Source of the DNA: Kangiella marina
Lineage (GTDB): Bacteria > Pseudomonadota > Gammaproteobacteria > Enterobacterales > Kangiellaceae
Reading direction: 5' to 3'
DNA length: 64,000 nucleotides
Assembly: GCF_039541235.1 (NCBI RefSeq)
Contig: NZ_BAABFV010000001.1
Location: 1,116,001-1,180,000, forward strand
Below the pieces are notes generated by a model. It was not told the origin of the DNA, searched no databases, and saw only the letters and a list, made by a program, of their open reading frames with translations. Position 1 is the stretch's first letter; the number at the start of each line of letters is the position of its first letter. Shown in pieces: positions 1-64,000 of this stretch. The position numbers and the translations under genes are program-made.

Positions 1-248
1 TCTTTGAGCAAGCGTTTATTGACCCTTTCGCCTTTTTTAAAGGGCAACAATCGCTCAATGACATAAGGCTTGGTATCAATATGAAGTTCGTCGGCAGTCT
101 GATAAATCCAACCGGTACGTTCTTCTTCGCTGAAAATAGGATGGATCACGATCTCTATATCGCTGATCAGATATCCTTCTGGATTATCCTTTTGAGCTAG
201 CGCAGCCATATTGCCTACCAGCAATAGGATGCCAAAAATTAATCGCAT
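1..248 (-). CDS. Exported POTRA-like protein (partial, N-terminus only)
   Basis: The window opens inside a minus-strand gene; only the first 82 codons are present. It begins MRLIFGILLLVGNMAALAQ, a typical signal peptide with cleavage probably after ALA. The mature start reads ISDIEIVIHPIFSEEE, and later comes VIERLLPFKKGERVN. Short strand, helix, then 'xxVIxRxLLFKxGExxN' is the pattern of the first POTRA domain of outer-membrane BamA/TamA/two-partner-secretion proteins. I infer an outer-membrane surface-antigen-like protein, but the barrel, if any, is outside the window. It is transcribed away from the LpxH-like gene on the other strand. Confidence 0.6.
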   Translation of the reverse strand, partial: MRLIFGILLLVGNMAALAQKDNPEGYLISDIEIVIHPIFSEEERTGWIYQTADELHIDTKPYVIERLLPFKKGERVNKRLLK

Positions 249-414
249 AAATTCCTTATATTCTTATCGGTCAATAACATCATAATGTATATCCAATATT
301 TTCCCAAATAACTGTCATTGAGTCTGCAAAGTACATCAAAATGTAGGTTGAGGGTCATAGAAGCGTCACATTAACTTGTTACCGTTACTGCAAGCCATAG
401 ATGAGGTAAGCTCA

Positions 415-1236
415 ATGACATTACCCGCTAGCCATAACCCTAAAACGCACTACCGCACCATCTGGATATCGGATATCCACCTTGGCAGCAAAGGATGCCA
501 AGCAGACCTTCTGTTGGAGTTTCTCAAGCATATTGAATGTGACAAGCTTTACTTAGTGGGTGACATTATCGATTGTTGGCGACTCAAAAACCGTTGGTAT
601 TGGCCACAACATCATAATGATGTCGTTCAAAAAATTCTGCGCAAAGCTCGAAAAGGTTGCGACGTCATTTTTATCCCCGGCAACCACGACTCCCTTATTC
701 GCGATTTTTCCAGCATGTCGCTTGGTAGCGTTAAAATTGTTGAAGAGGATATTCATGTCACCGCTCAAGGAAAGAAGCTATTAATTTTGCATGGCGATAT
801 TTTTGATAACGTGATGCGTTTTACGCCTTGGCTCGCCACCGTGGGCGATCACTTATATGAATTTTTGCTCAAGCTCAATCGCCCCATTAATGTATTCAGA
901 CAAAAGTTTGGTAAAGACTATTGGTCGCTCTCGGCGCACCTTAAAATGAAGGTCAAGAACGCCGTCAGCTACATCTCACAGTTTGAAGAGATTGCTTCTG
1001 AGCACGCTAAAAAGCACCATGCTGATGGTATTGTTTGTGGCCATATTCATCATGCTGAAATCCGCCAATTCAACGGTATTGAATACTACAATGATGGTGA
1101 CTGGGTAGAGAGTTGTACCGCGCTTGTAGAAGATCAAGATGGCCACTTATCGATACTCGACTGGCACCAGCTACGGCAAGAGTATGTGCTTAAAGAAGTT
1201 CCTGACTTAGTGATCGACTCCCGCGAAGCCCTTTAG
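415..1236 (+). CDS. UDP-2,3-diacylglucosamine diphosphatase-like phosphoesterase (LpxH family)
   Basis: Calcineurin-type metallophosphoesterase of 273 aa in the LpxH/LpxH2 family, which releases lipid X from UDP-diacylglucosamine on the cytoplasmic face of the inner membrane. Metal-binding motifs are in order: ISDIHLGS near the N-terminus, GDIIDCW, PGNHD, LHGDIFD and VCGHIHHAE. The closing YYNDGDWVESCTALVE is typical of the COG2908 subgroup. An upstream in-frame TTG at 376 exists, but GAGGTAAG sits 8 nt before the ATG at 415, so that start is preferred. The gene appears monocistronic; the next transcription unit has its own leader region. Membership of the LpxH2-type subgroup rather than classical LpxH is judged from length and motif spacing. 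Confidence 0.82.
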   Translation: MTLPASHNPKTHYRTIWISDIHLGSKGCQADLLLEFLKHIECDKLYLVGDIIDCWRLKNRWYWPQHHNDVVQKILRKARKGCDVIFIPGNHDSLIRDFSSMSLGSVKIVEEDIHVTAQGKKLLILHGDIFDNVMRFTPWLATVGDHLYEFLLKLNRPINVFRQKFGKDYWSLSAHLKMKVKNAVSYISQFEEIASEHAKKHHADGIVCGHIHHAEIRQFNGIEYYNDGDWVESCTALVEDQDGHLSILDWHQLRQEYVLKEVPDLVIDSREAL

Positions 1237-1269
1237 AGCTAATGGTTATAGGAGATATCAGACCAGACA

Positions 1270-1292
1270 GCAAATATCTACAATATATTTGC
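1270..1292. promoter_or_regulatory. Inverted repeat in the presumed ilv promoter region
   Basis: GCAAATAT and ATATTTGC form a perfect 8-bp inverted repeat with a 7-nt spacer, 66 nt before the first leader peptide. It may be an operator, or part of an AT-rich promoter (a TTGCAA at 1289-1294 could serve as a -35). No strong -10 was found, so the promoter itself is not called. Confidence 0.3.
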
Positions 1293-1357
1293 AAAACGAA
1301 AATACTGTGTTAGTCTCGACTCAAGCACTGAGGCAAATATTGTGAAAAACTAAACTG

Positions 1358-1450
1358 ATGTTGAACAAAGCCCTAAACCTGCTCGCCAAGAGCTTAATCG
1401 TGATTAACGTGATTGTGGTGATTTTATTACCGCAACGAGGGCGCGCGTGA
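1358..1450 (+). CDS. ilvL: ilv operon leader peptide, first copy
   Basis: A 30-aa ORF reading MLNKALNLLAKSLIVINV... and ending PQRGRA. Fifteen of its 30 residues are Ile, Leu or Val, with a dense run over codons 13-24. This is the hallmark of branched-chain attenuator leaders such as E. coli IlvL, where starvation stalls the ribosome on these codons. Its last codons contain CGAGGGC (1436-1442), which is exactly complementary to GCCCTCG (1475-1481) in the 5' arm of the following terminator, giving an antiterminator. The ribosome-binding site is weak. A second, similar leader follows 180 nt downstream. Confidence 0.8.
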   Translation: MLNKALNLLAKSLIVINVIVVILLPQRGRA

Positions 1451-1473
1451 GTTAGATACACAACGAATAACGA

Positions 1474-1508
1474 AGCCCTCGAACTGAAAAGTCCGGGGGC
1501 TTTTTTTT
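1474..1508 (+). terminator. Attenuator terminator 1
   Basis: AGCCCTCG pairs with CGGGGGCT (one G-T wobble) around an inner ACT-GAAA-AGT hairpin, followed by eight T residues. It ends the first leader transcript unless the CGAGGGC segment at 1436-1442 sequesters the 5' arm. Confidence 0.85.
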
Positions 1509-1630
1509 GGCCCAGATAAAACATCACCTAGAGAAACAGAAGCAGAAAGAGAAAGAGGAAAACACAGCAGAAACAAACGTCGTCAACACTAATCAAACAG
1601 GCCCAAACGTTTGCAACGCTTTTAACCATT

Positions 1631-1705
1631 ATGAACATACTTAACTCAGTCATTATCGTCTTAATTATTGTGGTGATTTTATTACCGCAACGGGGGCGTT
1701 ATTGA
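1631..1705 (+). CDS. ilvL: ilv operon leader peptide, second copy
   Basis: A 24-aa ORF beginning MNILNSVIIVLIIVV and ending PQRGRY. Fourteen of 24 residues are Ile, Val or Leu. The 26 nt encoding IVVILLPQR are identical to leader 1 (1412-1437 against 1667-1692), whereas the N-terminal halves differ, so the two arose by duplication and then diverged. CGGGGGC (1691-1697) is complementary to GCCCCCG (1733-1739) of the second terminator. No strong ribosome-binding site is visible upstream. A perfect palindrome CAAACGTTTG lies at 1604-1613. Confidence 0.8.
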   Translation: MNILNSVIIVLIIVVILLPQRGRY

Positions 1706-1731
1706 GCTGAGAAAAGTCAACTAACAACCGA

Positions 1732-1766
1732 AGCCCCCGCACTGAAAAGTCCGGGGGCTTTTTTTT
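1732..1766 (+). terminator. Attenuator terminator 2
   Basis: AGCCCCCG pairs perfectly with CGGGGGCT around an inner ACT-GAAA-AGT hairpin, followed by eight T residues (1759-1766). It lies 59 nt before ilvC and is the last barrier before the structural genes. Confidence 0.88.
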
Positions 1767-1824
1767 ACACACGATTTTTTAACAACACTATTGAGACACA
1801 ACACGATTCAACATTGGAGCAATT

Positions 1825-2841
1825 ATGAAAGTAATGTACGACAAAGATATCAACACTGAAGCGCTTAATGGAAAAAAGCTGGTCATTTTAGGCTATGGCT
1901 CACAAGGTTTCGCTCACTCAAATAACCTTAAAGACAGCGGCTTTGAGGTTACTGTGGCGCTACGACAAGGATCATCAACTTTTGAGAAATTAAAACGCAG
2001 CAAGATCTCAGGCGCAACACTGGAAGAAGCGATCAAAGATGCCGACTTAGTGATGATGATGCTGCCTGATGAGAATCAACCAGAGGTTTACCAAGACTAT
2101 CTCGAACCACACCTCAAACCTGGCGCCAGTTTAGGCTTTGCTCATGGCTTCAATATCCACTTCAATCAAATCACTCCTCGCGACGACATTAACGTTTTCA
2201 TGGTCGCGCCGAAAGGCCCCGGACACACCGTTCGCTCGACTTACGCTGAAGGTAGCGGCGTTCCTTGCTTAGTTGCCGTTCATCAAGACGTGACTGGCGA
2301 TACCAAAGAGTTAGCCTATGCCTACGCCAGCGCTATTGGCGGCGGACGTGCTGGGGTTATTGAAACCAGTTTCAAAGAAGAAACCGAAACTGACTTGTTC
2401 GGCGAGCAAGCAGTTCTCTGCGGCGGTACAGCAGCACTTGTTCAAGCGGGTTTTGAAACCTTGGTTGAAGCTGGGTACTCGCCAGAGATGGCTTATTTCG
2501 AATGCTTGCACGAACTCAAGCTTATCGTCGATTTGATGTACGAAGGCGGCATCAACACCATGCGTTACTCAATCTCCAACACAGCTGAGTATGGCGATTT
2601 AACTCGTGGTAATCGCTTAGTGACAGAAGACACCAAGCAGTCGATGAAAAATATCTTGGCTGAAATTCAAAGCGGTCAATTCGCCAAAGAGTATGTTGAT
2701 GACTGTCGCAACAACTACCAAACCTTACACAAGCTGCGTCACTCACACTCAGAGCATCAAATTGAAGTGGTTGGTGAAAAACTGCGCGGCATGATGCCTT
2801 GGATCAAGAAAAAACCGTTGGTTGATCAAACCATTAACTAA
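1825..2841 (+). CDS. ilvC: Ketol-acid reductoisomerase
   Basis: Converts 2-acetolactate or 2-aceto-2-hydroxybutyrate to the dihydroxy acids of valine, leucine and isoleucine synthesis, using NAD(P)H and Mg2+. Class I length (338 aa). The Rossmann motif GYGSQG is at residues 23-28; LRQGSS follows in the cofactor-specificity loop. Acidic metal ligands are in [14 protein letters not shown], and the C-terminal knotted domain contains [17 protein letters not shown] and [17 protein letters not shown] precedes the ATG. It is the first structural gene after two attenuators, with ilvG starting 15 nt after its stop, so it should be co-transcribed and attenuated with the whole operon; in E. coli ilvC is a separate IlvY-controlled unit. 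Confidence 0.97.
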
Positions 2842-2855
2842 CGAAGGTGATACTT

Positions 2856-4556
2856 ATGCGTGGTGCAGATTATTTAATAAAGACCTTGAAAGATCATCAG
2901 GTCGATACGGTTTTCGGTTATCCCGGTGGCGCCATTATGCCGGTGTATGATGCCTTGCTTGGTAGTGGTGTGAAGCATGTACTTTGTCGCCATGAACAAG
3001 GCGCGGTGTTCGCGGCGGATGGTTACGCTCGCTCCAGTGGGCGGCTTGGCGTTTGCCTCGCCACCTCAGGCCCTGGCGCGACCAACTTAATTACCGGCAT
3101 CGCCAACGCACAAATGGATTCCGTTCCTTTGCTCGCGATTACAGGTCAAGTCGCATCGAATCTAATTGGTACCGATGCTTTTCAGGAAATCGACACTTAT
3201 GGTTTATCGTTGTCGGTCGTGAAACACAGCTACTTGGTCACTCGCATTGAGGATTTTCCTCACATGCTCAACGAAGCCATCCAGCTCGCGCAAAGCGGCC
3301 GCCCTGGGCCTGTGCTGATTGATATTGCCAAAGATGTTCAGATGGCAACCATGCCAGCGACCAGTTTAGCCTTTTGTGAAGAGATGCGCCCCAAAGCCCT
3401 TTCTTCAACCTTCGGCTCCGTGAATCAGGTTCAGTTGATGCAAGCGGCCCACTTACTCACAGCCAGTAAGCAACCGCTGGTTTACGCTGGTGGCGGAGTT
3501 GATTTAGCGCGATGCTCTGAGTTGCTGACCTCGATGATCGAGCGCTTTAAATTACCGACAGTGACGACCTTAAAAGGTATCGGCTCAGTGCCGAGCTCAC
3601 ACCCTTACAACTTAGGGATGCTAGGGATGCATGGCACCAAGGCTGCGAATACCGCAGTACAAGATTGCGATCTGTTATTGGTCGCTGGTGCTCGCTTGGA
3701 TGATCGCGCTACCGGTGATTTACAACAGTTTGCGCCACGCGCCAAAGTCATCCATATCGACTGTGATCACGCTGAAGTGAGTAAGCTGCGCCGAGCCGAC
3801 GTTAGTCTGGTCGGCGACATGCATGACATCCTCACGGCGTTGGCAGATAGATTGGAAACTAGTTTTTCACAGCAAACAGCTCATCACTGGCGCTATCAAT
3901 GCTTGCACAATAAAGAGCAGCTGGCATTCCGTTACGACGCTCCTTTTTCCAGCATCTACGCCCCTTCGTTGCTGAAAAACCTATCCGCACGTTGCAGCCA
4001 AAGCAAGGCCATTGTCACCTGTGACGTTGGCCAGCACCAGATGTGGGTAGCCCAACATATGCAATTCAACTCCAGTCGTCATCACTTAAGCAGTGGCGGC
4101 CTAGGCGCGATGGGTTACGGCCTTCCTGCTGCTCTTGGCGCTAAGTTCGCCAACCCTGACTTCACCGTCATCAATGTTTCTGGAGATGGCTCGATCATGA
4201 TGAATATTCAAGAGCTGGCGACGCTAAAACGTTATGGCATTGCGGTCAAAATATTGCTGCTCGATAACCAACGTCTTGGCATGGTCCGTCAGTGGCAAAA
4301 CTTATTTTTTGAGCAGCGCTTTAGTGAAGTGGATCTCTCTGACAATCCAAACTTTGCTGAGATTGCCAACGCCTTTGGTATCCGCAGTCACAGTATTAGC
4401 CAATCATCGGAAGTGGAGGCTGCCTTGGATGATTTTCTGGCAAATGATGACAGCTACTTACTGCATGTATCGATCAACCCAGATGACAACGTTTGGCCAC
4501 TAGTGCCGCCCGGCAAAAGTAATGCCGACTATATCGAAGAAAGCTTTGCGGAATAA
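2856..4556 (+). CDS. ilvG: Acetolactate synthase large subunit
   Basis: Thiamine-diphosphate enzyme of 566 aa that condenses pyruvate with pyruvate or 2-oxobutyrate. The catalytic Glu47 is in CRHEQGAVFAADGYAR, the FAD/acetolactate-type middle domain is present, and the ThDP/Mg motif GDGSIMMN...NQRLGMVRQWQ lies near the C-terminus. AAGGTGAT precedes the ATG at 2856; an in-frame GTG at 2847 is less well placed. The reading frame is intact, unlike the frameshifted ilvG of E. coli K-12. The partner ilvM follows at once, which identifies this as isozyme II (IlvG/IlvM) type. Confidence 0.95.
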   Translation: MRGADYLIKTLKDHQVDTVFGYPGGAIMPVYDALLGSGVKHVLCRHEQGAVFAADGYARSSGRLGVCLATSGPGATNLITGIANAQMDSVPLLAITGQVASNLIGTDAFQEIDTYGLSLSVVKHSYLVTRIEDFPHMLNEAIQLAQSGRPGPVLIDIAKDVQMATMPATSLAFCEEMRPKALSSTFGSVNQVQLMQAAHLLTASKQPLVYAGGGVDLARCSELLTSMIERFKLPTVTTLKGIGSVPSSHPYNLGMLGMHGTKAANTAVQDCDLLLVAGARLDDRATGDLQQFAPRAKVIHIDCDHAEVSKLRRADVSLVGDMHDILTALADRLETSFSQQTAHHWRYQCLHNKEQLAFRYDAPFSSIYAPSLLKNLSARCSQSKAIVTCDVGQHQMWVAQHMQFNSSRHHLSSGGLGAMGYGLPAALGAKFANPDFTVINVSGDGSIMMNIQELATLKRYGIAVKILLLDNQRLGMVRQWQNLFFEQRFSEVDLSDNPNFAEIANAFGIRSHSISQSSEVEAALDDFLANDDSYLLHVSINPDDNVWPLVPPGKSNADYIEESFAE

Positions 4557-4574
4557 CCCTTGAGGAAGCAGATT

Positions 4575-4841
4575 ATGAGTACTAATACATTCAAAATTAT
4601 CGTACGCCAATCAACCGGAAGTCTTGAACGGATTTTGCGCCTCATCAGGCATCGTGGCTTTAAGGTGAATTACTGTCTGGCTCGCGATGAAAGCTTGGAG
4701 AATGGCATGAGCGTAACCTTGCAACTGAGCAGCGAGCGCAGCATTGATAATCTTTATCATCAACTGCACAAATTGGTCGATGTGGTTGAAGTACATCAGT
4801 CGGCTCCATCACGACTGAGGAGCTGTCTTGGCAATGAGTAA
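4575..4841 (+). CDS. ilvM: Acetolactate synthase small regulatory subunit (ACT domain)
   Basis: An 88-aa single ACT domain (FKIIVRQSTGSLERILRLIRHRGFKVNYC) matching the short IlvM type rather than the longer IlvN/IlvH type. It stabilises and activates the large subunit encoded just upstream. GAGGAAG sits ahead of the ATG at 4575, favouring it over the upstream TTG at 4560. Its stop overlaps the start of cimA by 8 nt, so translation is probably coupled. Confidence 0.9.
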   Translation: MSTNTFKIIVRQSTGSLERILRLIRHRGFKVNYCLARDESLENGMSVTLQLSSERSIDNLYHQLHKLVDVVEVHQSAPSRLRSCLGNE

Positions 4842-6492
4842 ATCACTATTGCTTTACGACACCACTTTGCGGGATGGCGCTCAATACAAAGGGATCAGTT
4901 TTTCCCTACAGGACAAACTGAAAATCACCCAGTTACTGGATGACTTTGGTGTTGACTATATCGAAGGCGGCTGGCCCGGCTCGAACCCTAAGGATGAAGC
5001 CTACTTTCGTCATGCTAAAAGCTTAGGGTTAAAGCATGCCAAGCTGGTCGCTTTTGGCGCGACACGTAAACCATCGGTAAGCGTTGATGATGATCAACAA
5101 ATCCAATCTCTACTCGCTGCGCAAACGCCAGTGGTTGCGCTTGTCAGTAAATTCTGGCGCTATCATGTCGAGACCGTGTTGCGCACGGATTTGAGTGAAA
5201 ACTTGGCGATGATCTTCGACAGCATCACGCTCTTTAAACACGAGCAGCGTGAAGTTATTTTAGATGCTGAGCATTTTTTTGATGGCTTCAATGACAGTCC
5301 TGACTACGCCTATCAATGTTTACAAGTCGCCATAAACGCAGGTGTTGATAATGTCACTCTTTGCGATACCAATGGCGGCACCATGCCGCATGAAATAGCG
5401 GATATTGTGGCGCAAGTTAAAGCCAGGTTTCCGTTGTTGTCGCTGGGTATTCATTGCCATAACGACTGCGAAGTTGCCGTTGCCAACAGTTTGTCTGCCG
5501 TGTCTGCTGGCGTGTCTTTAGTCCAAGGGACGGTTAATGGCTATGGCGAGCGCTGCGGTAACGCCAATCTAATCCCGATCATAGCCAGTCTATCCTTAAA
5601 GCCATGCTACAAGGATCGATTTAGCTTTCATTCAGCCGTTGAAACGCAGCAGCTGTCGTTTTTGGCAAAGCAAGTCGCTGATATTGCCAATATCCCTTTA
5701 AAGGACGATGCCGCTTACGTGGGGACTCATGCCTTTAGTCATAAAGGCGGAATCCATGTCGCAGCGATAGCTAAGTCGAGTAAAACCTATGAACATATCC
5801 ATCCAGAGCTCGTCGGTAACCAACGAGACATCACAATTTCAGAGCTTTCTGGAAAGTCTAACGTTCAGTTACAAGCTAAAAAGCTAGGGCTAGATGTGTC
5901 GCGTAATTTTAAACAAGTACTCGACAGTATTAAGTCTTTAGAAGAGACCGGCCTAACGCTCGAAAATGCATCGGGCTCTTTTGAAATGATCGTGCGTCAA
6001 CAAGAAGACACTTACCGCCCCTACTTTACGGTTCTTAATATTCAGATCAATGTGAATGATCTCAATATCCCGGCACGCAACCCCGTTGAACCTTGTACCG
6101 CTATGGTAACAGTTCGCGTTAAAAACCGCATCGCTCATGTAGTCGAAGAAGCTTCTGGGCCGGTTGATGCCTTAAATCTTGCTCTTAAAAAAGCATTGGC
6201 CATGTTTTATCCGCAGATTAATCAGCTCAAACTGACTGATTACAAGGTTTCTATTTTAAATCCTGAAAAAGCTTCAGCGGCTACGACGAGGGTTTGGATT
6301 CAATCGACTTGCAAAGAAGAGCACTGGGCCACCATCGGGTGTTCCGACAACATCATCAAAGCCAGTGCTCAGGCACTACTCGATAGTTACCAACTGTTTT
6401 TAATTAAATACGACATATTAACCGAAGCGGCACAAACCCAGTCGCTAAGCAGCAAAAATTTTAGAGAGGTCACAAATCATGGCAACACTTAA
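4834..6492 (+). CDS. cimA: (R)-citramalate synthase
   Basis: Condenses pyruvate and acetyl-CoA to citramalate, the first step of the threonine-independent route to 2-oxobutyrate and isoleucine; LeuCD and LeuB would complete it. The 552-aa protein has the DRE-TIM core DTTLRDGAQ at residues 9-17, the metal ligands HCHND, and GYGERCGNANL, then the long C-terminal LeuA-type allosteric domain. The linker AYVGTHAFSHKGGIHVAAI and the overall length match the citramalate synthase (TIGR00977) group rather than 2-isopropylmalate synthase. AGGAG precedes the ATG. It overlaps both ilvM (8 nt) and ilvE (14 nt). No ilvA threonine deaminase is present in this operon, so it may supply 2-oxobutyrate here. Assignment against LeuA rests on sequence pattern, not assay. 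Confidence 0.88.
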   Translation: MSKSLLLYDTTLRDGAQYKGISFSLQDKLKITQLLDDFGVDYIEGGWPGSNPKDEAYFRHAKSLGLKHAKLVAFGATRKPSVSVDDDQQIQSLLAAQTPVVALVSKFWRYHVETVLRTDLSENLAMIFDSITLFKHEQREVILDAEHFFDGFNDSPDYAYQCLQVAINAGVDNVTLCDTNGGTMPHEIADIVAQVKARFPLLSLGIHCHNDCEVAVANSLSAVSAGVSLVQGTVNGYGERCGNANLIPIIASLSLKPCYKDRFSFHSAVETQQLSFLAKQVADIANIPLKDDAAYVGTHAFSHKGGIHVAAIAKSSKTYEHIHPELVGNQRDITISELSGKSNVQLQAKKLGLDVSRNFKQVLDSIKSLEETGLTLENASGSFEMIVRQQEDTYRPYFTVLNIQINVNDLNIPARNPVEPCTAMVTVRVKNRIAHVVEEASGPVDALNLALKKALAMFYPQINQLKLTDYKVSILNPEKASAATTRVWIQSTCKEEHWATIGCSDNIIKASAQALLDSYQLFLIKYDILTEAAQTQSLSSKNFREVTNHGNT

Positions 6493-7429
6493 TCCACCGA
6501 AATACATCTGGTTTAACGGTAAAACCATACCTTGGCAAGATGCGCAGGTTCATGTTCTGAGCCATGCCATTCATTATGGATCTTCTGTGTTTGAAGGTAT
6601 TCGCTGTTATGAAACCAGTAAGGGACCGGCTTTCTTTCGTCTACGAGAGCATGTCGAGCGTCTCTATCTTTCAGCTAAAATTTATCGCATGAGCATCCCC
6701 TACTCCTTTGATGAATTTTTGACAGCCTGCCATCAAGTGGTCAGTCAAAATGATTTGCGAAATGCTTATTTACGACCTGTTGCATTTTTTGGCTATGGCT
6801 CGATTGGGGTTAATCCACAACACAATCCCGTTGAGGTTTCTATCGCCGCATTCCCTTGGGACTCATACCTCGGCAATGAATCCATCGAACAGGGCGTTGA
6901 TGTCTGTATTTCTTCATGGAACCGCGTCGCACCAAACACCATCCCTGCGGCCGCTAAAGCCGGAGGAAACTATCTTTCTTCTCAGTTGATTGTTGAGGAA
7001 GCAACGCGCAAAGGTTACGTCGAAGGAATCGCGCTTGATGTCAACGGTTATATCTCGGAGGGCTCTGGGGAGAATGTGTTTGTGATTAAAAATAACACCT
7101 TGTATACGCCTCCCTTTACCGCTTCTATCTTGCCCGGGATTACGCGGGATACGGTCATGCAACTGGCGCGTCAGATGGGTTATCAAGTCATCGAACAAAA
7201 CATGACTCGTGAAGCCCTGTATTTAGCTGATGAAGCCTTCATGACAGGAACTGCCGCAGAAATTGTTCCAATCAAAAGTGTTGATGACCTTGCTATTGGT
7301 TCTGGATCACGAGGGCCGATCACAGAACACCTGCAACACGCTTTCTTTGGTTTATTTAAAGGCACAACTCCAGATGACCATGGCTGGCTTGAGTGTGTTG
7401 AAGGTGTTGAGGATAAAGTATATGCCTGA
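6479..7429 (+). CDS. ilvE: Branched-chain amino-acid aminotransferase
   Basis: PLP class IV aminotransferase of 316 aa that makes the last step to Val, Leu and Ile with glutamate as donor. The Schiff-base lysine is K160 in [26 protein letters not shown] near residues 32-44, [12 protein letters not shown] and the phosphate-binding LPGITRDTV and [11 protein letters not shown] are all in place. The start ATG lies inside the 3' end of cimA, with AGAGAGGT upstream. Its stop overlaps the ilvD start by 8 nt. Confidence 0.95.
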
Positions 7430-9248
7430 TTATCGTTCGAAAACATCCACTCACGGTAGAAACATGGCGGGGGCTCGTGCGCTATGGCGAGCGACCGGGG
7501 TTAAAGATAATGACTTCGGCAAACCGATTATCGCAGTTTGTAACTCCTTTACTCAGTTTGTACCAGGTCATGTGCATTTAAAAGATATGGGGCAGCTTGT
7601 TGCGCGAGAAATCGAACAAGCTGGCGGTATTGCCAAAGAGTTCAACACCATCGCCGTTGATGATGGCATTGCCATGGGTCACGACGGCATGCTCTACTCA
7701 CTACCGTCCCGCGAAATAATTGCCGACTCGGTTGAGTACATGGTAAACGCCCATTGCGCCGATGCGTTAGTGTGTATTTCAAACTGCGACAAAATTACGC
7801 CGGGAATGTTACTCGCTGCAATGCGCTTAAATATCCCTGTTATTTTCGTCTCTGGGGGGCCAATGGAAGCGGGTAAAACCAAACTGTCTGATCAGCTGAT
7901 TAAGCTTGATCTGGTCGATGCTATGGTTGCTGGCGCTGACCAATCGGTGAGTGACCAAGACAGCGAACAGATAGAACGTAGCGCCTGCCCAACCTGCGGC
8001 TCTTGTTCAGGCATGTTTACTGCCAACTCCATGAACTGTCTAACCGAAGCACTTGGCCTCGCGTTACCCGGTAACGGTTCATTACTCGCCACACACTCCG
8101 CACGCGAACAATTATTTTTAAAAGCTGGTCGTCAAATCGTTGAGCTGTGCAAGAGTTATTATCACGACAATGATGAATCCGTTTTGCCACGCAATATCGC
8201 CAACCGTAAATCCTTTCTCAACGCCATGAGTTTGGATATTGCCATGGGCGGCTCGACCAATACGGTACTGCACCTTTTAGCAGCAGCGCACGAAGGTGAG
8301 GTCGACTTCACCATGCAAGACATTGATCGCTTGTCTCGCCAAGTGCCTAATTTGTGTAAAGTTGCCCCAGCGACCAAAGACTACCACATGGAAGATGTTC
8401 ATCGTGCGGGTGGCGTGATGGCTATTCTTGGTGAATTAAAACGTGGCAATCTACTCAACCTCAGTCAGCCGACAGTATTACAAAAACCCATCAGTAAGCT
8501 GATTGATGATTGGGATGTCATTACCACAGAAAATACGGCCATAAAAAAACTGTATCGCGCTGGCCCGGCAGGTATTCCCACACAAAAAGCTTTCAGCCAA
8601 AGCTGCTTGTATGACTCGCTCGATATAGATCGTGAGCGTGGTTGTGTTCGCAATATTCAGAATGCCTACAGTAAGGACGGCGGGCTTGCTGTGATGTACG
8701 GTAATCTGGCACCTAACGGCAGTATCATTAAAACTGCAGCAGTTCCCGATAAGCACTTAACCTTCAGTGGGCCTGCTCGTGTCTTTGAAAGTCAAGACAG
8801 TGCCGTTGAAGCAATCCTTACCAATCAAATCCAAAAAGGCGATGTTGTGGTGATCCGTTATGAGGGTCCATCAGGTGGGCCGGGAATGCAGGAAATGCTC
8901 TACCCAACCAGTTATCTTAAATCGAAGGGACTCGATCAAGACTGTGCACTCATCACCGATGGTCGCTTTTCTGGTGGCACATCAGGCTTGTCGATAGGCC
9001 ACGTCTCGCCAGAAGCCGCCAGTCAAGGTCTTATAGGTTTAGTGGAAGACGGTGACACCATAACCATTGATATTCCAAAGCGGTTACTGGAACTTAATGT
9101 TGATGATAAGCAGCTTGAGATTCGTCGCGAACAACGCTCGACCATTGGCTGGCAACCCACATCACGCAAACGTTTAGTTTCAACCGCGCTGAAAGTCTAT
9201 GCAAAACATGCCTTAAGTGCGGACAAAGGAGCGGCTAGAGTCGTTTAG
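7422..9248 (+). CDS. ilvD: Dihydroxy-acid dehydratase
   Basis: A 608-aa iron-sulfur dehydratase that turns the dihydroxy acids into 2-oxo acids. It begins [24 protein letters not shown], collinear with E. coli IlvD (616 aa). Likely cluster cysteines are C122 (NCDKITPG) and C195 ([11 protein letters not shown]). The C-terminal [20 protein letters not shown] is also conserved. The frame is open further upstream (to 7263), but GAGGATAAA before ATG 7422 and homology fix the start. It is the last gene of the operon; a hairpin follows at 9269. Confidence 0.96.
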
Positions 9249-9268
9249 ACTCATACTACAATAAAGTA

Positions 9269-9301
9269 AGGCTGATAAGTCTATTGATAACTTATCAGCC
9301 T
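9269..9301. terminator. Bidirectional hairpin after ilvD
   Basis: A perfect 12-bp stem, AGGCTGATAAGT against ACTTATCAGCCT, with a 9-nt loop. No T-run follows on the plus strand; on the minus strand it is followed by TACTTTATT. It lies between the ends of ilvD and the small minus-strand gene. Confidence 0.6.
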
Positions 9302-9306
9302 CATCC

Positions 9307-9435
9307 TTAACTGAAAATAGCGTATCCAACAACGCCTAGTAATAACACCACGATGAGTGCCTGACAGATATCCAGAAAGATTTCTTCCCCGTCATGCTCT
9401 GCCCGGTTTTTTTTTGGATTCACAACATTTTTCAT
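9307..9435 (-). CDS. Small single-pass membrane protein, function unknown
   Basis: A 42-aa ORF. GAGGAATTACCT directly before the ATG is a strong ribosome-binding site. The protein has a charged N-terminal half (KNVVNPKKNRAEHDGEEIF), then one hydrophobic segment from about residue 25 to 41 (ALIVVLLLGVVGYAIF), and ends shortly after, predicting a cytoplasmic N-terminus with a C-terminal anchor. It ends 6 nt from the hairpin at 9269-9301, which would act as its terminator. I do not recognise a family. Confidence 0.6.
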   Translation of the reverse strand: MKNVVNPKKNRAEHDGEEIFLDICQALIVVLLLGVVGYAIFS

Positions 9436-9806
9436 AGGTAATTCCTCACGACTCAAACATGAAAAAATCAACGTTTTACATGGCTGGCTTCCTTAAGAAG
9501 CATCTATTATACAACATTGAAAATCGCTATATAGATAGCTTATTTCGTAATGAGACGGACTGTACAAATCAAAAAAATATTTTAGAAAAAGCATTAGCCA
9601 CACTCTACTTTTGTAAAAATAGCTAACGAATTTTTTGTCTTTTCTGTAAATTTTCCGAACAAAAGTTTGTGAGTCTTTATTCAGTCATCACTATCAAAGC
9701 TGCAAAATACTTAAGTGAGAGTTTACTAAAGGCACATTATAACTTAGGGAGGTGCTTGTATGACAAGCTCAATGAAGAGTTCAAGACGTTATCAATGCAA
9801 ATGAAA
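9436..9806. other. AT-rich intergenic stretch without a supported gene
   Basis: It presumably contains the promoter of the 42-aa gene. A 55-codon plus-strand ORF (9459-9626) lacks a ribosome-binding site and was not accepted. Runs of A and T dominate from 9520 to 9680. Confidence 0.4.
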
Positions 9807-9840
9807 AAGGCTGTTATTCTCATAACAGCCTTTGTTTTTA
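9807..9840. terminator. Bidirectional terminator after tRNA-Leu
   Basis: AAAGGCTGTTAT (9807-9818) pairs perfectly with ATAACAGCCTTT (9822-9833) around a 3-nt loop. On the minus strand it is followed by T residues, just after the tRNA 3' end; on the plus strand GTTTTTA follows. Confidence 0.8.
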
Positions 9841-9843
9841 TTT

Positions 9844-9929
9844 TGGTGCTCAGAGCGGGACTTGAACCCGCACGGCCTACGGCCACTACCCCCTCAAGAT
9901 AGCGTGTCTACCAATTCCACCACCTGAGC
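9844..9929 (-). tRNA. tRNA-Leu(GAG)
   Basis: An 86-nt class II tRNA with encoded CCA. The acceptor GCTCAGG pairs with the 3' strand before ACCA; the D-arm has TGGTAGACA, the T-arm GGTTCAAGTCC. The anticodon arm is CTATC-TTGAGGG-GGTAG with anticodon GAG, and a variable-arm hairpin GTGGCC/GGCCGT follows, as expected for leucine tRNA. It reads on the minus strand directly downstream of secG, probably in one transcript with it. Confidence 0.95.
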
Positions 9930-9939
9930 TAAATTCTAA

Positions 9940-10416
9940 TTACTGATTATCGCCGTCTTTTTTTGCTTTTTCAGCGTCTTCCGCAGCAGCATCAATCGAC
10001 TCAGGAATAGCATCGTCTGTCGCTTCTTCAGAAGGAATTTCTGAACTAATCTCTTCCGTGGTTTCAGCAGGAATCTCAGCGCTAATGTCGGTATTCGTTT
10101 CGCTTGGAATTTCTGTAGAAGAAACGGACTCACCCGTTTCTTCTGTTTGAGCAGCGTCATCCAACAAACTTGACTTACTTGCTTTGTCGCTTGAGTTTAC
10201 AGCACCTATCGCTAACGCTATTGCAAAAAATACAATCGCTAGAACTGTCGTCGATCGAGTCAGAAAGTTTCCTGAACCCGGTGCGCCAAACAACGTATTC
10301 GATGCGCCAGAACCAAAAGAAGCTCCCATCTCGGCGCCTTTACCTTGTTGGATCAAAATAATACCAATCAATAGTAGAGCGACTACCAATAGACTGATCA
10401 TTAAAAATAATTCCAT
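9940..10416 (-). CDS. secG: Protein-export membrane protein SecG
   Basis: Auxiliary subunit of the SecYEG translocon, inner membrane. The first 75 residues hold two membrane helices separated by the hallmark QQGKGAEMGASFGSGASNTLFGAPGSGNFLTRST loop region. The total of 158 aa is longer than the usual ~75-110; the extra is an acidic low-complexity tail of repeated S/T-E-I-P-x-E units ending AEKAKKDGDNQ. AGGTTAAGAG precedes the ATG at 10416, so the longer in-frame N-terminus is not used. It lies 29 nt after tpiA and just before tRNA-Leu, the common tpiA-secG-tRNA-Leu order. Confidence 0.93.
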   Translation of the reverse strand: MELFLMISLLVVALLLIGIILIQQGKGAEMGASFGSGASNTLFGAPGSGNFLTRSTTVLAIVFFAIALAIGAVNSSDKASKSSLLDDAAQTEETGESVSSTEIPSETNTDISAEIPAETTEEISSEIPSEEATDDAIPESIDAAAEDAEKAKKDGDNQ

Positions 10417-10445
10417 ACTCTTAACCTGCTCGTCTTTTCTGCTGC

Positions 10446-11213
10446 TTAACCAGCAATTTTGCAAATTGCTATAAATTCATCGGCTTTTAGGGAAGCGCCC
10501 CCAATTAAGCCACCATCAATATCATTTTGTGCTAGTAACTCTTCTGCATTTGCAGCTTTCATACTACCACCATATAAAATCTGTATTTCTTCAGCGACAC
10601 CCGTATTCATTTCAGCAAGATAGTGCCTTATCGCGGCATGAACCTCTTGTGCCTGCTCTGGGCTTGCGGTTACACCAGTGCCTATTGCCCAAACGGGCTC
10701 ATAAGCAATAACGCCCTGTCCTAACTTTTCCAGTCCAGCAGTTTTATCTTGATAGAAATCAATTACTGCATCGATCTGGCCCTTAACAACATCCATAGTG
10801 GTGTCATTTTCACGTTGTTCAAGGGTTTCTCCAACACATAATACAGGTGTTAGGCCTTTTTCAAGCGCTTTAGCAAACTTCTCTGCAACTAGCTCGTTCG
10901 ACTCATGATAAAGACTGCGTCTTTCTGAGTGTCCGACAAGCACATACTCCGCACCTAAATCAGCCAGCATATCGCCACTGATTTCGCCGGTGAAGGCACC
11001 TTGCTCTTGCTGAGAAAGATTCTGACCGCCAACTTTAATCGAGCTACCTTTTATTAGCTGAACGGTTCTATCAACATATATAGAAGGTGGGCACACCAGA
11101 ATATCGCTTTGCCAGCTGCTATCCAGTTGACTCTTGATTCCGTTAACTAGGCTCTCTATAGAAGCCACGTTACCGTGCATTTTCCAATTTCCTGCGATCA
11201 AGGTTTTGCGCAC
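10446..11213 (-). CDS. tpiA: Triosephosphate isomerase
   Basis: Interconverts dihydroxyacetone phosphate and glyceraldehyde 3-phosphate. The 255-aa TIM barrel carries the catalytic lysine in AGNWKMHG (K11), the histidine in VGHSERR, the glutamate in AYEPVWAIGTG and the C-terminal phosphate-binding YGGSM. The start is GTG, with AGAGGT 7 nt upstream. secG follows on the same strand. Confidence 0.97.
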   Translation of the reverse strand: MRKTLIAGNWKMHGNVASIESLVNGIKSQLDSSWQSDILVCPPSIYVDRTVQLIKGSSIKVGGQNLSQQEQGAFTGEISGDMLADLGAEYVLVGHSERRSLYHESNELVAEKFAKALEKGLTPVLCVGETLEQRENDTTMDVVKGQIDAVIDFYQDKTAGLEKLGQGVIAYEPVWAIGTGVTASPEQAQEVHAAIRHYLAEMNTGVAEEIQILYGGSMKAANAEELLAQNDIDGGLIGGASLKADEFIAICKIAG

Positions 11214-11632
11214 TTCACACCTCTTTTATGTCTGCTTTTTGGAATCGCTATTATCCTCAGCGCCTATTTTGCTAGGGCTTATAACCATTGGACAATAAGG
11301 AACCCACCTTTTTATCAAAAGGGCGCAAATATTAACTGAGCCTAGGCTTGAACACAAGCACTGATGCTTAAGAATTGAGGATTTTAAGCCTGATCTAGGC
11401 TTTTATCCCAAAAACCATGGATCTTACCATGTTGATCCAAGTATAATACGCGCCGTTTGAGGTCATTGTTCATTTTTCGACCTCAATGTTGAGCGATTGT
11501 AATGAAAATAGGCCATAAAACAATAGATTAGACTGGTTACAGCTTGCTGTACACCAGGTTTTTGTTTTTGGTCACTCCAAACGTTGCAATTATTGAAGTG
11601 ACAACCATCAGGTAATAGTTAAGTAGCGACCT
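11214..11632. other. Divergent intergenic region between tpiA and nqrA
   Basis: No gene seen in 419 nt. It should hold the tpiA promoter (minus) and the nqr promoter (plus). A TATAAT at 11442-11447 and an inverted repeat at 11457-11486 are the clearest signals. AAGCCT...AGGCTTTT near 11390 can form a small hairpin of unknown role. Confidence 0.5.
11457..11486. promoter_or_regulatory. Inverted repeat beside a TATAAT box, upstream of nqrA
   Basis: TTGAGGTC (11457-11464) and GACCTCAA (11479-11486) are perfect complements, 14 nt apart, starting 10 nt downstream of TATAAT at 11442-11447. This position overlapping transcription start suits an operator. The matching -35 is poor. Confidence 0.4.
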
Positions 11633-12979
11633 ATGATTAAGATTAAAAAAGGCCTGGATCTTCCTTTAGAGGGAAAGCCAGAGCAAACAATCTCAACTGG
11701 TGCTACGGTCAAAACCGTCGCCATCTTAGGCGAAGATTATGTTGGCATGAAACCAACCATGCATGTTCAGGTTGGGGATCAGGTTAAAAAAGGCCAGCTC
11801 ATCTTCGAAGACAAGAAAACTCCCGGGGTAAAATACACAGCTCCAGCGGCAGGAACCATTTCTGCTGTTAACCGTGGCGCAAAGCGTAAACTGCTTTCCG
11901 TAGTGGTTGACATCGCTGAGCAAGAAGATGCTGTGTCTTTTAACAAGTATTCAGCCGATCAACTATCGAGCATCGACCGTCAAGCGATCGTCGATCAAAT
12001 GGTTGAATCTGGCATGTGGACAGGTTTGCGCACCCGCCCATATTCGAAAGTTCCAGCGATCGACGCTAAGACACGATCTATCGTTGTAAGCGCTATGGAT
12101 ACCAATCCATTAGCCGGTGATCCGGAAGCTTTTATCACTGAGCATAATGCTGACTTTAACCACGGTTTAGACATTCTGGCACAACTTGCAGAGGACAAAG
12201 TGTTCGTTGCAACGCAGCCTGAGTCAAAAATCGAGCAGTCTAGCAATGCTAAAGTGAACTACGAAAGCTTTTCTGGTCCACACCCAGCGGGGCTTGTCGG
12301 AACGCATATCCACCACCTTTGCCCAGCCTCTTCTGAGAATGAGGTTTGGCACATGGGGTATCAAGATGTTATCGCTCTAGGCCGACTCTTTACTGATGGT
12401 GAGCTTTTTGTTGAGCGTGTTGTTGCATTAAGCGGTACTGAGGTCAAAAACCCTCGTTTAATCCGTACACGTTTAGGCGCTAACCTTGATGAGCTGCTGA
12501 ATAACGAAATTAATGATAACGACAGCCGCATCATTTCAGGCTCAGTCTTGAACGGTTTTAATGCTGTTGACTCACGAGCTTTCGTTGGCCGTTATCACAA
12601 TCAAATTACTGTCATCCCAGAAGGTCGTGAAAAAGAATTCTTCGGTTGGGCGATGCCAGGTAGCAACAAGTTCTCTGTAACTCGTGCTTTCCTAGGCCAT
12701 ATCTTCCCAAGCAAGAAGTTCCAAATGAACACTTCGACGGGTGGTTCGACTCGCGCAATCATGCCAATCGGTAACTATGAGCGTGTTCTTCCTCTCGATA
12801 TTCTGCCAACTCAATTGATTCGTGCGTTAGTTTGTGGCGACACTGACTCAGCACAAGCCTTGGGTTGCTTGGAGTTGGATGAAGAAGATCTTGCATTGTG
12901 TACCTTCGTTTGCCCAGGCAAATACGAGTATGGCTCAATTCTCCGCGAAAATCTGACTAAGATTGAGAAGGATGGCTAA
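11633..12979 (+). CDS. nqrA: Na+-translocating NADH:quinone reductase subunit A
   Basis: Peripheral cytoplasmic subunit of the respiratory sodium pump, involved in quinone binding. At 448 aa it matches the family length. It opens [18 protein letters not shown], the conserved NqrA start, and contains [11 protein letters not shown] and the terminal [21 protein letters not shown] with the paired cysteines. First gene of nqrABCDEF; its stop lies just before the nqrB ATG. Confidence 0.96.
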
Positions 12980-12980
12980 G

Positions 12981-14186
12981 ATGGGTTTAAAGAATTTTAT
13001 TGAAAAAGTCGAGCCGCACTTCGAGAAAGGCGGCAAGTGGGAAAAGTGGTATGCGCTTTATGAAGCAGCTGCGACGATTTTCTACACTCCGGGCCACGTC
13101 ACAAAAGGCGCGACTCACGTTAGAGATAACATCGACCTAAAACGTATTATGATCATGGTGTGGTTCGCTACTTTCCCTGCCATGTTCTGGGGTATGTGGA
13201 ACGTCGGTTATCAAGCTCAAGAAGCGCTACAGGCGGGCATGAGTCTTCCTGAAATGTGGCAAGTAGACTTCTTCCAGTTCTTTGGTGGCGCAATAACACC
13301 TGAAACTGGGGTCTTTGGACTGATGTTCTACGGCGCCTGCTTCTTCTTACCAATTTATGCCGTGACCTTTATCGTCGGTGGTTTCTGGGAAGTCCTCTTC
13401 GCTACCGTCCGTGGCCACGAGATCAACGAAGGTTTCTTCGTCACTTCAATTCTTTTCGCATTGATCTTGCCGGCAAAAATTCCACTATGGCAAGTTGCCT
13501 TAGGTATTTCTTTCGGCGTGGTTGTCGCTAAAGAAATCTTTGGTGGTACGGGTAAGAACTTCATGAACCCAGCTTTGGCGGGTCGTGCGTTCCTATTCTT
13601 TGCTTATCCTGCAGATATTTCAGGTGAGACCGTTTGGGCCGCCGTCGACAGCTTCTCTGGCGCTACGCCGCTAGCAGCTGCTGCAGCTGGCTCAATCACT
13701 GATTACAGCATCAATGCTAACTGGTGGGACGCTTTCATGGGTCGTATCCCTGGCTCTATTGGTGAAGTGTCAACGCTGATGTTAATCATTGGCGGTCTTT
13801 TCATTATCTACATGCGAATCGCTTCGTGGCGCATCGTGCTGGGTGTCTTGCTTGGAATGATCGCAACCAGTTATATCCTTAATGGTATCGGTAGCGAATC
13901 AAACGCTATGTTTGCGATGCCTTGGTACTGGCATTTAGTCACGGGTGGCTTTGCTTTCGGTATGTTCTTCATGGCAACCGACCCTGTCTCTGCCGCTCTT
14001 ACCAACAAAGGTAAGTGGATCTTTGGTGCCTTAATCGGCTTCATGGTAGTGATGATTCGTGTGGTTAACCCGGCATTCCCAGAAGGTATGATGCTGGCAA
14101 TCCTATTTGCTAACTTGTTTGCACCGTTAATTGACCACTTCGTGGTTCAAGCGAACATCAAACGGAGGACTCGTCGTAATGTCTAA
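12981..14186 (+). CDS. nqrB: Na+-translocating NADH:quinone reductase subunit B
   Basis: Integral membrane subunit of 401 aa carrying covalently bound FMN and riboflavin, the likely sodium channel. The flavinylation motif SGAT is in [13 protein letters not shown], with Thr229 as the attachment site. About ten hydrophobic segments are visible. It begins [32 protein letters not shown], matching known NqrB N-termini. In-frame ATG 12972 and TTG 12963 lie upstream, but AGAAGGA is best spaced for 12981. Confidence 0.95.
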
Positions 14187-14940
14187 GAAAGAAAGTCCTA
14201 TCAAAACGATTGTTGTTGCGGTTATTTTGAGCTTGGTCTGCTCGGTTGTCGTTTCCTTTGCTGCGATCCAGCTAAAACCGCAACAAGAGCTTAATAAAGA
14301 ACTCGACCGCAAACGTAACATCCTAATCGCGGCCGGCTTACTTGAGCAAGGTGGCACTCAGTCTGAGATTGATGAGCTATTCAAACAAGTTGAGACAAAA
14401 GTCGTTGATTTATCAACTGGTGAGTTCGTTGAGCCTCCTAAAGGTTTCAATCAGCGAAAATATGCTAAAAACCCAGAAACTAACAAGGTTTTAGAGGGCA
14501 AAGCAGATATCGCTGGCATCAAAAAACGTTCACAACTGGCCAATGTTTACCTAGTCCGCAATGGCCAAGAACTTGATACGGTGATTCTTCCGGTTCATGG
14601 CTATGGTCTTTGGTCTACGATGTATGGTTTCTTAGCGTTAGAACCTGATACCACAACCGTTGTTGGTTTCAAATATTACGAGCAAGGCGAAACATCTGGC
14701 CTTGGTGGTGAGATTGAGAACCCTTCGTGGCTGGCGCAGTGGCCTGGTAAAGAGGTTCTGAACGAGCAAGGCGAACCAGTGATTAAATTGGTCAAAGGCT
14801 CGGCTCAAAACGAACATCAGATTGATGGCCTATCCGGCGCAACATTAACCAGTAACGGTGTTGAGAACACGATGATCTACTGGTTAGGTGAGGATGGCTT
14901 TGGCCCATTCTTAGAACGTGTAAGAGCGGGAGAAATTTAA
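14179..14940 (+). CDS. nqrC: Na+-translocating NADH:quinone reductase subunit C
   Basis: Single membrane helix (about residues 10-30) followed by a periplasmic FMN-binding domain. The flavinylation motif SGAT (residues 219-222) is in [13 protein letters not shown], modified by ApbE, which is encoded downstream. The ATG at 14179 overlaps the nqrB stop by 8 nt and has GGAGGACT-type sequence upstream; the longer frame from 14131 is not needed. Confidence 0.95.
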
Positions 14941-14941
14941 G

Positions 14942-15577
14942 ATGGCATTTGATAAACAAGAAGCCAAATCGGTCTTATTTTCACCGATTTTTAATAACAA
15001 CCCTATCGCATTACAAGTACTGGGTATTTGTTCTGCGCTAGCGGTTACCAGTAAGCTAGAAACCGCCTTGGTGATGAGTTTAGCTTTAACCTCGGTTATT
15101 GCACTATCGAACTTATTGATCAGCTTGATTCGTAAGCAAATCCCTTCCAGCATTCGTATTATCGTGCAAATGACGATTATTGCGTCTTTGGTTATCTTGG
15201 TTGACCAAGTACTGAAAGCCTATGCTTATGAAGTCTCTAAGCAGCTGTCAGTCTTCGTTGGTCTGATTATTACCAACTGTATCGTGATGGGTCGTGCCGA
15301 AGCCTACGCCATGAAAAATGGTCCTTTCATGAGCTTCTTAGACGGCTTAGGTAATGGTTTAGGTTACTCCGTACTCTTGATTGTCGTTGGCATTATTCGT
15401 GAACTGTTAGGTACCGGTGAGCTTTTAGGCTACACCATCTTACCTTCTACAGCTAACGGCGGTTGGTACGAAACAAACGGTATGTTGGTTCTTCCAGCAA
15501 GTTCATTCTTTATTATTGGTTTCCTAATCTGGGCGCTGCGTGTCTGGAAGAAAGACCAAGTGGAGGATAAAGAATAA
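14942..15577 (+). CDS. nqrD: Na+-translocating NADH:quinone reductase subunit D
   Basis: A 211-aa membrane subunit of the RnfA/NqrD-E fold with about six helices. The conserved half-motif [17 protein letters not shown] contains the cysteine that helps bind the membrane iron centre shared with NqrE. It starts 1 nt after nqrC and its stop shares one base with the nqrE start (TAATG). Confidence 0.96.
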
Positions 15578-16185
15578 TGGAACATTATTTATCATTATTT
15601 ATTCGCTCTGTTTTCGTCGAAAACATGGCATTGGCATTCCTTCTGGGAATGTGTACTTTCTTAGCAGTTTCGAAGAAAGTTCAAACATCGATCGGTCTTG
15701 GTATTGCGGTGATTATCGTACAAACCATTACCGTACCAGTGAACAACTTAATCGTTCACTATTTACTAGCAGACGGCGCTTTAGCGTGGGCTGGATTCCC
15801 TGAAGCAGACCTGAGTTTCCTGGGTTTAATTGTCTATATTGGCGTTATCGCAGCTTTAGTACAAATCCTTGAGATGACTTTGGATAAGTTCTTCCCAGCC
15901 TTGTATCAATCGCTAGGTATCTTCCTACCGTTGATTACCGTGAACTGTGCCATCATGGGCGGCTCATTATTCATGGTAGAGCGTGATTACAACTTCCCTG
16001 AGTCAGTCGTTTTCGGCCTAGGTTCAGGTTTTGGTTGGGCTTTAGCTATCGCTGCCTTGGCCGGTATTCGCGAGAAAATGAAGTACTCCGATGTACCTGA
16101 CGGTCTTCGTGGCTTAGGCATTACCTTCGTTACCGTGGGTCTTATGGCTATCGGCTTCATGTCGTTCTCTGGTATTAAATTGTAA
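15577..16185 (+). CDS. nqrE: Na+-translocating NADH:quinone reductase subunit E
   Basis: A 202-aa membrane subunit paired with NqrD, in inverted topology. The matching motif [15 protein letters not shown] carries the second iron-binding cysteine. It opens [26 protein letters not shown], a near-invariant NqrE start. Confidence 0.97.
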
Positions 16186-16203
16186 TTTATAAGGAAACAA
16201 CTA

Positions 16204-17430
16204 ATGACTGAGATTATTCTAGGCGTTGCCTTATTTACCTTAGTAATCCTTGCACTTGTGCTGATCATTTTGTTCGCGCGCAAGCAGCTGGTTGCTACTG
16301 GTGACGTTACAATCAACATCAATGACGACGCTGATAAGTCTATTACCACCGAAGCTGGCGGTAAATTATTAGGCGCACTCGCTAACAACGGCATTTTTGT
16401 CTCATCAGCCTGTGGTGGTGGTGGTACTTGCGGTCAGTGTATCTGTAAAGTCACTGATGGTGGTGGCTCTATTCTGCCTACAGAAGAAGGTCACATCACT
16501 AAACGTGAAGCCGCTGAAGGCTATCGTTTATCGTGCCAGGTTGCGGTTAAACAAGACATGAAAATCGAAGTGCCTGAAGAAGTCTTTGGCACCAAAAAGT
16601 GGGACTGTGAAGTTATCTCAAACGATAACAAAGCGACTTTTATTAAAGAGCTTGTCTTACGCATTCCTGACGGTGAAAGCGTTCCTTTCCGCGCGGGTGG
16701 TTATATTCAGATCGAATGCCCACCATATAAACTGAAATACAGTGAGTTCGATATTCCTGAAGAATACCGCCCTGACTGGGATCAGTTTAAACTCTTCGAT
16801 GTAGAAGCTGAATCAAAAGAAGAAGTGATTCGCGCTTATTCGATGGCGAACTACCCTGAAGAAGAAGGCATTATCATGCTTAACGTTCGTATCGCAACGC
16901 CTCCGCCGCGTGATATGTCGCTACCTGCTGGTAAAATGTCATCCTATATTTGGAACCTTAAAGAAGGTGACAAAGTCACGATTTCTGGTCCTTATGGTGA
17001 GTTCTACGCCAAAGACACTAAAGCTGAAATGGTATTTATCGGTGGTGGTGCTGGCATGGCACCAATGCGCTCGCACATTTTCGATCAGCTGCGTCGTATT
17101 AAGACCGACCGTAACATCACTTTCTGGTACGGTGCACGAAGCAAGCGTGAAATGTTCTATGAAGAAGATTTCGATATGCTGGCACGTGAGAATGAGAACT
17201 TTGATTGGCATGTTGCATTGTCTGATCCGCTTCCTGAAGATAACTGGGAAGGTTACACAGGCTTTATTCATAACGTATTGTATGAAAACTACCTGAAAGA
17301 CCATCCGGCACCGGAAGACTGTGAGTTCTACATGTGTGGACCTCCTATGATGAACGCAGCATGTATTAAGATGCTAGAAGATTTAGGTGTTGAACCTGAG
17401 AATATCCTTCTGGATGACTTTGGTGGCTAA
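16204..17430 (+). CDS. nqrF: Na+-translocating NADH:quinone reductase subunit F
   Basis: NADH-oxidising entry subunit of 408 aa. One N-terminal membrane helix is followed by a [2Fe-2S] ferredoxin domain ([16 protein letters not shown], then a fourth Cys in RLSCQV), an FAD domain with RAYSMANYP, and an NADH-binding domain with [12 protein letters not shown] and [12 protein letters not shown]. It starts 18 nt after nqrE with AAGGAAAC upstream. A terminator follows at 17454. Confidence 0.97.
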
Positions 17431-17453
17431 TCCCTACTAACTCTTCTAAAATA

Positions 17454-17477
17454 GGCGACCTTAGTGTCGCCTTTTTT
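17454..17477 (+). terminator. Rho-independent terminator after nqrF
   Basis: GGCGAC and GTCGCC pair around a 6-nt loop, followed by six T residues. apbE, 118 nt after nqrF, may need its own promoter or read-through. Confidence 0.88.
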
Positions 17478-17547
17478 ATGCCTTACAGTTAATCTCTAGC
17501 TGCATTGATTGGTGGCGCATAATTACCCCATTGTTTAGGTCCCCGTT

Positions 17548-18546
17548 ATGAGAAAGTTATTTCTAGTCGTTCTTGTGTTTGCCGTTCTCTCCTGTGCAGA
17601 TGAGCCCCAATACAGCAAAATCACAGGAAGCACCATGGGCACCACTTATAATGTCATTGTTGATTCTAGTACAGCCTCACCTCAGGATATCTACCAAGAT
17701 ATCGAAGTCGAGCTGAAAGATATTAACCAATTGATGTCCACCTATATCCCAAACAGTGAAATCAATCGTTTTAACCAACTTGCTAACGCGTCTTGTTTTA
17801 GATTCTCTGCTAAAACTTGGCACGTATTACAAGCGTCAAAACAGATCTATGACGAGACCAATGGAGCCTTTGATATTACTTTAGGCCCGTTGATTTCTCG
17901 TTGGGGATTTAACGTCGAAGAGTATGATCAGAAAGTTCCTTCAGAGGAGCAGGTTAACCAACTTCTGACCCGTGTCGGCACCGATAAGCTTGAGTTTGAT
18001 CACATTAACCAATGCATCAGTAAAAAACATCCGCAAATCACGATCAACCTGTCGGCCATCGCTAAAGGGTATGGTGTCGATCGTGTTGCCGCCATCATTG
18101 AGCAGCATGGTGTTAACAACTATCTGGTTGAAATTGGGGGCGAAACTAAAGCTAAAGGCATCAATACCATGGGCTCTAAGTGGCGCGTGGCGATTGAGCA
18201 GCCCGTCAGCCTTAAACAACAAAAAATGCTCGTTGTAGGCCTTACAGATACCTCTATTGCGACTTCTGGAGATTATCGTAATTATTACGAAGTGGATGGC
18301 GAGCGATTTTCACATACGATCAACCCTAGAACTGGCTATCCCATTAGCCACAAGCTCGCATCCGTGTCAGTGATACACCCGCAAAATATGTATGCTGATG
18401 CTTATGCGACAGCATTGAACGTTATGGGTCCTGATGAAGCTCTAGCTTTTGCTCAACAGCACAAGCTCCCTGTCTACCTAATTACACATGAGGGCAGCGA
18501 ACTAAAGAGTCAGAGAACTGAATCATTCTCGAAATTTATACAATAG
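17548..18546 (+). CDS. apbE: FAD:protein FMN transferase, lipoprotein
   Basis: Periplasmic flavin transferase that attaches FMN to the threonines of NqrB and NqrC. The 332-aa protein has a lipoprotein signal (LVFAVLSC, Cys at about 16), TGSTMGTTYNV near the mature N-terminus, the FAD-contacting GAFDITLGPLISRWGF, and the C-terminal ATSGDYRNYY...HTINPRTGYPI with YADAYATALNVMG. Position immediately downstream of nqrF supports this role in NQR maturation. Confidence 0.95.
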   Translation: MRKLFLVVLVFAVLSCADEPQYSKITGSTMGTTYNVIVDSSTASPQDIYQDIEVELKDINQLMSTYIPNSEINRFNQLANASCFRFSAKTWHVLQASKQIYDETNGAFDITLGPLISRWGFNVEEYDQKVPSEEQVNQLLTRVGTDKLEFDHINQCISKKHPQITINLSAIAKGYGVDRVAAIIEQHGVNNYLVEIGGETKAKGINTMGSKWRVAIEQPVSLKQQKMLVVGLTDTSIATSGDYRNYYEVDGERFSHTINPRTGYPISHKLASVSVIHPQNMYADAYATALNVMGPDEALAFAQQHKLPVYLITHEGSELKSQRTESFSKFIQ

Positions 18547-18549
18547 TAT

Positions 18550-18574
18550 ATGCTGGGCATACCGTGCCCAGCAT
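18550..18574. terminator. Hairpin between apbE and a convergent gene
   Basis: ATGCTGGGCA and TGCCCAGCAT form a perfect 10-bp stem with a 5-nt loop, 4 nt after the apbE stop. There is no clear T-run on either side, so it is a terminator-like structure shared by the two convergent genes. Confidence 0.55.
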
Positions 18575-18585
18575 GGCTTTGTCGA

Positions 18586-18963
18586 TTAAAACGATGGAGC
18601 CATTCGAATCCCTGGGTGAAGGTATCCACCGCACTTAAAACTTACCGTTAACACATAAGGTGTTGGCCCACTTGCGGACTGTATCACCACATTGAACTCC
18701 GAGACATTGTGGTAATAGGGGTCACCATAAGCCACAGCACCACCATTATCCGTCGAAACCACTTTATTGGTGCATCTTGCATCCAGTATTGGCTCTAAGA
18801 CAGCTCCTGATGAACATTGTGACAACGACATGCTGCCACAGTTAACGCTTTCCGTGCCATTAAAAAACTGATTGTAAGGGTCATTGTGGTTTCCGTGATT
18901 AAATTCGTCTGCGTCAACAGCTGACATACCCGCCAGTAATACTAAGCCTAATAGATATTTCAT
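18586..18963 (-). CDS. Small secreted protein, function unknown
   Basis: A 125-aa protein with a signal peptide (MKYLLGLVLLAGMSAVDA). The mature part has four cysteines (C42, C50, C64, C111), possibly two disulfides, and a Gly/Ser/Tyr-rich beta-like C-terminal half (VVIQSASGPTPYVLTVSFKCGG). AGGAGTAATT precedes the ATG. It sits on the opposite strand between apbE and nqrM. I recognise no family. Confidence 0.65.
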   Translation of the reverse strand: MKYLLGLVLLAGMSAVDADEFNHGNHNDPYNQFFNGTESVNCGSMSLSQCSSGAVLEPILDARCTNKVVSTDNGGAVAYGDPYYHNVSEFNVVIQSASGPTPYVLTVSFKCGGYLHPGIRMAPSF

Positions 18964-19149
18964 AATTACTCCTAATGGTTTACAAAGGAGCTCCAGACTA
19001 GCAATCTATTCATGATTTTCAGACGTTTTTAACGGTCAAAATAGGGTTCATTGCCGATTTACCCAACTTTACCAAAGCCATTAGTGTGTTTTTTAAGCTA
19101 TAAAGTCACATCCTAACTGTGTTAAAATAGTGCCAACTTACCGAGATTT

Positions 19150-19380
19150 ATGACCACCATGACTAGTACATTTTTTCTTGCATTTGCCCTTTTTATCGCT
19201 GTTATCATCGTAATGGCCGTGGGCTATATCTTTCAGCATAAGCGGATTAGTGGAAGCTGTGGTGGTTTGGATGCACTTGGCATCGAAAAGGCTTGCGACT
19301 GCGATAAGCCATGTGCGAAGAAGCGTGCCCGTCTACGTAACAACGAACACCGCCTAGACATTAACGTGATAGAAGAGTAA
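19150..19380 (+). CDS. nqrM: Na+-NQR maturation protein NqrM
   Basis: A 76-aa protein: one membrane helix (residues 8-28), then the conserved SCGGLDALGIEKACDCDKPC with Cys37, 49, 51 and 55. This is the DUF539/NqrM pattern; the cysteines are thought to deliver iron for the NqrD/NqrE centre. It usually follows nqrF-apbE directly; here a minus-strand gene is interposed. ATG at 19159 is an alternative start. Confidence 0.92.
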   Translation: MTTMTSTFFLAFALFIAVIIVMAVGYIFQHKRISGSCGGLDALGIEKACDCDKPCAKKRARLRNNEHRLDINVIEE

Positions 19381-19416
19381 TTCTGCGATCACTCCTCTAC
19401 CGATTTTCCTTTCAGA

Positions 19417-19812
19417 TTAAGAAAAATGTTGGAAGGCTTTTAGAATACTCTGTCTCGAAATCATTCCCACCAGTTGACTTTTCTCTACAACTGGATACAT
19501 GCGACAGTTATCCTTTAAATATTTTTCAGCCACATCAGCAATGCTATCATCAGGATGCACCGTTCGAACATCTTTGGTCATTCGGTCCATGACCCTATCT
19601 CCAAGATCGCCATGATAAATCGCACTCAAAACTGTGTGCAAACAGTCCTTTTCAGATAAAAAACCGACTAAACGGTTATGGTCATCCAAAACAGGAGCTC
19701 CAGTAAGACGGTACTCCATCATTGTCTGTGCAGCTTCAACCACATCAGTTTCAGGCTTTAAGGTAATCATTGCTGAGGTCATGTAGTCCCGCACAGTGAC
19801 AGATTTGAGCAT
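19417..19812 (-). CDS. CBS-domain pair protein
   Basis: A 131-aa protein made of two CBS motifs in tandem (VRDYMTSAMITLKPETDVVEAAQTMMEYRLTGAPVLDD... and MTKDVRTVHPDDSIADVAEKYLKDNCRMYPVVE), forming one Bateman module that usually binds adenine nucleotides. No fused effector domain exists, so its target is unknown. The frame extends to a GTG at 19821, but AGGAG is correctly spaced only for ATG 19812. Confidence 0.85.
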   Translation of the reverse strand: MLKSVTVRDYMTSAMITLKPETDVVEAAQTMMEYRLTGAPVLDDHNRLVGFLSEKDCLHTVLSAIYHGDLGDRVMDRMTKDVRTVHPDDSIADVAEKYLKDNCRMYPVVEKSQLVGMISRQSILKAFQHFS

Positions 19813-19897
19813 AAGCAGCACTCCTATTTAAACAGTGTTTATTTTTTTAGTTACTATTTCGAGTCACTTTGATAGTAGCTTATTTGTCAGAAAAAAC

Positions 19898-19921
19898 AAA
19901 GCCCGGCAAGAGCCGGGCTTT
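19898..19921 (-). terminator. Terminator of the OmpA-like gene
   Basis: AAAGCCCGGC and GCCGGGCTTT pair perfectly around a 4-nt loop; the minus-strand 3' side continues TTTGTTTTTTC, giving the T-run for the porin gene that ends at 19949. Confidence 0.9.
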
Positions 19922-19948
19922 GAATAATAATAATTAAGTAATTAACTA

Positions 19949-21085
19949 TTATTTCTTAGTTTCAGCGTTAGCTTCTACACGACGATTAAGTGCACGGCCA
20001 TCAGCAGTCGAGTTGTCTGCAATTGGACGCTCTTCACCGTAACCAATAGAAGTTAAACGAGAACCGTCAATGCCAAAGTTATTGATTAAGTAATCTTTAA
20101 CTGCTCCAGCACGACGCTCAGATAGACCTTGGTTGTACTGGTTAGAACCAGTGCTATCCGTATGACCTTGAATCTGCGCGTTTACGCCAGGATATTGACG
20201 CAAGAACTCAGCAACTTTCGCAATTTCAGAAACCATCTCTGGCTTGATTTGGTACTTGTCGACATCAAAGTTCAGACGCATATCAACAACAACGTCTTCC
20301 TTAGGCTCAATCTTACAACCTTTTTCATCAACTTTTGCACCAGCTTCTGTGCCTGGACATGCATCTTTATAGTCAGCAACACCGTCACCATCACTATCAA
20401 GTGCACAACCATAAGCATCTACTGCTGCGCCAGCAGGAGTTCCTGGACAACGGTCATTAGCGTCAATCACACCATCGCCATCAGAGTCTTTAGCTTCTTT
20501 CTTTGGCTCAACAGGCTTAGGAGCTGCTGCAGTGCGAACAGTTTCACCGAAGAAGTAACCAATGTTAAAGTACCAAAGGTTATCATCCCCTGTTTCACCT
20601 GAGTCTAAGAAGTCATAGCCAATTCTCATGAAAACTTTGTCAGTTGCAAAGTGCTGGAAACCAAGACCTACTTTATAAAACTCGTCATTCTCGATTGTAT
20701 CGTTCCAAACATCATACTTTTCTTCTGTTTTTCCATAACCAAATTTCAAAAATGGATGCGTCGACTCTGAGCCAATCCAGCTTACATCGTTATACAAAAA
20801 GTCAACACTGTAAGTTTGTAAGTCGCCAGTTAGTCCATTTGAGTTATTGTCTATGTCATTAAAGTAATTGTAATTACCTTCTACAGACCAACTCTTATTA
20901 AAGGCCCAACCTAAACCGAAGTTCCCGCCTTGTCCTCTTTCTGCTGTACGTGCTGGGTCAAGTTCAATTCCACCCCAACCTACATACCCATAAAAGCCAT
21001 GACGGTCTTTCACTTCACCTTCGTTTGCAAATGCTGTTGAGCTTAAAGCCAACATACATGCTGCTGCGATTAGTTTCTTTTTCAT
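19949..21085 (-). CDS. OmpA/OprF-like outer-membrane porin
   Basis: A 378-aa outer-membrane protein in three parts. Signal peptide MKKKLIAAACMLALSSTAFA; an eight-stranded OmpA-like barrel to about residue 185 ending with an aromatic WYFNIGYFFGET; a linker with two thrombospondin type-3 calcium-binding repeats (DSDGDGVIDANDRCPGTPAG and DSDGDGVADYKDACPGTEAG); and a C-terminal OmpA domain with the peptidoglycan motif GHTDSTGSNQYNQGLSERRAGAVKDYL. The product links outer membrane and cell wall. It appears monocistronic, with a strong terminator. Confidence 0.9.
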   Translation of the reverse strand: MKKKLIAAACMLALSSTAFANEGEVKDRHGFYGYVGWGGIELDPARTAERGQGGNFGLGWAFNKSWSVEGNYNYFNDIDNNSNGLTGDLQTYSVDFLYNDVSWIGSESTHPFLKFGYGKTEEKYDVWNDTIENDEFYKVGLGFQHFATDKVFMRIGYDFLDSGETGDDNLWYFNIGYFFGETVRTAAAPKPVEPKKEAKDSDGDGVIDANDRCPGTPAGAAVDAYGCALDSDGDGVADYKDACPGTEAGAKVDEKGCKIEPKEDVVVDMRLNFDVDKYQIKPEMVSEIAKVAEFLRQYPGVNAQIQGHTDSTGSNQYNQGLSERRAGAVKDYLINNFGIDGSRLTSIGYGEERPIADNSTADGRALNRRVEANAETKK

Positions 21086-21194
21086 AATTTTGCCCTCTTC
21101 CTTTTTTCCTGTGTTTAAAGAGTAAAGTTATTATACATAGAAACAATAACTTGCATCTAAAAATATACTCAACTTTCAACTATTTTACAATTAT

Positions 21195-22526
21195 CTACAT
21201 TAGCCGCTTTACTTCGTCTGCAATGGTATTTGCATGATGTTTTGCGACCGATATTTCTGTTGCTTCAACCATAACTCGAATCAATGGTTCGGTGCCTGAC
21301 TTTCTGATCAAGACACGACCTGAGTTACTTAATTTTTTTTCAACATCTTCAATAATTTTTTTCAGTGCCTCCTGTTCCAAAACCTTATCAGCATCTTTCA
21401 CTCTGACATTCACAAGTTCCTGCGGAAATAACTCATGCTCTTTGACAAAGGCTGACAGTGTTTGCCCCGTTTCACCAAGCGCCTTCAAAATCTGTAACGC
21501 TGCTACAATACCATCACCGGTCGAATTGTAATCTAAGCAAATAACATGTCCTGAAGATTCACCGCCTAACTTCCAACCATTAGTCTTAAGTGACTGCATC
21601 ACATAGCGGTCTCCAACTTTGGTTCGCTCAAACGCAATGCCTTCTTTTTTAAGGTCAACTTCTACTGCCATATTGGTCATCAAAGTTCCAGCAACACCAC
21701 CTTCCAACTTATCATTTTTTTGTAAATGCTTTGCCAACAACCAAATTAGCTGGTCACCATTGACCAACTGTCCTTCAGCATCCACCATCATGACGCGATC
21801 ACCGTCACCATCAAAAGCAATACCAAGCTCAGCCTTATGCTCAATAACTGCTTCAGACAACGCCTTCGTAGCAGTCGCACCACACTCTAAATTGATATTT
21901 AAACCGTCAGGCTTATTACCAATTTCAATAACCTCTGCTCCTAGCTCTCTGAACACATGTGGCGCTATGTGGTACGTCGCTCCATGTGCACAATCTACCA
22001 CCAGTTTCTGACCTTTTAATGACAAATTATTGGGAAAACTGGCTTTACAGAATTCAATATAGCGTGCCGCCGCATCAGCAATTCGATAAGCCTTGCCTAA
22101 TTTGTGACTTTCCAGTGTCGTCATGTCTTTATCAAGTAACGACTCAATTTCTAACTCTACCTCATCCGGAAACTTGGTACCGTCGGCCGAAAAGAATTTA
22201 ATACCATTGTCATGATAAGGATTGTGAGAAGCACTGATCACAATTCCTGCATCCGCCCGAAAAGTTCGAGTTAAATAAGCAATAGCTGGGGTTGGCATTG
22301 GCCCAACGAGTAAACTGTTAACGCCAGCCGCGGTTAACCCCGCCTCTAAAACAGATTCAAACATGTAGCCGGAGATTCGAGTATCTTTTCCAATAACGAC
22401 TCGCCCTTTATTGCCCAAAGCCTGACCTAAAGCCCAGCCTAGTTTCAATACAAACTCAGGGGTGATTGGAAATTGTCCTACGGTACCTCTAATACCATCC
22501 GTCCCAAAATATTTTCTGTTACTCAC
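21195..22526 (-). CDS. glmM: Phosphoglucosamine mutase
   Basis: Converts glucosamine 6-phosphate to the 1-phosphate for peptidoglycan and lipopolysaccharide synthesis. At 443 aa it matches the family. The phosphoserine is S100 in [15 protein letters not shown]; the Mg-binding loop is [11 protein letters not shown]; the sugar loop GGESSGHVI and the phosphate-binding [14 protein letters not shown] are present. It lies 8 nt after folP, in the conserved ftsH-folP-glmM order. Confidence 0.97.
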
Positions 22527-22534
22527 ATCGATTC

Positions 22535-23365
22535 CTAATTATTTATTTTATTGTTTGTAAAAGCCTTCAGTATTTTCATCGCCTGCACGGTTTCTTCAAC
22601 ATCGTGCACGCGGAGTATTTTGGCGCCATTCATTGCAGCGTAGCTTGCCGCCACCACGCTTCCAATCATGCGCTCTGATACTTCTTTATCCACAATCTGT
22701 CCGATCATCGTTTTTCGCGATACCCCGACCAAAATGGGACATGCGAGAGATTGGAAGCAACTCAAGTTATTCATTAATTCCGTATTATGCGCCAAACTCT
22801 TGCCAAAACCAAAACCTGGGTCGACAACAATTCGTTCACGCTCAACCCCTCCAGATTCGCATTGTGTAATGCGCTGGCTTAACATTTGCTGAACCTCAGC
22901 GACGACATCATCATAATGAGGATTATTTTGCATCGTTCTGGGCTGGCCTTGCATATGCATCACACAAACGTAAGCTGTACTCGCCGCAACAACCTCAAGA
23001 GCTCCATCTTCTTGCAAAGCTCTAACATCGTTAATCATATTAGCACCACTCGCTATAGCAGCAGCCATTACTTCAGGCTTGCTTGTATCAACCGATACGA
23101 TGGCATTTGATTTTTTCGCAACCTCAACCAAAGGAATAACTCTTTCCAGCTCCTCTGCCACAGATACCTCTGAAGCACCTGGCCGCGTTGATTCACCGCC
23201 AATATCAATAATGTCTGCGCCGGCGCTTAACATTGCTTCGATACGTTGAGTGGCGTCTTTGTTGGTAAAATACTGGCCGCCGTCTGAAAATGAGTCAGGC
23301 GTCGTATTTAATATCCCCATGACTAAAGGGCCTGGTTGCTGCAAAAGTTGCTTGAGTGTTTTCAT
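22535..23365 (-). CDS. folP: Dihydropteroate synthase
   Basis: Joins p-aminobenzoate to the dihydropterin pyrophosphate in folate synthesis. The 276-aa TIM barrel has the signature [44 protein letters not shown] and GVSRKTMIG. The ATG at 23365 lies 66 nt past the ftsH stop, with the ftsH terminator between. Confidence 0.97.
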
Positions 23366-23405
23366 GACTGATTGAGCTTTATAACCTTACAAGTAATGCA
23401 TCAAA

Positions 23406-23427
23406 AAAGGGCCCCGCAGGACCCTTT
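23406..23427 (-). terminator. Terminator after ftsH
   Basis: On the minus strand AAAGGGTCC pairs with GGGCCCTTT (one T-G wobble), followed by T residues. It lies 5 nt beyond the ftsH stop and may limit read-through into folP-glmM. Confidence 0.8.
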
Positions 23428-23431
23428 GTGA

Positions 23432-25393
23432 TTAATCATCAGATTGGCGAGGTGATGATGCATTGTCCGACTCTTTTGAGTCATCACCTTTCACTGCTTG
23501 CTCTTTCGCAGGCTCCTCTTTCTTCGCAGACTCCTCTTTCGAAGGGCTATCTTTGTCAGACCAGTCTGCTGGAGGACGAGGTTCATCACCTTTCATGATG
23601 TCATCAATTTGCTTCGCATCGATCGTTTCATACTTCATCAAAGCCTGAGCCATGGCATGCAACTTATCCATGTCTTCATTTAAGATGTTTTTCGCGCGGT
23701 CATAGTTGCGATCAATGATTTCTCGGATCTCGTTATCGATGAGGCGAGCGGTGTCGTCCGAAATATTTTTGTGCTGTGTTACTGAGCGACCCAAGAATAC
23801 TTCGTCTTCATCTTCGGCATAAGATAGTGGCCCCAACTTTTCCGAAAGGCCCCACTTGGTGACCATGTTACGGGCAATGTCCGTAGCACGCTCAATGTCG
23901 TTTGAAGCACCGGTTGTCACCTTGTCCGCACCGTTTATCAACTCTTCAGCAATACGTCCACCAAATAGCGAGGATAACTGGCTTTCCAAGGCTTCCTTAG
24001 AGAGTGAGTACTTATCTTGTTCAGGCAAGTACATGGTGACACCTAAGGCACGACCACGAGGAATAATACTCACTTTGTACACTGGATCATGACTTGGTAC
24101 ACGTAAACCGACGATAGCATGACCGGCTTCATGATAGGCAGTGTTCAACTTTTCTTCTTCAGTCATCACCATCGAGCGACGTTCTGCGCCCATCAAAATC
24201 TTATCTTTCGCTTTTTCAAACTGCTCCATACCAACCGTACGCAAACTATCACGCGCCGCAAATAATGCCGCTTCGTTGACTAGGTTCGCTAAGTCCGCCC
24301 CTGAAAATCCAGGAGTACCACGGGCAATCAAGCTCGGTTCAACATCATCACCAATTGGAATTTTACGCATGTGAACTTTAATGATTTGCTCACGCCCTTT
24401 AATATCTGGTAGACCCACAATCACCTGTCTGTCGAATCGGCCAGGACGCAATAATGCAGGATCTAATACATCGGGACGGTTAGTCGCAGCAATCACAATC
24501 ACACCTTCACCACCTTCAAAACCATCCATCTCGACCAGTAACTGGTTCAGGGTTTGCTCACGCTCATCGTGACCGCCACCAAGACCTGCACCACGGTGTC
24601 GACCGACAGCATCAATCTCATCAATGAAGATAATGCATGGCGCATGCTTTTTTGCCTGTTCAAACATATCACGAACACGCGAAGCACCGACACCAACAAA
24701 CATTTCAACGAAGTCCGAACCTGAGATAGTAAAGAAAGGCACTTTAGCTTCACCAGCAATCGCTCGGGCTAACAACGTTTTACCGGTTCCCGGAGGCCCC
24801 ACCATTAGCACACCACGTGGAATTTTCCCGCCTAAGCGCTGGAATTTACGAGGATCTCTTAAGAAATCCACCAACTCGCCAACTTCTTCTTTCGCTTCTT
24901 CGACGCCAGCAACATCAGCAAATGTGGTTTTAACCTGATCTTCACTCAGCATACGTGCTTTGCTCTTACCAAACGATAAAGCACCACCACCTTTACCGCC
25001 ACCTTGCATTTGACGCATAAAGTAAATCCATACCGCGATCAGTAAAAGAATTGGGCCGAAGCTTAACAAGAAAGTGCCGAAACCACCTGTCTCACGCTTC
25101 TTACCGGAGTATTGGACTTTGTTTTCCAGCAGGATTTCATTCAATTTGCCATGACCACCGTCTGGAATTTCAGCTCTAATTTGACGATTTGAACCTGTTT
25201 CCTTACCCGATACCACAATATCATTAGGGTTGATAACAACGTCATCGACTTCCTTTGCCTCAATTTTTTCAACAAATTCAGAAAAAGGAATTTTACTATC
25301 GTCGAGTTGCTTCTCCTGAATGGCGTCGATAACAACGAATAGAATAACCGCTGCTATTACCCAAAATAGTATATTTTTTACTAAATCGCTCAA
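23432..25393 (-). CDS. ftsH: ATP-dependent zinc metalloprotease FtsH
   Basis: Membrane-anchored AAA+ protease of 653 aa that degrades misfolded membrane proteins and regulators. Two N-terminal membrane helices (residues about 8-24 and 108-126) flank a periplasmic domain; then Walker [14 protein letters not shown], Walker B IIFIDEID, the SRH region, and the zinc-protease motif HEAGHA. The C-terminal tail is low-complexity K/E/S/D. The start is TTG (GAGGT upstream); no better start exists near the conserved N-terminus. It follows rlmE, the usual order, with a 178-nt gap that likely holds its own promoter. Confidence 0.97.
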
Positions 25394-25571
25394 AATTTGA
25401 ACCTCAATTATGACAGCCTGCTGTCTTTATATTTTGACTCTGTATTATGCCACGGCTTTTGCTCTTGATAAGCCCAACGGCTTAATAAATCTGGTTATTT
25501 TTCCGACCAGTATCGTAACAAAACGTAACATACTTCGTAATCACTTTGGCAAAACCCCAAGCTTAAAGGAT

Positions 25572-26192
25572 TTAGCCTTTATATCCGACCCCAACCACAT
25601 AAACTTCACGCGAACGAGCACGCGAAGCATCTGGCTTTCGGATCATGACTTTATCAAAGCTTTGCCTACATTGGCGAATATATTCATCAAATCCTTCACC
25701 TTGAAAGACTTTAACGACATAATTTGCACCCGGCGCAGAGACCTCTCGCGCTAATTCCAACGCTAACTCAGCCAAGTACATGCCTTTAGGCTGGTCAATC
25801 GCGTCCATTCCACTCATATTGGGGGCCATGTCCGATAATACAAGGGTTGCCTTATGCTCGCCAATCAAATCCAGTAGTTGATTCAGTACTGACTCTTCTC
25901 GGAAATCTCCTTGAATAAACTCAACATCGGGCAAAGGATCCATCGGCAGAATATCGAGCGCAAAGATATTACCTTTAGAACCAATTTTATAGGAAGCGTA
26001 TTGCGACCAGCCACCTGGAGCAGCGCCAAGATCAACAATGGTACAGCCTGGCTTCATCAGCTGGTATTTTTTATCCAACTCTTCAAGCTTATAGACCGCT
26101 CTGGAACGGTAGCCATCTTTTTGCGACTTTTTGACGTAAGGATCATCAAAATGCTCCTTCATCCAACGCTGACTACTTTTTGTTCGGGACAT
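25572..26192 (-). CDS. rlmE: 23S rRNA 2'-O-uridine methyltransferase
   Basis: Methylates U2552 of 23S rRNA late in 50S assembly. The 206-aa protein has the SAM-binding [14 protein letters not shown] and the K-D-K-E catalytic set, seen in [32 protein letters not shown] and REVYVVG. It is transcribed towards ftsH, and divergent from yhbY, as in many gammaproteobacteria. Confidence 0.95.
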
Positions 26193-26285
26193 GCCTTAGA
26201 AAATCACTTGTATTCAGTAAAACAAGTCTCTATTGTACCGTTTTTAAGGTAAAATAACTGCAATTCTCACTATTAAGTTCATCAA

Positions 26286-26597
26286 ATGTCTCAATCTAAG
26301 CAAACACCATTAAGTAAGTCACAGATTAAATTCCTTCGCAGTAAGGCGCACAACCTCAAGCCCGTTGTTATGATTGGCGATAAAGGTTTAACCGAGAATG
26401 TGCTGGACGAAATCAACCTAGCGCTTAACCACCACGAGCTGATCAAAGTTAAGGTCCGCGCAGAAGAGCGTGAGGACAAAAAAACCATTATCGACGCCAT
26501 CTGCAAAAAAACCAATGGTCAACAAGTTCAAGTGATTGGTCACATTTTAGTCTTGTACCGACGCTCTGATGATGTAAAAATCATCTTACCGAAATAA
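26286..26597 (+). CDS. yhbY: YhbY-type CRM-domain RNA-binding protein
   Basis: A 103-aa single CRM domain, with the conserved MIGDKGLTENVLDEINLALNHHELIKVKV (GxxG loop) and a short N-terminal basic stretch. Family members associate with pre-50S ribosomal subunits. Divergent from rlmE, the conserved neighbour. The response-regulator gene starts 16 nt further on in the same direction and may be co-transcribed. Confidence 0.92.
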   Translation: MSQSKQTPLSKSQIKFLRSKAHNLKPVVMIGDKGLTENVLDEINLALNHHELIKVKVRAEEREDKKTIIDAICKKTNGQQVQVIGHILVLYRRSDDVKIILPK

Positions 26598-26613
26598 TTA
26601 CCAAGGTATCTCA

Positions 26614-27309
26614 ATGGCTTATAGCGTCCTGCTGGTAGAAGATCATGCTGAGTTAGCGGCCACAACTGGCGAGTTTCTTGAGCTTTGTGGCTATATTGTC
26701 GATTATGCGAGCGATGGCCCATCTGGCCTCAACTTGGCTTTAAGCAATAGTTATGACGCTTTGATTCTTGATGTGATGCTGCCCGGCTTTGATGGGTATG
26801 AAATCTGCCGCAAAGTTCGTCAAGAAGCCGAGTCGGATATCCCCGTACTGATGTTAACGGCGAGAGATCAGCTAACAGACAAGCTTGAAGGCTTCGATAC
26901 TGGCGCCGACGACTACCTGATCAAACCGTTTGACTTCGAAGAGTTAGATGCTCGACTTAAGTCGATTATTAAGCGACACAAGGGTGACTTTAGCAGTAAA
27001 ACCATGGTTATTCATGACCTTGAGCTGGATCCAAAAACGATGAAAGTGACGCGCGCCGGTACCGAGCTTAAGCTGTCACCAACAGGGTTGCAGATTCTAA
27101 AAATGCTTATGCGCCGCTCGCCTGAACTGGTCAGTCGTGAAGACATTGAGCGTGAGCTGTGGGGCGACTTGGTTCCTGATAGCGATGTTTTAAGAAGCCA
27201 CCTGTATAACTTAAGAAAAGTGATTGATAAGCCCTTCGATACAGCACTACTAGAGACGGTTCCTAGTTTAGGGCTCAAGATCGTGCCGCCAAAAGCATCG
27301 GAAGATTAA
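26614..27309 (+). CDS. OmpR/PhoB-family response regulator
   Basis: A 231-aa DNA-binding response regulator. The receiver domain has E9-D10, the phospho-acceptor D53 (LILDVMLPG), T82 (MLTARD) and K104 (YLIKPF). A winged-helix output domain follows from about residue 130 (LKLSPTGLQILKMLMRRSPELVSREDIERELWGD, then SDVLRSHLYNLRKVID). Its stop interlocks with that of the histidine kinase on the other strand (27306-27309), so the pair is convergent rather than in the usual tandem. The kinase is the last gene of the lipid-modification operon, which suggests this regulator controls that operon. Confidence 0.92.
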   Translation: MAYSVLLVEDHAELAATTGEFLELCGYIVDYASDGPSGLNLALSNSYDALILDVMLPGFDGYEICRKVRQEAESDIPVLMLTARDQLTDKLEGFDTGADDYLIKPFDFEELDARLKSIIKRHKGDFSSKTMVIHDLELDPKTMKVTRAGTELKLSPTGLQILKMLMRRSPELVSREDIERELWGDLVPDSDVLRSHLYNLRKVIDKPFDTALLETVPSLGLKIVPPKASED

Positions 27310-28595
27310 CGTTCGGGGATGGTTAAAGTCGCTTTTGTACCTTCGCCTCGCTTACTTTCAATCCCCAACTTCCAGTCCATCTGCTCACATATTCGATACA
27401 CGATCGACAGGCCAAGACCAAACCCTTTCACTTTAACGTCTTCCCGGTTTTCTCGATAAAAAGGCTCGTGCACTCGCTTGAGTGCCGCGGGATGAATTCC
27501 ACAACCGCTATCTTCGACAATGATCGCTCGATTCTGGATAGATACACGAATATGGCCTTTTTCCGTATAATTGAAGGCATTACTGATTAAGTTGTTAATA
27601 CAAATACACAACAACCGCTCAGGCACTTTTTCCATCAAGGTGTCTCGGAAGTTTTTGAGCACCTCAATACCTTTATCAGCGTTTATTTTTTCAATCTGAA
27701 AAAGTTGCTCAGCCACTAAATCATTAATTGAAATGGGGTAATCGCTTTCCTCCGGTGTTTGGTCACGCGACAGAAGGAGTAAAGCTTCTAGCAATTCTTC
27801 CATCTCTTTAACCATAGGCCGCATACGATTCAATACCGCCTGCTGCCTTGGCTCAAGATCTTGCCGCTCGAGCAGAGCCAATGAACCTTTGAGTACTGCT
27901 AGCGGTGTTCTCAATTCGTGGCTAGCATAGCGAGTAAAATTCTTTTCGCGATCCACATACTCTTCAACTTTTCGTGCATACTGCTTAAAAGCATTGAGTA
28001 ACACCCCGACTTCAGCATCAGCATTATGCTCAATATCCGAAAAATCAATTTCAAAACCATCGTCACCATCCACATTTTCCATCTTGCGAGATAGTTTGAT
28101 CACGGGTGAAACGGCGCGCTTCGCCATGTAATAACTGATCCAGGCCGGTAAATAAATAATCAGAAGGACTAATGCTAATGGAGTGATACCGAAAAACAGT
28201 GCCAGCTTGGCAACCTGTCCTTCTTCAAACACTAAATAGAGTTTTCTCCCATAGCGCTCAGAAATATGAATCAGCGGTCTTTTTTCTCGTGTTTCTAAAC
28301 GCTGGTACCCTACAGGTAATTTCGCAATATCTTCAGGAACAGTTTCAGAGTGCGGGCTTCTTTCCATATACCCGGTGAGGTTTAGTGTTCTTGGTAGGTT
28401 GCTTTTAGGGTTGTTTTTATAATGCTCCCAGTAAAATTCAGCCTCACCTTCCAGAGCCTGTTTAATAAGAACCTTTTCAACAACTTTTGCAGCACCATAG
28501 ACACTCAGCAAAGTCACACCGCTGATCAAAACGAGCTGTATAAGCATCGCTCTAATCAGCTTGTGGTGAATTTTCTTTTGCTTATTTTTTGCCAT
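27306..28595 (-). CDS. Sensor histidine kinase at the end of the lipid-modification operon
   Basis: A 429-aa inner-membrane kinase. Membrane helices at about 14-37 and 131-155 flank a ~90-residue periplasmic sensor region without a recognisable domain. An HAMP-like linker leads to the H-box FTRYASHELRTPL with His226. The ATPase part has N-box NNLISNAFNYTE, G1 VEDSGCGI and G2 GFGLGLSIV. It starts 6 nt after the stop of the CFA-like methyltransferase gene, so it belongs to that transcript. No receiver or HPt domain. Partner: the convergent response regulator at 26614. Confidence 0.92.
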   Translation of the reverse strand: MAKNKQKKIHHKLIRAMLIQLVLISGVTLLSVYGAAKVVEKVLIKQALEGEAEFYWEHYKNNPKSNLPRTLNLTGYMERSPHSETVPEDIAKLPVGYQRLETREKRPLIHISERYGRKLYLVFEEGQVAKLALFFGITPLALVLLIIYLPAWISYYMAKRAVSPVIKLSRKMENVDGDDGFEIDFSDIEHNADAEVGVLLNAFKQYARKVEEYVDREKNFTRYASHELRTPLAVLKGSLALLERQDLEPRQQAVLNRMRPMVKEMEELLEALLLLSRDQTPEESDYPISINDLVAEQLFQIEKINADKGIEVLKNFRDTLMEKVPERLLCICINNLISNAFNYTEKGHIRVSIQNRAIIVEDSGCGIHPAALKRVHEPFYRENREDVKVKGFGLGLSIVYRICEQMDWKLGIESKRGEGTKATLTIPER

Positions 28596-28601
28596 CTTTT
28601 G

Positions 28602-29639
28602 CTACTTTGACTTTACGAACCGGTAGTGCCCTATCAACCACTCATTACCGTTGTTTAAACCAAACAACTCCGCGCATGACATAAAGAAAATACGCCAGCG
28701 CTGTAACCATATTTTGGCCTCTTTCTCACCATACACCTTTTCAAATACTGATAAAATAGTTTCTTTGTTCTTATCGGTGTTCTCCAACCAAGCATTGGAG
28801 GTCTTTTCGTAATGTTCACCGCTGAGTAACCATCGTTTATCTAACCTTAGGTCACCCAAGAAATTTAAAAATGTATCAGCCGCTGGCATTTGCCCGCCGC
28901 TAAAAAAATATTTCCCCATCCAGTTATCATCACCCTCTTCTTCAAATGGGTACATCAAAAAACGGTGACAAAAAATGTGAATAAAGATTTTACCGTCATC
29001 TTTTAACCACTGATTCATGCGATCAAATAACTGCTGATAATTTCTGACGTGTTCAAACATTTCAATTGAGACGATTCGGTCAAACGATTGCTCCGTTTTG
29101 AAGGTATTAATATCAACCGTTATGACCTCAATGTTGGTTAGACCGCGCTCAGAGGCTTTGCTTTCAATAAACTCTCTTTGCGAGCTTGAGTTTGATAATG
29201 TCGTGATGTGACTGTTTGGATATTTTTGGGCCAAATAAAGCGTTAGAGAACCCCAGCCACAACCTAATTCCAACACCTTCTGACCATCTTGGAATTCACC
29301 ACGTTCGGTGTAGAGTTCCAGCATATTCTTTTCAGCCGCTGATAAGTCTGTTGTATGCTTATCCCACAGACAGCCGCTGTATTTTAAATACTGCCCCAGA
29401 GATAGCTGGTAAAATTCGGCAGGAACTTCGTAGTGTTGCTCATTCGCTTTGTCTGTTTTGATAGCAATGTCGCTGCTTTTAAGCTCTTCTAAAAAGCGAT
29501 CATACTGTTCACTTTGTGCTTCAATATCATTGATATGTTCTTCTTCAAGTCGTTGCTTACAAAGCTTTCGAATGCCAGCACGAATCACCGAATCAGGCAG
29601 TGTTCCTGCCTCCATCATATTAATAATTGACTTAATCAA
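28602..29639 (-). CDS. CFA-synthase-like SAM methyltransferase
   Basis: A 345-aa methyltransferase of the cyclopropane-fatty-acyl-phospholipid synthase superfamily, in the subgroup resembling coclaurine N-methyltransferase. It starts ...AGTLPDSVIRAGIRKLCKQRL, typical of that subgroup, and has HYEVPAEFYQLSLGQYLKYSGC, the SAM motif VLELGCGWGS (122-131), SIEMFEHVRNY and HIFCHRF. It lacks the extra N-terminal lipid-binding domain of true CFA synthase. The start is TTG, with AGGAG 8 nt upstream. Substrate is unknown; by context an unsaturated phospholipid acyl chain is likely. UfaM of furan fatty-acid synthesis belongs to the same broad superfamily. Confidence 0.85.
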   Translation of the reverse strand: MIKSIINMMEAGTLPDSVIRAGIRKLCKQRLEEEHINDIEAQSEQYDRFLEELKSSDIAIKTDKANEQHYEVPAEFYQLSLGQYLKYSGCLWDKHTTDLSAAEKNMLELYTERGEFQDGQKVLELGCGWGSLTLYLAQKYPNSHITTLSNSSSQREFIESKASERGLTNIEVITVDINTFKTEQSFDRIVSIEMFEHVRNYQQLFDRMNQWLKDDGKIFIHIFCHRFLMYPFEEEGDDNWMGKYFFSGGQMPAADTFLNFLGDLRLDKRWLLSGEHYEKTSNAWLENTDKNKETILSVFEKVYGEKEAKIWLQRWRIFFMSCAELFGLNNGNEWLIGHYRFVKSK

Positions 29640-29654
29640 GTTACTGCTCCTAAT

Positions 29655-30434
29655 TTATTCGCTTTTGGTAGGACCAAGAAAAAATTTATTGGTATGTTGC
29701 TGATACTTACGATAAGCCTCGCCTTTTGAGCGAAGGTTTTGCTGTTCATTAAAAGGAATCCCTGTCAGCTTTAATAAAAACAACAGCATGACAAAAGGAT
29801 AAGCCCACATTAACCAGGCTAGCTCAGAGCCAATCAATAATAATGGATAAGCAAACCAGTGAGTCCATTCAAAAAAGTAGTTAGGGTGTCGTGAGTAACG
29901 CCACAATCCAACATTACAGACAGTTTCGTCTTTTGATGAATTCTTTTTAAACTGCCTTAATTGTTTATCTGAAATCCAGACTCCCAGATATGAAGCAGCG
30001 GCAATTCCCAGACCCAGTAAGTCCCAAACAGAGAGTTCTCTCACTTCGTTTGCAAGCACCCACGCAGGGAAGCTGAATAAGCTGATGATCAGACCTTGTC
30101 CAACAAAAAATAGTAAGAATTTAACTTGAGTATTGTCTTCCCAGTGACGTCTTAAGTACGCGTAACGGCCATCTTCTTTTGAAAGGTCGTAACGCTCAGT
30201 TAAATGGTAAAAAAGCCTAAGGTACCAGGCGATGGGAATCGCGAGAACCACTAAACGGTGGAATAAATCGCCATCTGATAGAAATAGTATAATCAATCCA
30301 TTAACCACGATCATGCCTGACCAAATAACATCCGCGATATCGGCATGCTGATGTTTCTTCTGCCATAGCCACCCAAATAGCTGCGTCACTAAGTTGATGA
30401 TAAGCAAGGACAGTAATAACTTAGTATCGAACAT
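29655..30434 (-). CDS. DUF1295 membrane protein (steroid 5-alpha-reductase-like)
   Basis: A 259-aa polytopic membrane protein with about six hydrophobic helices. The C-terminal region GLWRYSRHPNYFFEWTHWFAYPLL...LLKLTGIPFNEQQNLRSKGEAYRKYQQHTNKF is the hallmark of DUF1295 and isoprenylcysteine-methyltransferase/steroid-reductase folds, which bind NADPH or SAM at that end. The internal ATG 30434 gives a proper N-terminus; the longer frame to 30476 is unlikely. Next to a CFA-like methyltransferase, a role reducing a modified acyl chain is plausible but unproven. Confidence 0.8.
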   Translation of the reverse strand: MFDTKLLLSLLIINLVTQLFGWLWQKKHQHADIADVIWSGMIVVNGLIILFLSDGDLFHRLVVLAIPIAWYLRLFYHLTERYDLSKEDGRYAYLRRHWEDNTQVKFLLFFVGQGLIISLFSFPAWVLANEVRELSVWDLLGLGIAAASYLGVWISDKQLRQFKKNSSKDETVCNVGLWRYSRHPNYFFEWTHWFAYPLLLIGSELAWLMWAYPFVMLLFLLKLTGIPFNEQQNLRSKGEAYRKYQQHTNKFFLGPTKSE

Positions 30435-30981
30435 CCGCAGTCCATGATTTTTCTGCTTGCGCCTGTCGCTGCACAAGAATGGTCAAGAAGAAAGCGATCG
30501 CAAACCAGGCAACAGCCATCAAACTAAAGGTTAACCAAGGCTGATTGATTACCACGGCGCCAATTCTAGCTGCCCCGAAGTAAGAGACAGGACCACCGAT
30601 GCCCGCTAGAACTCCGGCGAGATAAGGGCTCTTCTGAATCCAGCCTAAGGAGTGGTTAAAGCTAGCACCAAACGCCACCCACATTGCGATAATCCACCAA
30701 GGCGCAATATTTTTTGCCGGCCAATGCTCAGCGTATTCAATAAGGCCAAAGAAAGACCAAATGGTGGCGACGATGAAACCGCACGTAGCACTCGCTCCAA
30801 TAATCAAAAAGTCATTCTCATTTCTGCGTGACGGCCACAGTTGCCAAACAAGCATAGCAACCAAGAGCGTAGCCCCAACCCAGATATAGCCTTTTGTAGA
30901 ACCCAGCACAAAGCCCAGCCAAACTAACTGAAATAACACAAAGTTAACGATATTGTTGGTATTTAGTGTTGTGCTAGCCAT
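30421..30981 (-). CDS. DUF2878 inner-membrane protein
   Basis: A 186-aa protein with five to six hydrophobic helices and the family signature FNHSLGWIQKSPYLAGVLAGIGGPVSYFGAARIGAV. DUF2878 proteins typically sit beside CFA synthase and DUF1365 genes; their function is unknown. It overlaps the CFA gene by 19 nt and the DUF1295 gene by 14 nt. Confidence 0.8.
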   Translation of the reverse strand: MASTTLNTNNIVNFVLFQLVWLGFVLGSTKGYIWVGATLLVAMLVWQLWPSRRNENDFLIIGASATCGFIVATIWSFFGLIEYAEHWPAKNIAPWWIIAMWVAFGASFNHSLGWIQKSPYLAGVLAGIGGPVSYFGAARIGAVVINQPWLTFSLMAVAWFAIAFFLTILVQRQAQAEKSWTADVRY

Positions 30982-32246
30982 TGGTCTCTCTTGTTGCCTG
31001 GTTTAGCAAATAATAAGTGCGTGTCACTAATTGATTTCTCGATAAAGCCACCTTCGCAATAGCAAAAGTAGAACTCCCACATACGGGTGAACGCTTCGCT
31101 ATAGCCCTGCGCTTTAATGGTTTCAATATTTTCCATAAAACGATGACGCCAGTGCTCGAGCGTTTTAGCATAACTTTCACCAAAATCTTCGAGGTTAATC
31201 AGTCGCAAATCCGTTTTTTCACCAGCACTAGAAACAATCGCTGACACACATGGAATAAAGCTACCTGGGAAGATATAACGCTTAATGAAATCGACCGACT
31301 TTAAAGCTTGCTTGTACCGACGGTCCTCAATCGTTATCGCTTGAATCAACGCCAAACCGTTAGGTTTTAGTAAAGTGCTGCATTGCTTAATGTAAGTGTC
31401 CAAATAATGGTGGCCTACTGCCTCAATCATTTCGATTGACACCAACTTGTCAAAACGTCCTTCTAAGTCCCGGTAATCCTTTTTAAGCAAGGTGACTTTA
31501 TCTTCTAAGCCTTCTTCTAATATTCGTTTTTGAGCAAACTGGTATTGTTGCTCTGAAATCGTGGTCGTGGTGACATGACACCCATAGTGCTTCGCCGCAT
31601 AAATTGCCATTCCGCCCCAGCCGGTACCAATCTCGATTACATTATCGGTCGACTGAAGATCCAACTTTTCACAAATAGTTTTTAACTTTCGTTCGGAAGC
31701 TTGTTCTAAAGTGTCGTTAGGCTCGGCAAAGATTGCTGACGAGTACATCATGTGGGTATCTAGAAACAACTCAAAAAAGTCATTGCCCAGATCATAGTGC
31801 GCAGAAATATTATTTTTACTGCCGGACACACTATTCTTGTTAAAATAATGCCACACTTTTAAAACACTATTCTTCAGCCAAGCAAGACCACCTTCCATCT
31901 CATCCAGTAACTCGATATTTCTGACCAGTAACTGAACTAAGCCAGTTAAATTATCCACATCCCATTTCTGATCAATAAATGCCTGTGCGGCACCGTTACT
32001 CCCTTCGAGGGCCACAAGGCGATAAAAATCAATATCTCTAATTGTCAGTGCCAGCGCTAAGTCGCTTTGTGCATCTCCACAAACATAGGTTTCTATCGGA
32101 TCAGTCACCGTAATAGAGCCATTTTTTAACCGGCTCAATGTGTCTTTAACCTGATTACGGATCACACGAATCATTCCGCGATTTGCTAAAATAGGCTTTG
32201 CATGCGCACAACTCTGTTGCTCTTCAACGCGTGAGTTTTGTGACAT
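30963..32246 (-). CDS. cfa: Cyclopropane-fatty-acyl-phospholipid synthase
   Basis: Adds a methylene from SAM across acyl-chain double bonds of membrane phospholipids. The 427-aa protein has the N-terminal lipid-binding domain (to about residue 130), then ISAHYDLGNDFFELFLD (148-164), YSSAIF, the SAM motif VIEIGTGWGG (203-212), SIEMIEAVGHHYLDTYI and the C-terminal EFYFCYCEGGF that includes an active-site cysteine. GGAGACAAT precedes the ATG. It is the central gene of the eight-gene lipid operon. Confidence 0.93.
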   Translation of the reverse strand: MSQNSRVEEQQSCAHAKPILANRGMIRVIRNQVKDTLSRLKNGSITVTDPIETYVCGDAQSDLALALTIRDIDFYRLVALEGSNGAAQAFIDQKWDVDNLTGLVQLLVRNIELLDEMEGGLAWLKNSVLKVWHYFNKNSVSGSKNNISAHYDLGNDFFELFLDTHMMYSSAIFAEPNDTLEQASERKLKTICEKLDLQSTDNVIEIGTGWGGMAIYAAKHYGCHVTTTTISEQQYQFAQKRILEEGLEDKVTLLKKDYRDLEGRFDKLVSIEMIEAVGHHYLDTYIKQCSTLLKPNGLALIQAITIEDRRYKQALKSVDFIKRYIFPGSFIPCVSAIVSSAGEKTDLRLINLEDFGESYAKTLEHWRHRFMENIETIKAQGYSEAFTRMWEFYFCYCEGGFIEKSISDTHLLFAKPGNKRDQWLAQH

Positions 32247-32254
32247 ATTGTCTC

Positions 32255-33055
32255 CTAAGAATTACTATGTTTTGGGTGGTCAAATACTTTTAGGCGCTTC
32301 AACCACAACTTTAATGCTTGCCAGTAAATTAACAAACTCATCTTGTGGGGTTGAAAAGCATGACTAAAAGCAAACTTTCTCATACTTCTTTTAGTTAATG
32401 GTAATAAGGTTCCTGTGAAGGTAGCGTCAAAGTACTTTTTTCCCTCTGTCGTCAGTACTGACATATGCACCCTTAAGTGCTCTTTTCGCACGGTGAAGGT
32501 CCAGCGGTAAAGCATATCCATTTGAATAAAAGGTGAGACATGAAACTCTTTATTAAAGCTAAATTGATATACGCCTTGCTTACTCACCTGATTATCGGCA
32601 TCGCAGTTAAAGACATAGCTGTGACGCTCTCCCCAAGGCGTATTAGTGATTTCACTCACTAAAAAGACCAGCTGCTCATTCTGGTCAAAACAGTAATAAA
32701 AACACACAGAGTTAAAGTTGTATCCGTAGTTCCTTAAATGCGACAGCATATAGATTTTGCCATCAAAATTCTCACCCGTGCGTTTTTTTATGGTCTCAAT
32801 AAGGCGTAACTTGTTAAGGCTCGGGTTATCGCTTTCTACGGGCTGATTGTCACTGCCGATATGAAAATCGCCCGCTCTATATGACACGATATTTTTTTTA
32901 CCGACTGACCACAGTTTGCTGCACTTGAATTGTTGCTCAACCTCATCGAGATCAAGCAAGGTCCAATCCATGTCATAATCAAACTGGTGTGGTTTTGGCT
33001 GATACCGACGATGCCTAACCCAACCTTTTACCAGACTATTTTTCAGCATAGCCAT
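32255..33055 (-). CDS. DUF1365 family protein
   Basis: A 266-aa protein of DUF1365 (KGWVRHRRYQPKPHQFDYDMDWTLLDLDE, then LSHLRNYGYNFNSVCFYYCFD, and FNKEFHVSPFIQMDMLYRWTF). The family is always found with an FAD amine-oxidase-like gene and a CFA synthase; no biochemical role is established. It overlaps the FAD gene by 20 nt. ATG 33049 is an alternative start. Confidence 0.85.
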   Translation of the reverse strand: MAMLKNSLVKGWVRHRRYQPKPHQFDYDMDWTLLDLDEVEQQFKCSKLWSVGKKNIVSYRAGDFHIGSDNQPVESDNPSLNKLRLIETIKKRTGENFDGKIYMLSHLRNYGYNFNSVCFYYCFDQNEQLVFLVSEITNTPWGERHSYVFNCDADNQVSKQGVYQFSFNKEFHVSPFIQMDMLYRWTFTVRKEHLRVHMSVLTTEGKKYFDATFTGTLLPLTKRSMRKFAFSHAFQPHKMSLLIYWQALKLWLKRLKVFDHPKHSNS

Positions 33056-34295
33056 TGTCAGATAATAATTGCTGAGCAGCTTCTAATCCACTTCGGGCAC
33101 CATCTTCATGAAAGCCCCATCCCCAATAAGCACCACAATAATAGGTAGACTTTTGACCTTGCAACTTGCTTCGCTCTTTTTGCGCTGAGATGGTTTCGAT
33201 GGTGTAAATTGGATGATCATACTCTAGGTATTTCCATACTTTACTCTTATCAACCAGCTCGTTCATATTTAAACTCACCACCACTGGCTGCTTTGTGGGC
33301 AGTGATTGCAGCAGGTTCATACAATAACTGACCGTACATTGCTCTTTACTGGCTTCATTGCGTATAACATTCCAGCTGGCCCAAGCCGCCTTGCGCTTCG
33401 GAAGTAAAGCTTCATCCCAATGCAGACAGATATCATTCTTCTGATACTTTATCGCACCAAGAATTCGTTCTTCATCTGCTGTTGGTTTTTCGACTAAGGA
33501 TAGTGCTTGATCACTGTGGCATGCGAAAATAACGTTGTCGAAGTGCTCTTCCTCACCTCCTGCCATTGTCAACGTTACGGTGTCTTCTGTGCGGACGACT
33601 TTTTGAATAGAGCTGTTTAAGCGGACGTCAAAGTTTGCTTTTTCAGTAATGGCTGAAAGATAGCGCTTTGAGCCACCCGTGATTGTTTTCCATACAGGTC
33701 TATCATTAATCTGCATCATATTATGATTTTGCATAAAGGCGACGAGATAGCGCGCTGGGAAGTCCATGATCAGATCAGCCTTTCCAGACCATAGCGCTGA
33801 TGCCATTGGAATAATGTGTTCATCAATAAAGTATTCGCTGTAGCCGTTTTGCCTCAAGTAATCGCCAAGAGGAATCTCCGCTGCATTATCATCGAGTAAT
33901 GCTCTGGCTTCCTTATAAAATCGCTGGATATCCCTAATCATTCGATAGAACTTTGGGTTCAGCAGGTTTTTACGCTGGCAAAACAGCTTATTCAGATTCG
34001 TTGCATTGTACTCTAGGCCGCTAAAGCGATTGGATACAGCGAAGCTCATATCGCTATCCTGATAATCAACCTGATACTTTTTCAATAACTGATAAAATCT
34101 AGGGTAGTTGTCGGGATTAAAAACAATAAACCCCGTATCCACATCAATGAGCTGACCGCCGACATCAATGGTTTGGGTATCAGCATGCCCACCAACTCTA
34201 GTGTCTTTCTCAAAAACAGTCACTTCACACGAATCACACAAATACTCTGCTGCTGAAATACCGGATATTCCAGAGCCAATAACCGCAACCTTCAA
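33036..34295 (-). CDS. FAD-dependent amine-oxidase-like oxidoreductase
   Basis: A 419-aa flavoprotein of COG2907. The N-terminal dinucleotide motif is VIGSGISGISAAEYL, followed by VFEKDTRVGGHADTQTIDVGG. The C-terminus YYCGAYWGWGFHEDGARSGLEAAQQLL closes the FAD site. The start is TTG, overlapping the desaturase stop (TTGA), with AGGAG upstream, so translation is coupled. Relatives co-occur with DUF1365 and CFA synthase and probably oxidise an acyl chain; the substrate is unknown. Confidence 0.87.
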   Translation of the reverse strand: MKVAVIGSGISGISAAEYLCDSCEVTVFEKDTRVGGHADTQTIDVGGQLIDVDTGFIVFNPDNYPRFYQLLKKYQVDYQDSDMSFAVSNRFSGLEYNATNLNKLFCQRKNLLNPKFYRMIRDIQRFYKEARALLDDNAAEIPLGDYLRQNGYSEYFIDEHIIPMASALWSGKADLIMDFPARYLVAFMQNHNMMQINDRPVWKTITGGSKRYLSAITEKANFDVRLNSSIQKVVRTEDTVTLTMAGGEEEHFDNVIFACHSDQALSLVEKPTADEERILGAIKYQKNDICLHWDEALLPKRKAAWASWNVIRNEASKEQCTVSYCMNLLQSLPTKQPVVVSLNMNELVDKSKVWKYLEYDHPIYTIETISAQKERSKLQGQKSTYYCGAYWGWGFHEDGARSGLEAAQQLLSDNGYAEK

Positions 34296-35179
34296 ACTCT
34301 TTGCTCCTGTACCTTTGTCACTTCAGGCTTTCTCAAGTCCCAAATCAAGCCCAGCTTTTCCATGCCTAACAACAAGTAGTAACTGATATCCAGCTCCCAC
34401 CACCGTAGCCCCTGTTTTACAGAGCCTGGAAATTTATGGTGATTATTGTGCCACCCCTCTCCAAGAGTCAGTAACGCCAATAATGGATTATTACGGCTGT
34501 CATCATCGGTTTCAAAACTTTGATAGCCCCAGCGATGAGCTAAAGAGTTAATAAGGAAGGTCACATGTGACAACACGATGGTTGAGACAAAGAATCCCCA
34601 TATCAAAATTTGCCACTTCGTCGCGCCAAGCTCTGGGTGTACGTGCTCAATGTAAGTCCCTACCATTAAAATTAAGAAAGCATATAAGATAGGCGGCAGA
34701 ATGTCGTAACGGTCAATCCATTTAAGCTCTTCATACTTAGCGAGATCTTTCACTCTGTCTTCGTTAGTCGGAAAGTTCTTTTTGGTTAAAAACCATAGCG
34801 TATGACTGCGCAAAAACCCGTGACGCGGTGAATGAGTATCTTCGTCGGTGTCAGCATGCTTATGATGGTGGCGATGGTGTGCAGCCCACCACAACGGGCC
34901 TCGTTGTGTCGCCGTGGCACCGATAAAGCCAAATATGGCCTGCACTACTCGGCTGGTTTTAAAGCTCTTGTGAGAAAAATAGCGATGATAAAAGGCTGTA
35001 ATTGCAAACATCCTAATAAAATAACTGACCGCAAAAACTACAATCGCAATCCAGCTCACGCCGACTACAAAGACGAATAAGCAAGTGAGATGCAATAGAA
35101 TATAAGGGATGACCCGCGGCCAATCGACCACATCTTCACCCAAACTGCCTACTGCTGTATTGTCAAACCACTGTTTCAA
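34292..35179 (-). CDS. Membrane fatty-acid (acyl-CoA type) delta-9-like desaturase
   Basis: A 295-aa integral-membrane di-iron desaturase with the three histidine boxes HRYFSH (65-70), HHRHHH (101-106) and HNNHH (244-248), and four membrane helices. It resembles stearoyl-CoA/DesC-type enzymes that insert a cis double bond. First gene of the operon, so it could create the double bond that the downstream methyltransferases modify. Its promoter lies in the 133-nt divergent gap shared with the NTF2-like gene. Confidence 0.92.
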   Translation of the reverse strand: MKQWFDNTAVGSLGEDVVDWPRVIPYILLHLTCLFVFVVGVSWIAIVVFAVSYFIRMFAITAFYHRYFSHKSFKTSRVVQAIFGFIGATATQRGPLWWAAHHRHHHKHADTDEDTHSPRHGFLRSHTLWFLTKKNFPTNEDRVKDLAKYEELKWIDRYDILPPILYAFLILMVGTYIEHVHPELGATKWQILIWGFFVSTIVLSHVTFLINSLAHRWGYQSFETDDDSRNNPLLALLTLGEGWHNNHHKFPGSVKQGLRWWELDISYYLLLGMEKLGLIWDLRKPEVTKVQEQRV

Positions 35180-35225
35180 TGGAATCTTCCTCGATAGATA
35201 ATACCGCCAGATTAAGTCCTTTATC

Positions 35226-35289
35226 GTGAATATCCTGTGAACCTGCTATTCACAAATATTTGACGTGCTTAGCATTATTCTCTTATAAC
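35226..35289 (+). promoter_or_regulatory. Promoter with upstream inverted repeat, lipid-locus divergent gap
   Basis: TTGACG (35260-35265) and TTATAA (35283-35288) are 17 nt apart, a good sigma-70-type promoter reading into the NTF2-like gene. Just upstream, GTGAATA (35226-35232) and TATTCAC (35247-35253) are a perfect inverted repeat with a 14-nt spacer, placed where an activator such as the adjacent OmpR-type regulator could bind and serve both directions. Confidence 0.55.
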
Positions 35290-35312
35290 ATCATAAAGCA
35301 GGTACTGACACA

Positions 35313-35876
35313 ATGAAGCTTTTAAAACTGATTATTGCCTTAACCTTGAGTCTGGCCATTATTTGTTGTTCATCAGGAGGAGAGCGTATGTACAACGAAC
35401 GTGTAGAAGATTTTTTAACGATCATTAAGACCATACCTTCTACCAGCTCACACCCTGATCCAGCACAGCATTTTGCAGTTGTTTTTGAAGATTTCCACCT
35501 GGATGCCAATGAAAGTAACATTCGTGAAGTGTATGCTGAAGAGTTTTACTTTAATGACACTTTCAAAACCTTCCGCAGCATCGACGAATTAATTCCTTAT
35601 ATGGAAGAAACGGTTGAAAATGTCAAAACCACAACGGTCGAAATACTTGACGTCAGCAAGAGTGACACCGATTACTACTTGCGCTGGAAAATGGTCATGG
35701 AATTTACCGCCAAAGGTCGCGAGATCCATTCAGTATCAATTGGCATGACGCAGCTACGTTTTAACGAACAAGGAAAAATCATCCTACATCAAGACTACTG
35801 GGATGGTGCTGAAGGTTTTTATCAACACTTACCCTACATTGGATACTTTGTTCGAAAAGTTCGGAGCAGTCTGTAA
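35313..35876 (+). CDS. NTF2/SnoaL-like exported protein
   Basis: A 187-aa protein with a signal peptide; 'LAIICC' near residue 18 might be an atypical lipobox. The mature part resembles the cone-shaped NTF2/SnoaL fold (VEDFLTIIKTI..., VYAEEFYFNDTFKTFRSIDELIPYMEETV, and QDYWDGAEGFYQHLPYIGYFVRKV). Genes of this type accompany CFA/FAD/DUF1365 clusters and photolyase in other proteobacteria. It is translationally linked to the next gene (TAATG). Confidence 0.75.
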   Translation: MKLLKLIIALTLSLAIICCSSGGERMYNERVEDFLTIIKTIPSTSSHPDPAQHFAVVFEDFHLDANESNIREVYAEEFYFNDTFKTFRSIDELIPYMEETVENVKTTTVEILDVSKSDTDYYLRWKMVMEFTAKGREIHSVSIGMTQLRFNEQGKIILHQDYWDGAEGFYQHLPYIGYFVRKVRSSL

Positions 35877-36415
35877 TGAAAATGCTGATCGGTGCTCTAG
35901 CCTTAAGCCTGATGAGCGCCACAGCTCATACCAATCAATTACCTCAGACAATTTCACACAGCAAAGGTGAGTTTCAGCTGTGCGATAAAGAGCGCGTCTC
36001 AAAACTATGGTTTGATATTGTGGATGTCGGTATTTATTACCCTAGCTGCGATACCGTTCAGCACATTTTCGATAATCAAACCAAGTTATTACGTTTTGCT
36101 TACCTAAGAGAGGTAGAGGGCCAGCAGTTTACAAAGGGCGCCATCGAATACCTTGAACAAAACCTCAATCCACAAGAGTTAGAATACTGTAGCGAACACT
36201 TTTCACCGCTTAATCATGTCTACAAAGACGTTACTGAAGGGGATTACTACGATCTGTATTTATTCGAAGATGAAGGTTTGACATTGTATCTAAACGGTAA
36301 ACATCTTCACGACATGCCAAGTAAGGAGTGTCACACTCCCTACCTTAACGTTTGGTTTGGTGAAGAAACCATGGATAGCCAATTTCATGATTTATCAAAG
36401 CGTCTTAAGCGTTAG
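35876..36415 (+). CDS. Chalcone-isomerase-like exported protein
   Basis: A 179-aa protein with a signal peptide (MKMLIGALALSLMSATAHT). The mature part (GEFQLCDKERVSKLWFDIVDVGIYYPSCDT, then LRFAYLREVEGQQFTKGAIEYL and LTLYLNGKHLHDM) matches the bacterial chalcone-isomerase-like domain (PF16036), a fold that in some relatives binds fatty acids. True chalcone isomerase activity is not expected. Its stop overlaps that of the convergent photolyase. Confidence 0.8.
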   Translation: MKMLIGALALSLMSATAHTNQLPQTISHSKGEFQLCDKERVSKLWFDIVDVGIYYPSCDTVQHIFDNQTKLLRFAYLREVEGQQFTKGAIEYLEQNLNPQELEYCSEHFSPLNHVYKDVTEGDYYDLYLFEDEGLTLYLNGKHLHDMPSKECHTPYLNVWFGEETMDSQFHDLSKRLKR

Positions 36416-37788
36416 CCAAGCAACTCTAACGCTCTTTTACGCGACTCTTTATAATTAATAATTGGCTCAGGATACCCTGTTTTTTCTCTTTGCTCGCTAG
36501 AGGGGTTATGAATCGATTTTTTATCCAGATCTTTTAATTCGGGAACTAACTTTCGAATAAAATCCCCATCTGGATCAAACCTCTCAGACTGGGATAAGGG
36601 ACTCATGATTCTAAAATAGGGAGCGCCGTCAGCACCGGTTGAAGAACACCACTGCCAACCGCCATTATTTGAAGCAAAGTCACCATCTATTAGCGACTCC
36701 ATGAAATACTTTTCTCCCCAACGCCAATCGACTAAGCATAGTTTATTAAGGAACATTGCGGCATTCATGCGCAGACGGTTATGCATCCAGCCAGTCTGAT
36801 TAAGCTGCCTCATCGCCGCATCAATAATAGGAAAACCTGTTTTGCCTTCTTTCCACGCTTCAAAAGCCTCTTGGTTGTCCGCCCAGACCTCTGCAGCGTC
36901 AGGATTAAAAGGCTTATGCTTGGTCAGCTCAGGATTATCAATTAACACCTGCCGGTAAAATTCTCTCCACACAAGTTCTGAAAACCAAGTATCACCGTAC
37001 AGCTTTTCTTCATCACCGTCGTAGTACTCCAATAACGCATGCATGCACTGCTTTGCTGATATCGCTCCGATGGCTAAATATGGTGACAAGCAACTGGTAC
37101 CAGAGACTGAAGGAATATCTCGTGTCTTCTTATACGACTCGACCTTACTCAAAAACTTATCCAGCCTTTCGTAGGCAGCACTTTCTCCAGCAGGCCATAA
37201 GTCCTCCCGATACTCTGCCGGAAAGTCTTCTGTCGCTTGCTCTTTGATCGAGTATGACTGCTTTTCAGGTGGCTTTAGTGGCTCGAAAGGCGACTGTTTA
37301 TGAACGTTAATCCAAGCTTTCTTATAAGGTGTAAAAACCTTGTAGGGATCACCCTGTTTATTTTTGACAAGATTTGGCTCTAAGGCAAGATCACCATCAA
37401 ATCGATTGACCTCAACATTCATACCCTCAAGGACGCTTTTTAATGTCGCATCCCGCTCTAGTTCATTAATTGGATATTCATTGTTGAAGTAAACGGCACT
37501 AATACCATTATCATCGACAAAGGCTTTTATTGTCTCAATTTGATCATCAAAATAATCACAACACTGAATATGAAGCGGAATATTAAGTTCGTTAAGTGCC
37601 GCTCTCAGCTCCAGCAGAGAGTCATAAATCAGCCCCACTTTTGCTGACGATTCGTGATGTTGTTTTCGTTGCTTTTGCGCCTCGACAAAGATTGCAACCA
37701 CCTCACCATCCAATGCAGCCTGATGCAATGCAGGATTATCGTTTACTCGCAAGTCTTGTCGAAACCAGATTAATGTTTTGCTCGCCAT
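36412..37788 (-). CDS. phrB: Deoxyribodipyrimidine photolyase
   Basis: Light-driven repair of cyclobutane pyrimidine dimers with FAD and a folate antenna. At 458 aa it is class I length. It starts ASKTLIWFRQDLRVNDNPAL, has NNEYPINELERDA in the antenna domain, and the FAD-binding helices LSPYLAIGAISAKQCM, WFSELVWREFYRQVL, GFPIIDAAMRQLNQTGWMHNRLRM and GGWQWCSSTGADGAPYFRIMSP. It shares one base with the ybgA stop, a conserved pair in E. coli as well. Confidence 0.95.
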   Translation of the reverse strand: MASKTLIWFRQDLRVNDNPALHQAALDGEVVAIFVEAQKQRKQHHESSAKVGLIYDSLLELRAALNELNIPLHIQCCDYFDDQIETIKAFVDDNGISAVYFNNEYPINELERDATLKSVLEGMNVEVNRFDGDLALEPNLVKNKQGDPYKVFTPYKKAWINVHKQSPFEPLKPPEKQSYSIKEQATEDFPAEYREDLWPAGESAAYERLDKFLSKVESYKKTRDIPSVSGTSCLSPYLAIGAISAKQCMHALLEYYDGDEEKLYGDTWFSELVWREFYRQVLIDNPELTKHKPFNPDAAEVWADNQEAFEAWKEGKTGFPIIDAAMRQLNQTGWMHNRLRMNAAMFLNKLCLVDWRWGEKYFMESLIDGDFASNNGGWQWCSSTGADGAPYFRIMSPLSQSERFDPDGDFIRKLVPELKDLDKKSIHNPSSEQREKTGYPEPIINYKESRKRALELLG

Positions 37789-38741
37789 TAAATATAATTC
37801 CTTAGCCCTAACTCCACTGGATGTGGATTTAAATAAGCTTGCTGAGCGATATATTCATTGCCATACTGCTTGATGTAATGATTAATCAGAGTAATAGGAG
37901 CAATCAGAGTGACGATCCCTGTTCGATATTGCTCTATGACATGGATCAACTCCTGCTTTGCCGTTGGATTCAAATCTTCTTTTAGATAGCCCAGTATGTG
38001 GTACAAGACATTACTGTGGGACTTTGCATTAGCCAGTTTTTTCAAGGTGCTCATTAATGCCTGTTCGTATTTATTTATCAACAAGGTTAACGAGTTACCA
38101 TCATTATTCGCGACTAACCGTCCTAACGTTTTATAGTCATCGTAACTGTGTGCCATCACTAAATACTTATATCGACTGTGAAATTTCACCAAAGCATCGA
38201 CCGATGGAGCAGACCTTACACTCTTCTTAAAGTCCTCATATGCAAAAACACGCGTGATGAAGTTTTCACGTAACTTGGCATCCTGTAACCGTCCTTCTTC
38301 CTCAACCGGCAACTCCGGTCTCGCTTTCATTATTTCATTAATATAAATCCCACGATCTGACTTCCCCGCAGGGTTACCATTCTCGTGATACACCTTCACC
38401 CTCTCCATGCCACAACTTGGCGAGTTTCGGATAACAATATAACCACTAATCTGATCAATCTCCGACAGTTTTTCATGGGCAAAAGCCTTTAACTCATCGG
38501 TCATATCCTCCGAGTGGTCATCGACCTGAACAACTCGTATTTGATCCCCCTTCTCCATCAAGTGGATCGGTGGTCTTGGCGCAGGCATTCCTATCCCCAT
38601 TTCAGGACAAATAGGCTGATACTCAAACCAATCACTCAAAGTGTTTAAGCAGTACTTCGACTGTTTATGGCCACCGTCGAACCGGACTTTATTTCCAAGT
38701 AAACAGGAGCTTATCGCTATCGGTATTTTTTTCATGTCCAT
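37788..38741 (-). CDS. ybgA: YbgA family protein (DUF523 + DUF1722)
   Basis: A 317-aa fusion. The N-terminal DUF523 domain has ISSCLLGNKVRFDGGHK, CPEMGIGMPAPRPPIHL and RNSPSCG; its cysteines suggest a bound metal or cluster. The C-terminal DUF1722 (YbgA) region has KFHSRYKYLVMAHSYDDYKTLGRL. E. coli ybgA also precedes phr, and the full fusion is common next to photolyase genes; function is unknown. AAGGTATAAAAT precedes the ATG. Confidence 0.9.
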   Translation of the reverse strand: MDMKKIPIAISSCLLGNKVRFDGGHKQSKYCLNTLSDWFEYQPICPEMGIGMPAPRPPIHLMEKGDQIRVVQVDDHSEDMTDELKAFAHEKLSEIDQISGYIVIRNSPSCGMERVKVYHENGNPAGKSDRGIYINEIMKARPELPVEEEGRLQDAKLRENFITRVFAYEDFKKSVRSAPSVDALVKFHSRYKYLVMAHSYDDYKTLGRLVANNDGNSLTLLINKYEQALMSTLKKLANAKSHSNVLYHILGYLKEDLNPTAKQELIHVIEQYRTGIVTLIAPITLINHYIKQYGNEYIAQQAYLNPHPVELGLRNYI

Positions 38742-38790
38742 ATTTTATACCTTTTCCGTGAATATAATGTAAATCTAAACTCAAAATAAA

Positions 38791-38812
38791 AAAGGCTCCC
38801 AAAGGAGCCTTT
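38791..38812 (-). terminator. Terminator after greA
   Basis: AAAGGCTCC and GGAGCCTTT pair perfectly around a 4-nt loop, followed on the minus strand by T residues and TTATTTT. It closes the carA-carB-greA unit. Confidence 0.9.
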
Positions 38813-38834
38813 CTCTACAACATCAACAGTAGAA

Positions 38835-39317
38835 TTAGATATAAAGCACTTCTGCTACTTCATACTCCACTTTACCGCCTGGCGTTTGAATGTCTGCAAT
38901 ATCACCCTCTTCCTTGCCGATAAGGCCACGAGCGATAGGCGAGTTGATCGACAGTTTATTTTGCTTGATATCAGCTTCATCATCACCAACGATCTGGTAA
39001 CGAACTTCTGTATCTTTACCATCTTCCAAGTTAATTAAAACCACTGTCGAGCCAAAAATGATCTTACCCGTATTACTGATTTTCGTGATATCAACAATCT
39101 GAGAGTTCGAGAGTTTCGCTTCAATTTCTTGAATTCTTCCCTCGATAAACCCTTGTTGCTCACGAGCAGCGTGATATTCGGCATTCTCTTTCAAGTCACC
39201 GTGCTCACGAGCTTCAGCAATAGCAGCGACCACTTTTGGACGCTGCACTTTTTTTAGATCATTCAACTCTTCCTGCAGCTGTTCTGCGCCAGCTGCAGTC
39301 ATCGGAACTCTATTCAT
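38835..39317 (-). CDS. greA: Transcription elongation factor GreA
   Basis: Rescues backtracked RNA polymerase by stimulating transcript cleavage. The 160-aa protein has the N-terminal coiled coil with the acidic tip ([30 protein letters not shown]) and the C-terminal FKBP-like domain ([20 protein letters not shown]). Its ATG overlaps the carB TGA (ATGA), so it is coupled to carB, a common gammaproteobacterial order. Confidence 0.97.
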
Positions 39318-42300
39318 ACCGCTTTTACCTGTTTATGTAATTCCTGAACAGAATTAATCGTGCTACGAGTATGCTCCTTCATAGCTGCACAAGACGCTAC
39401 CGCCCCAGCTAATGTTGTCGTGTAGGGTACTTTATGCTGTAACGCGCTACGACGAATTAAGAAAGAGTCAGCTATAGCCTGCTTACCTTCTGTTGTATTA
39501 ACGATATAGTCTACCTCACCATTCTTGATGTAGTCCACAATATGTGGGCGACCTTCAAACATCTTATTAATACGTTGACACGGAATTCCAGCTTCTCTAA
39601 TGGCGCGTGCAGTACCGCTGGTTGCCATCAGTTCAAAACCTTGCTCAACAAGTTTTTTCGCGACATCAATCAAGCCCGCTCGGTCCGCTTCACGCACACT
39701 AATAATGGCACGTCCTGCTAATGGAACAGTCTGACCGCTGGCACCACCCAGTTTCGCTTTGTAGAAAGCGTCACCGAATGTTTTACCAACACCCATCGCC
39801 TCACCCGTCGATTTCATTTCAGGGCCAAGAATTGGGTCAGAACCTGGGAACTTGTTGAATGGGAATACCGGCTCTTTTACTGAGAAGTAAGTTGGGATCA
39901 CTTCCTGAGTATAGCCAATTTCTTTCAACGTTTTACCCGCCATCACTGATGCAGCAATTTTAGCGAGCGGTGTTCCAGTCGCTTTTGACACGAATGGTAC
40001 GGTACGTGACGCTCTCGGGTTCACCTCAAGGATAAAAATCTTATCCCCTTGAATCGCAAACTGAGTATTCATCAAGCCACGGACTTGAAGCTCTTTCGCC
40101 ATCTTCAACATCTGATGACGCATTTCATCCTGAACTTCTTTACTCAGACTGAAAGGTGGAATCGAACATGCTGAGTCACCGGAGTGAACACCTGCTTGCT
40201 CAATGTGCTCCATAACACCGCCGATTAAGATCTGCTCGCCATCAAAAATTGCGTCGACATCAACCTCAATCGCATCATCTAAGAAGCGGTCAAGAAGCAC
40301 TGGCGACTCGTTCGAAACACTAACCGCATCATTCATATAACGACGAAGTTCTTCTTCGTTATAAACGATTTCCATGGCACGACCACCCAATACATACGAT
40401 GGACGAACCACTAGCGGGTAACCAATTTCTTCTGCTAATCGAACGCCTTCTTCCAAGTTACGAGCTGTACGGTTAGGTGGCTGCAACAAGCCAAGACGAT
40501 CAATCGCACGCTGGAAGCGCTCACGGTCTTCAGCACGGTCAATGGCGTCTGGCGATGTACCGATAATGGGTACGCCCGCAGCTTCTAATTCGCGCGCGAG
40601 CTTAAGTGGCGTTTGACCACCATAATGAACAATAACGCCTTTTGGTTTTTCAACATCTACCACCGCTAACACATCTTCTAGCGTTAGTGGCTCGAAGTAT
40701 AAACGATCAGAGGTATCGTAATCGGTTGATACCGTTTCAGGATTACAGTTGATCATGATGGTTTCATAACCGTCATCACGCATCGCAAAGGCAGCGTGTA
40801 CACAGCAGTAATCAAACTCAATACCCTGACCAATACGGTTAGGGCCGCCACCTAAAATCATGATCTTTTCACGATCGGAAGGTTCAGCTTCACACTCTTC
40901 TTCATACGTTGAGTACATATAAGCCGTACTCGTCGCAAACTCTGCCGCACACGTATCGACGCGCTTATAAACAGGCATTACGCCTAACTTTTTGCGCAGT
41001 TTACGAATTTCTTTTTCACGACAAGCGAAGATATCCGCCAAGCGTTCATCGGAGAAGCCTTTGCGTTTCACTTGACGTAACAGTTGCTCATCAAGATCCG
41101 ACAATGACTTACCTTCAAGCATTTGCTCAATCTTAATGATTTCTTCAATCTGCACCAAGAACCAACGATCAATGCCCGTTAAGTCAAAGACATCATCAAT
41201 TGTCCAACCTTTGCGGAATGCATCACCGATGTACCAAATACGATCAGTACCTGGGACACGTAAGTTTTGACGAAGCACATCAACCCATTCTTCATTGTCC
41301 ACTTCAAGCTTTGGTTCGAAACCAGCCGAGCCAACTTCCAAGCCACGTAATGCTTTTTGCATCGACTCCTGGAACGTACGGCCAATCGCCATCACTTCAC
41401 CAACAGACTTCATCTGAGTGGTCAAGGTTGCGTCTGTATTCGGGAATTTTTCAAAATTGAAGCGAGGAATCTTTGTCACGACATAGTCGATGCTTGGTTC
41501 GAACGATGCTGGAGTTTTACCGCCAGTAATTTCGTTTTGAAGCTCGTCAAGGGTGTAACCTACAGCCAGTTTCGCTGCGACCTTAGCAATTGGGAAGCCT
41601 GTGGCTTTCGAGGCAAGCGCTGATGAACGCGATACACGCGGGTTCATCTCAATAATGGTCATACGGCCATTATCTGGATTAATCGCAAACTGGACGTTTG
41701 AACCACCCGTTTCAACACCAATCTCGCGCAATACGGCCAACGACGCGTCACGCATACGCTGATATTCTTTATCCGTTAACGTCTGTGCTGGCGCTACAGT
41801 AATGGAGTCACCGGTGTGCACGCCCATAGGGTCAAAGTTTTCAATCGAGCAGATAATGATACAGTTATCGTTCTTATCACGAACCACTTCCATCTCATAC
41901 TCTTTCCAGCCGATCAACGATTCATCAATCAACAACTCATTAGTTGGCGATAAATCTAAACCGCGGTAACAAAGCTCTTCAAACTCTTCTTTGTTATAGG
42001 CGATACCACCACCCGTACCGCCCATGGTGAACGACGGACGGATAATACATGGGAAGCCCACTTCTTTTTGCACTTTCCATGCATCTTCAAGGCTTCGCGC
42101 GATATCTTGGCGCGGTTGATCCAAACCAATCTTAGCCATCGATTTAGCGAATAACTCTCGGTCTTCCGCTTTATCAATCGCTTCACGGTTTGCGCCAATC
42201 ATTTCGACGCCATGAATTTCTAGTACGCCACGAGAAGCTAAGTCTAACGCACAGTTTAATGCTGTTTGACCACCCATCGTCGGAAGGATCGCATCTGGCT

Positions 42301-42544
42301 TTTCTTTCTCGATAATTTTAGAAACAACTTCCCACTCGATTGGCTCGATATAAGTCGCGTCGGCCATATTCGGGTCAGTCATGATGGTCGCTGGGTTCGA
42401 GTTAACCAAAATAACTCGATAACCCTCTTCTCTTAGCGCTTTACAGGCTTGAGCACCTGAATAATCGAACTCACAAGCCTGACCAATAATGATTGGGCCA
42501 GCGCCTAAAATTAAGATGCTTTTTATATCAGTACGTTTTGGCAT
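39314..42544 (-). CDS. carB: Carbamoyl-phosphate synthase large subunit
   Basis: Makes carbamoyl phosphate for arginine and pyrimidines. The 1076-aa protein has the duplicated ATP-grasp halves: the first starts [27 protein letters not shown], the second [25 protein letters not shown]. The C-terminal MGS-like allosteric domain follows ([17 protein letters not shown]), the usual site for UMP and ornithine. It lies 15 nt downstream of carA. Confidence 0.98.
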
Positions 42545-42559
42545 ATTCTGTTTTCTCTC

Positions 42560-43720
42560 CTAGGCTTTTGCTTGTTCCATTAACTCAATGAAATGATCGA
42601 ACAATGGCGATGCATCGTTTGGGCCTGGGCTTGCTTCAGGGTGACCCTGGAAGCTGAAAGCTGGCTTATCGGTACGATGGATGCCTTGTAGAGAATCGTC
42701 AAACAAAGAACGATGCGTTGCTTTAAGAGTATCTGGCAACGACTTTTCGTCAACCGCAAAACCGTGGTTTTGGCTTGTGATCATGACGCGGTCATTGTCC
42801 AGTATCTTCACAGGATGGTTAGCACCATGATGACCGAACTTCATTTTGATACTTTTCGCGCCACTCGCTAGTGCTAATAACTGATGCCCTAGACAAATAC
42901 CAAAAACTGGGACATCGGTTTCTAAAATATCTTGAATCGCCTTAATCGCATAATCACATGGCTCTGGGTCACCCGGGCCATTAGATAAGAAAACCCCGTC
43001 AGGGTTCATGGCTAAAACGTCTTTAGCTGGCGTCTGTGCTGGCACAACGGTTAAGTCACAACCGCGATCGGCGAGCATCCGTAGGATATTTTTCTTCACA
43101 CCATAATCGTAAGCAACGACTTTGAACTTCGGATTTTCAAGCTCACCGTAACCATCGACGAGATCCCAGCTGGTTTGCTTCCACGTGTATTGCTCTTTCG
43201 CGCAAACCTCTTTCGCAAGGTCCATCCCTTTCAGACCAGGGAAACTTTTGGCAAGCTCTAGAGCTTTCGCTTCATCAATGTCGCCTGCGATAATACACCC
43301 ACTCTGAGCACCTTTATCTCTCAATATTCGAGTTAGGCGGCGTGTATCGATATCAGCAATCGCGACTTTCTTTGTGCGTTTTAAATAATCACTTAACGAC
43401 TCTTCGCTACGCCAGTTGCTATGAAGCAATGGCAAATCACGAATAATCAAACCTTCAGCCCATACTTGATCAGACTCAACATCTTCGCTGTTGATTCCAG
43501 TATTACCAATATGAGGATAAGTTAGCGTAACGATTTGTTTAGCGTATGAAGGGTCAGTTAATATCTCTTGATAACCAGTCATGGCCGTGTTGAAAACCAC
43601 CTCTCCGACAGCTTGTCCATCAAAACCAATTGATGAACCATGGAACACGCTACCGTCTTCGAGAACTAAAATGGCGGGTTGCAGACTTGAAAGTAGCTGC
43701 TGAGACTCTTGTGTTGGCAA
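42560..43720 (-). CDS. carA: Carbamoyl-phosphate synthase small subunit
   Basis: Glutaminase subunit supplying ammonia to CarB. The 386-aa protein has the CarA N-terminal domain ([16 protein letters not shown]) and a class I glutamine amidotransferase domain with the nucleophile in [13 protein letters not shown] and the catalytic [10 protein letters not shown]. The start is TTG with GGAGG 6 nt upstream; no ATG precedes the conserved core. Over 300 nt of leader lie between it and the candidate sRNA upstream. Confidence 0.96.
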
Positions 43721-44029
43721 AGAAACCTCCGTTTTTTAGGCGCAAAAAAATCGGATTCATTCAGGGCTTAATAGCTTAAAAACCCCATTGACTCCGCACA
43801 TTTTTTACAAGAAAGACAAAAATTCGGCAAATTCCGTGTATTGTAAGGGATCACTCTTTTTATGTCTACGAGAGTTCCTTAACAATCGACAAATTAAGCC
43901 TTCTAACTGCCTTAAACCAACGAAGCGTTATTGATTGTCTCGGTCACAAGGTTTAGGTTAGGGGGTGACTTAAAGGTAAATTGAAAGCCATCGAAAGTGA
44001 AATACCGTAAGTCCCGAATTACAGACATG
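43721..44029. other. carA leader region, no gene seen
   Basis: 309 nt without a supported ORF. It should hold the carAB promoter(s). I could not identify an arginine or pyrimidine operator by eye. Confidence 0.4.
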
Positions 44030-44176
44030 AAAAAGGGCGGTAATCCCGCCCATTTTCGAGTGGCCTCATGCCTCTTTCAAGTGCTCCCTGCTACTTCCTT
44101 GTTTCACCAACTCCCTCGGCTAATATTCCTTGTGTGCATCCCTTGCACAAACACCACTCTACTCTTTTCTAGGACA
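44030..44176 (-). ncRNA. Candidate Csr/Rsm-type regulatory RNA
   Basis: A ~147-nt minus-strand element. A TATATT at 44187-44182 is a possible -10. The 5' GAGTGG (44159-44154) pairs with 3' CCACTC (44063-44058), closing the molecule. Inside are GGA motifs at 44139-44141, 44127-44129, 44112-44114, 44096-44098 and 44085-44087, most as A(G)GGA; the first sits in the loop of a perfect hairpin TGTGCA-AGGGA-TGCACA, the classic CsrA/RsmA site. A sixth GGA is in the loop of the terminator GGGCGG-GATTA-CCGCCC followed by five T. This architecture is that of RsmX/Y/Z- and CsrB-type sponge RNAs. Ends are inferred. It could alternatively act as a terminated leader for carA. Confidence 0.65.
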
Positions 44177-44382
44177 AGAACAATATAGGCCACCCGGTAT
44201 ACCTATTTGACTTAAATCTAAAAACCCTGCAAAAACAATGCACTAATCTTAACAGTAAGTATAAAAATACCGATCTCGCGTGCGATTTCTCGACTAGGAT
44301 TACATCTTCTTACGATATTTCTTACAAATAGAATGGACGATCTCTCAAGCCTAATGCAAGGCAGCATCACGCTGTTTTATCA
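44177..44382. other. Region upstream of the candidate sRNA
   Basis: 206 nt without a gene. It should hold the sRNA promoter. A TGTAAG half-site (minus strand, 44336-44331) resembles half of the GacA-type upstream box, but the expected CTTACA partner is absent. Confidence 0.3.
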
Positions 44383-45189
44383 TCACTCCAGACCCAACAC
44401 TTGCTGCATCGTATATAAGCCAGCGGGCTGAGCTTTTAGCCACTTAGCTGCAACCACCGCACCGCTAGCGAAACATTGACGCGACTGAGCTTCATGCCTT
44501 AGGGTCACCATCTCACCGTTCAAGGCAAACACCACGTCATGAGTACCAATAATATCGCCTGCTCGCATCACCGAAAATCCAACCTCCCCATCCTGCCGAG
44601 GCGAGTCGCCGTGACGTGCCCACTGTGCAATATCTTTAAGCGCTTGTCCTTTCTCTTGCGCTACTGCTTCACCAAGCGCCAGCGCCGTCCCCGACGGAGC
44701 ATCTTTTTTATGCTTATGATGCGCTTCAAAGACTTCAATGTCGGCCTTATCACCCATCAGCTTCGTCGCTTGCTTGACTAAGCCTATCAAGCTATTTACG
44801 CCAACCGAATAATTCGCCGCCAACACAATCGGGATCTGTTTTGCCGCTTGTTCAATCCGTTCCAACTGAGAATCTGAATAGCCGGTGGTTCCAATGACTA
44901 CTGGCGTTTTGCTAGTGACGGCTTGCTCTAGACTCTGTATCGAGTAATCCGGCAGACTAAAGTCGATTAAAACCGCGTCGTTACTCAACAGTCTCGCCAA
45001 GTCATCGCTAATCAGTATATTGTGAGGTTCTGAGCCGATTAGGTAGGCGATATCACTGCCCACCATTGGATGACCCGCTCGTGCCACAGCCCCCGTCAAA
45101 GTTACTTCCTTATCCGAAACCGTAGCTTGCAGTAACTCTTTCCCCATACGCCCAGTGGCGGCATTAATAATAATGTGTGTTTTAGCCAT
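44383..45189 (-). CDS. dapB: 4-hydroxy-tetrahydrodipicolinate reductase
   Basis: NAD(P)H reductase of the lysine/diaminopimelate pathway. The 268-aa protein has the nucleotide motif INAATGRMGKELL, VIGTTGYSD, the catalytic EAHHKHKKDAPSGTAL and the C-terminal SRQCFASGAVVAAKWL. It follows tesA by 23 nt on the same strand. Confidence 0.96.
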   Translation of the reverse strand: MAKTHIIINAATGRMGKELLQATVSDKEVTLTGAVARAGHPMVGSDIAYLIGSEPHNILISDDLARLLSNDAVLIDFSLPDYSIQSLEQAVTSKTPVVIGTTGYSDSQLERIEQAAKQIPIVLAANYSVGVNSLIGLVKQATKLMGDKADIEVFEAHHKHKKDAPSGTALALGEAVAQEKGQALKDIAQWARHGDSPRQDGEVGFSVMRAGDIIGTHDVVFALNGEMVTLRHEAQSRQCFASGAVVAAKWLKAQPAGLYTMQQVLGLE

Positions 45190-45212
45190 GTGTATTCGTC
45201 TTTTTTAAATTT

Positions 45213-45833
45213 CTATAGTGCGCCCTGCTCTTGCAGTAGCGCATAAATTCGTTCAGCCAGTTTTTGATAGCCAGCACTATTAAGGTGAATGGAATCCGAC
45301 TTGAGGGATCTTGTCTTCAAAAGTTTTGACATGATTTCACCGTCATAGACCACATTATATTCTTCAGCCAGCTGATCATAAAAGTCCGCAGAATCCGAAA
45401 ACAAATTCTTTTCCGGGATACCCAGCATTACAACCTCAGCACCGGACAACCGAATCATTTGAATCATTTGCGCTAGATTGGACTTTGCTTGGGCATGGCT
45501 CATGTTTCGCAAGATATCATTGCCACCTTCCATCAAAATCACTAAGTCTGGCTCATGGGTTCCCAAGACTATCGGCAACCGAGTTACCCCCTCTACCGTT
45601 GTCTCGCCAGAAACACCTTCATTGATGACCCGTAATCCTGACAACTCGGCGAGTACCTGAGGATAAGCACTGTCCCGCGAAGCACCGACACCATCAGTCA
45701 GGCTATCGCCAAAAGCTAGAATCACCCCATCACTCGGCAGCGGGGTTAGTTTCGCTTCATCACCACAAGCCACGAGTAATAACGCCAATCCAGCATAAAG
45801 TGCTACTTTTAGTTGTACCAATAACCTTTTCAT
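45213..45833 (-). CDS. tesA: SGNH-hydrolase-type esterase / thioesterase I
   Basis: A 206-aa periplasmic lipase/thioesterase-like hydrolase. The signal peptide ends LLLVACG, a lipobox, so it is probably a lipoprotein. SGNH blocks are FGDSLTDGVGA (Ser), VSGETT (Gly), EGGNDILRN (Asn) and SDSIHLNSAGYQ (Asp, His), closely like E. coli TesA. It stands between the dnaJ terminator and dapB. Confidence 0.88.
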   Translation of the reverse strand: MKRLLVQLKVALYAGLALLLVACGDEAKLTPLPSDGVILAFGDSLTDGVGASRDSAYPQVLAELSGLRVINEGVSGETTVEGVTRLPIVLGTHEPDLVILMEGGNDILRNMSHAQAKSNLAQMIQMIRLSGAEVVMLGIPEKNLFSDSADFYDQLAEEYNVVYDGEIMSKLLKTRSLKSDSIHLNSAGYQKLAERIYALLQEQGAL

Positions 45834-45898
45834 CTATTGCCTTTTGCAGGGTATCTTTGTGCTTATGAGCATAAATCTTTTTTCCGCTAAATACAAAA

Positions 45899-45920
45899 AA
45901 GCCCGCGGCAAGGCGGGCTT
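45899..45920 (-). terminator. Terminator after dnaJ
   Basis: AAGCCCGC and GCGGGCTT pair around a 6-nt loop, followed on the minus strand by T residues. It lies 19 nt after the dnaJ stop. Confidence 0.9.
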
Positions 45921-45938
45921 CATAAAAATCACTCTGGG

Positions 45939-47090
45939 TTAACCTGTCATGGTATCCCAAAACTTCTTCACCCCATCAAACCAAGAGCTTTGTTTCGGGC
46001 TATTTTTACCATCAGAGTCATCGACAGTCTGCTGGAACTCTTCCAACAGCTCTTTCTGTTTTTTGCTCAGCTTTACGGGCGTTTCAACAATAACACGGCA
46101 CAGTAAATCTCCGACCATACTACTGCGAACACCTTTAACACCTTTACCTTTCATCCGGAACAGACGACCGGTTTGCGTTTCCGCAGGAATGGTTAGCGAC
46201 ACTTTGCCATCCAAAGTCGGTACGTCTAACTTTCCGCCCAGAGCCGCAGTGACAAAGCTCAATGGCATTTCACAGTAAAGGTTCACACCATCACGCTTGA
46301 AAATCGAATGCTCTTTAACGTAAACCTGCACATACAGATCACCCGTTACCGCTCCAGGGCCTCCGGCTTCACCTTCACCGGTCAATCGGACGCGCATGCC
46401 ATCATCGATGCCTGCCGGAATGGTGACTTTCAATTCTTTCGTTTTATGCACACGACCTTGGCCATGGCAATCATCACAAGGATCTTTAATCATTTGCCCC
46501 GTGCCTTGGCAGTCAGGACATGTCTGCTGAACCGAGAAGAACCCTTGGCTCATGCGTACAGCACCTTGACCAGCACAAGTACTACAGGTTGTCGTGCCCG
46601 AACCAGGCTTAGCACCATCACCATCGCACGTATCGCAGTTAACGTAGGTCGGAACTTTAATTTCTTTCTCGACGCCTTTAACCGCTTCTTCTAGGCTAAT
46701 CTCTAGGTTGTACTGAAGGTCGTTACCACGAGCTTGGCGTCTACCGCCTCCACCACGACGGCCTCCGCCGCCGCCACCAAAGATGTCACCAAAAATATCA
46801 CCAAATATGTCATTAAAGTCGCCGCCGCCACCAAAGCCGCCAGCGCCTCCGCCACCCATATTGGCATCCACACCAGCATGACCGTACTGATCATACATTT
46901 GACGTTTTTGTGGATCGCTCAAGACTTCATAAGCTTCTTTAGCTTCTTTAAAGCGCTGTTCAGCTGCTTCATCACCTGGGTTGCGATCTGGATGATTTTT
47001 CATTGCCAAGCGTCGATAAGCCTTTTTTAACTCAGGCTTTTCAGCGCCTTTCGACACACCCAATACTTCGTAATAATCGCGTTTCGACAT
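45939..47090 (-). CDS. dnaJ: Chaperone protein DnaJ
   Basis: Hsp40 co-chaperone of DnaK, 383 aa. J-domain with HPD ([16 protein letters not shown]); a Gly/Phe-rich linker from about residue 75 to 115; four zinc-binding CxxCxGxG repeats ([32 protein letters not shown]); and the C-terminal substrate-binding domains. It is separated from dnaK by 218 nt containing a hairpin and a repeat element. Confidence 0.97.
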
Positions 47091-47125
47091 AATTAGCTAC
47101 TTTTTCTTAAACCTTTTTTAACCGC

Positions 47126-47151
47126 AAACGCAGGAATCAAATCCTGCGTTT
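47126..47151. repeat. Hairpin in the dnaK-dnaJ gap
   Basis: AAACGCAGGA and TCCTGCGTTT form a perfect 10-bp stem with a 6-nt loop. No direct T-run follows on the minus strand, so it may process or attenuate the dnaK-dnaJ transcript rather than end it. Confidence 0.5.
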
Positions 47152-47206
47152 ACCTTTTCTTCTACCACTGAATAAATCTAGAAGTGGTTATTCCATCTAA
47201 GGCAGG

Positions 47207-47310
47207 AAATTTTTGTTCTGACGAGGCGTAACGCATATCGAGGAACGGAGTGCACTATTGTGTGCATGAGTACCGCAGTATGCGTTACAACAAAGTCAGA
47301 GCGAAAATTT
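47207..47310. repeat. Interspersed hairpin repeat, copy A
   Basis: About 104 nt folding end to end. AAATTTTTGTTCTGAC (47207-47222) pairs nearly perfectly with GTCAGAGCGAAAATTT (47295-47310); an inner CGTAACGCATA/TATGCGTTAC pair and a central AGTGCAC/GTGTGCAT hairpin follow. It shares GGAG...ATGAGT...AACAAAG with copies at 51470 and 58239. The right end includes the dnaK stop codon. Confidence 0.7.
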
Positions 47311-49252
47311 ATGACTTAGACTTATCGTCCTTTACCTCTTCAAACTCAGCGTCAACCACATCGTCGCCAGAATTTTTAGAGTCACTAGACGCTTGCTCGC
47401 CGCCTGGCTGTTGACCAGCTTCCGCTTGCTGCTGTGCGTTAGCATACATACGCTCAGCCATCTTCGCAGACGCTTGGCTCAAGGCTTCAGTCTTAGCTTT
47501 AATATCGTCTAAGTCGTCACCTTTAATCGCTTCTTCAAGCTCGTTAGCCGCCACTTCAATCGCTTCTTTCTCACCGTCTTCGAAGGTGATGCTATCGTCG
47601 TCTAGCGACTTACGTGAAGCGTGAACTAGGCCATCCGCTTGGTTACGAGCTTCAACCAGCTCTTGGAACTTCTTATCTTCTTCAGCGTGAGCCTCAGCAT
47701 CTTTAATCATTTGATCGATTTCATCATCGCTCAAACCTGAAGAGGCTTTAATCTGAATCGATTGCTCTTTGCCCGTCGCTTTATCTTTCGCCGAAACGTG
47801 CATGATACCGTTAGCATCGATGTCAAACGTTACTTCAATTTGAGGCGTACCGCGTGGTGCTGGTGGAATATCCGCTAAGTCGAAACGACCCAGTGATTTA
47901 TTCTGCGCAGCCATCTTACGCTCACCCTGAAGTACGTGAACCGTTACTGCAGTCTGATTATCTTCAGCTGTTGAGAAGGTTTGCGATGCCTTAGTTGGAA
48001 TCGTGGTATTTTTGTCAATCAGCGGAGTCATCACCTGACCCATCGTTTCGATACCAAGCGTTAATGGCGTTACGTCCAATAGAAGAACGTCTTTGACGTC
48101 ACCGCCTAATACCGCACCTTGAATCGCCGCACCGACTGCTACCGCTTCATCAGGGTTAACGTCTTTACGTGCATCTTTGCCGAAGAAGCCAGACACTGCT
48201 TCTTGTACCTTAGGCATACGTGTTTGACCACCAACCAAGATGACATCATCAATCTCAGACGTAGAAACACCTGCGTCTTTTAGTGCTTGCTTCACTGGCT
48301 CAAGCGTACGCTCAACCAAGTCTTCAACCAATGCTTCTAATTTAGCACGAGTTAGCTTGATGTTAAGGTGCTTAGGACCTGTAGAGTCAGCAGTAATGTA
48401 CGGCAAGTTGACTTCTGTCTGGCTGCTTGAAGACAATTCGATCTTCGCTTTCTCACCAGCTTCTTTCAAACGTTGCATTGCTAATGCGTCGCCTTTAAGG
48501 TCGATACCTGACTCTTTCTTAAACTCAGATGCCAAGTATTCGATAACGCGCATATCGAAATCTTCACCACCAAGGAATGTATCACCGTTAGTAGAAAGTA
48601 CTTCGAAGGTGTGCTCACCATCGACTTCTGCGATTTCGATGATAGAGATATCGAAGGTACCACCACCAAGGTCATAAACCGCAATCGTGCGATCGCCACG
48701 CTCTTTGTCCATACCGTAGGCTAATGCTGCCGCTGTTGGCTCGTTAATAATACGCTTTACATCAAGACCAGCGATACGACCAGCATCTTTAGTCGCCTGA
48801 CGCTGAGAATCGTTGAAGTATGCAGGAACCGTAATCACGGCTTCTTTAACTTCTTCACCAAGGAAGTCTTCTGCTGTTTTCTTCATCTTTTTTAAGATCT
48901 CAGCAGACACCTGTGGCGGCGCCATTTTCTTGTCGTTAACTTGTACCCAAGCGTCACCATTGTCCGCTTCGATAATTTTGTACGGAACCATACCGGCATC
49001 TTTTTGCACGACTTTGTCTTTGAACTTGCGTCCAATCAAACGCTTAATCGCGTACAAAGTGTTTTCAGGGTTAGTTACCGCCTGACGCTTCGCAGACTGA
49101 CCGACCAAAGTTTCACCGTCTTCGGTGTAAGCGATGATTGATGGGGTTGTGCGTGCGCCTTCCGCGTTTTCAATAACGCGAGCTTTGTCACCGTCTAAAA
49201 CGGCAACACATGAATTTGTTGTACCTAAATCAATTCCAATAATTTTGGCCAT
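47309..49252 (-). CDS. dnaK: Chaperone protein DnaK
   Basis: Hsp70 chaperone of 647 aa. Starts [20 protein letters not shown]; the nucleotide-binding domain has the phosphate-2 loop [11 protein letters not shown] and VGGQTRMP; the linker [12 protein letters not shown] leads into the substrate-binding domain, and the tail ends [17 protein letters not shown]. Upstream is a good heat-shock promoter. hrcA and grpE lie 2-4 kb away rather than adjacent. Confidence 0.98.
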
Positions 49253-49291
49253 GTTATCACTCCAAAAGGGTCTTTAAATCTTGCTTGTAGC

Positions 49292-49322
49292 TTATGTGGG
49301 GGCTGGGTTTAGGAGATCAACC
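49292..49322 (-). promoter_or_regulatory. Putative RpoH heat-shock promoter of dnaK
   Basis: On the minus strand GGTTGATC (49322-49315) and CCCCACAT (49301-49294) are 13 nt apart, close to the sigma-32 consensus CTTGAAA-N(11-16)-CCCCATnT. Transcription would begin about 35 nt before the dnaK ATG. Confidence 0.6.
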
Positions 49323-49358
49323 CCTTAAACTTACTTTTTTTAAGGTTACTTATTGCTC

Positions 49359-49379
49359 TTATCAATTGAGCAGTGATAA
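49359..49379. promoter_or_regulatory. TTATCA-N9-TGATAA inverted repeat upstream of dnaK
   Basis: A perfect 6-bp inverted repeat with a 9-nt spacer, the same spacing as the HrcA operator CIRCE (TTAGCACTC-N9-GAGTGCTAA). Half-site matches are partial, so binding by HrcA is only a possibility. Confidence 0.3.
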
Positions 49380-49454
49380 CCCACTTAGCCTGCAATATTG
49401 GTTTAAGTGACAGTATTTCAAGGGCGCAGCAGTAAATATCTCAGAAATAAAAAA

Positions 49455-49474
49455 AGCCGACCCGAGGGCCGGCT
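49455..49474 (-). terminator. Terminator after the small Cys-protein gene
   Basis: On the minus strand AGCCGGCCC pairs with GGGTCGGCT (one G-T wobble) and is followed by seven T residues. It ends transcripts from 49564-49848. Confidence 0.85.
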
Positions 49475-49563
49475 AGAGTCACTTTACTTTTTTGGGGGTT
49501 ATGTCTTCACTGTAGGGGGATACAGAGAAGTGATTTTCTCAAACAGATCTCAACAGCTGGTAA

Positions 49564-49848
49564 CTACTGCATTGCACGGCAAGATTGGTTCGCCTTGCTT
49601 TTAATCTGCTGAATCTTAGCCATATCACCAGATTTCTTAGCGTCTACCAGAGCTTGATAGTCCGTCTGTTCAACGACACACTGGCATCGTTCCTGCTGCT
49701 TGCTTTGAACTTCTTCAGGGAGTTGCTTCGGTTGACGCTCACAGGCCTGAAGATCTTGCTGCTTCATAACTTTAGCTTCGTTGGCTACTGCGCTTCCTGC
49801 AAAAGCAAATGTTAGTAAGGCCGTTAAAGTGAATAGTGTCTTTTTCAT
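49564..49848 (-). CDS. Small periplasmic Cys protein, paralogue 1
   Basis: A 94-aa protein with signal peptide MKKTLFTLTALLTFAFAGSAVA. The mature part has cysteines in LQACERQ, RCQCVVEQTDY and the near-terminal SCRAMQ, plus the core DYQALVDAKKSGDMAKIQQIK. The same layout recurs in the next gene, 71 nt away. AAGGTGATG precedes ATG 49848; two earlier in-frame starts are less well spaced. No family recognised. Confidence 0.65.
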   Translation of the reverse strand: MKKTLFTLTALLTFAFAGSAVANEAKVMKQQDLQACERQPKQLPEEVQSKQQERCQCVVEQTDYQALVDAKKSGDMAKIQQIKSKANQSCRAMQ

Positions 49849-49919
49849 AATCATCACCTTTGTTTCATATCATCTAATTTAGTGGGAGAACGTTATTAAT
49901 CTGATACTTTAACGTTTAA

Positions 49920-50195
49920 TTACTTGGCACAAGCTTCTTTAGCTGCTTGATCGATTTTCTGGATCTTAGCTAAATCACCTTTTTTCTTAGCTTCTGACAG
50001 TGCCTCATAATCCGTGTTTTCGATTTTGCACTCACACGGTTTCTGCGACTTTTCACCATTATCACCATGTTTTTGAGCTGCTTTTGCTTGGCAAGCGCGT
50101 TGATCTATCTTTTTCAATACATCGGCATCACCGGCATAAGCTGCTCCAGCTGATAAACCAAAAATCATACCTAAAACTATCGTTAACTTTTTCAT
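49920..50195 (-). CDS. Small periplasmic Cys protein, paralogue 2
   Basis: A 91-aa protein with signal peptide MKKLTIVLGMIFGLSAGAAYA. The mature part matches paralogue 1: RACQAK, then KPCECKIENTDYEALSEAKKKGDLAKIQKI, then EACAK at the end. The C-x-C and D-Y-x-A-L-x-x-A-K-K-x-G-D motifs are shared. AAAGGTAAAACTC precedes ATG 50195; the longer frame to 50300 has no signal peptide and is rejected. Function unknown. Confidence 0.65.
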   Translation of the reverse strand: MKKLTIVLGMIFGLSAGAAYAGDADVLKKIDQRACQAKAAQKHGDNGEKSQKPCECKIENTDYEALSEAKKKGDLAKIQKIDQAAKEACAK

Positions 50196-50607
50196 GAGTT
50201 TTACCTTTTGTTGCAAATGGACTTGTGTTTTAACACGCTTGATTAAGATAAAAACACGACCTATTTCACACTCAGTTTTTTGTAAAATAGGGTTTAACAA
50301 TTCGACGATTTTTTGTGACAGAATAGCCTCTTAAAGCGGTTAGCACTTTGCACTTAGGAAGTGACACCTTCGACACTACTATAAGTTATAAGTTATTGAC
50401 AAATAAAATCTTTCATCCTTTTATACTGCGTTAAATGCGGGGTTTGTCACGTTTTAAAAAGGAACTTTTAAGAAGGGGAACCTATCAATTTTCGTTAGGT
50501 CTTACAGAGATTTTTTAGAGTTAAATCTAGACAAGAAAAAACCCTTTACTCGTTTTCAAACTCGCATGAAAGCGTAAAGGGTTTGTTAATACTGTGGCTT
50601 ACTCGAA
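50196..50607. other. Intergenic region before the Cys-protein pair
   Basis: No gene accepted. It contains the promoter of the Cys-protein pair and, on the plus strand, a TTGACA (50396) with TATACT 20 nt later, too widely spaced for confidence. The YebC-family terminator closes the stretch. Confidence 0.35.
50539..50584. terminator. Terminator after the YebC-family gene
   Basis: AAACCCTTTAC and GTAAAGGGTTT form an 11-bp stem; the minus strand continues with T residues. It lies 24 nt after the gene's stop. Confidence 0.82.
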
Positions 50608-51324
50608 TTAAAACTCAGCGTTATGATACACGTTTTGTACATCGTCCTGATCGTTTGCCATGTCCATAAACTTTTCGAACATTTCTAGATCTTCACCGCT
50701 GATTTGAGTCATCACTTTCGGTACAAATTGGATTTCATCTACTTCAAACTCAATATTTTCGAAATGCTCTTGTAGGGCATTTTTTGCTTTAAAGTATTCG
50801 GTCTGTGGTGCAAACACGGTAATTTTTCCATCATCATGCTCAATGTCCGTCACGTCAACATCAGCCATCATCAAAGCTTCCAGAGCACCTTCTTCGTCAT
50901 CGCTGGCGAATACAAAGATGGCGCTGTGATCGAACATGTGCATCACGCTGCCTTCGGTGCCGATTTTCGATTTGGTCTTAACAAAGCATTGACGCACTTC
51001 CCCGAATGTACGGTTTGGGTTATCCGTTAGACAATCGACAATCACCATAACGTTTCCAGGCCCATACCCTTCGTAACGTGCCACCGCAAAATCTTCACCT
51101 GCACCGCCTTCCGCTTTATCAATCGCTTTTTGAATAACATGCGCAGGCACTTGATCGCGCTTCGCACGCTCCATCAAGCTTCTTAATGCTAAGTTACTCT
51201 CTGGCTCTGAACCACCCTGCTTCGCAGTAACGTAAATTTCACGACTGTACTTACTGTAAACCTTGGCATTTTGATCCGATGTTTTCGCCATCGACTCTTT
51301 ACGGTTTTGAAAGGCACGACCCAT
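50608..51324 (-). CDS. YebC/PmpR-family protein (YeeN-like)
   Basis: A 238-aa member of the YebC/PmpR/TACO1 family: [30 protein letters not shown], then [47 protein letters not shown] and QNVYHNAEF at the end. Family members were described as regulators and more recently as ribosome-associated factors. Details such as [16 protein letters not shown] resemble E. coli YeeN more than YebC. Monocistronic by its terminator and flanking repeat. Confidence 0.9.
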
Positions 51325-51469
51325 TATATTTCTCTTCGTATTTAATAATTAGGTGAAATGTTATTACCCTTTTCGCTTTTCTACAAGGATATCTTGATTG
51401 AGCTTATAGGGCAGAACTCTAAATTATGCTGAAACCATATTGTCTATAGAAAAAATACAATAAAATGAA

Positions 51470-51570
51470 TGGCTTGAGTACGCGGCAAATACCAGTTTGA
51501 ACACGGAGCTTACCTAGCTGGTAAATGAGTATTTCAAACTGGTGTTTAACACAGCAATCGAATTATTCAG
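51470..51570. repeat. Interspersed hairpin repeat, copy B
   Basis: It contains GAGTACGCGGCAAATAC, the arms ACCAGTTTGAA (51491-51501) and TTCAAACTGGT (51533-51543), a central TTACC-TAGC-TGGTAA hairpin preceded by GGAG and followed by ATGAGT, and TTTAACACAGCAATCG. The outer boundaries are approximate. Lies between grpE and the YebC-family gene. Confidence 0.65.
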
Positions 51571-51575
51571 CTATT

Positions 51576-52226
51576 TTATTGTGCGACGACCACTCTAGCC
51601 GGACGAATCACGCGTCCATTCAATGAATAGCCTTTTTGGAACACATCAATAATCGTATTCTTCTCATGATCTGGGCTTGGCACCATCGTCATGGCTTCGT
51701 GCAACTGAGGATCGAACACTTCTTCAACAGGATTTAACTGTTCTACGCCAAACTTTTGCAAAGTCGATAATGCCATTTTTAGCGTTAACTCCATGCCTTC
51801 CTTCATTGCTTTAGACTCTTCGTGCTCAGCTTGTGCTTGCAGTCCTTGCTCAAGACTATCAACTACCGCTAACAATTCTTCCGCAAATTTTTCAATGGCA
51901 TATTTGCGTGCATTGGTCACTTCGTTCTCTGAACGGCGACGAATATTTTCAGCCTCCGCTTTCGTTCGAAGCGCCAAATCCATATTTTCTGCCGCTTTCG
52001 CTTCAGCTTCTTCAAGCGCGTTCTCTAATTCCACAATTTTGCGCTCATCATCACTTAAGTTAGCTAAGTTGTCTTCTTCCGCAGACTCAACCGCCTCTTC
52101 TAAAGCTTCATCCACGACTTTCTGCACCTGCTCTTCAGCAGCTTTTTTATCCGCTTCGCTTAGCTCGTCGTGATTTTCTACGCTATTATTTTCAACGTCT
52201 TGATTTTGCTTGTCTTTCTCAGACAT
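51576..52226 (-). CDS. grpE: Nucleotide exchange factor GrpE
   Basis: Releases ADP from DnaK. The 216-aa protein has a long acidic N-terminal region, a coiled coil (residues about 60-120, including LRTKAEAENIRRRSENEV) and the C-terminal beta domain with HEAMTMVPSPDHEKNTIIDVFQKGYSLNGRVIRPARV. It follows hrcA by 70 nt. Confidence 0.96.
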   Translation of the reverse strand: MSEKDKQNQDVENNSVENHDELSEADKKAAEEQVQKVVDEALEEAVESAEEDNLANLSDDERKIVELENALEEAEAKAAENMDLALRTKAEAENIRRRSENEVTNARKYAIEKFAEELLAVVDSLEQGLQAQAEHEESKAMKEGMELTLKMALSTLQKFGVEQLNPVEEVFDPQLHEAMTMVPSPDHEKNTIIDVFQKGYSLNGRVIRPARVVVAQ

Positions 52227-52296
52227 ACCATCTCTCCAAACTGTTTTACGCTAACCAGCGGCATGACTTTGCCATTGGTTGAATATTCTGTGTTTC

Positions 52297-53340
52297 TCAA
52301 TATGAGGTTTCATCGTCATTATTCAAGGCTGCAGATATCAATTTTGCAGTGATATCGACCATCGGAATCACTCGGTTGTAATCCATACGGGTCGGCCCGA
52401 CGACTGCCAGTACACCAACCGCTTCACCATCAATACTGTAGGGGGCACCAACGACGCTACATTGTGATAACACATCATAGCCGGACTCTTCACCAATAAA
52501 GAGTTGCACGCCATCCGCGCTTAAACATTTATCCAGCAAGGTTAGCATCTGTGTTTTTTCGGCGAACGCGTTAAATACGGATTGTAAGTCCGAAATATCG
52601 CCCGAATTTGCCCAGTTCAGAAGCTGTGATTTACCGGTGACTTGAACTTCATCGTCTTCGCCACCGCTAAAGCCTTTTTCAGCGACTTCCATCATCGATG
52701 ACATCATTTGATCCATCTTTGCTCGATCATCTTTTAATTCGTTCAACAACTCACGGCGCACCGTGTCGAGCTCTTTTCCTGCAAAGTGATGATTCACATA
52801 GTTCGACGCCTGCTGAAGTTCGTCACGAGACACTGGGTTATCCAATTGAATCACACGGTTTTGCACTTCGCCGTCACTTAGAACCAACACCACCAACACT
52901 TTATTCTGTGACAAAGATACAAACTCAACCTGCTTCACCCGCGTCACATCACGGCGCGGTACTCGGATCAGCCCCGCCATCTGCGTCACCTGGGACAGCA
53001 TATTAGAAACACTCGACAGCATTTCGCCAGTTTCCGAAACTTTGCCTAAATGCTTTTGTAATTGCTTGAGGTAAATATCTTCAACATCCGATACCGTGAG
53101 TAGCTGATCAACGAACAAACGGACGCCTTGAGAGGTTGGGATTCGACCAGCTGACGTGTATGGCGCGGTTAGTAAGCCCATACTTTCAAGATCTTGCATC
53201 ACGTTACGCACGGTCGCAGTACTGACGCTTAGTTGCGAATTTTCGAGCAAGGTTTTTGACCCCACAGGCTGACCACTGGAAATATAGGTTTCCACCAGTG
53301 TTTTCATTAATATCTGTGCGCGCTGGTCAAATTTGCTCAT
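52297..53340 (-). CDS. hrcA: Heat-inducible transcription repressor HrcA
   Basis: Repressor that binds CIRCE elements. The 347-aa protein has an N-terminal winged helix (LMKTLVETYISSGQPVGSKTLLENSQLSVSTATVRNVMQDLESMGLLTAPYTSAGRIPT) and the GAF-like C-terminal domain ending VVGPTRMDYNRVIPMVDITAKLIS. It heads hrcA-grpE and is divergent from nadK. Its presence together with an RpoH-type promoter at dnaK suggests two layers of heat-shock control. Confidence 0.96.
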   Translation of the reverse strand: MSKFDQRAQILMKTLVETYISSGQPVGSKTLLENSQLSVSTATVRNVMQDLESMGLLTAPYTSAGRIPTSQGVRLFVDQLLTVSDVEDIYLKQLQKHLGKVSETGEMLSSVSNMLSQVTQMAGLIRVPRRDVTRVKQVEFVSLSQNKVLVVLVLSDGEVQNRVIQLDNPVSRDELQQASNYVNHHFAGKELDTVRRELLNELKDDRAKMDQMMSSMMEVAEKGFSGGEDDEVQVTGKSQLLNWANSGDISDLQSVFNAFAEKTQMLTLLDKCLSADGVQLFIGEESGYDVLSQCSVVGAPYSIDGEAVGVLAVVGPTRMDYNRVIPMVDITAKLISAALNNDDETSY

Positions 53341-53470
53341 TAAGCCGTCTCATCTTCCTATTTGTTGTTGATATAACTTTTTGGTTCTGTAGGGTAAAAC
53401 CCTTGCCTATTGGCTGTATATATTCTTAAATGTGGGTCAATAATGCAATTACAAGGGACAAAGGGCAAAC

Positions 53471-54355
53471 GTGGCTCCTGCTTTGAGTTTTAAAACCATT
53501 GGCATCATGGGCAAACCGAAACATAAAGAAGTCGGTGAAACCATCATGTCGTTATACCAGCATTTACTCGACAATGACTATCACGTTTTGGTCGAGGACT
53601 CTGTTGCGGTAGGAATTGAGGTTGCTCAAGCGCACCAAGCCGAGTGGCAGACTATTGGCGAACAAGCCAACTTAGTGATTGTTGTCGGTGGTGATGGCTC
53701 GATGCTTTACTCTGCCCGTTTGATGGCCAGTTACAATATTCCTTTGCTCGGCGTCAACCGTGGTTATTTAGGTTTTTTAACGGATATCCAGCCACAACAA
53801 GTCACCGAAAAAGTCACTGAAGTGTTGAATGGCGAATATACCCAAGAACGTCGCTTCTTACTCGAAGCCGATATCGCAGGCGATACCAATAAAGAACGCT
53901 ACAGCGATGCCTTGAACGATATCGTGCTTTATCCAGGTGAAATTTCGCGCATGATTGAATTCGAAGTCTATATTAACGACTCTTTCGTCTACAGCTTGCG
54001 CGGTGATGGTCTGATTATTTCGACGCCAACAGGCTCAACCGCTTATTCTTTATCAGCTGGTGGCCCGATTATGTCGCCGTCGATCAATGCTATTTCGCTG
54101 GTTCCGATGTTCCCACACACGCTCTCAAGCCGCCCAATTTCAATTGACGCAGACAGCAAAGTTGATATCGTATTCAGCCAGGCGAACGAGAACGAAGCAC
54201 GGTTAAGTTGTGATGGGCAAGTACGTTTCCCCGTTGCACCGGGTGAAAAAATCTGCATCCGCAAACGCAAAGAAGACTTGTGGCTATTGCACCCGAAAGA
54301 TTATGACTATTTCCGCCTGCTTCGCACTAAGCTCGGCTGGGGCTCAAAATTATAA
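53471..54355 (+). CDS. nadK: NAD kinase
   Basis: Phosphorylates NAD to NADP. The 294-aa protein has VVGGDGSMLYSAR, LGVNRGYLGFLTD, the catalytic region NDIVLYPGEISRMIEFEVYIND, GDGLIISTPTGSTAYSLSAGGPI and the C-terminal LSCDGQVRFPV. GTG is the start. Divergent from hrcA and followed by recN, the common order. Confidence 0.96.
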   Translation: MAPALSFKTIGIMGKPKHKEVGETIMSLYQHLLDNDYHVLVEDSVAVGIEVAQAHQAEWQTIGEQANLVIVVGGDGSMLYSARLMASYNIPLLGVNRGYLGFLTDIQPQQVTEKVTEVLNGEYTQERRFLLEADIAGDTNKERYSDALNDIVLYPGEISRMIEFEVYINDSFVYSLRGDGLIISTPTGSTAYSLSAGGPIMSPSINAISLVPMFPHTLSSRPISIDADSKVDIVFSQANENEARLSCDGQVRFPVAPGEKICIRKRKEDLWLLHPKDYDYFRLLRTKLGWGSKL

Positions 54356-54390
54356 TTCACTCACTAATAACAAACACAGATAGCTAACGC

Positions 54391-56043
54391 ATGCTCTCAA
54401 GTATTCATATCAAAGACTTTGCCATCATCGAACAGCTTGATTTGGATTTGCAATCAGGCATGACCGTGGTCACCGGTGAAACCGGCGCGGGTAAATCCAT
54501 CATGGTGGATGCCTTATCCTTTGCGCTCGGAGCACGAGCAGACAGCGCCGTGGTTCGTAACGGCGCCAAACGGGCTGAAATTAGTGCGGTGTTTGATATT
54601 AAAAAGCTTAAGCCAGTACAAGCTTGGCTCGATGAGCAAATGTTAGATGATGAAGATGACTGTATTCTTCGACGTGTGATTAACCACGATGGTCGTTCGC
54701 GAGCTTTTATTAATGGTCAGCCTGTTAATTTGACGCAGTTAAGTGAACTTGGCGACTTTTTAGTGGATATTCATGGTCAACATGAACATCAGTCGTTGTT
54801 TAAACCACAGACTCATTTGCAACTTCTCGACCGTTTCGCTGATTTATCAGCCGACACTCAAGAGTTACGCACTCTTTCTAAACAAATAAGTAGCATTTCA
54901 ACTAAATTAGCTTCTTTTAAAGAGTCGTTGAAAGACAAAAACGATCGTCGTGATTTACTGACTTTTCAGCTCGAAGAGCTTGAGAAAGCACCGATTGATC
55001 GGGCTAAAGACATCGAAAATGATCACAAGCGTGCAGCTAATGCCAGTAAATTGCTTGAGCAGGGGCAGCAAAGTCTGATGGCACTCAATGAAGATGATGA
55101 AAATATCGTCAGTCAACTTGGCCGAATTATTCACATCATCAGCGATATGCAGCAGATGGATCGAGGGGTTACAAGTACCCATGATTTGTTACAGTCGGCG
55201 CTGGTCGAAATTGAAGAAGCCAGTCACGAGCTGCGAGACTATATTGAGCACCTCGATATTGACCCGGCGGAGTTCCAGCAACTCGATCAAGAGCTAACCT
55301 TGCTGCATGATCTCGCTCGTAAGCATCAAGTGACCATGATTGATCTGCCTGAAACCAAGCAAGCCATCGAGCAAGAACTCGAACAGCTGTCCGGCGACGA
55401 GCAAACCTTTGATGACTTAGAAAAAGAGTTAAGTCATCAGCAAGACAGTTACAGTAAAATCGCGACAAAAATCTCTAAAGCACGCGCAAAATCGGCGAAA
55501 GAGCTCGAAAAACAGGTTGTAAAGCTGATGAAAGACTTAGGCCTTGGCAACGGTGTGTTTGAAGTAGCATTAAACCCTACCGATAAAGAATCCTACAAGT
55601 CTCAAGGTTTAGAAACCGCCGAGTTTATGGTCAGTACTAACCCAGGCCAGCAACCACAGCCGCTGCGTAAAGTCGCTTCTGGTGGTGAATTATCCCGTAT
55701 CAGCTTGGCACTACAAGTGATTAACGCCCAAACCATCCAGCTACCAACATTAATCTTTGATGAAGTTGACGTCGGTATCGGCGGTGGCACAGCCGAAATC
55801 GTCGGTAAGCTTCTGGCAGACTTAGGTAAAAAAGCGCAAATCCTCTGCGTCACCCACCAAGCGCAAGTCGCCGCACAAGGGCATCAACACCTAATGGTAG
55901 CCAAGTCGCAACACAAGAAAAGCACTCAAACCGAGCTTCAACAACTTGATACTGATCAGCGCATCGAAGAACTCGCGCGCATGATCGGTGGTGTAGAGAT
56001 CACTGAAACTATAAGAAATCACGCAAAAGAATTATTAAATTAA
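54391..56043 (+). CDS. recN: DNA repair protein RecN
   Basis: SMC-like ATPase of recombinational repair, 550 aa. Walker A TGETGAGKSIMVDALSFALG, an internal antiparallel coiled coil (about residues 160-380), then the signature VASGGELSRISLALQVI and Walker B LIFDEVDVGIGGGTAEIVG. No LexA box was noticed in the 35-nt gap after nadK. Confidence 0.96.
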   Translation: MLSSIHIKDFAIIEQLDLDLQSGMTVVTGETGAGKSIMVDALSFALGARADSAVVRNGAKRAEISAVFDIKKLKPVQAWLDEQMLDDEDDCILRRVINHDGRSRAFINGQPVNLTQLSELGDFLVDIHGQHEHQSLFKPQTHLQLLDRFADLSADTQELRTLSKQISSISTKLASFKESLKDKNDRRDLLTFQLEELEKAPIDRAKDIENDHKRAANASKLLEQGQQSLMALNEDDENIVSQLGRIIHIISDMQQMDRGVTSTHDLLQSALVEIEEASHELRDYIEHLDIDPAEFQQLDQELTLLHDLARKHQVTMIDLPETKQAIEQELEQLSGDEQTFDDLEKELSHQQDSYSKIATKISKARAKSAKELEKQVVKLMKDLGLGNGVFEVALNPTDKESYKSQGLETAEFMVSTNPGQQPQPLRKVASGGELSRISLALQVINAQTIQLPTLIFDEVDVGIGGGTAEIVGKLLADLGKKAQILCVTHQAQVAAQGHQHLMVAKSQHKKSTQTELQQLDTDQRIEELARMIGGVEITETIRNHAKELLN

Positions 56044-56059
56044 TAACGAAGGAACGATT

Positions 56060-56563
56060 ATGAAACCCGTTGATTACGTGGCTATTGTTATACGATTTTT
56101 GGCTATCTTTTTGGTTCTATACAGTTTAAAAGCTTTGGAAACATTCGTTAGTTTAACAATCTATTCTGTTGAGTACTTAACTCCCAATACCGTAATAGCG
56201 CTATTAAATATAGTAGTCCCTATCTTATTAGCGATAATCCTGTGGTTGTTCCCGAATCTACTATCGCGGAAGATTATTGGTGATGAATCGTTAGTTGCTA
56301 CACCTTTGAGTTCAAACGGCATACTCGCTGTTTTACTTGTCGCTATTGGTATTTATACTTTTTACTACTCATTTGGCGATGCTTGGTACTGGATTATTTA
56401 CAATAGTGCCCTAGATAATGCCAACCTTTCCAATATCGATCCTATAAGTATTGCTGATAACACTAGCGGGATGTGGGTAACTGGGATAGAACTAGTGTTA
56501 TCCTTAACACTGATATTTAAGTGTAAAACTATAGCAAACTTTATTATTAAAGTTTCAAGATAA
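56060..56563 (+). CDS. Hypothetical membrane protein
   Basis: A 167-aa protein with four hydrophobic helices (about residues 6-34, 42-65, 84-105 and 137-155). GAAGGA precedes the ATG. It starts 16 nt after recN and may be on the same transcript. Its codon use looks more AT-rich than that of recN. No family recognised. Confidence 0.7.
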   Translation: MKPVDYVAIVIRFLAIFLVLYSLKALETFVSLTIYSVEYLTPNTVIALLNIVVPILLAIILWLFPNLLSRKIIGDESLVATPLSSNGILAVLLVAIGIYTFYYSFGDAWYWIIYNSALDNANLSNIDPISIADNTSGMWVTGIELVLSLTLIFKCKTIANFIIKVSR

Positions 56564-56671
56564 TAAAGCGCTTTTAGCACTAATCCCCGCATAGGTATTA
56601 AGTTAAAGAAATTGTAAAACTTGGCGTATACTCCCCCTAAAGCTAGCCGAAGCGATAAAAGTTAATAGTGC

Positions 56672-56860
56672 AAATTAGGCAGGAAGCCTAATTTAGCAAA
56701 AACGAAACAGGACGTTTCGTTTTGCGGCACGTTAGTCACTTTTAGAGCAAGGGAAGCGTGTAACGCCTAGCGTCTGGGGTGCCTTTTCTTTTGGTTCGTT
56801 TTCTTTGGACAAGCAAAGAAAATGAACACCCAGAAACTCTAGAGCCAATAGACAAATCAT
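56672..56860. repeat. Modular intergenic hairpin repeat
   Basis: Three separate hairpins: AAATTAGGC-AGGAA-GCCTAATTT (56672-56694), AAAACGAAAC-AGGAC-GTTTCGTTTT (about 56698-56724), and TTTTCTTTG-GACAAG-CAAAGAAAA near 56799-56822, with TGGTTCG...TGAAC flanks. The last module, with its 'CTTTTGGTTCGTTTTCTTTGGAC' type sequence, resembles repeats I know from other marine gammaproteobacteria. Each loop carries GGA. Boundaries are approximate. Confidence 0.6.
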
Positions 56861-56891
56861 AAATTCACCAATACCAATATTAGGTTATCCA

Positions 56892-57104
56892 ATGAACACA
56901 ATCATTATCAACAAAGAACCTGTCGAATTATTCAAAATACTCAAGTTTGAAGGCATCGTCGGAAGCGGTGGCGAGGCTAAGTTGGTCATTAGCGAGGGAT
57001 TGGTCAAGGTTAATGGCGAGGTGGAGACTCAGAAACGTAAAAAGATCGTGTCGGGTGATGTGATTGAGTTTATGGATGAGCAGTATAAGGTGACTTTAGG
57101 TTAA
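56892..57104 (+). CDS. ybcJ: S4-domain RNA-binding protein (YbcJ-like)
   Basis: A 70-aa protein consisting of one S4 RNA-binding domain, EPVELFKILKFEGIVGSGGEAKLVISEGLVKVNGEVETQKRKKIVSGDVIEF. This matches the YbcJ/YaaA-type small S4 family thought to act on ribosomes or RNA. It stands alone, downstream of a repeat element. Confidence 0.82.
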   Translation: MNTIIINKEPVELFKILKFEGIVGSGGEAKLVISEGLVKVNGEVETQKRKKIVSGDVIEFMDEQYKVTLG

Positions 57105-57114
57105 TCCACTGAAG

Positions 57115-57156
57115 TTTTGACTGCGCGGCTTAGCGCCGCGCTAGAATCAGTCAAAA
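57115..57156. terminator. Bidirectional terminator between convergent genes
   Basis: An outer TTTTGACT/AGTCAAAA stem and an inner GCGCGGC/GCCGCGC stem form one hairpin, ending in T-rich flanks on both strands, between genes ending at 57104 and 57163. Confidence 0.75.
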
Positions 57157-57162
57157 GAATGG

Positions 57163-57933
57163 TTATTTGTCATGCATCACCGAAAACTCTGGTCTGAACA
57201 TCATGATCTGAAAACTTAAGCTTTCAACATGCTCATCAAAGCGGTTAAACAAGTCTTTCAGCTCATCCTCACCAACTTCTTTCGCCGCCATTTCTTCAAA
57301 CCCAGGTTTAGGCGCTTCAAATCCAGCGAAATTCTCACTTGGCATGGCTAGCGTTAAATACACACCCTCTATATTCCGCTCATAGGACCAACCCCAAGCT
57401 CGTTTCCATCCTATTTTTTTCGCTAAGTCAGAGATTTCTTTGACCACAGGACCTATGTCTGAGTTTGGTTTCAGTTTGTGATGTGTGAGCCGTAGTAAAT
57501 TCGCTTTTGTCCCCTCAGGCCAATGATTGTTTTCTCGGTCAACCCAAGAATAAAAGTGGCGTGATTTTTTGACGAACTTGCCAGGGCCATTTTCCCAGTC
57601 TTTATATAACTGCTCATGGACCTTGAGCTCATTGTACTTTTGATGGTCACTCCATTTAAAGCAGCAATGCCTAACATAGTAATCACGCCCAATAACGCCC
57701 GTGTGAGGTGTGTAAGCAGCCCAATTGCGAGGGTCACCTTTTTCCTTTCTAAACTTTACATGCTTCTTTAGAGCCTCTTCAAACTTACTTTGATCGGCGC
57801 CATCAATTTTAAAATGCCACATTTCAGCCATCGCCGGCGGTTTTTCTTCCGCTGCCTCAGCCGTATAAGCGCTTAAAAAAATAATGGGTATAAATACCAG
57901 TGAAAGGTATATCGTGTTGAAACGCTTGTTCAT
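57163..57933 (-). CDS. Exported protein with two dimeric alpha-beta-barrel-like repeats
   Basis: A 256-aa protein with a signal peptide (to about residue 28). The mature part appears to contain two ferredoxin-like/ABM-type halves: MAEMWHFKIDGADQSKFEEALKKHV...RDYYVRHCCFKWSDHQKYNE and LLRLTHHKLKPNSDIGPVVKEISDLAKK...GVYLTLAMPSENFAGFEAPKPGF. No family name can be given; the fold is an inference. Confidence 0.6.
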   Translation of the reverse strand: MNKRFNTIYLSLVFIPIIFLSAYTAEAAEEKPPAMAEMWHFKIDGADQSKFEEALKKHVKFRKEKGDPRNWAAYTPHTGVIGRDYYVRHCCFKWSDHQKYNELKVHEQLYKDWENGPGKFVKKSRHFYSWVDRENNHWPEGTKANLLRLTHHKLKPNSDIGPVVKEISDLAKKIGWKRAWGWSYERNIEGVYLTLAMPSENFAGFEAPKPGFEEMAAKEVGEDELKDLFNRFDEHVESLSFQIMMFRPEFSVMHDK

Positions 57934-58238
57934 AGCTAACTCCTTTTTCGTTAACCGAGTAAAAAACTAAAACAAACGCAAGCTGTAGATAGAGATCAAA
58001 ATAATCCCCAAGGATGGAAAAGTATACGCTCAATTGTACAAAAATCAATCAGTCAGATTTCTTTACAACTTCTTGAGTTATAAGGTATTTGATTAAATAA
58101 CTAATAGTGTCCTGTCTAATTTTGGCAATAGACTGGGTTGTCGGTTCTCATGTAATTAGGGCGGAGTCTTTATATAACAACAAGATCTCGTAAAAGCTGG
58201 ATTTTCTTTTGAGGTTCAAGGCAAAAAAGAGGCTGAGT
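57934..58238. other. Intergenic region upstream of the exported-protein gene
   Basis: 305 nt without a supported gene. It must hold the minus-strand promoter of the exported-protein gene. No clear element was recognised before the repeat that begins at 58239. Confidence 0.35.
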
Positions 58239-58359
58239 GAAGTTAGGACTTTGGTGTGAGTGCGCGGCAAATACGCCGCGCAACGAAGGAGTGCACACTT
58301 AGTGCATGACTGAGTCAGCTGGCGGATTTAACAAAGCAATCGCGCCAAAGGACAACTTC
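58239..58359. repeat. Interspersed hairpin repeat, copy C
   Basis: About 121 nt. It shares GAGTGCGCGGCAAATAC and TTTAACAAAGCAATCG with copy B, and GGAGTGCAC...GTGCATGA with copy A. Ends GAAGTTAGGACTTTGG and CCAAAGGACAACTTC are complementary with small bulges. It lies just beyond the fur stop. Confidence 0.7.
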
Positions 58360-58362
58360 AAA

Positions 58363-58764
58363 TTAGTTTTTCTTCCTAACATAAAGAACAAGACTATGAT
58401 CCACAATCTCGAAACCATGCTCTTCTGCGATATCATGCTGGAGGCGTTCGATTTGTTCGTTCATAAATTCGATTACGGTACCATCGTCGACATCAACCAT
58501 GTGATCATGGTGCTCACCATCGTCTAGCTCAAAAACTGAATGGCCACCTTCGAAATTGTGGCGAGTGATCAGTCCTGCGGTTTCAAACTGAGTCAAAACA
58601 CGGTAAACGGTCGCTAAACCTACGTCATCACCGGAATCCAGCAGCATCTTGTAGACGTCCTCTGCACTCAGATGGCGTTCGTCGGAACTTTCCAGTATTT
58701 GCAAAATCTTAACCCTGGGTAGAGTGACTTTAAGACCTGCTTTTTTTAGCTGTTGGCTTTCCAA
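58363..58764 (-). CDS. fur: Ferric uptake regulator Fur
   Basis: Iron-responsive repressor of 133 aa. The winged helix KVTLPRVKILQILESS...HLSAEDVYKMLLDSGDDVGLATVYRVLTQFETAGLI is followed by the metal-binding dimerisation domain HDHMVDVDDGTVIEFMNEQIERLQHDIAEEHGFEIVDHSLVLYVRKKN. It lacks the CxxC present in E. coli Fur (VDVDDG in that place), as does Pseudomonas Fur. The start is TTG, with GGAGG upstream. Divergent from bamE, the usual gammaproteobacterial pair. Confidence 0.96.
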   Translation of the reverse strand: MESQQLKKAGLKVTLPRVKILQILESSDERHLSAEDVYKMLLDSGDDVGLATVYRVLTQFETAGLITRHNFEGGHSVFELDDGEHHDHMVDVDDGTVIEFMNEQIERLQHDIAEEHGFEIVDHSLVLYVRKKN

Positions 58765-58891
58765 AAATACATCCTCCGATAGATTTGCGCGACAAAATGA
58801 TTATACTAGGGCGCAGATTGTATATAAAGTGATTTGGAAAGTTAAATAAGAACCTCTAAAATCACCGATAACTCAAGAAATTAGGTAACGC

Positions 58892-59203
58892 ATGAAAAAA
58901 CTGTTTTGTTTAACATTATTAATCGCTTTTACGACGGCTTGTGTCTATACGCCTGCTATCCAACAAGGCAACATTCTTCAGCAAGAAGAAGTCAATAAGA
59001 TCGAACCCGGTATGACCAAAGCGCAGATCGCCTTTATTCTTGGTAAGCCTGCATTAAACACCAATTTAGAGAGTAATACTTGGTATTATTTGTACTACTT
59101 GAATCCGACTAGCGGCAAAAGCACCTCAAAACGTTTAATCTTACATTTTGTTGAGGATAAACTTGCTCGTATGGAAGGAACAATCAAGCCAGAGAAAGAA
59201 TAA
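58892..59203 (+). CDS. bamE: Outer-membrane assembly lipoprotein BamE
   Basis: Accessory lipoprotein of the BAM complex, 103 aa. The lipobox is FTTAC (Cys17), followed by VYTPAIQQGNILQQEEVNKIEPGMTKAQIAFILGKPAL and WYYLYYLNP, the SmpA/OmlA pattern. Divergent from fur. Confidence 0.95.
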   Translation: MKKLFCLTLLIAFTTACVYTPAIQQGNILQQEEVNKIEPGMTKAQIAFILGKPALNTNLESNTWYYLYYLNPTSGKSTSKRLILHFVEDKLARMEGTIKPEKE

Positions 59204-59234
59204 AAATTATTCGCTTATTGTGACTGAAAACTGT

Positions 59235-59267
59235 AGTCACTCTCGTCGTTAACGGGAGTGACTTTTT
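59235..59267 (+). terminator. Terminator after bamE
   Basis: AGTCACTCTCG and CGGGAGTGACT pair with one wobble around a 7-nt loop, followed by T residues. Confidence 0.85.
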
Positions 59268-59301
59268 AATGGAACGCTCCTTAAATCGACTGCAACAACG
59301 C

Positions 59302-59538
59302 TTACTGCTTACTGTTCGTCTCTTTATACTCACGCTTTAATTGGTCAATTTGCTCTTTACTCGGCTGTTTAAACTGGCCTTTCGACAGCATGATCACTGT
59401 CTGCTTAAGCTGTTTCACATAACGTCGGCAATTCACACATATCATCAGGTGCATCTTCATTTCAACTTTACGCCAAAAGCCAAGCTCTTTGTCTAGGTAA
59501 TCGGTTCCTTGCGCGATAGTGTGCTTACAACTTAACAT
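59302..59538 (-). CDS. Zinc-finger anti-sigma-like protein
   Basis: A 78-aa protein with the zf-HC2/ZAS pattern: C4, then HLMICVNCRRY (H-x3-C-x2-C). Such proteins bind and inhibit ECF sigma factors; this one has no membrane helix. Its ATG overlaps the stop of the sigma gene by 7 nt, so it should be its cognate partner. Confidence 0.85.
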   Translation of the reverse strand: MLSCKHTIAQGTDYLDKELGFWRKVEMKMHLMICVNCRRYVKQLKQTVIMLSKGQFKQPSKEQIDQLKREYKETNSKQ

Positions 59539-60146
59539 TCTCCAGTCCTCTGAAATCTCGCCACAACCTGCTGCATTTTGTCTCTTGCCCTGTGCAATAA
59601 AACTCGAGCATTAGATGCAGTAATGTCTAGGATGTTACAAATTGTGTCCATATCCAACCCACCAACATCCCTTAAATTTATGATTTGTTGTTGATTATCA
59701 GGCAGTTTGACCATGTGCTTCTTGACACAATCTTGAAGTTCATCGGCTGCCAGCAAATCATCGGGCGATGAAATATCCCACTCTGGATTGCCTTCCGCCC
59801 AATGGCCTTGTTGCGTAAAACGAGTATCCGTCGCCCAGTTTTCATCAACCGCATCCAGCGAAACCGAACGAGACTCCTTGCGCAGTCGAGTTTTGGCTTC
59901 GTTGGCAGTAATTCGAATTAACCAAGACTTTAACGCTGAGCGCCCTTCAAATTTATGGATGGCGTTAATCGCCGAAACCCAAGCTTCTTGCACCACCTCA
60001 TCAGCGATAGATTGCCCCGCTATGGAATATGCGACACCATACATCGCCGAGTGGTATGCTTTGACTACGCGCTCGAACAGTTGAACATCATTATTTTTGA
60101 GTCGTTCAACTAACTCGTCTTCTGGTGGTAATGATTCAATCGTCAC
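59532..60146 (-). CDS. ECF RNA polymerase sigma factor
   Basis: A ~204-aa sigma-70 family ECF factor. Region 2 is ERVVKAYHSAMYGVAYSIAGQSIADEVVQEAWVSAINAIHKFEGRSALKSWLIRITANEAKTRLRKE; region 4 is LPDNQQQIINLRDVGGLDMDTICNILDITASNARVLLHRARDKM. GTG 60146 is preceded by a well-placed GGGGA; a TTG at 60161 is possible but has no ribosome-binding site. Coupled to the zinc-finger gene. Targets are unknown; the zinc-finger partner is unlike cupin-containing ChrR. Confidence 0.9.
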   Translation of the reverse strand: MTIESLPPEDELVERLKNNDVQLFERVVKAYHSAMYGVAYSIAGQSIADEVVQEAWVSAINAIHKFEGRSALKSWLIRITANEAKTRLRKESRSVSLDAVDENWATDTRFTQQGHWAEGNPEWDISSPDDLLAADELQDCVKKHMVKLPDNQQQIINLRDVGGLDMDTICNILDITASNARVLLHRARDKMQQVVARFQRTGEC

Positions 60147-60305
60147 TATCTTCCCCAACAATAATAAGCACTTAGTTTTGACTTATGGCTTAAATCTACT
60201 TTAATCTGAACAGCAGAAAGCACTTCTCACTAATAGTCTCAACGGCTATTTTAGCGTTAATATAACAGAAAAATCTGTATAGATATGTAAACGAGGTATT
60301 CGTCA

Positions 60306-61823
60306 ATGGAATCGGGCTTCATGGCCTTCACTAAAACCGTCCTTAACTGGATCGGGCTCTTTTTTGTGTTGGGTCTAACCATACTGTTAGTCATTGCTGC
60401 TGTCGTATTTATTATTGATAAAACCCAAAAGACACACGCCATTCGTCGAAATTTCCCCGTTATTGGTCGCTTTCGCTATTGGTTCGAACATTTAGGCGAG
60501 TTTTTTCGTCAGTATTTTTTCGCCATGGATCGCGAGGAAATGCCGTTCAACCGTGCCGAGCGTAACTGGGCCTACCGCGCCGCCAAAAATGTAAGTCGCA
60601 CTCTAGCATTTGGCTCGACTCGAAACCTCAGTCCGACTGGAACGGTGATGTTCTTAAATGATCAGTTCCCTACTCTTGAGAAAAATGCGGTTGAAGCGCA
60701 ACCTCTTCTTATAGGCCCTTACTGCAGAACACCGTATCTCGCAAAAAGCTTTTTCAATATATCCGGCATGAGTTACGGCTCGTTATCCAAAGTCGCCGTT
60801 CAGGCATTAGCAAAAGGAGCAGCCAAGGCCGGATGCTGGATCAACACTGGCGAAGGCGGCTTGTCGCCCCACCATTTAGTTGCCGGCGGGGATGTGGTGT
60901 TTCAAATAGGTACGGCGAAATACGGCGTTCGTGATGAGACAGGCTGCTTGGATGACGACAGACTCAAGGATGTTTGCTCCCATCAACAGGTTAAAATGAT
61001 CGAACTCAAACTGGCCCAAGGCGCTAAGCCGGGTAAAGGCGGCATACTTCCGGGTCGTAAAGTTACTGCTGAAATTGCCGCGATTCGTCACATTCCTGAG
61101 GGCGAGGACTCGATCAGTCCTAATGGTCATCCTGAAATCAATAATGTCAGCGATTTATTGGATATGATCAATCACATACGCGACATCACTGGTAAGCCCG
61201 TTGGTTTTAAAACGGTTATTGGTACTGACGGCTTTTTGTTTGACCTGTGTGAAGCGATCCACCAACGCGGCATTGAGTCAGCTCCAGACTTCATCACCAT
61301 CGATAGCGCCGACGGTGGCTCAGGCGCCGCGCCTCAACCCTTGTTTGACTATGTCGGTCTAACCATTAAAGAAAGCTTACCGATGGTTCTTAACGTGCTT
61401 CACAAACAAGGACTCCGCGATCGTATCAAAGTCATCTGCTCAGGCAAGATGATCAATCCATCGGGTGTGGCGTGGGCACTGGCGATGGGAGCTGACTTCG
61501 CATTGTCTGCACGCGGATTTATGTTTGCTTTAGGCTGCATCCAAGCGCTACAGTGTAATAAGAATACTTGCCCGACTGGCGTCACGACCCATGATCCGGA
61601 CTTACAAAAGGGATTGGTTGTGCCTGACAAAGCTGAACGGGTGTACCATTACCATAAGAATATGGTTAAAGCTGTGGGTATGATCGCCCACTCCTGCGGC
61701 GTTGCTGAACCACGAGGATTGAAACGTCATCATGTCAGAGTTGTAACAGAAACGGGGTTATCGACTCCTTTAGATAAGATACACCCTTATCAAGAAAGCA
61801 GTATTCCGACTAAAAAGCTCTAA
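60306..61823 (+). CDS. FMN-binding glutamate-synthase-family protein
   Basis: A 505-aa protein with one N-terminal membrane helix (residues about 13-35) and a glutamate-synthase FMN/Fe-S domain: FNISGMSYGSLSKVAVQALAKGAAKAGCWINTGEGG, then KPGKGGILPGRKV, TIDSADGGSGAAPQP and ALQCNKNTCPTGVTTHDP with the cluster cysteines. It lacks the amidotransferase half of true glutamate synthase, so it is a stand-alone oxidoreductase of unknown substrate. Divergent from the ECF sigma gene and followed by DoxX. Confidence 0.88.
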   Translation: MESGFMAFTKTVLNWIGLFFVLGLTILLVIAAVVFIIDKTQKTHAIRRNFPVIGRFRYWFEHLGEFFRQYFFAMDREEMPFNRAERNWAYRAAKNVSRTLAFGSTRNLSPTGTVMFLNDQFPTLEKNAVEAQPLLIGPYCRTPYLAKSFFNISGMSYGSLSKVAVQALAKGAAKAGCWINTGEGGLSPHHLVAGGDVVFQIGTAKYGVRDETGCLDDDRLKDVCSHQQVKMIELKLAQGAKPGKGGILPGRKVTAEIAAIRHIPEGEDSISPNGHPEINNVSDLLDMINHIRDITGKPVGFKTVIGTDGFLFDLCEAIHQRGIESAPDFITIDSADGGSGAAPQPLFDYVGLTIKESLPMVLNVLHKQGLRDRIKVICSGKMINPSGVAWALAMGADFALSARGFMFALGCIQALQCNKNTCPTGVTTHDPDLQKGLVVPDKAERVYHYHKNMVKAVGMIAHSCGVAEPRGLKRHHVRVVTETGLSTPLDKIHPYQESSIPTKKL

Positions 61824-61872
61824 ACAGCGGCTCTTATCAACAGTAGGAATACCATAACAACAGGAGTTTTTT

Positions 61873-62451
61873 ATGAGCAACTTAGCAACCAAATACCACA
61901 AGTTCCAAACTTGTGTCTGCCATTACTTAAAGCACTTTGATGGTATTCCACCGCTATTATTTCGTATTTTATTGTTTTTCCCACTCTACGAAGCGGGCTC
62001 ACGTAAATTTGCCAACTTTTCAGCAACATCAGACTGGTTCGCCAGCTTAGGCATGCCAATGCCTGACGTCATGACGTTTCTGGCTGCAAGCGCAGAAATG
62101 ATCGGCGGTATTTTTATCCTGGTTGGCTTTGCGACGCGATGGGCCGCCATCCCGCTGATGATCACCATGTTGGTCGCGGCGTTAGCGGTGCATTGGGACA
62201 ATGGTTGGTACGCCATCGCCCAGTCGTCTGATCCAGAAGTTGGTAAGCGCTTGGATATGGCGCGCAGTATCTTAAAAGAATACGGTAACTATGGCTGGTT
62301 AACGGAAAAAGGCGGCATCGCTATTTTGCAAAATGGTATTGAGTTTGCTGCGACCTACTTCATCATGTTGGCGTCGCTGTTCTTTACCGGTGGTGGCCGT
62401 TACTTCTCGGTCGATTATTGGCTCGGGAAAGCATTTCCTAAAGCAGAGTAA
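61873..62451 (+). CDS. DoxX-family membrane protein
   Basis: A 192-aa protein with four membrane helices. The family core LLFRILLFFPLYEAGSRKFANFS...SLGMPMPDVMTFLAASAEMIGGIFILVGFATRWAAIPLMITMLVA is clear. It lies 49 nt after the glutamate-synthase-like gene with AGGAG before its ATG and ends at a strong terminator, so the two are probably one operon. Confidence 0.85.
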   Translation: MSNLATKYHKFQTCVCHYLKHFDGIPPLLFRILLFFPLYEAGSRKFANFSATSDWFASLGMPMPDVMTFLAASAEMIGGIFILVGFATRWAAIPLMITMLVAALAVHWDNGWYAIAQSSDPEVGKRLDMARSILKEYGNYGWLTEKGGIAILQNGIEFAATYFIMLASLFFTGGGRYFSVDYWLGKAFPKAE

Positions 62452-62477
62452 TTAATTCAGCGTTTAAAACATCAATT

Positions 62478-62502
62478 AAGCCAGTGAAAACTGGCTTTTT
62501 TT
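62478..62502 (+). terminator. Terminator after doxX
   Basis: AAGCCAGT and ACTGGCTT pair perfectly around a GAAA loop, followed by T residues to 62502. Confidence 0.92.
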
Positions 62503-62594
62503 GTAATAAGCCCCGTTTTACGGTGCTAATCCGACCACAAATCCCGTACAATAGGCGTATCATTGGTGCGCACAAATTCTCAGTATTAATAATC

Positions 62595-63788
62595 ATGAGC
62601 GAGTTTTTTAAGAAGTCTTTAGATATCCACAAATACTTACGCGGAAAGTGGGCAATCAAGAGTAAAGTCCCTCTACAAAACCGTGACGATCTTTCTGTTG
62701 CCTACACCCCGGGTGTTGCCGCAGTATCCAACCATATCGCCAAAGATAAAAATTCCAGCTATCTCTACACCATGAAAGGTAATTCTGTCGCCATCGTTTC
62801 TGACGGCTCGGCAGTGCTTGGACTTGGTGATATTGGTCCTGAAGCTGCACTTCCCGTGATGGAAGGTAAAGCGATTTTATTCAAAGAGTTCGCCGATATT
62901 GATGGCGTGCCTCTGGTGATTGACGCGGAATCGGTTGAAGAAATCGTGACCACCGTAAAAACTATCGCACCAACTTTTGGTGGAATTAACCTAGAAGATA
63001 TCGCTGCTCCAAAATGCTTCGAGATTGAAGAGGCATTACAAGACATTGGTATTCCAGTCTTTCATGATGACCAGCATGGTACAGCGATCGTGTTGCTTGC
63101 GGCACTGATCAACGCTTGTAAAGTGACCGGCAAAAACATCGAAGAACTTAAAGTTGTTATCAATGGCGCGGGCGCTGCGGGAACTGCCATTGCCAAATTA
63201 TTGCGCTGTGTTGGTCATGACGAAGCCGCCTGTATTCCTGTGGAAGATGTGTTGGTTTGCGATTCGAAGGGGATCATTTCGCCTGATCGCGATAACCTTA
63301 ATCATGAAAAAATTAAGATCTTAGCTTATACCAATCGTCACAACCGCAACGGTGACCTGCGTGATGCGCTGCGTGATGCAGACGTCTTTATTGGCGTTTC
63401 AAAGGGTAATTTGTTGAACGGCGACGATATCAGGCTAATGAATACGGATCCGATTATTTTAGCGATGGCGAACCCGATTCCTGAAATTATGCCCGATGAA
63501 GCGAAAGCTGCTGGTGCCTCAGTCGTCGGTACTGGTCGTAGCGACTTCCCGAATCAGGTCAATAATGTATTAGCTTTCCCTGGTATTTTCCGTGGAGCCC
63601 TTGAAGCGCGAGCGACCCGCATCACTGAAGCAATGAAAATTGCAGCAGCGCATGCTTTGGCAAATTCAGTCAATAACTTGTCAGCTGACCACGTTTTACC
63701 GGATCCATTGAACCGCAACGTGGCACAAAAAGTTGCTGAAGCGGTGCGCGAACAAGCTATCAAAGATAACGTCCAACGTCCTCTGTAA
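62595..63788 (+). CDS. Malic enzyme (single-domain, NAD(P)-dependent)
   Basis: Oxidatively decarboxylates malate to pyruvate. The 397-aa protein starts MSEFFKKSLDIHKYLRGKWAIKSKVPLQNRDDLSVAYTPGVA. It has SDGSAVLGLGDIGPEAALPVMEGKA, the metal region FHDDQHGTAIV, and the nucleotide motif INGAGAAGTAIAK. It lacks the phosphotransacetylase domain of MaeB, so it is the short form. An ORF extends upstream to 62484 but overlaps the doxX terminator, so ATG 62595 is preferred though no good ribosome-binding site is visible. Confidence 0.92.
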   Translation: MSEFFKKSLDIHKYLRGKWAIKSKVPLQNRDDLSVAYTPGVAAVSNHIAKDKNSSYLYTMKGNSVAIVSDGSAVLGLGDIGPEAALPVMEGKAILFKEFADIDGVPLVIDAESVEEIVTTVKTIAPTFGGINLEDIAAPKCFEIEEALQDIGIPVFHDDQHGTAIVLLAALINACKVTGKNIEELKVVINGAGAAGTAIAKLLRCVGHDEAACIPVEDVLVCDSKGIISPDRDNLNHEKIKILAYTNRHNRNGDLRDALRDADVFIGVSKGNLLNGDDIRLMNTDPIILAMANPIPEIMPDEAKAAGASVVGTGRSDFPNQVNNVLAFPGIFRGALEARATRITEAMKIAAAHALANSVNNLSADHVLPDPLNRNVAQKVAEAVREQAIKDNVQRPL

Positions 63789-63799
63789 GGCTTTATTCG

Positions 63800-64000
63800 T
63801 TAAGAACCTTCTGAGCAGGCCTGCACCTTACGGATGGCCTGCTCAATTAACTCTGGCTGAGTCATCATTAATAGATGCTCTTGGGTAGCCACCGGCCAGT
63901 AAGCTCCGCATTGGCTTTTTTGGGCCAGCTCAAAATACCACTCGATACCTTCTTGGCGCCACTTGGCGATTGATGCTTTGACCGCTTCATCATCCAAAGT
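63800..64000 (-). CDS. Hypothetical protein (partial, C-terminal end)
   Basis: The last 66 codons of a minus-strand gene whose start lies beyond the window. It reads TLDDEAVKASIAKWRQEGIEWYFELAQ...CSEGS and stops at TAA, converging with the malic enzyme gene 11 nt away. I recognise no family. Confidence 0.55.
   Translation of the reverse strand, partial: TLDDEAVKASIAKWRQEGIEWYFELAQKSQCGAYWPVATQEHLLMMTQPELIEQAIRKVQACSEGS

Follow-up and report, generated by a model that had tools for sequence, protein, structure and literature searches.

A probable furan fatty acid operon in Kangiella marina and its candidate two-component control through a TTCAC-N6-TTCAC box

Within the window, by which we mean the whole 64,000-nucleotide stretch of Kangiella marina DNA that was analysed, eight open reading frames lie on the minus strand from position 35179 down to 27306, in the order given by an earlier sequence-only reading. 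The first gene, Des (34292..35179), encodes a membrane fatty acid desaturase (PF00487) and overlaps by 4 nt the gene for a UfaD-type FAD oxidoreductase (33036..34295; PF01593), which itself overlaps by 20 nt that of a UfaO-type DUF1365 protein (32255..33055; PF07103). After a gap of 8 nt follows UfaM (30963..32246), a UfaM-type SAM-dependent fatty acyl methyltransferase (CMAS), which shares 19 nt with the gene for a DUF2878 protein (30421..30981; Pfam). The overlap of the latter with the gene for a DUF1295 membrane enzyme (29655..30476) amounts to 56 nt when the longest-ORF start is used, and the start of DUF1295 is likely later. The operon continues across 15 nt to MT2 (28602..29639), a methyltransferase of the coclaurine-N-methyltransferase/FufM type by Pfam and profile matches, and across 6 nt to HK (27306..28595), a membrane sensor histidine kinase with HisKA and HATPase_c domains and a short periplasmic loop.

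This arrangement confirms the eight-gene operon proposed earlier: four of the seven junctions overlap, no gap exceeds the 15 nt before MT2, and the Pfam families are those that had been named. Of 19 Kangiella relatives, 18 retain the gene order, and in the nineteenth (G003) the contig stops inside UfaM. Given this retention, the operon is not a product of chance, and it is real. Internal promoters and terminators had been named as features that could split it; a consensus scan of positions 26200-39000 gave no excess of either promoter-like sites (17 against 26.1 expected) or terminator-like sites (9 against 10.2 expected), a scan that neither proves nor excludes internal ones.

The view of a lipid-modification operon ending in its own kinase is supported, and HK is adjoined by a partner that was absent from the earlier gene list. 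This partner, RR (26614..27309, plus strand), is an OmpR-type response regulator that begins 16 nt downstream of a yhbY-like ORF and converges with HK, the two stops overlapping by 4 nt. Beyond Des, a divergent operon on the plus strand comprises a SnoaL/NTF2-like protein (35313..35876; ORF list and Pfam) and a chalcone isomerase-like protein, ChaI (35876..36415; PF16036). It is followed on the minus strand by a DNA photolyase (36412..37788; PF00875, PF03441) and a DUF523 (2-thiouracil desulfurase-like)-DUF1722 protein (37788..38741), judged by position to be cotranscribed with the photolyase.

Three operon genes match UfaD, UfaO and UfaM in family and in contiguous order. UfaO matches PF07103 at 233.8 bits, against a cut-off of 25, and UfaD was assigned by family (PF01593, 81.3 bits) and by its position against UfaO. 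UfaD has been described as an NAD/FAD-binding, phytoene-dehydrogenase-like protein and UfaO as containing DUF1365, to which furan formation has been linked (PMC7380195). UfaM matches PF02353 and reaches 272 and 271 bits with NCBIfam CFA synthase models whose curated cut-offs are 400 and 600, respectively. Since the trio of FAD, DUF1365 and CFA genes matches the furan fatty acid pathway (PMC7380195), cyclopropanation by a CFA synthase, as suggested earlier, is not the likely chemistry; as the main reaction we disfavour it because UfaM falls under the CFA cut-offs and sits with UfaD and UfaO. Judging by these families, the likely role of the operon genes is to convert fatty acids of the membrane into furan lipids (FuFA), a lipid class linked to protection against damage by light.

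The second methyltransferase, previously taken as CFA-like, is rather of the coclaurine NMT/FufM type. MT2 matches coclaurine NMT at E 4.6e-80 over nearly its full length, far more strongly than its best CFA synthase match (2.1e-24). It is 28% identical to UfaM of the window; the literature value for FufM against UfaM is 26%. A plant protein with 38% identity to FufM has been reported, and AT4G33110 has been named as a FufM relative (PMC10940516); the family of MT2 seems to contain FufM. The DUF1295 model (pLDDT 93) suggests a 5-alpha/sterol-reductase-like fold, and its nearest structures by Foldseek are sterol and 5-alpha reductases: 4quv (E 2.5e-3), 7bw1 (8.3e-3) and 7c83 (1.6e-2), at probability 1.00 and TM ~0.5, with none below 1e-3; the match to ICMT has an E of 0.14. 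The Pfam Steroid_dh model is matched at 34.1 bits (cut-off 22.6). In the proposed pathway, Des would provide or tune unsaturated acyl chains, UfaM would methylate phospholipid acyl chains at their double bond, UfaD would desaturate that product, and UfaO would insert oxygen derived from O2, with a methyl-furan fatty acid as the result. The second ring methyl would probably come from the FufM-type MT2, and DUF1295 would probably act on an acyl intermediate by reducing one of its C=C bonds.

HK (PF00512, PF02518) and RR (PF00072, PF00486) share their domains, a HisKA/HATPase_c kinase with a receiver and Trans_reg_C regulator, with OmpR/PhoB-type systems, and among the best 25 NCBIfam models none reaches its cut-off for either protein. 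The motif SHELRTP is invariant in 15 aligned HK sequences. The pair stands at the operon in all 18 Kangiella relatives with a complete locus, G003 (L034), with its contig cut inside UfaM, being out of this count. Across lineages the pair and the operon occur in several arrangements: at the operon end, upstream, convergent or unlinked. The HK model shows two long helices with a short loop between them, and because its quality is moderate (pLDDT 76, pTM 0.49) and the sensor model has no Foldseek match at E <=1e-3, we draw no inference about a ligand. That HK senses the membrane state resulting from the operon's activity, as had been put forward, is possible.

A direct repeat, TTCAC-N6-TTCAC, lies ahead of the operon as the putative RR box TTCACAGGATATTCAC (35226..35241, minus strand), 46 bp upstream of the Des start. 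Direct repeats with an 11-bp period are a general pattern of OmpR/PhoB-type regulators. Two further operons of the island carry a putative RR box: TTCACAAATATTTGAC (35249..35264, plus strand; motif match) precedes NTF2-ChaI, and TTTACATTATATTCAC (38758..38773, minus strand) lies 16 bp ahead of the DUF523/DUF1722-photolyase operon. By eye, the second half-site of TTCACAAATATTTGAC could belong to a -35 element (TTGACG, 18 nt, TATAAC).

The box ahead of Des is perfect in 20 of 20 Kangiella loci, and no other block of an anchored alignment of 18 rows is conserved at 95%. One locus (L039) failed the first box scan, its Des start being called too far upstream, and shows a perfect box in the anchored alignment. 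The NTF2-facing box retains 9 of 10 letters in 20/20 Kangiella, and the DUF523-photolyase box is present in all 20 (17 perfect, three with 9/10 letters); the NTF2 start is called upstream of the box at L037 and L047, and the DUF523 start likewise at eight loci. Perfect boxes are no commoner genome-wide than a reversed control (5 against 8 in K. marina; 88 against 84 across 13 genomes), and a lone site that does not lie in a conserved promoter therefore carries little weight. Where boxes recurred inside a coding frame that is itself conserved (L288, L301, L308), we put this down to conservation of the coding sequence and treated it as an artefact. Candidate unlinked targets recurring among the 13 Kangiella genomes are an SDR (in nine) and a DPRP photolyase (in five). 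We do not claim that the Kangiella SDR is the operon SDR of relatives: the Kangiella SDRs L281 and L282, used for this comparison in place of the SDR of K. marina itself, share no more than 20-28% identity with that operon SDR in alignments of 199-236 residues, besides one short piece of 43.

Outside Kangiella, the box precedes the first gene at 13 of the 18 loci with a linked HK and at 13 of the 138 others; it is absent there from L122, L159, L208, L209 and L212. After copies were collapsed, with L180 dropped as the same record as L091 and four Acinetobacter counted as one, it remains at 9/14 HK-linked loci (p 7e-6). L083 (K. taiwanensis) is the same genome as G001. Boxes facing NTF2 or ChaI occur at seven of ten HK loci outside Kangiella (all except L086, L122 and L190), and in Acinetobacter a perfect box precedes ntf2-chaI-rr in 4/4 cases.

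The box also foretold an HK encoded elsewhere in the genome, in 8/8 box-bearing genomes (all with an HK of >=220 bits) against 1/12 without a box. The 12 box-less loci were hand-chosen and comprise four without a local regulator, one of them with HK, and eight of ECF type (none at 200 bits, three at 172-179). Restricted to loci without any local regulator, the figures are 6/6 against 1/4 (p 0.03). Thirteen loci carry a box but have no local HK; for these, an unlinked HK was foretold in nine of 11 genomes, the other two loci being L034 (Kangiella) and L132 (outside the count); G107 has an unlinked HK, L178/G277 one of 177 bits only, and L198/G221 none at E 1e-12. Conversely, 14 of 18 unlinked HK loci have a box <=2.5 kb from HK, and in 9/16 it lies <=200 bp from the called RR start, compared with 1% in shuffles. 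Two loci (L088, L110) whose genomes combine box and unlinked HK also contain an ECF-like gene by HMM. In 15 of 16 cases HK lay in a genome with DUF1365 (p 9e-8), a link inflated because 11 of the 16 genomes fed sequences into the HK profile; among the other five, four have DUF1365 (p 0.02), and near-exclusivity of HK to DUF1365 genomes was thus weakened on recheck.

ChrR is the best-known route of singlet-oxygen sensing; there, FuFA-making proteins are described as needed for the signal, and an oxidised lipid has been proposed as messenger (PMC6852236). The sequence-only reading had seen no chrR in the window and had named a ChrR/ECF pair elsewhere as a possible controller. The absence of ChrR extends to the whole genome, with 0 matches to TIGR02451, which rejects ChrR elsewhere; on the ECF side, ten above-cut-off matches in the genome come from a sigma region-4 model, which lacks specificity for ECF factors. 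No MerR-type protein is found among the scanned proteins of 26614-38741. ChrR is above cut-off in 0/20 Kangiella (two with weak matches) and present in 21 of 24 other DUF1365-bearing members of the order. Of 20 HK genomes none had a match over the cut-off and nine had weaker matches, some of them being MAGs. Strict mutual exclusion looked clean in both samples, but G263 combines ChrR with an unlinked HK and the class-wide p is 0.67, so we do not claim it.

Gene content and order, the absence of ChrR, the linkage of HK-RR, and the conservation and predictive power of the box lead us to regard the Kangiella locus as probably a photo-oxidative-stress island in which HK-RR exerts two-component control of the FuFA operon and photolyases via the box. 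Phosphorylated RR would bind TTCAC-N6-TTCAC and switch on the FuFA operon, which would raise HK in a positive loop; it would also activate the NTF2-chalcone-isomerase and DUF523-photolyase operons and, elsewhere in the genome, the SDR and a DPRP/CryB-like photolyase. We infer that RR activates rather than represses its targets and that the system responds to light or singlet oxygen. A tentative extension, which we consider rather doubtful, is that HK reads directly the oxidised product left when singlet oxygen destroys a furan lipid in the membrane and then fires RR, the bait lipid being made by the same operon. One transcript would then hold the probe lipid, the probe-making enzymes and the reader, a 'chemical fuse' for photo-oxidation that would serve several gammaproteobacterial lineages where others have ChrR.

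Other readings of the locus place the signal or the regulator elsewhere. The genes could form a membrane-fluidity or envelope-stress operon that tunes acyl chains, with UfaM acting as a cyclopropane or methyl-branching synthase, HK sensing temperature, thickness or another envelope cue in a DesK-like manner, and FuFA and light being incidental. The desaturase at the head of the operon, the two long helices and short loop of HK, and the 272 bits of UfaM with a CFA synthase model agree with this; both UfaM scores are nevertheless under the cut-offs, furan formation is tied to DUF1365/UfaO (PMC7380195), and the same box stands ahead of DUF523-photolyase and, in 5/13 genomes, of a second photolyase, so we hold this reading to be unlikely. 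Equally improbable in our estimate is that the box is the site of a different OmpR-type regulator, or that a LitR/MerR repressor or an ECF factor elsewhere mainly runs the operon while HK-RR targets something else. It could draw on the sigma region-4 matches, on the LitR control of related operons elsewhere (PMC9758184) and on the few boxes without a strong HK, yet the box tracks HK-RR across lineages, linked or unlinked, and stands ahead of many unlinked rr-hk operons.

In the UfaM tree, Kangiella UfaM falls apart from the loci of its own family and joins four Methylococcaceae-type loci (98/98), of which two are HK-linked. On this placement we rejected the idea that Kangiella merely exchanged the regulator in place; the whole locus may instead have been exchanged as one block. 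Such a move may fit a passenger role of HK-RR, in which horizontal transfer brought the pair along with an operon that it does not regulate; we give this very little credence, as the association recurs in different arrangements and with a shared box.

The preferred reading, two-component control of FuFA genes and photolyases, finds parallels in known systems. The gene kinds of the locus are light- or singlet-oxygen-induced elsewhere (PMC9758184, PMC4067076, PMC6852236), and FuFA genes belong to the core of the ECF11 RpoE-ChrR singlet-oxygen regulon (PMC6852236); the earlier link to RpoE-ChrR target genes is borne out. Kangiella differs in having no ChrR, control appearing to run via HK-RR and the putative box. 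In Pseudomonas, MerR-type regulators with LOV proteins govern the LitR/PplR regulon, which includes light-inducible photolyase, UfaM and cryptochrome-like genes and whose region also encodes an SDR and a FAD enzyme (PMC9758184), whereas Kangiella has a two-component system. HK-RR would fill the role of RpoE-ChrR in Rhodobacter and of LitR in Pseudomonas, and probably adds to photo-oxidative FuFA control a two-component branch next to those two. Among three papers from a co-occurrence search of the literature, one of them on a Rhodobacter lipid mutant, titles and opening lines of abstracts show none on two-component control of FuFA genes. A membrane kinase in a FuFA operon, with a defined putative box and a small target set, would offer a second, testable route of singlet-oxygen sensing.

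The Ufa pathway of R. sphaeroides and R. palustris has the same FAD enzyme, DUF1365 protein and CMAS-family methylase, and in R. palustris their genes are contiguous in the same D-O-M order (RPA2571-2569; PMC7380195). In R. palustris, fufM (RPA0924) lies apart from RPA2569-2571, whereas Kangiella joins the trio in one operon with the desaturase, DUF2878, DUF1295, the histidine kinase and a second methyltransferase of the family seeming to hold FufM. In Chlamydomonas, the SAK1-dependent singlet-oxygen genes CFA1, CFA2/CPLD27 (coclaurine-NMT-like), DUF1365 and DUF1295 are co-induced (PMC4067076), in a eukaryote and under the unrelated regulator SAK1. The placement of DUF1295 and coclaurine-NMT-like enzymes in one bacterial transcript makes their lipid chemistry accessible to study; in plants, coclaurine-NMT-like methyltransferases are located on lipid droplets (PMC10940516).

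The locus on the minus strand (35179–27306 (−)) consists of eight consecutive ORFs, which overlap at four of seven junctions and leave a largest gap of 15 nt. In order, they encode an FA_desaturase family protein (Des), an FAD amine oxidase-like protein (UfaD), a DUF1365 protein (UfaO), a CMAS methyltransferase (UfaM), DUF2878 and DUF1295 proteins, a second CMAS-like methyltransferase (MT2) and a histidine kinase (HK). An OmpR-type response regulator gene (RR, 26614–27309 (+)) converges on HK. The upstream side is occupied by a divergent SnoaL/NTF2-like and chalcone isomerase-like operon (ntf2-chaI), followed by a DUF523/DUF1722 and DNA photolyase (phr) pair (−). The best-supported reading is a two-component branch controlling furan fatty acids (FuFA) and the photo-oxidative response.

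The enzyme content fits known FuFA chemistry. In the bacterial pathway, as excerpted from PMC7380195, UfaM is a SAM methylase, UfaD an NAD/FAD-binding, phytoene-dehydrogenase-like desaturase and UfaO a DUF1365 protein (M, O and D being R. palustris RPA2569–2571), while a second methylase, FufM, yields the dimethyl form; the window likewise has D, O and M contiguous. Its UfaM reaches 272 and 271 bits against two CFA synthase models with cut-offs of 400 and 600. MT2 matches coclaurine N-methyltransferase over residues 4–342 (E 4.6e-80), and CFA synthases far more weakly (E 2.1e-24). Excerpts of two further sources report 38% identity between plant LIME1 (AT4G33110) and FufM (PMC10940516), and that Chlamydomonas CPLD27, annotated as a coclaurine N-methyltransferase, is gene CFA2 of a singlet-oxygen set (PMC4067076). 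Taken together, these sequence relationships make MT2 a likely FufM. The closest solved relatives of MT2 (28602–29639) are plant alkaloid N-methyltransferases (coclaurine, pavine), matched over nearly the full length, which suggests that the alkaloid enzymes descend from lipid methyltransferases. The predicted DUF1295 structure is of high confidence (pLDDT 93.3); among solved structures it lies nearest to delta-14 sterol reductase and steroid 5-alpha-reductases (E 2.5e-3 to 1.6e-2, TM ~0.5), with a weaker match to the methyltransferase ICMT, and we infer that DUF1295 is a putative reductase.

DUF1365 occurs in 44 of 61 genomes of the relatives set, of which 20 are Kangiella (ours among them) and 24 are not. 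The order DUF523-phr-<chaI-<ntf2-Des-UfaD-UfaO-UfaM-DUF2878-DUF1295-MT2-HK-<RR (< for opposite orientation) is kept in our genome and 18 of 19 Kangiella relatives; in the 19th, the contig stops inside UfaM. All 24 non-Kangiella loci read NTF2-SDR-UfaD-UfaO-UfaM, frequently with DUF2878, and none contains DUF1295, MT2 or HK. ECF sigma factor and ChrR matches fall within the stretch read at 13 of the first 21 (L051–L071). ChrR, the anti-sigma factor of the RpoE–ChrR singlet-oxygen system (model TIGR02451), has no match anywhere in our genome (2.51 Mb, two contigs, completeness rating 100%). The model exceeds its cut-off in 21 of the 61 genomes, all among the 24 non-Kangiella genomes with DUF1365, and in 0/20 Kangiella (weak matches in two) and 0/17 genomes lacking DUF1365. 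In a class sample, ChrR was found in 9 of 223 genomes, all among the 69 with DUF1365. Outside Kangiella, none of 20 genomes in which the locus is HK-linked has ChrR above cut-off (weaker matches in nine). One genome, G263, encodes an unlinked HK alongside ChrR, and mutual exclusion within the 69 DUF1365 genomes is not significant (p 0.67).

Using HMMs built in this analysis, we scanned MT2 loci from named genomes (the best 80 of at least 579 confirmed), together with another 70 DUF1365 loci. A kinase gene sharing the HK sensor, usually accompanied by RR, occurs at such loci in HTCC5015, a Methylococcaceae MAG, an Alcanivoracaceae MAG, Wenzhouxiangella, Arenicellales, four Acinetobacter genomes and several additional lineages, in varying gene arrangements; two other Methylococcaceae-type loci lack HK. 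Among 176 loci with UfaD, a non-random sample of unequal locus lengths, HK is present at 38, ECF or ChrR at 44, neither at 94 and both at none. The HK-sensor profile scores at least 200 bits in 16 of the 223 class genomes, and DUF1365 occurs in 15 of these. That profile includes sequences from 11 of the 16; of the remaining five, four have DUF1365 (p 0.02). We built a tree of 74 UfaM proteins drawn from the 176 loci. In it, Kangiella clusters (98/98) with four Methylococcaceae-type loci, of which two are HK-linked and two are not, and is separate from the loci of its family. The HK label requires nine changes on this tree, at least six of them forced by well-supported branches. For Kangiella, replacement of the locus through transfer is a likelier history than exchange of just the regulator. 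Two Neomarinimicrobiota MAGs (L148, L156) carry UfaD-UfaO-UfaM-MT2 operons with desaturase-like and photolyase-like genes downstream, which suggests that photolyase-associated furan-type loci also exist beyond Proteobacteria.

A putative RR site, the direct repeat TTCAC-N6-TTCAC (TTCACAGGATATTCAC, 35226–35241 (−)), lies in the intergenic region before Des and is perfect at 20/20 Kangiella loci. In a box-anchored alignment, in which 18 of the 20 rows are full length, the sole block conserved at 95% is TTCACA-N5-TTCAC, joined at 80% by a few single columns. A second copy with one letter changed faces NTF2 in 20/20 Kangiella, and a third precedes DUF523-phr in 20/20 (17 perfect; one mismatch in the window and two others). 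A strong terminator-like stem (12 pairs, T tail; 38788–38815 (−)), between a greA-like ORF and the DUF523-photolyase operon, directly precedes the third box. The whole window holds five boxes with at most one mismatch against 6.3 expected; position therefore matters, not number, with three of the five at the three promoters. Outside Kangiella, a box of at least 9/10 letters precedes the first gene at 13 of 18 HK-linked loci (shuffles 2.8%), 4 of 44 ECF loci and 9 of 94 others; with copies collapsed, the comparison is 9/14 HK-linked versus 13/138 other loci (p 7e-6). Boxes also face NTF2 or ChaI at 7 of 10 such HK loci (perfect in L091, L177 and all four Acinetobacter, 9/10 letters in L154; absent at L086, L122 and L190). 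The Acinetobacter box lies at the promoter of an ntf2-chaI-rr operon, which played no part in defining the motif.

The box also predicts the kinase. All eight genomes with box-bearing loci lacking a local HK encode HK elsewhere (at least 220 bits), compared with 1 of 12 for loci without a box (a non-random choice; three others at 172–179 bits). For the loci that lack a local regulator of any kind, the counts are 6/6 and 1/4 (p 0.03). Class genomes searched earlier gave HK in G107, 177 bits in G277 and none in G221, and the box therefore predicts HK in 9 of 11. A box lies within 2.5 kb of HK at 14 of 18 unlinked HK loci, and within 200 bp of the RR start in 9 of the 16 with a called RR, in 14 of 35 non-Kangiella RR genes overall (shuffles 1%; one record counted twice) and in 4 of 20 Kangiella RR genes (shuffles 1.8%), where RR mostly lies behind yhbY.

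From gene content and related regulons, we infer that the signal is singlet oxygen and light. In Rhodobacter, excerpts of PMC6852236 state that FuFA-synthesis proteins are required for ChrR turnover and propose singlet-oxygen destruction of FuFA as the signal. As a membrane kinase encoded in the FuFA operon, HK would be a natural candidate for reading such a signal. Structural comparison of the HK-sensor model (pLDDT 76) returned no usable match. Literature listings, some from uninformative searches, yielded nothing on two-component control of FuFA genes.

Perfect boxes are not in excess genome-wide (5 versus 8 for the reversed control pattern in our genome; 88 versus 84 across 13 Kangiella genomes). 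Downstream genes were sought at 72 box loci, 16 of which had no fitting gene, and recurrence was scored for the box pattern alone. An SDR recurs as an unlinked target in nine Kangiella genomes, ours included, at a box-gene distance of 22–23 bp in seven; our copy (L165, C1:438079–438094) has a perfect box 23 bp upstream, and eight more genomes are alike. The operon SDR of relatives is absent from the Kangiella operon, and two box-linked SDRs tested are only 20–28% identical to it. A photolyase-related DPRP protein recurs in five Kangiella genomes, including our own, where a perfect box lies 53 bp upstream of this CryB-like gene (L163, C1:70229–70244; also L286, L295, L305 and L321). Kangiella's two photolyases, SDR and FuFA genes behind one box resemble the light-induced Pseudomonas genes excerpted from PMC9758184, namely PhrB, UfaM and CryB, with an SDR and an FAD enzyme in the same region. 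Weaker recurrent targets are a TonB-receptor-like protein (named by look) and a 131-aa protein in three genomes each, an azurin-like protein (Pfam) in two, and three more pairs; one recurrent triple sits within a coding frame. In our genome, a further perfect box (L164, C1:164122–164137) lies between a divergent pirin-like gene (named by eye) and another ORF, 211–215 bp from both starts, with no recurrence among the loci read. In two Kangiella species (L294, L312), the box stands 43 bp ahead of the azurin/plastocyanin-family gene.
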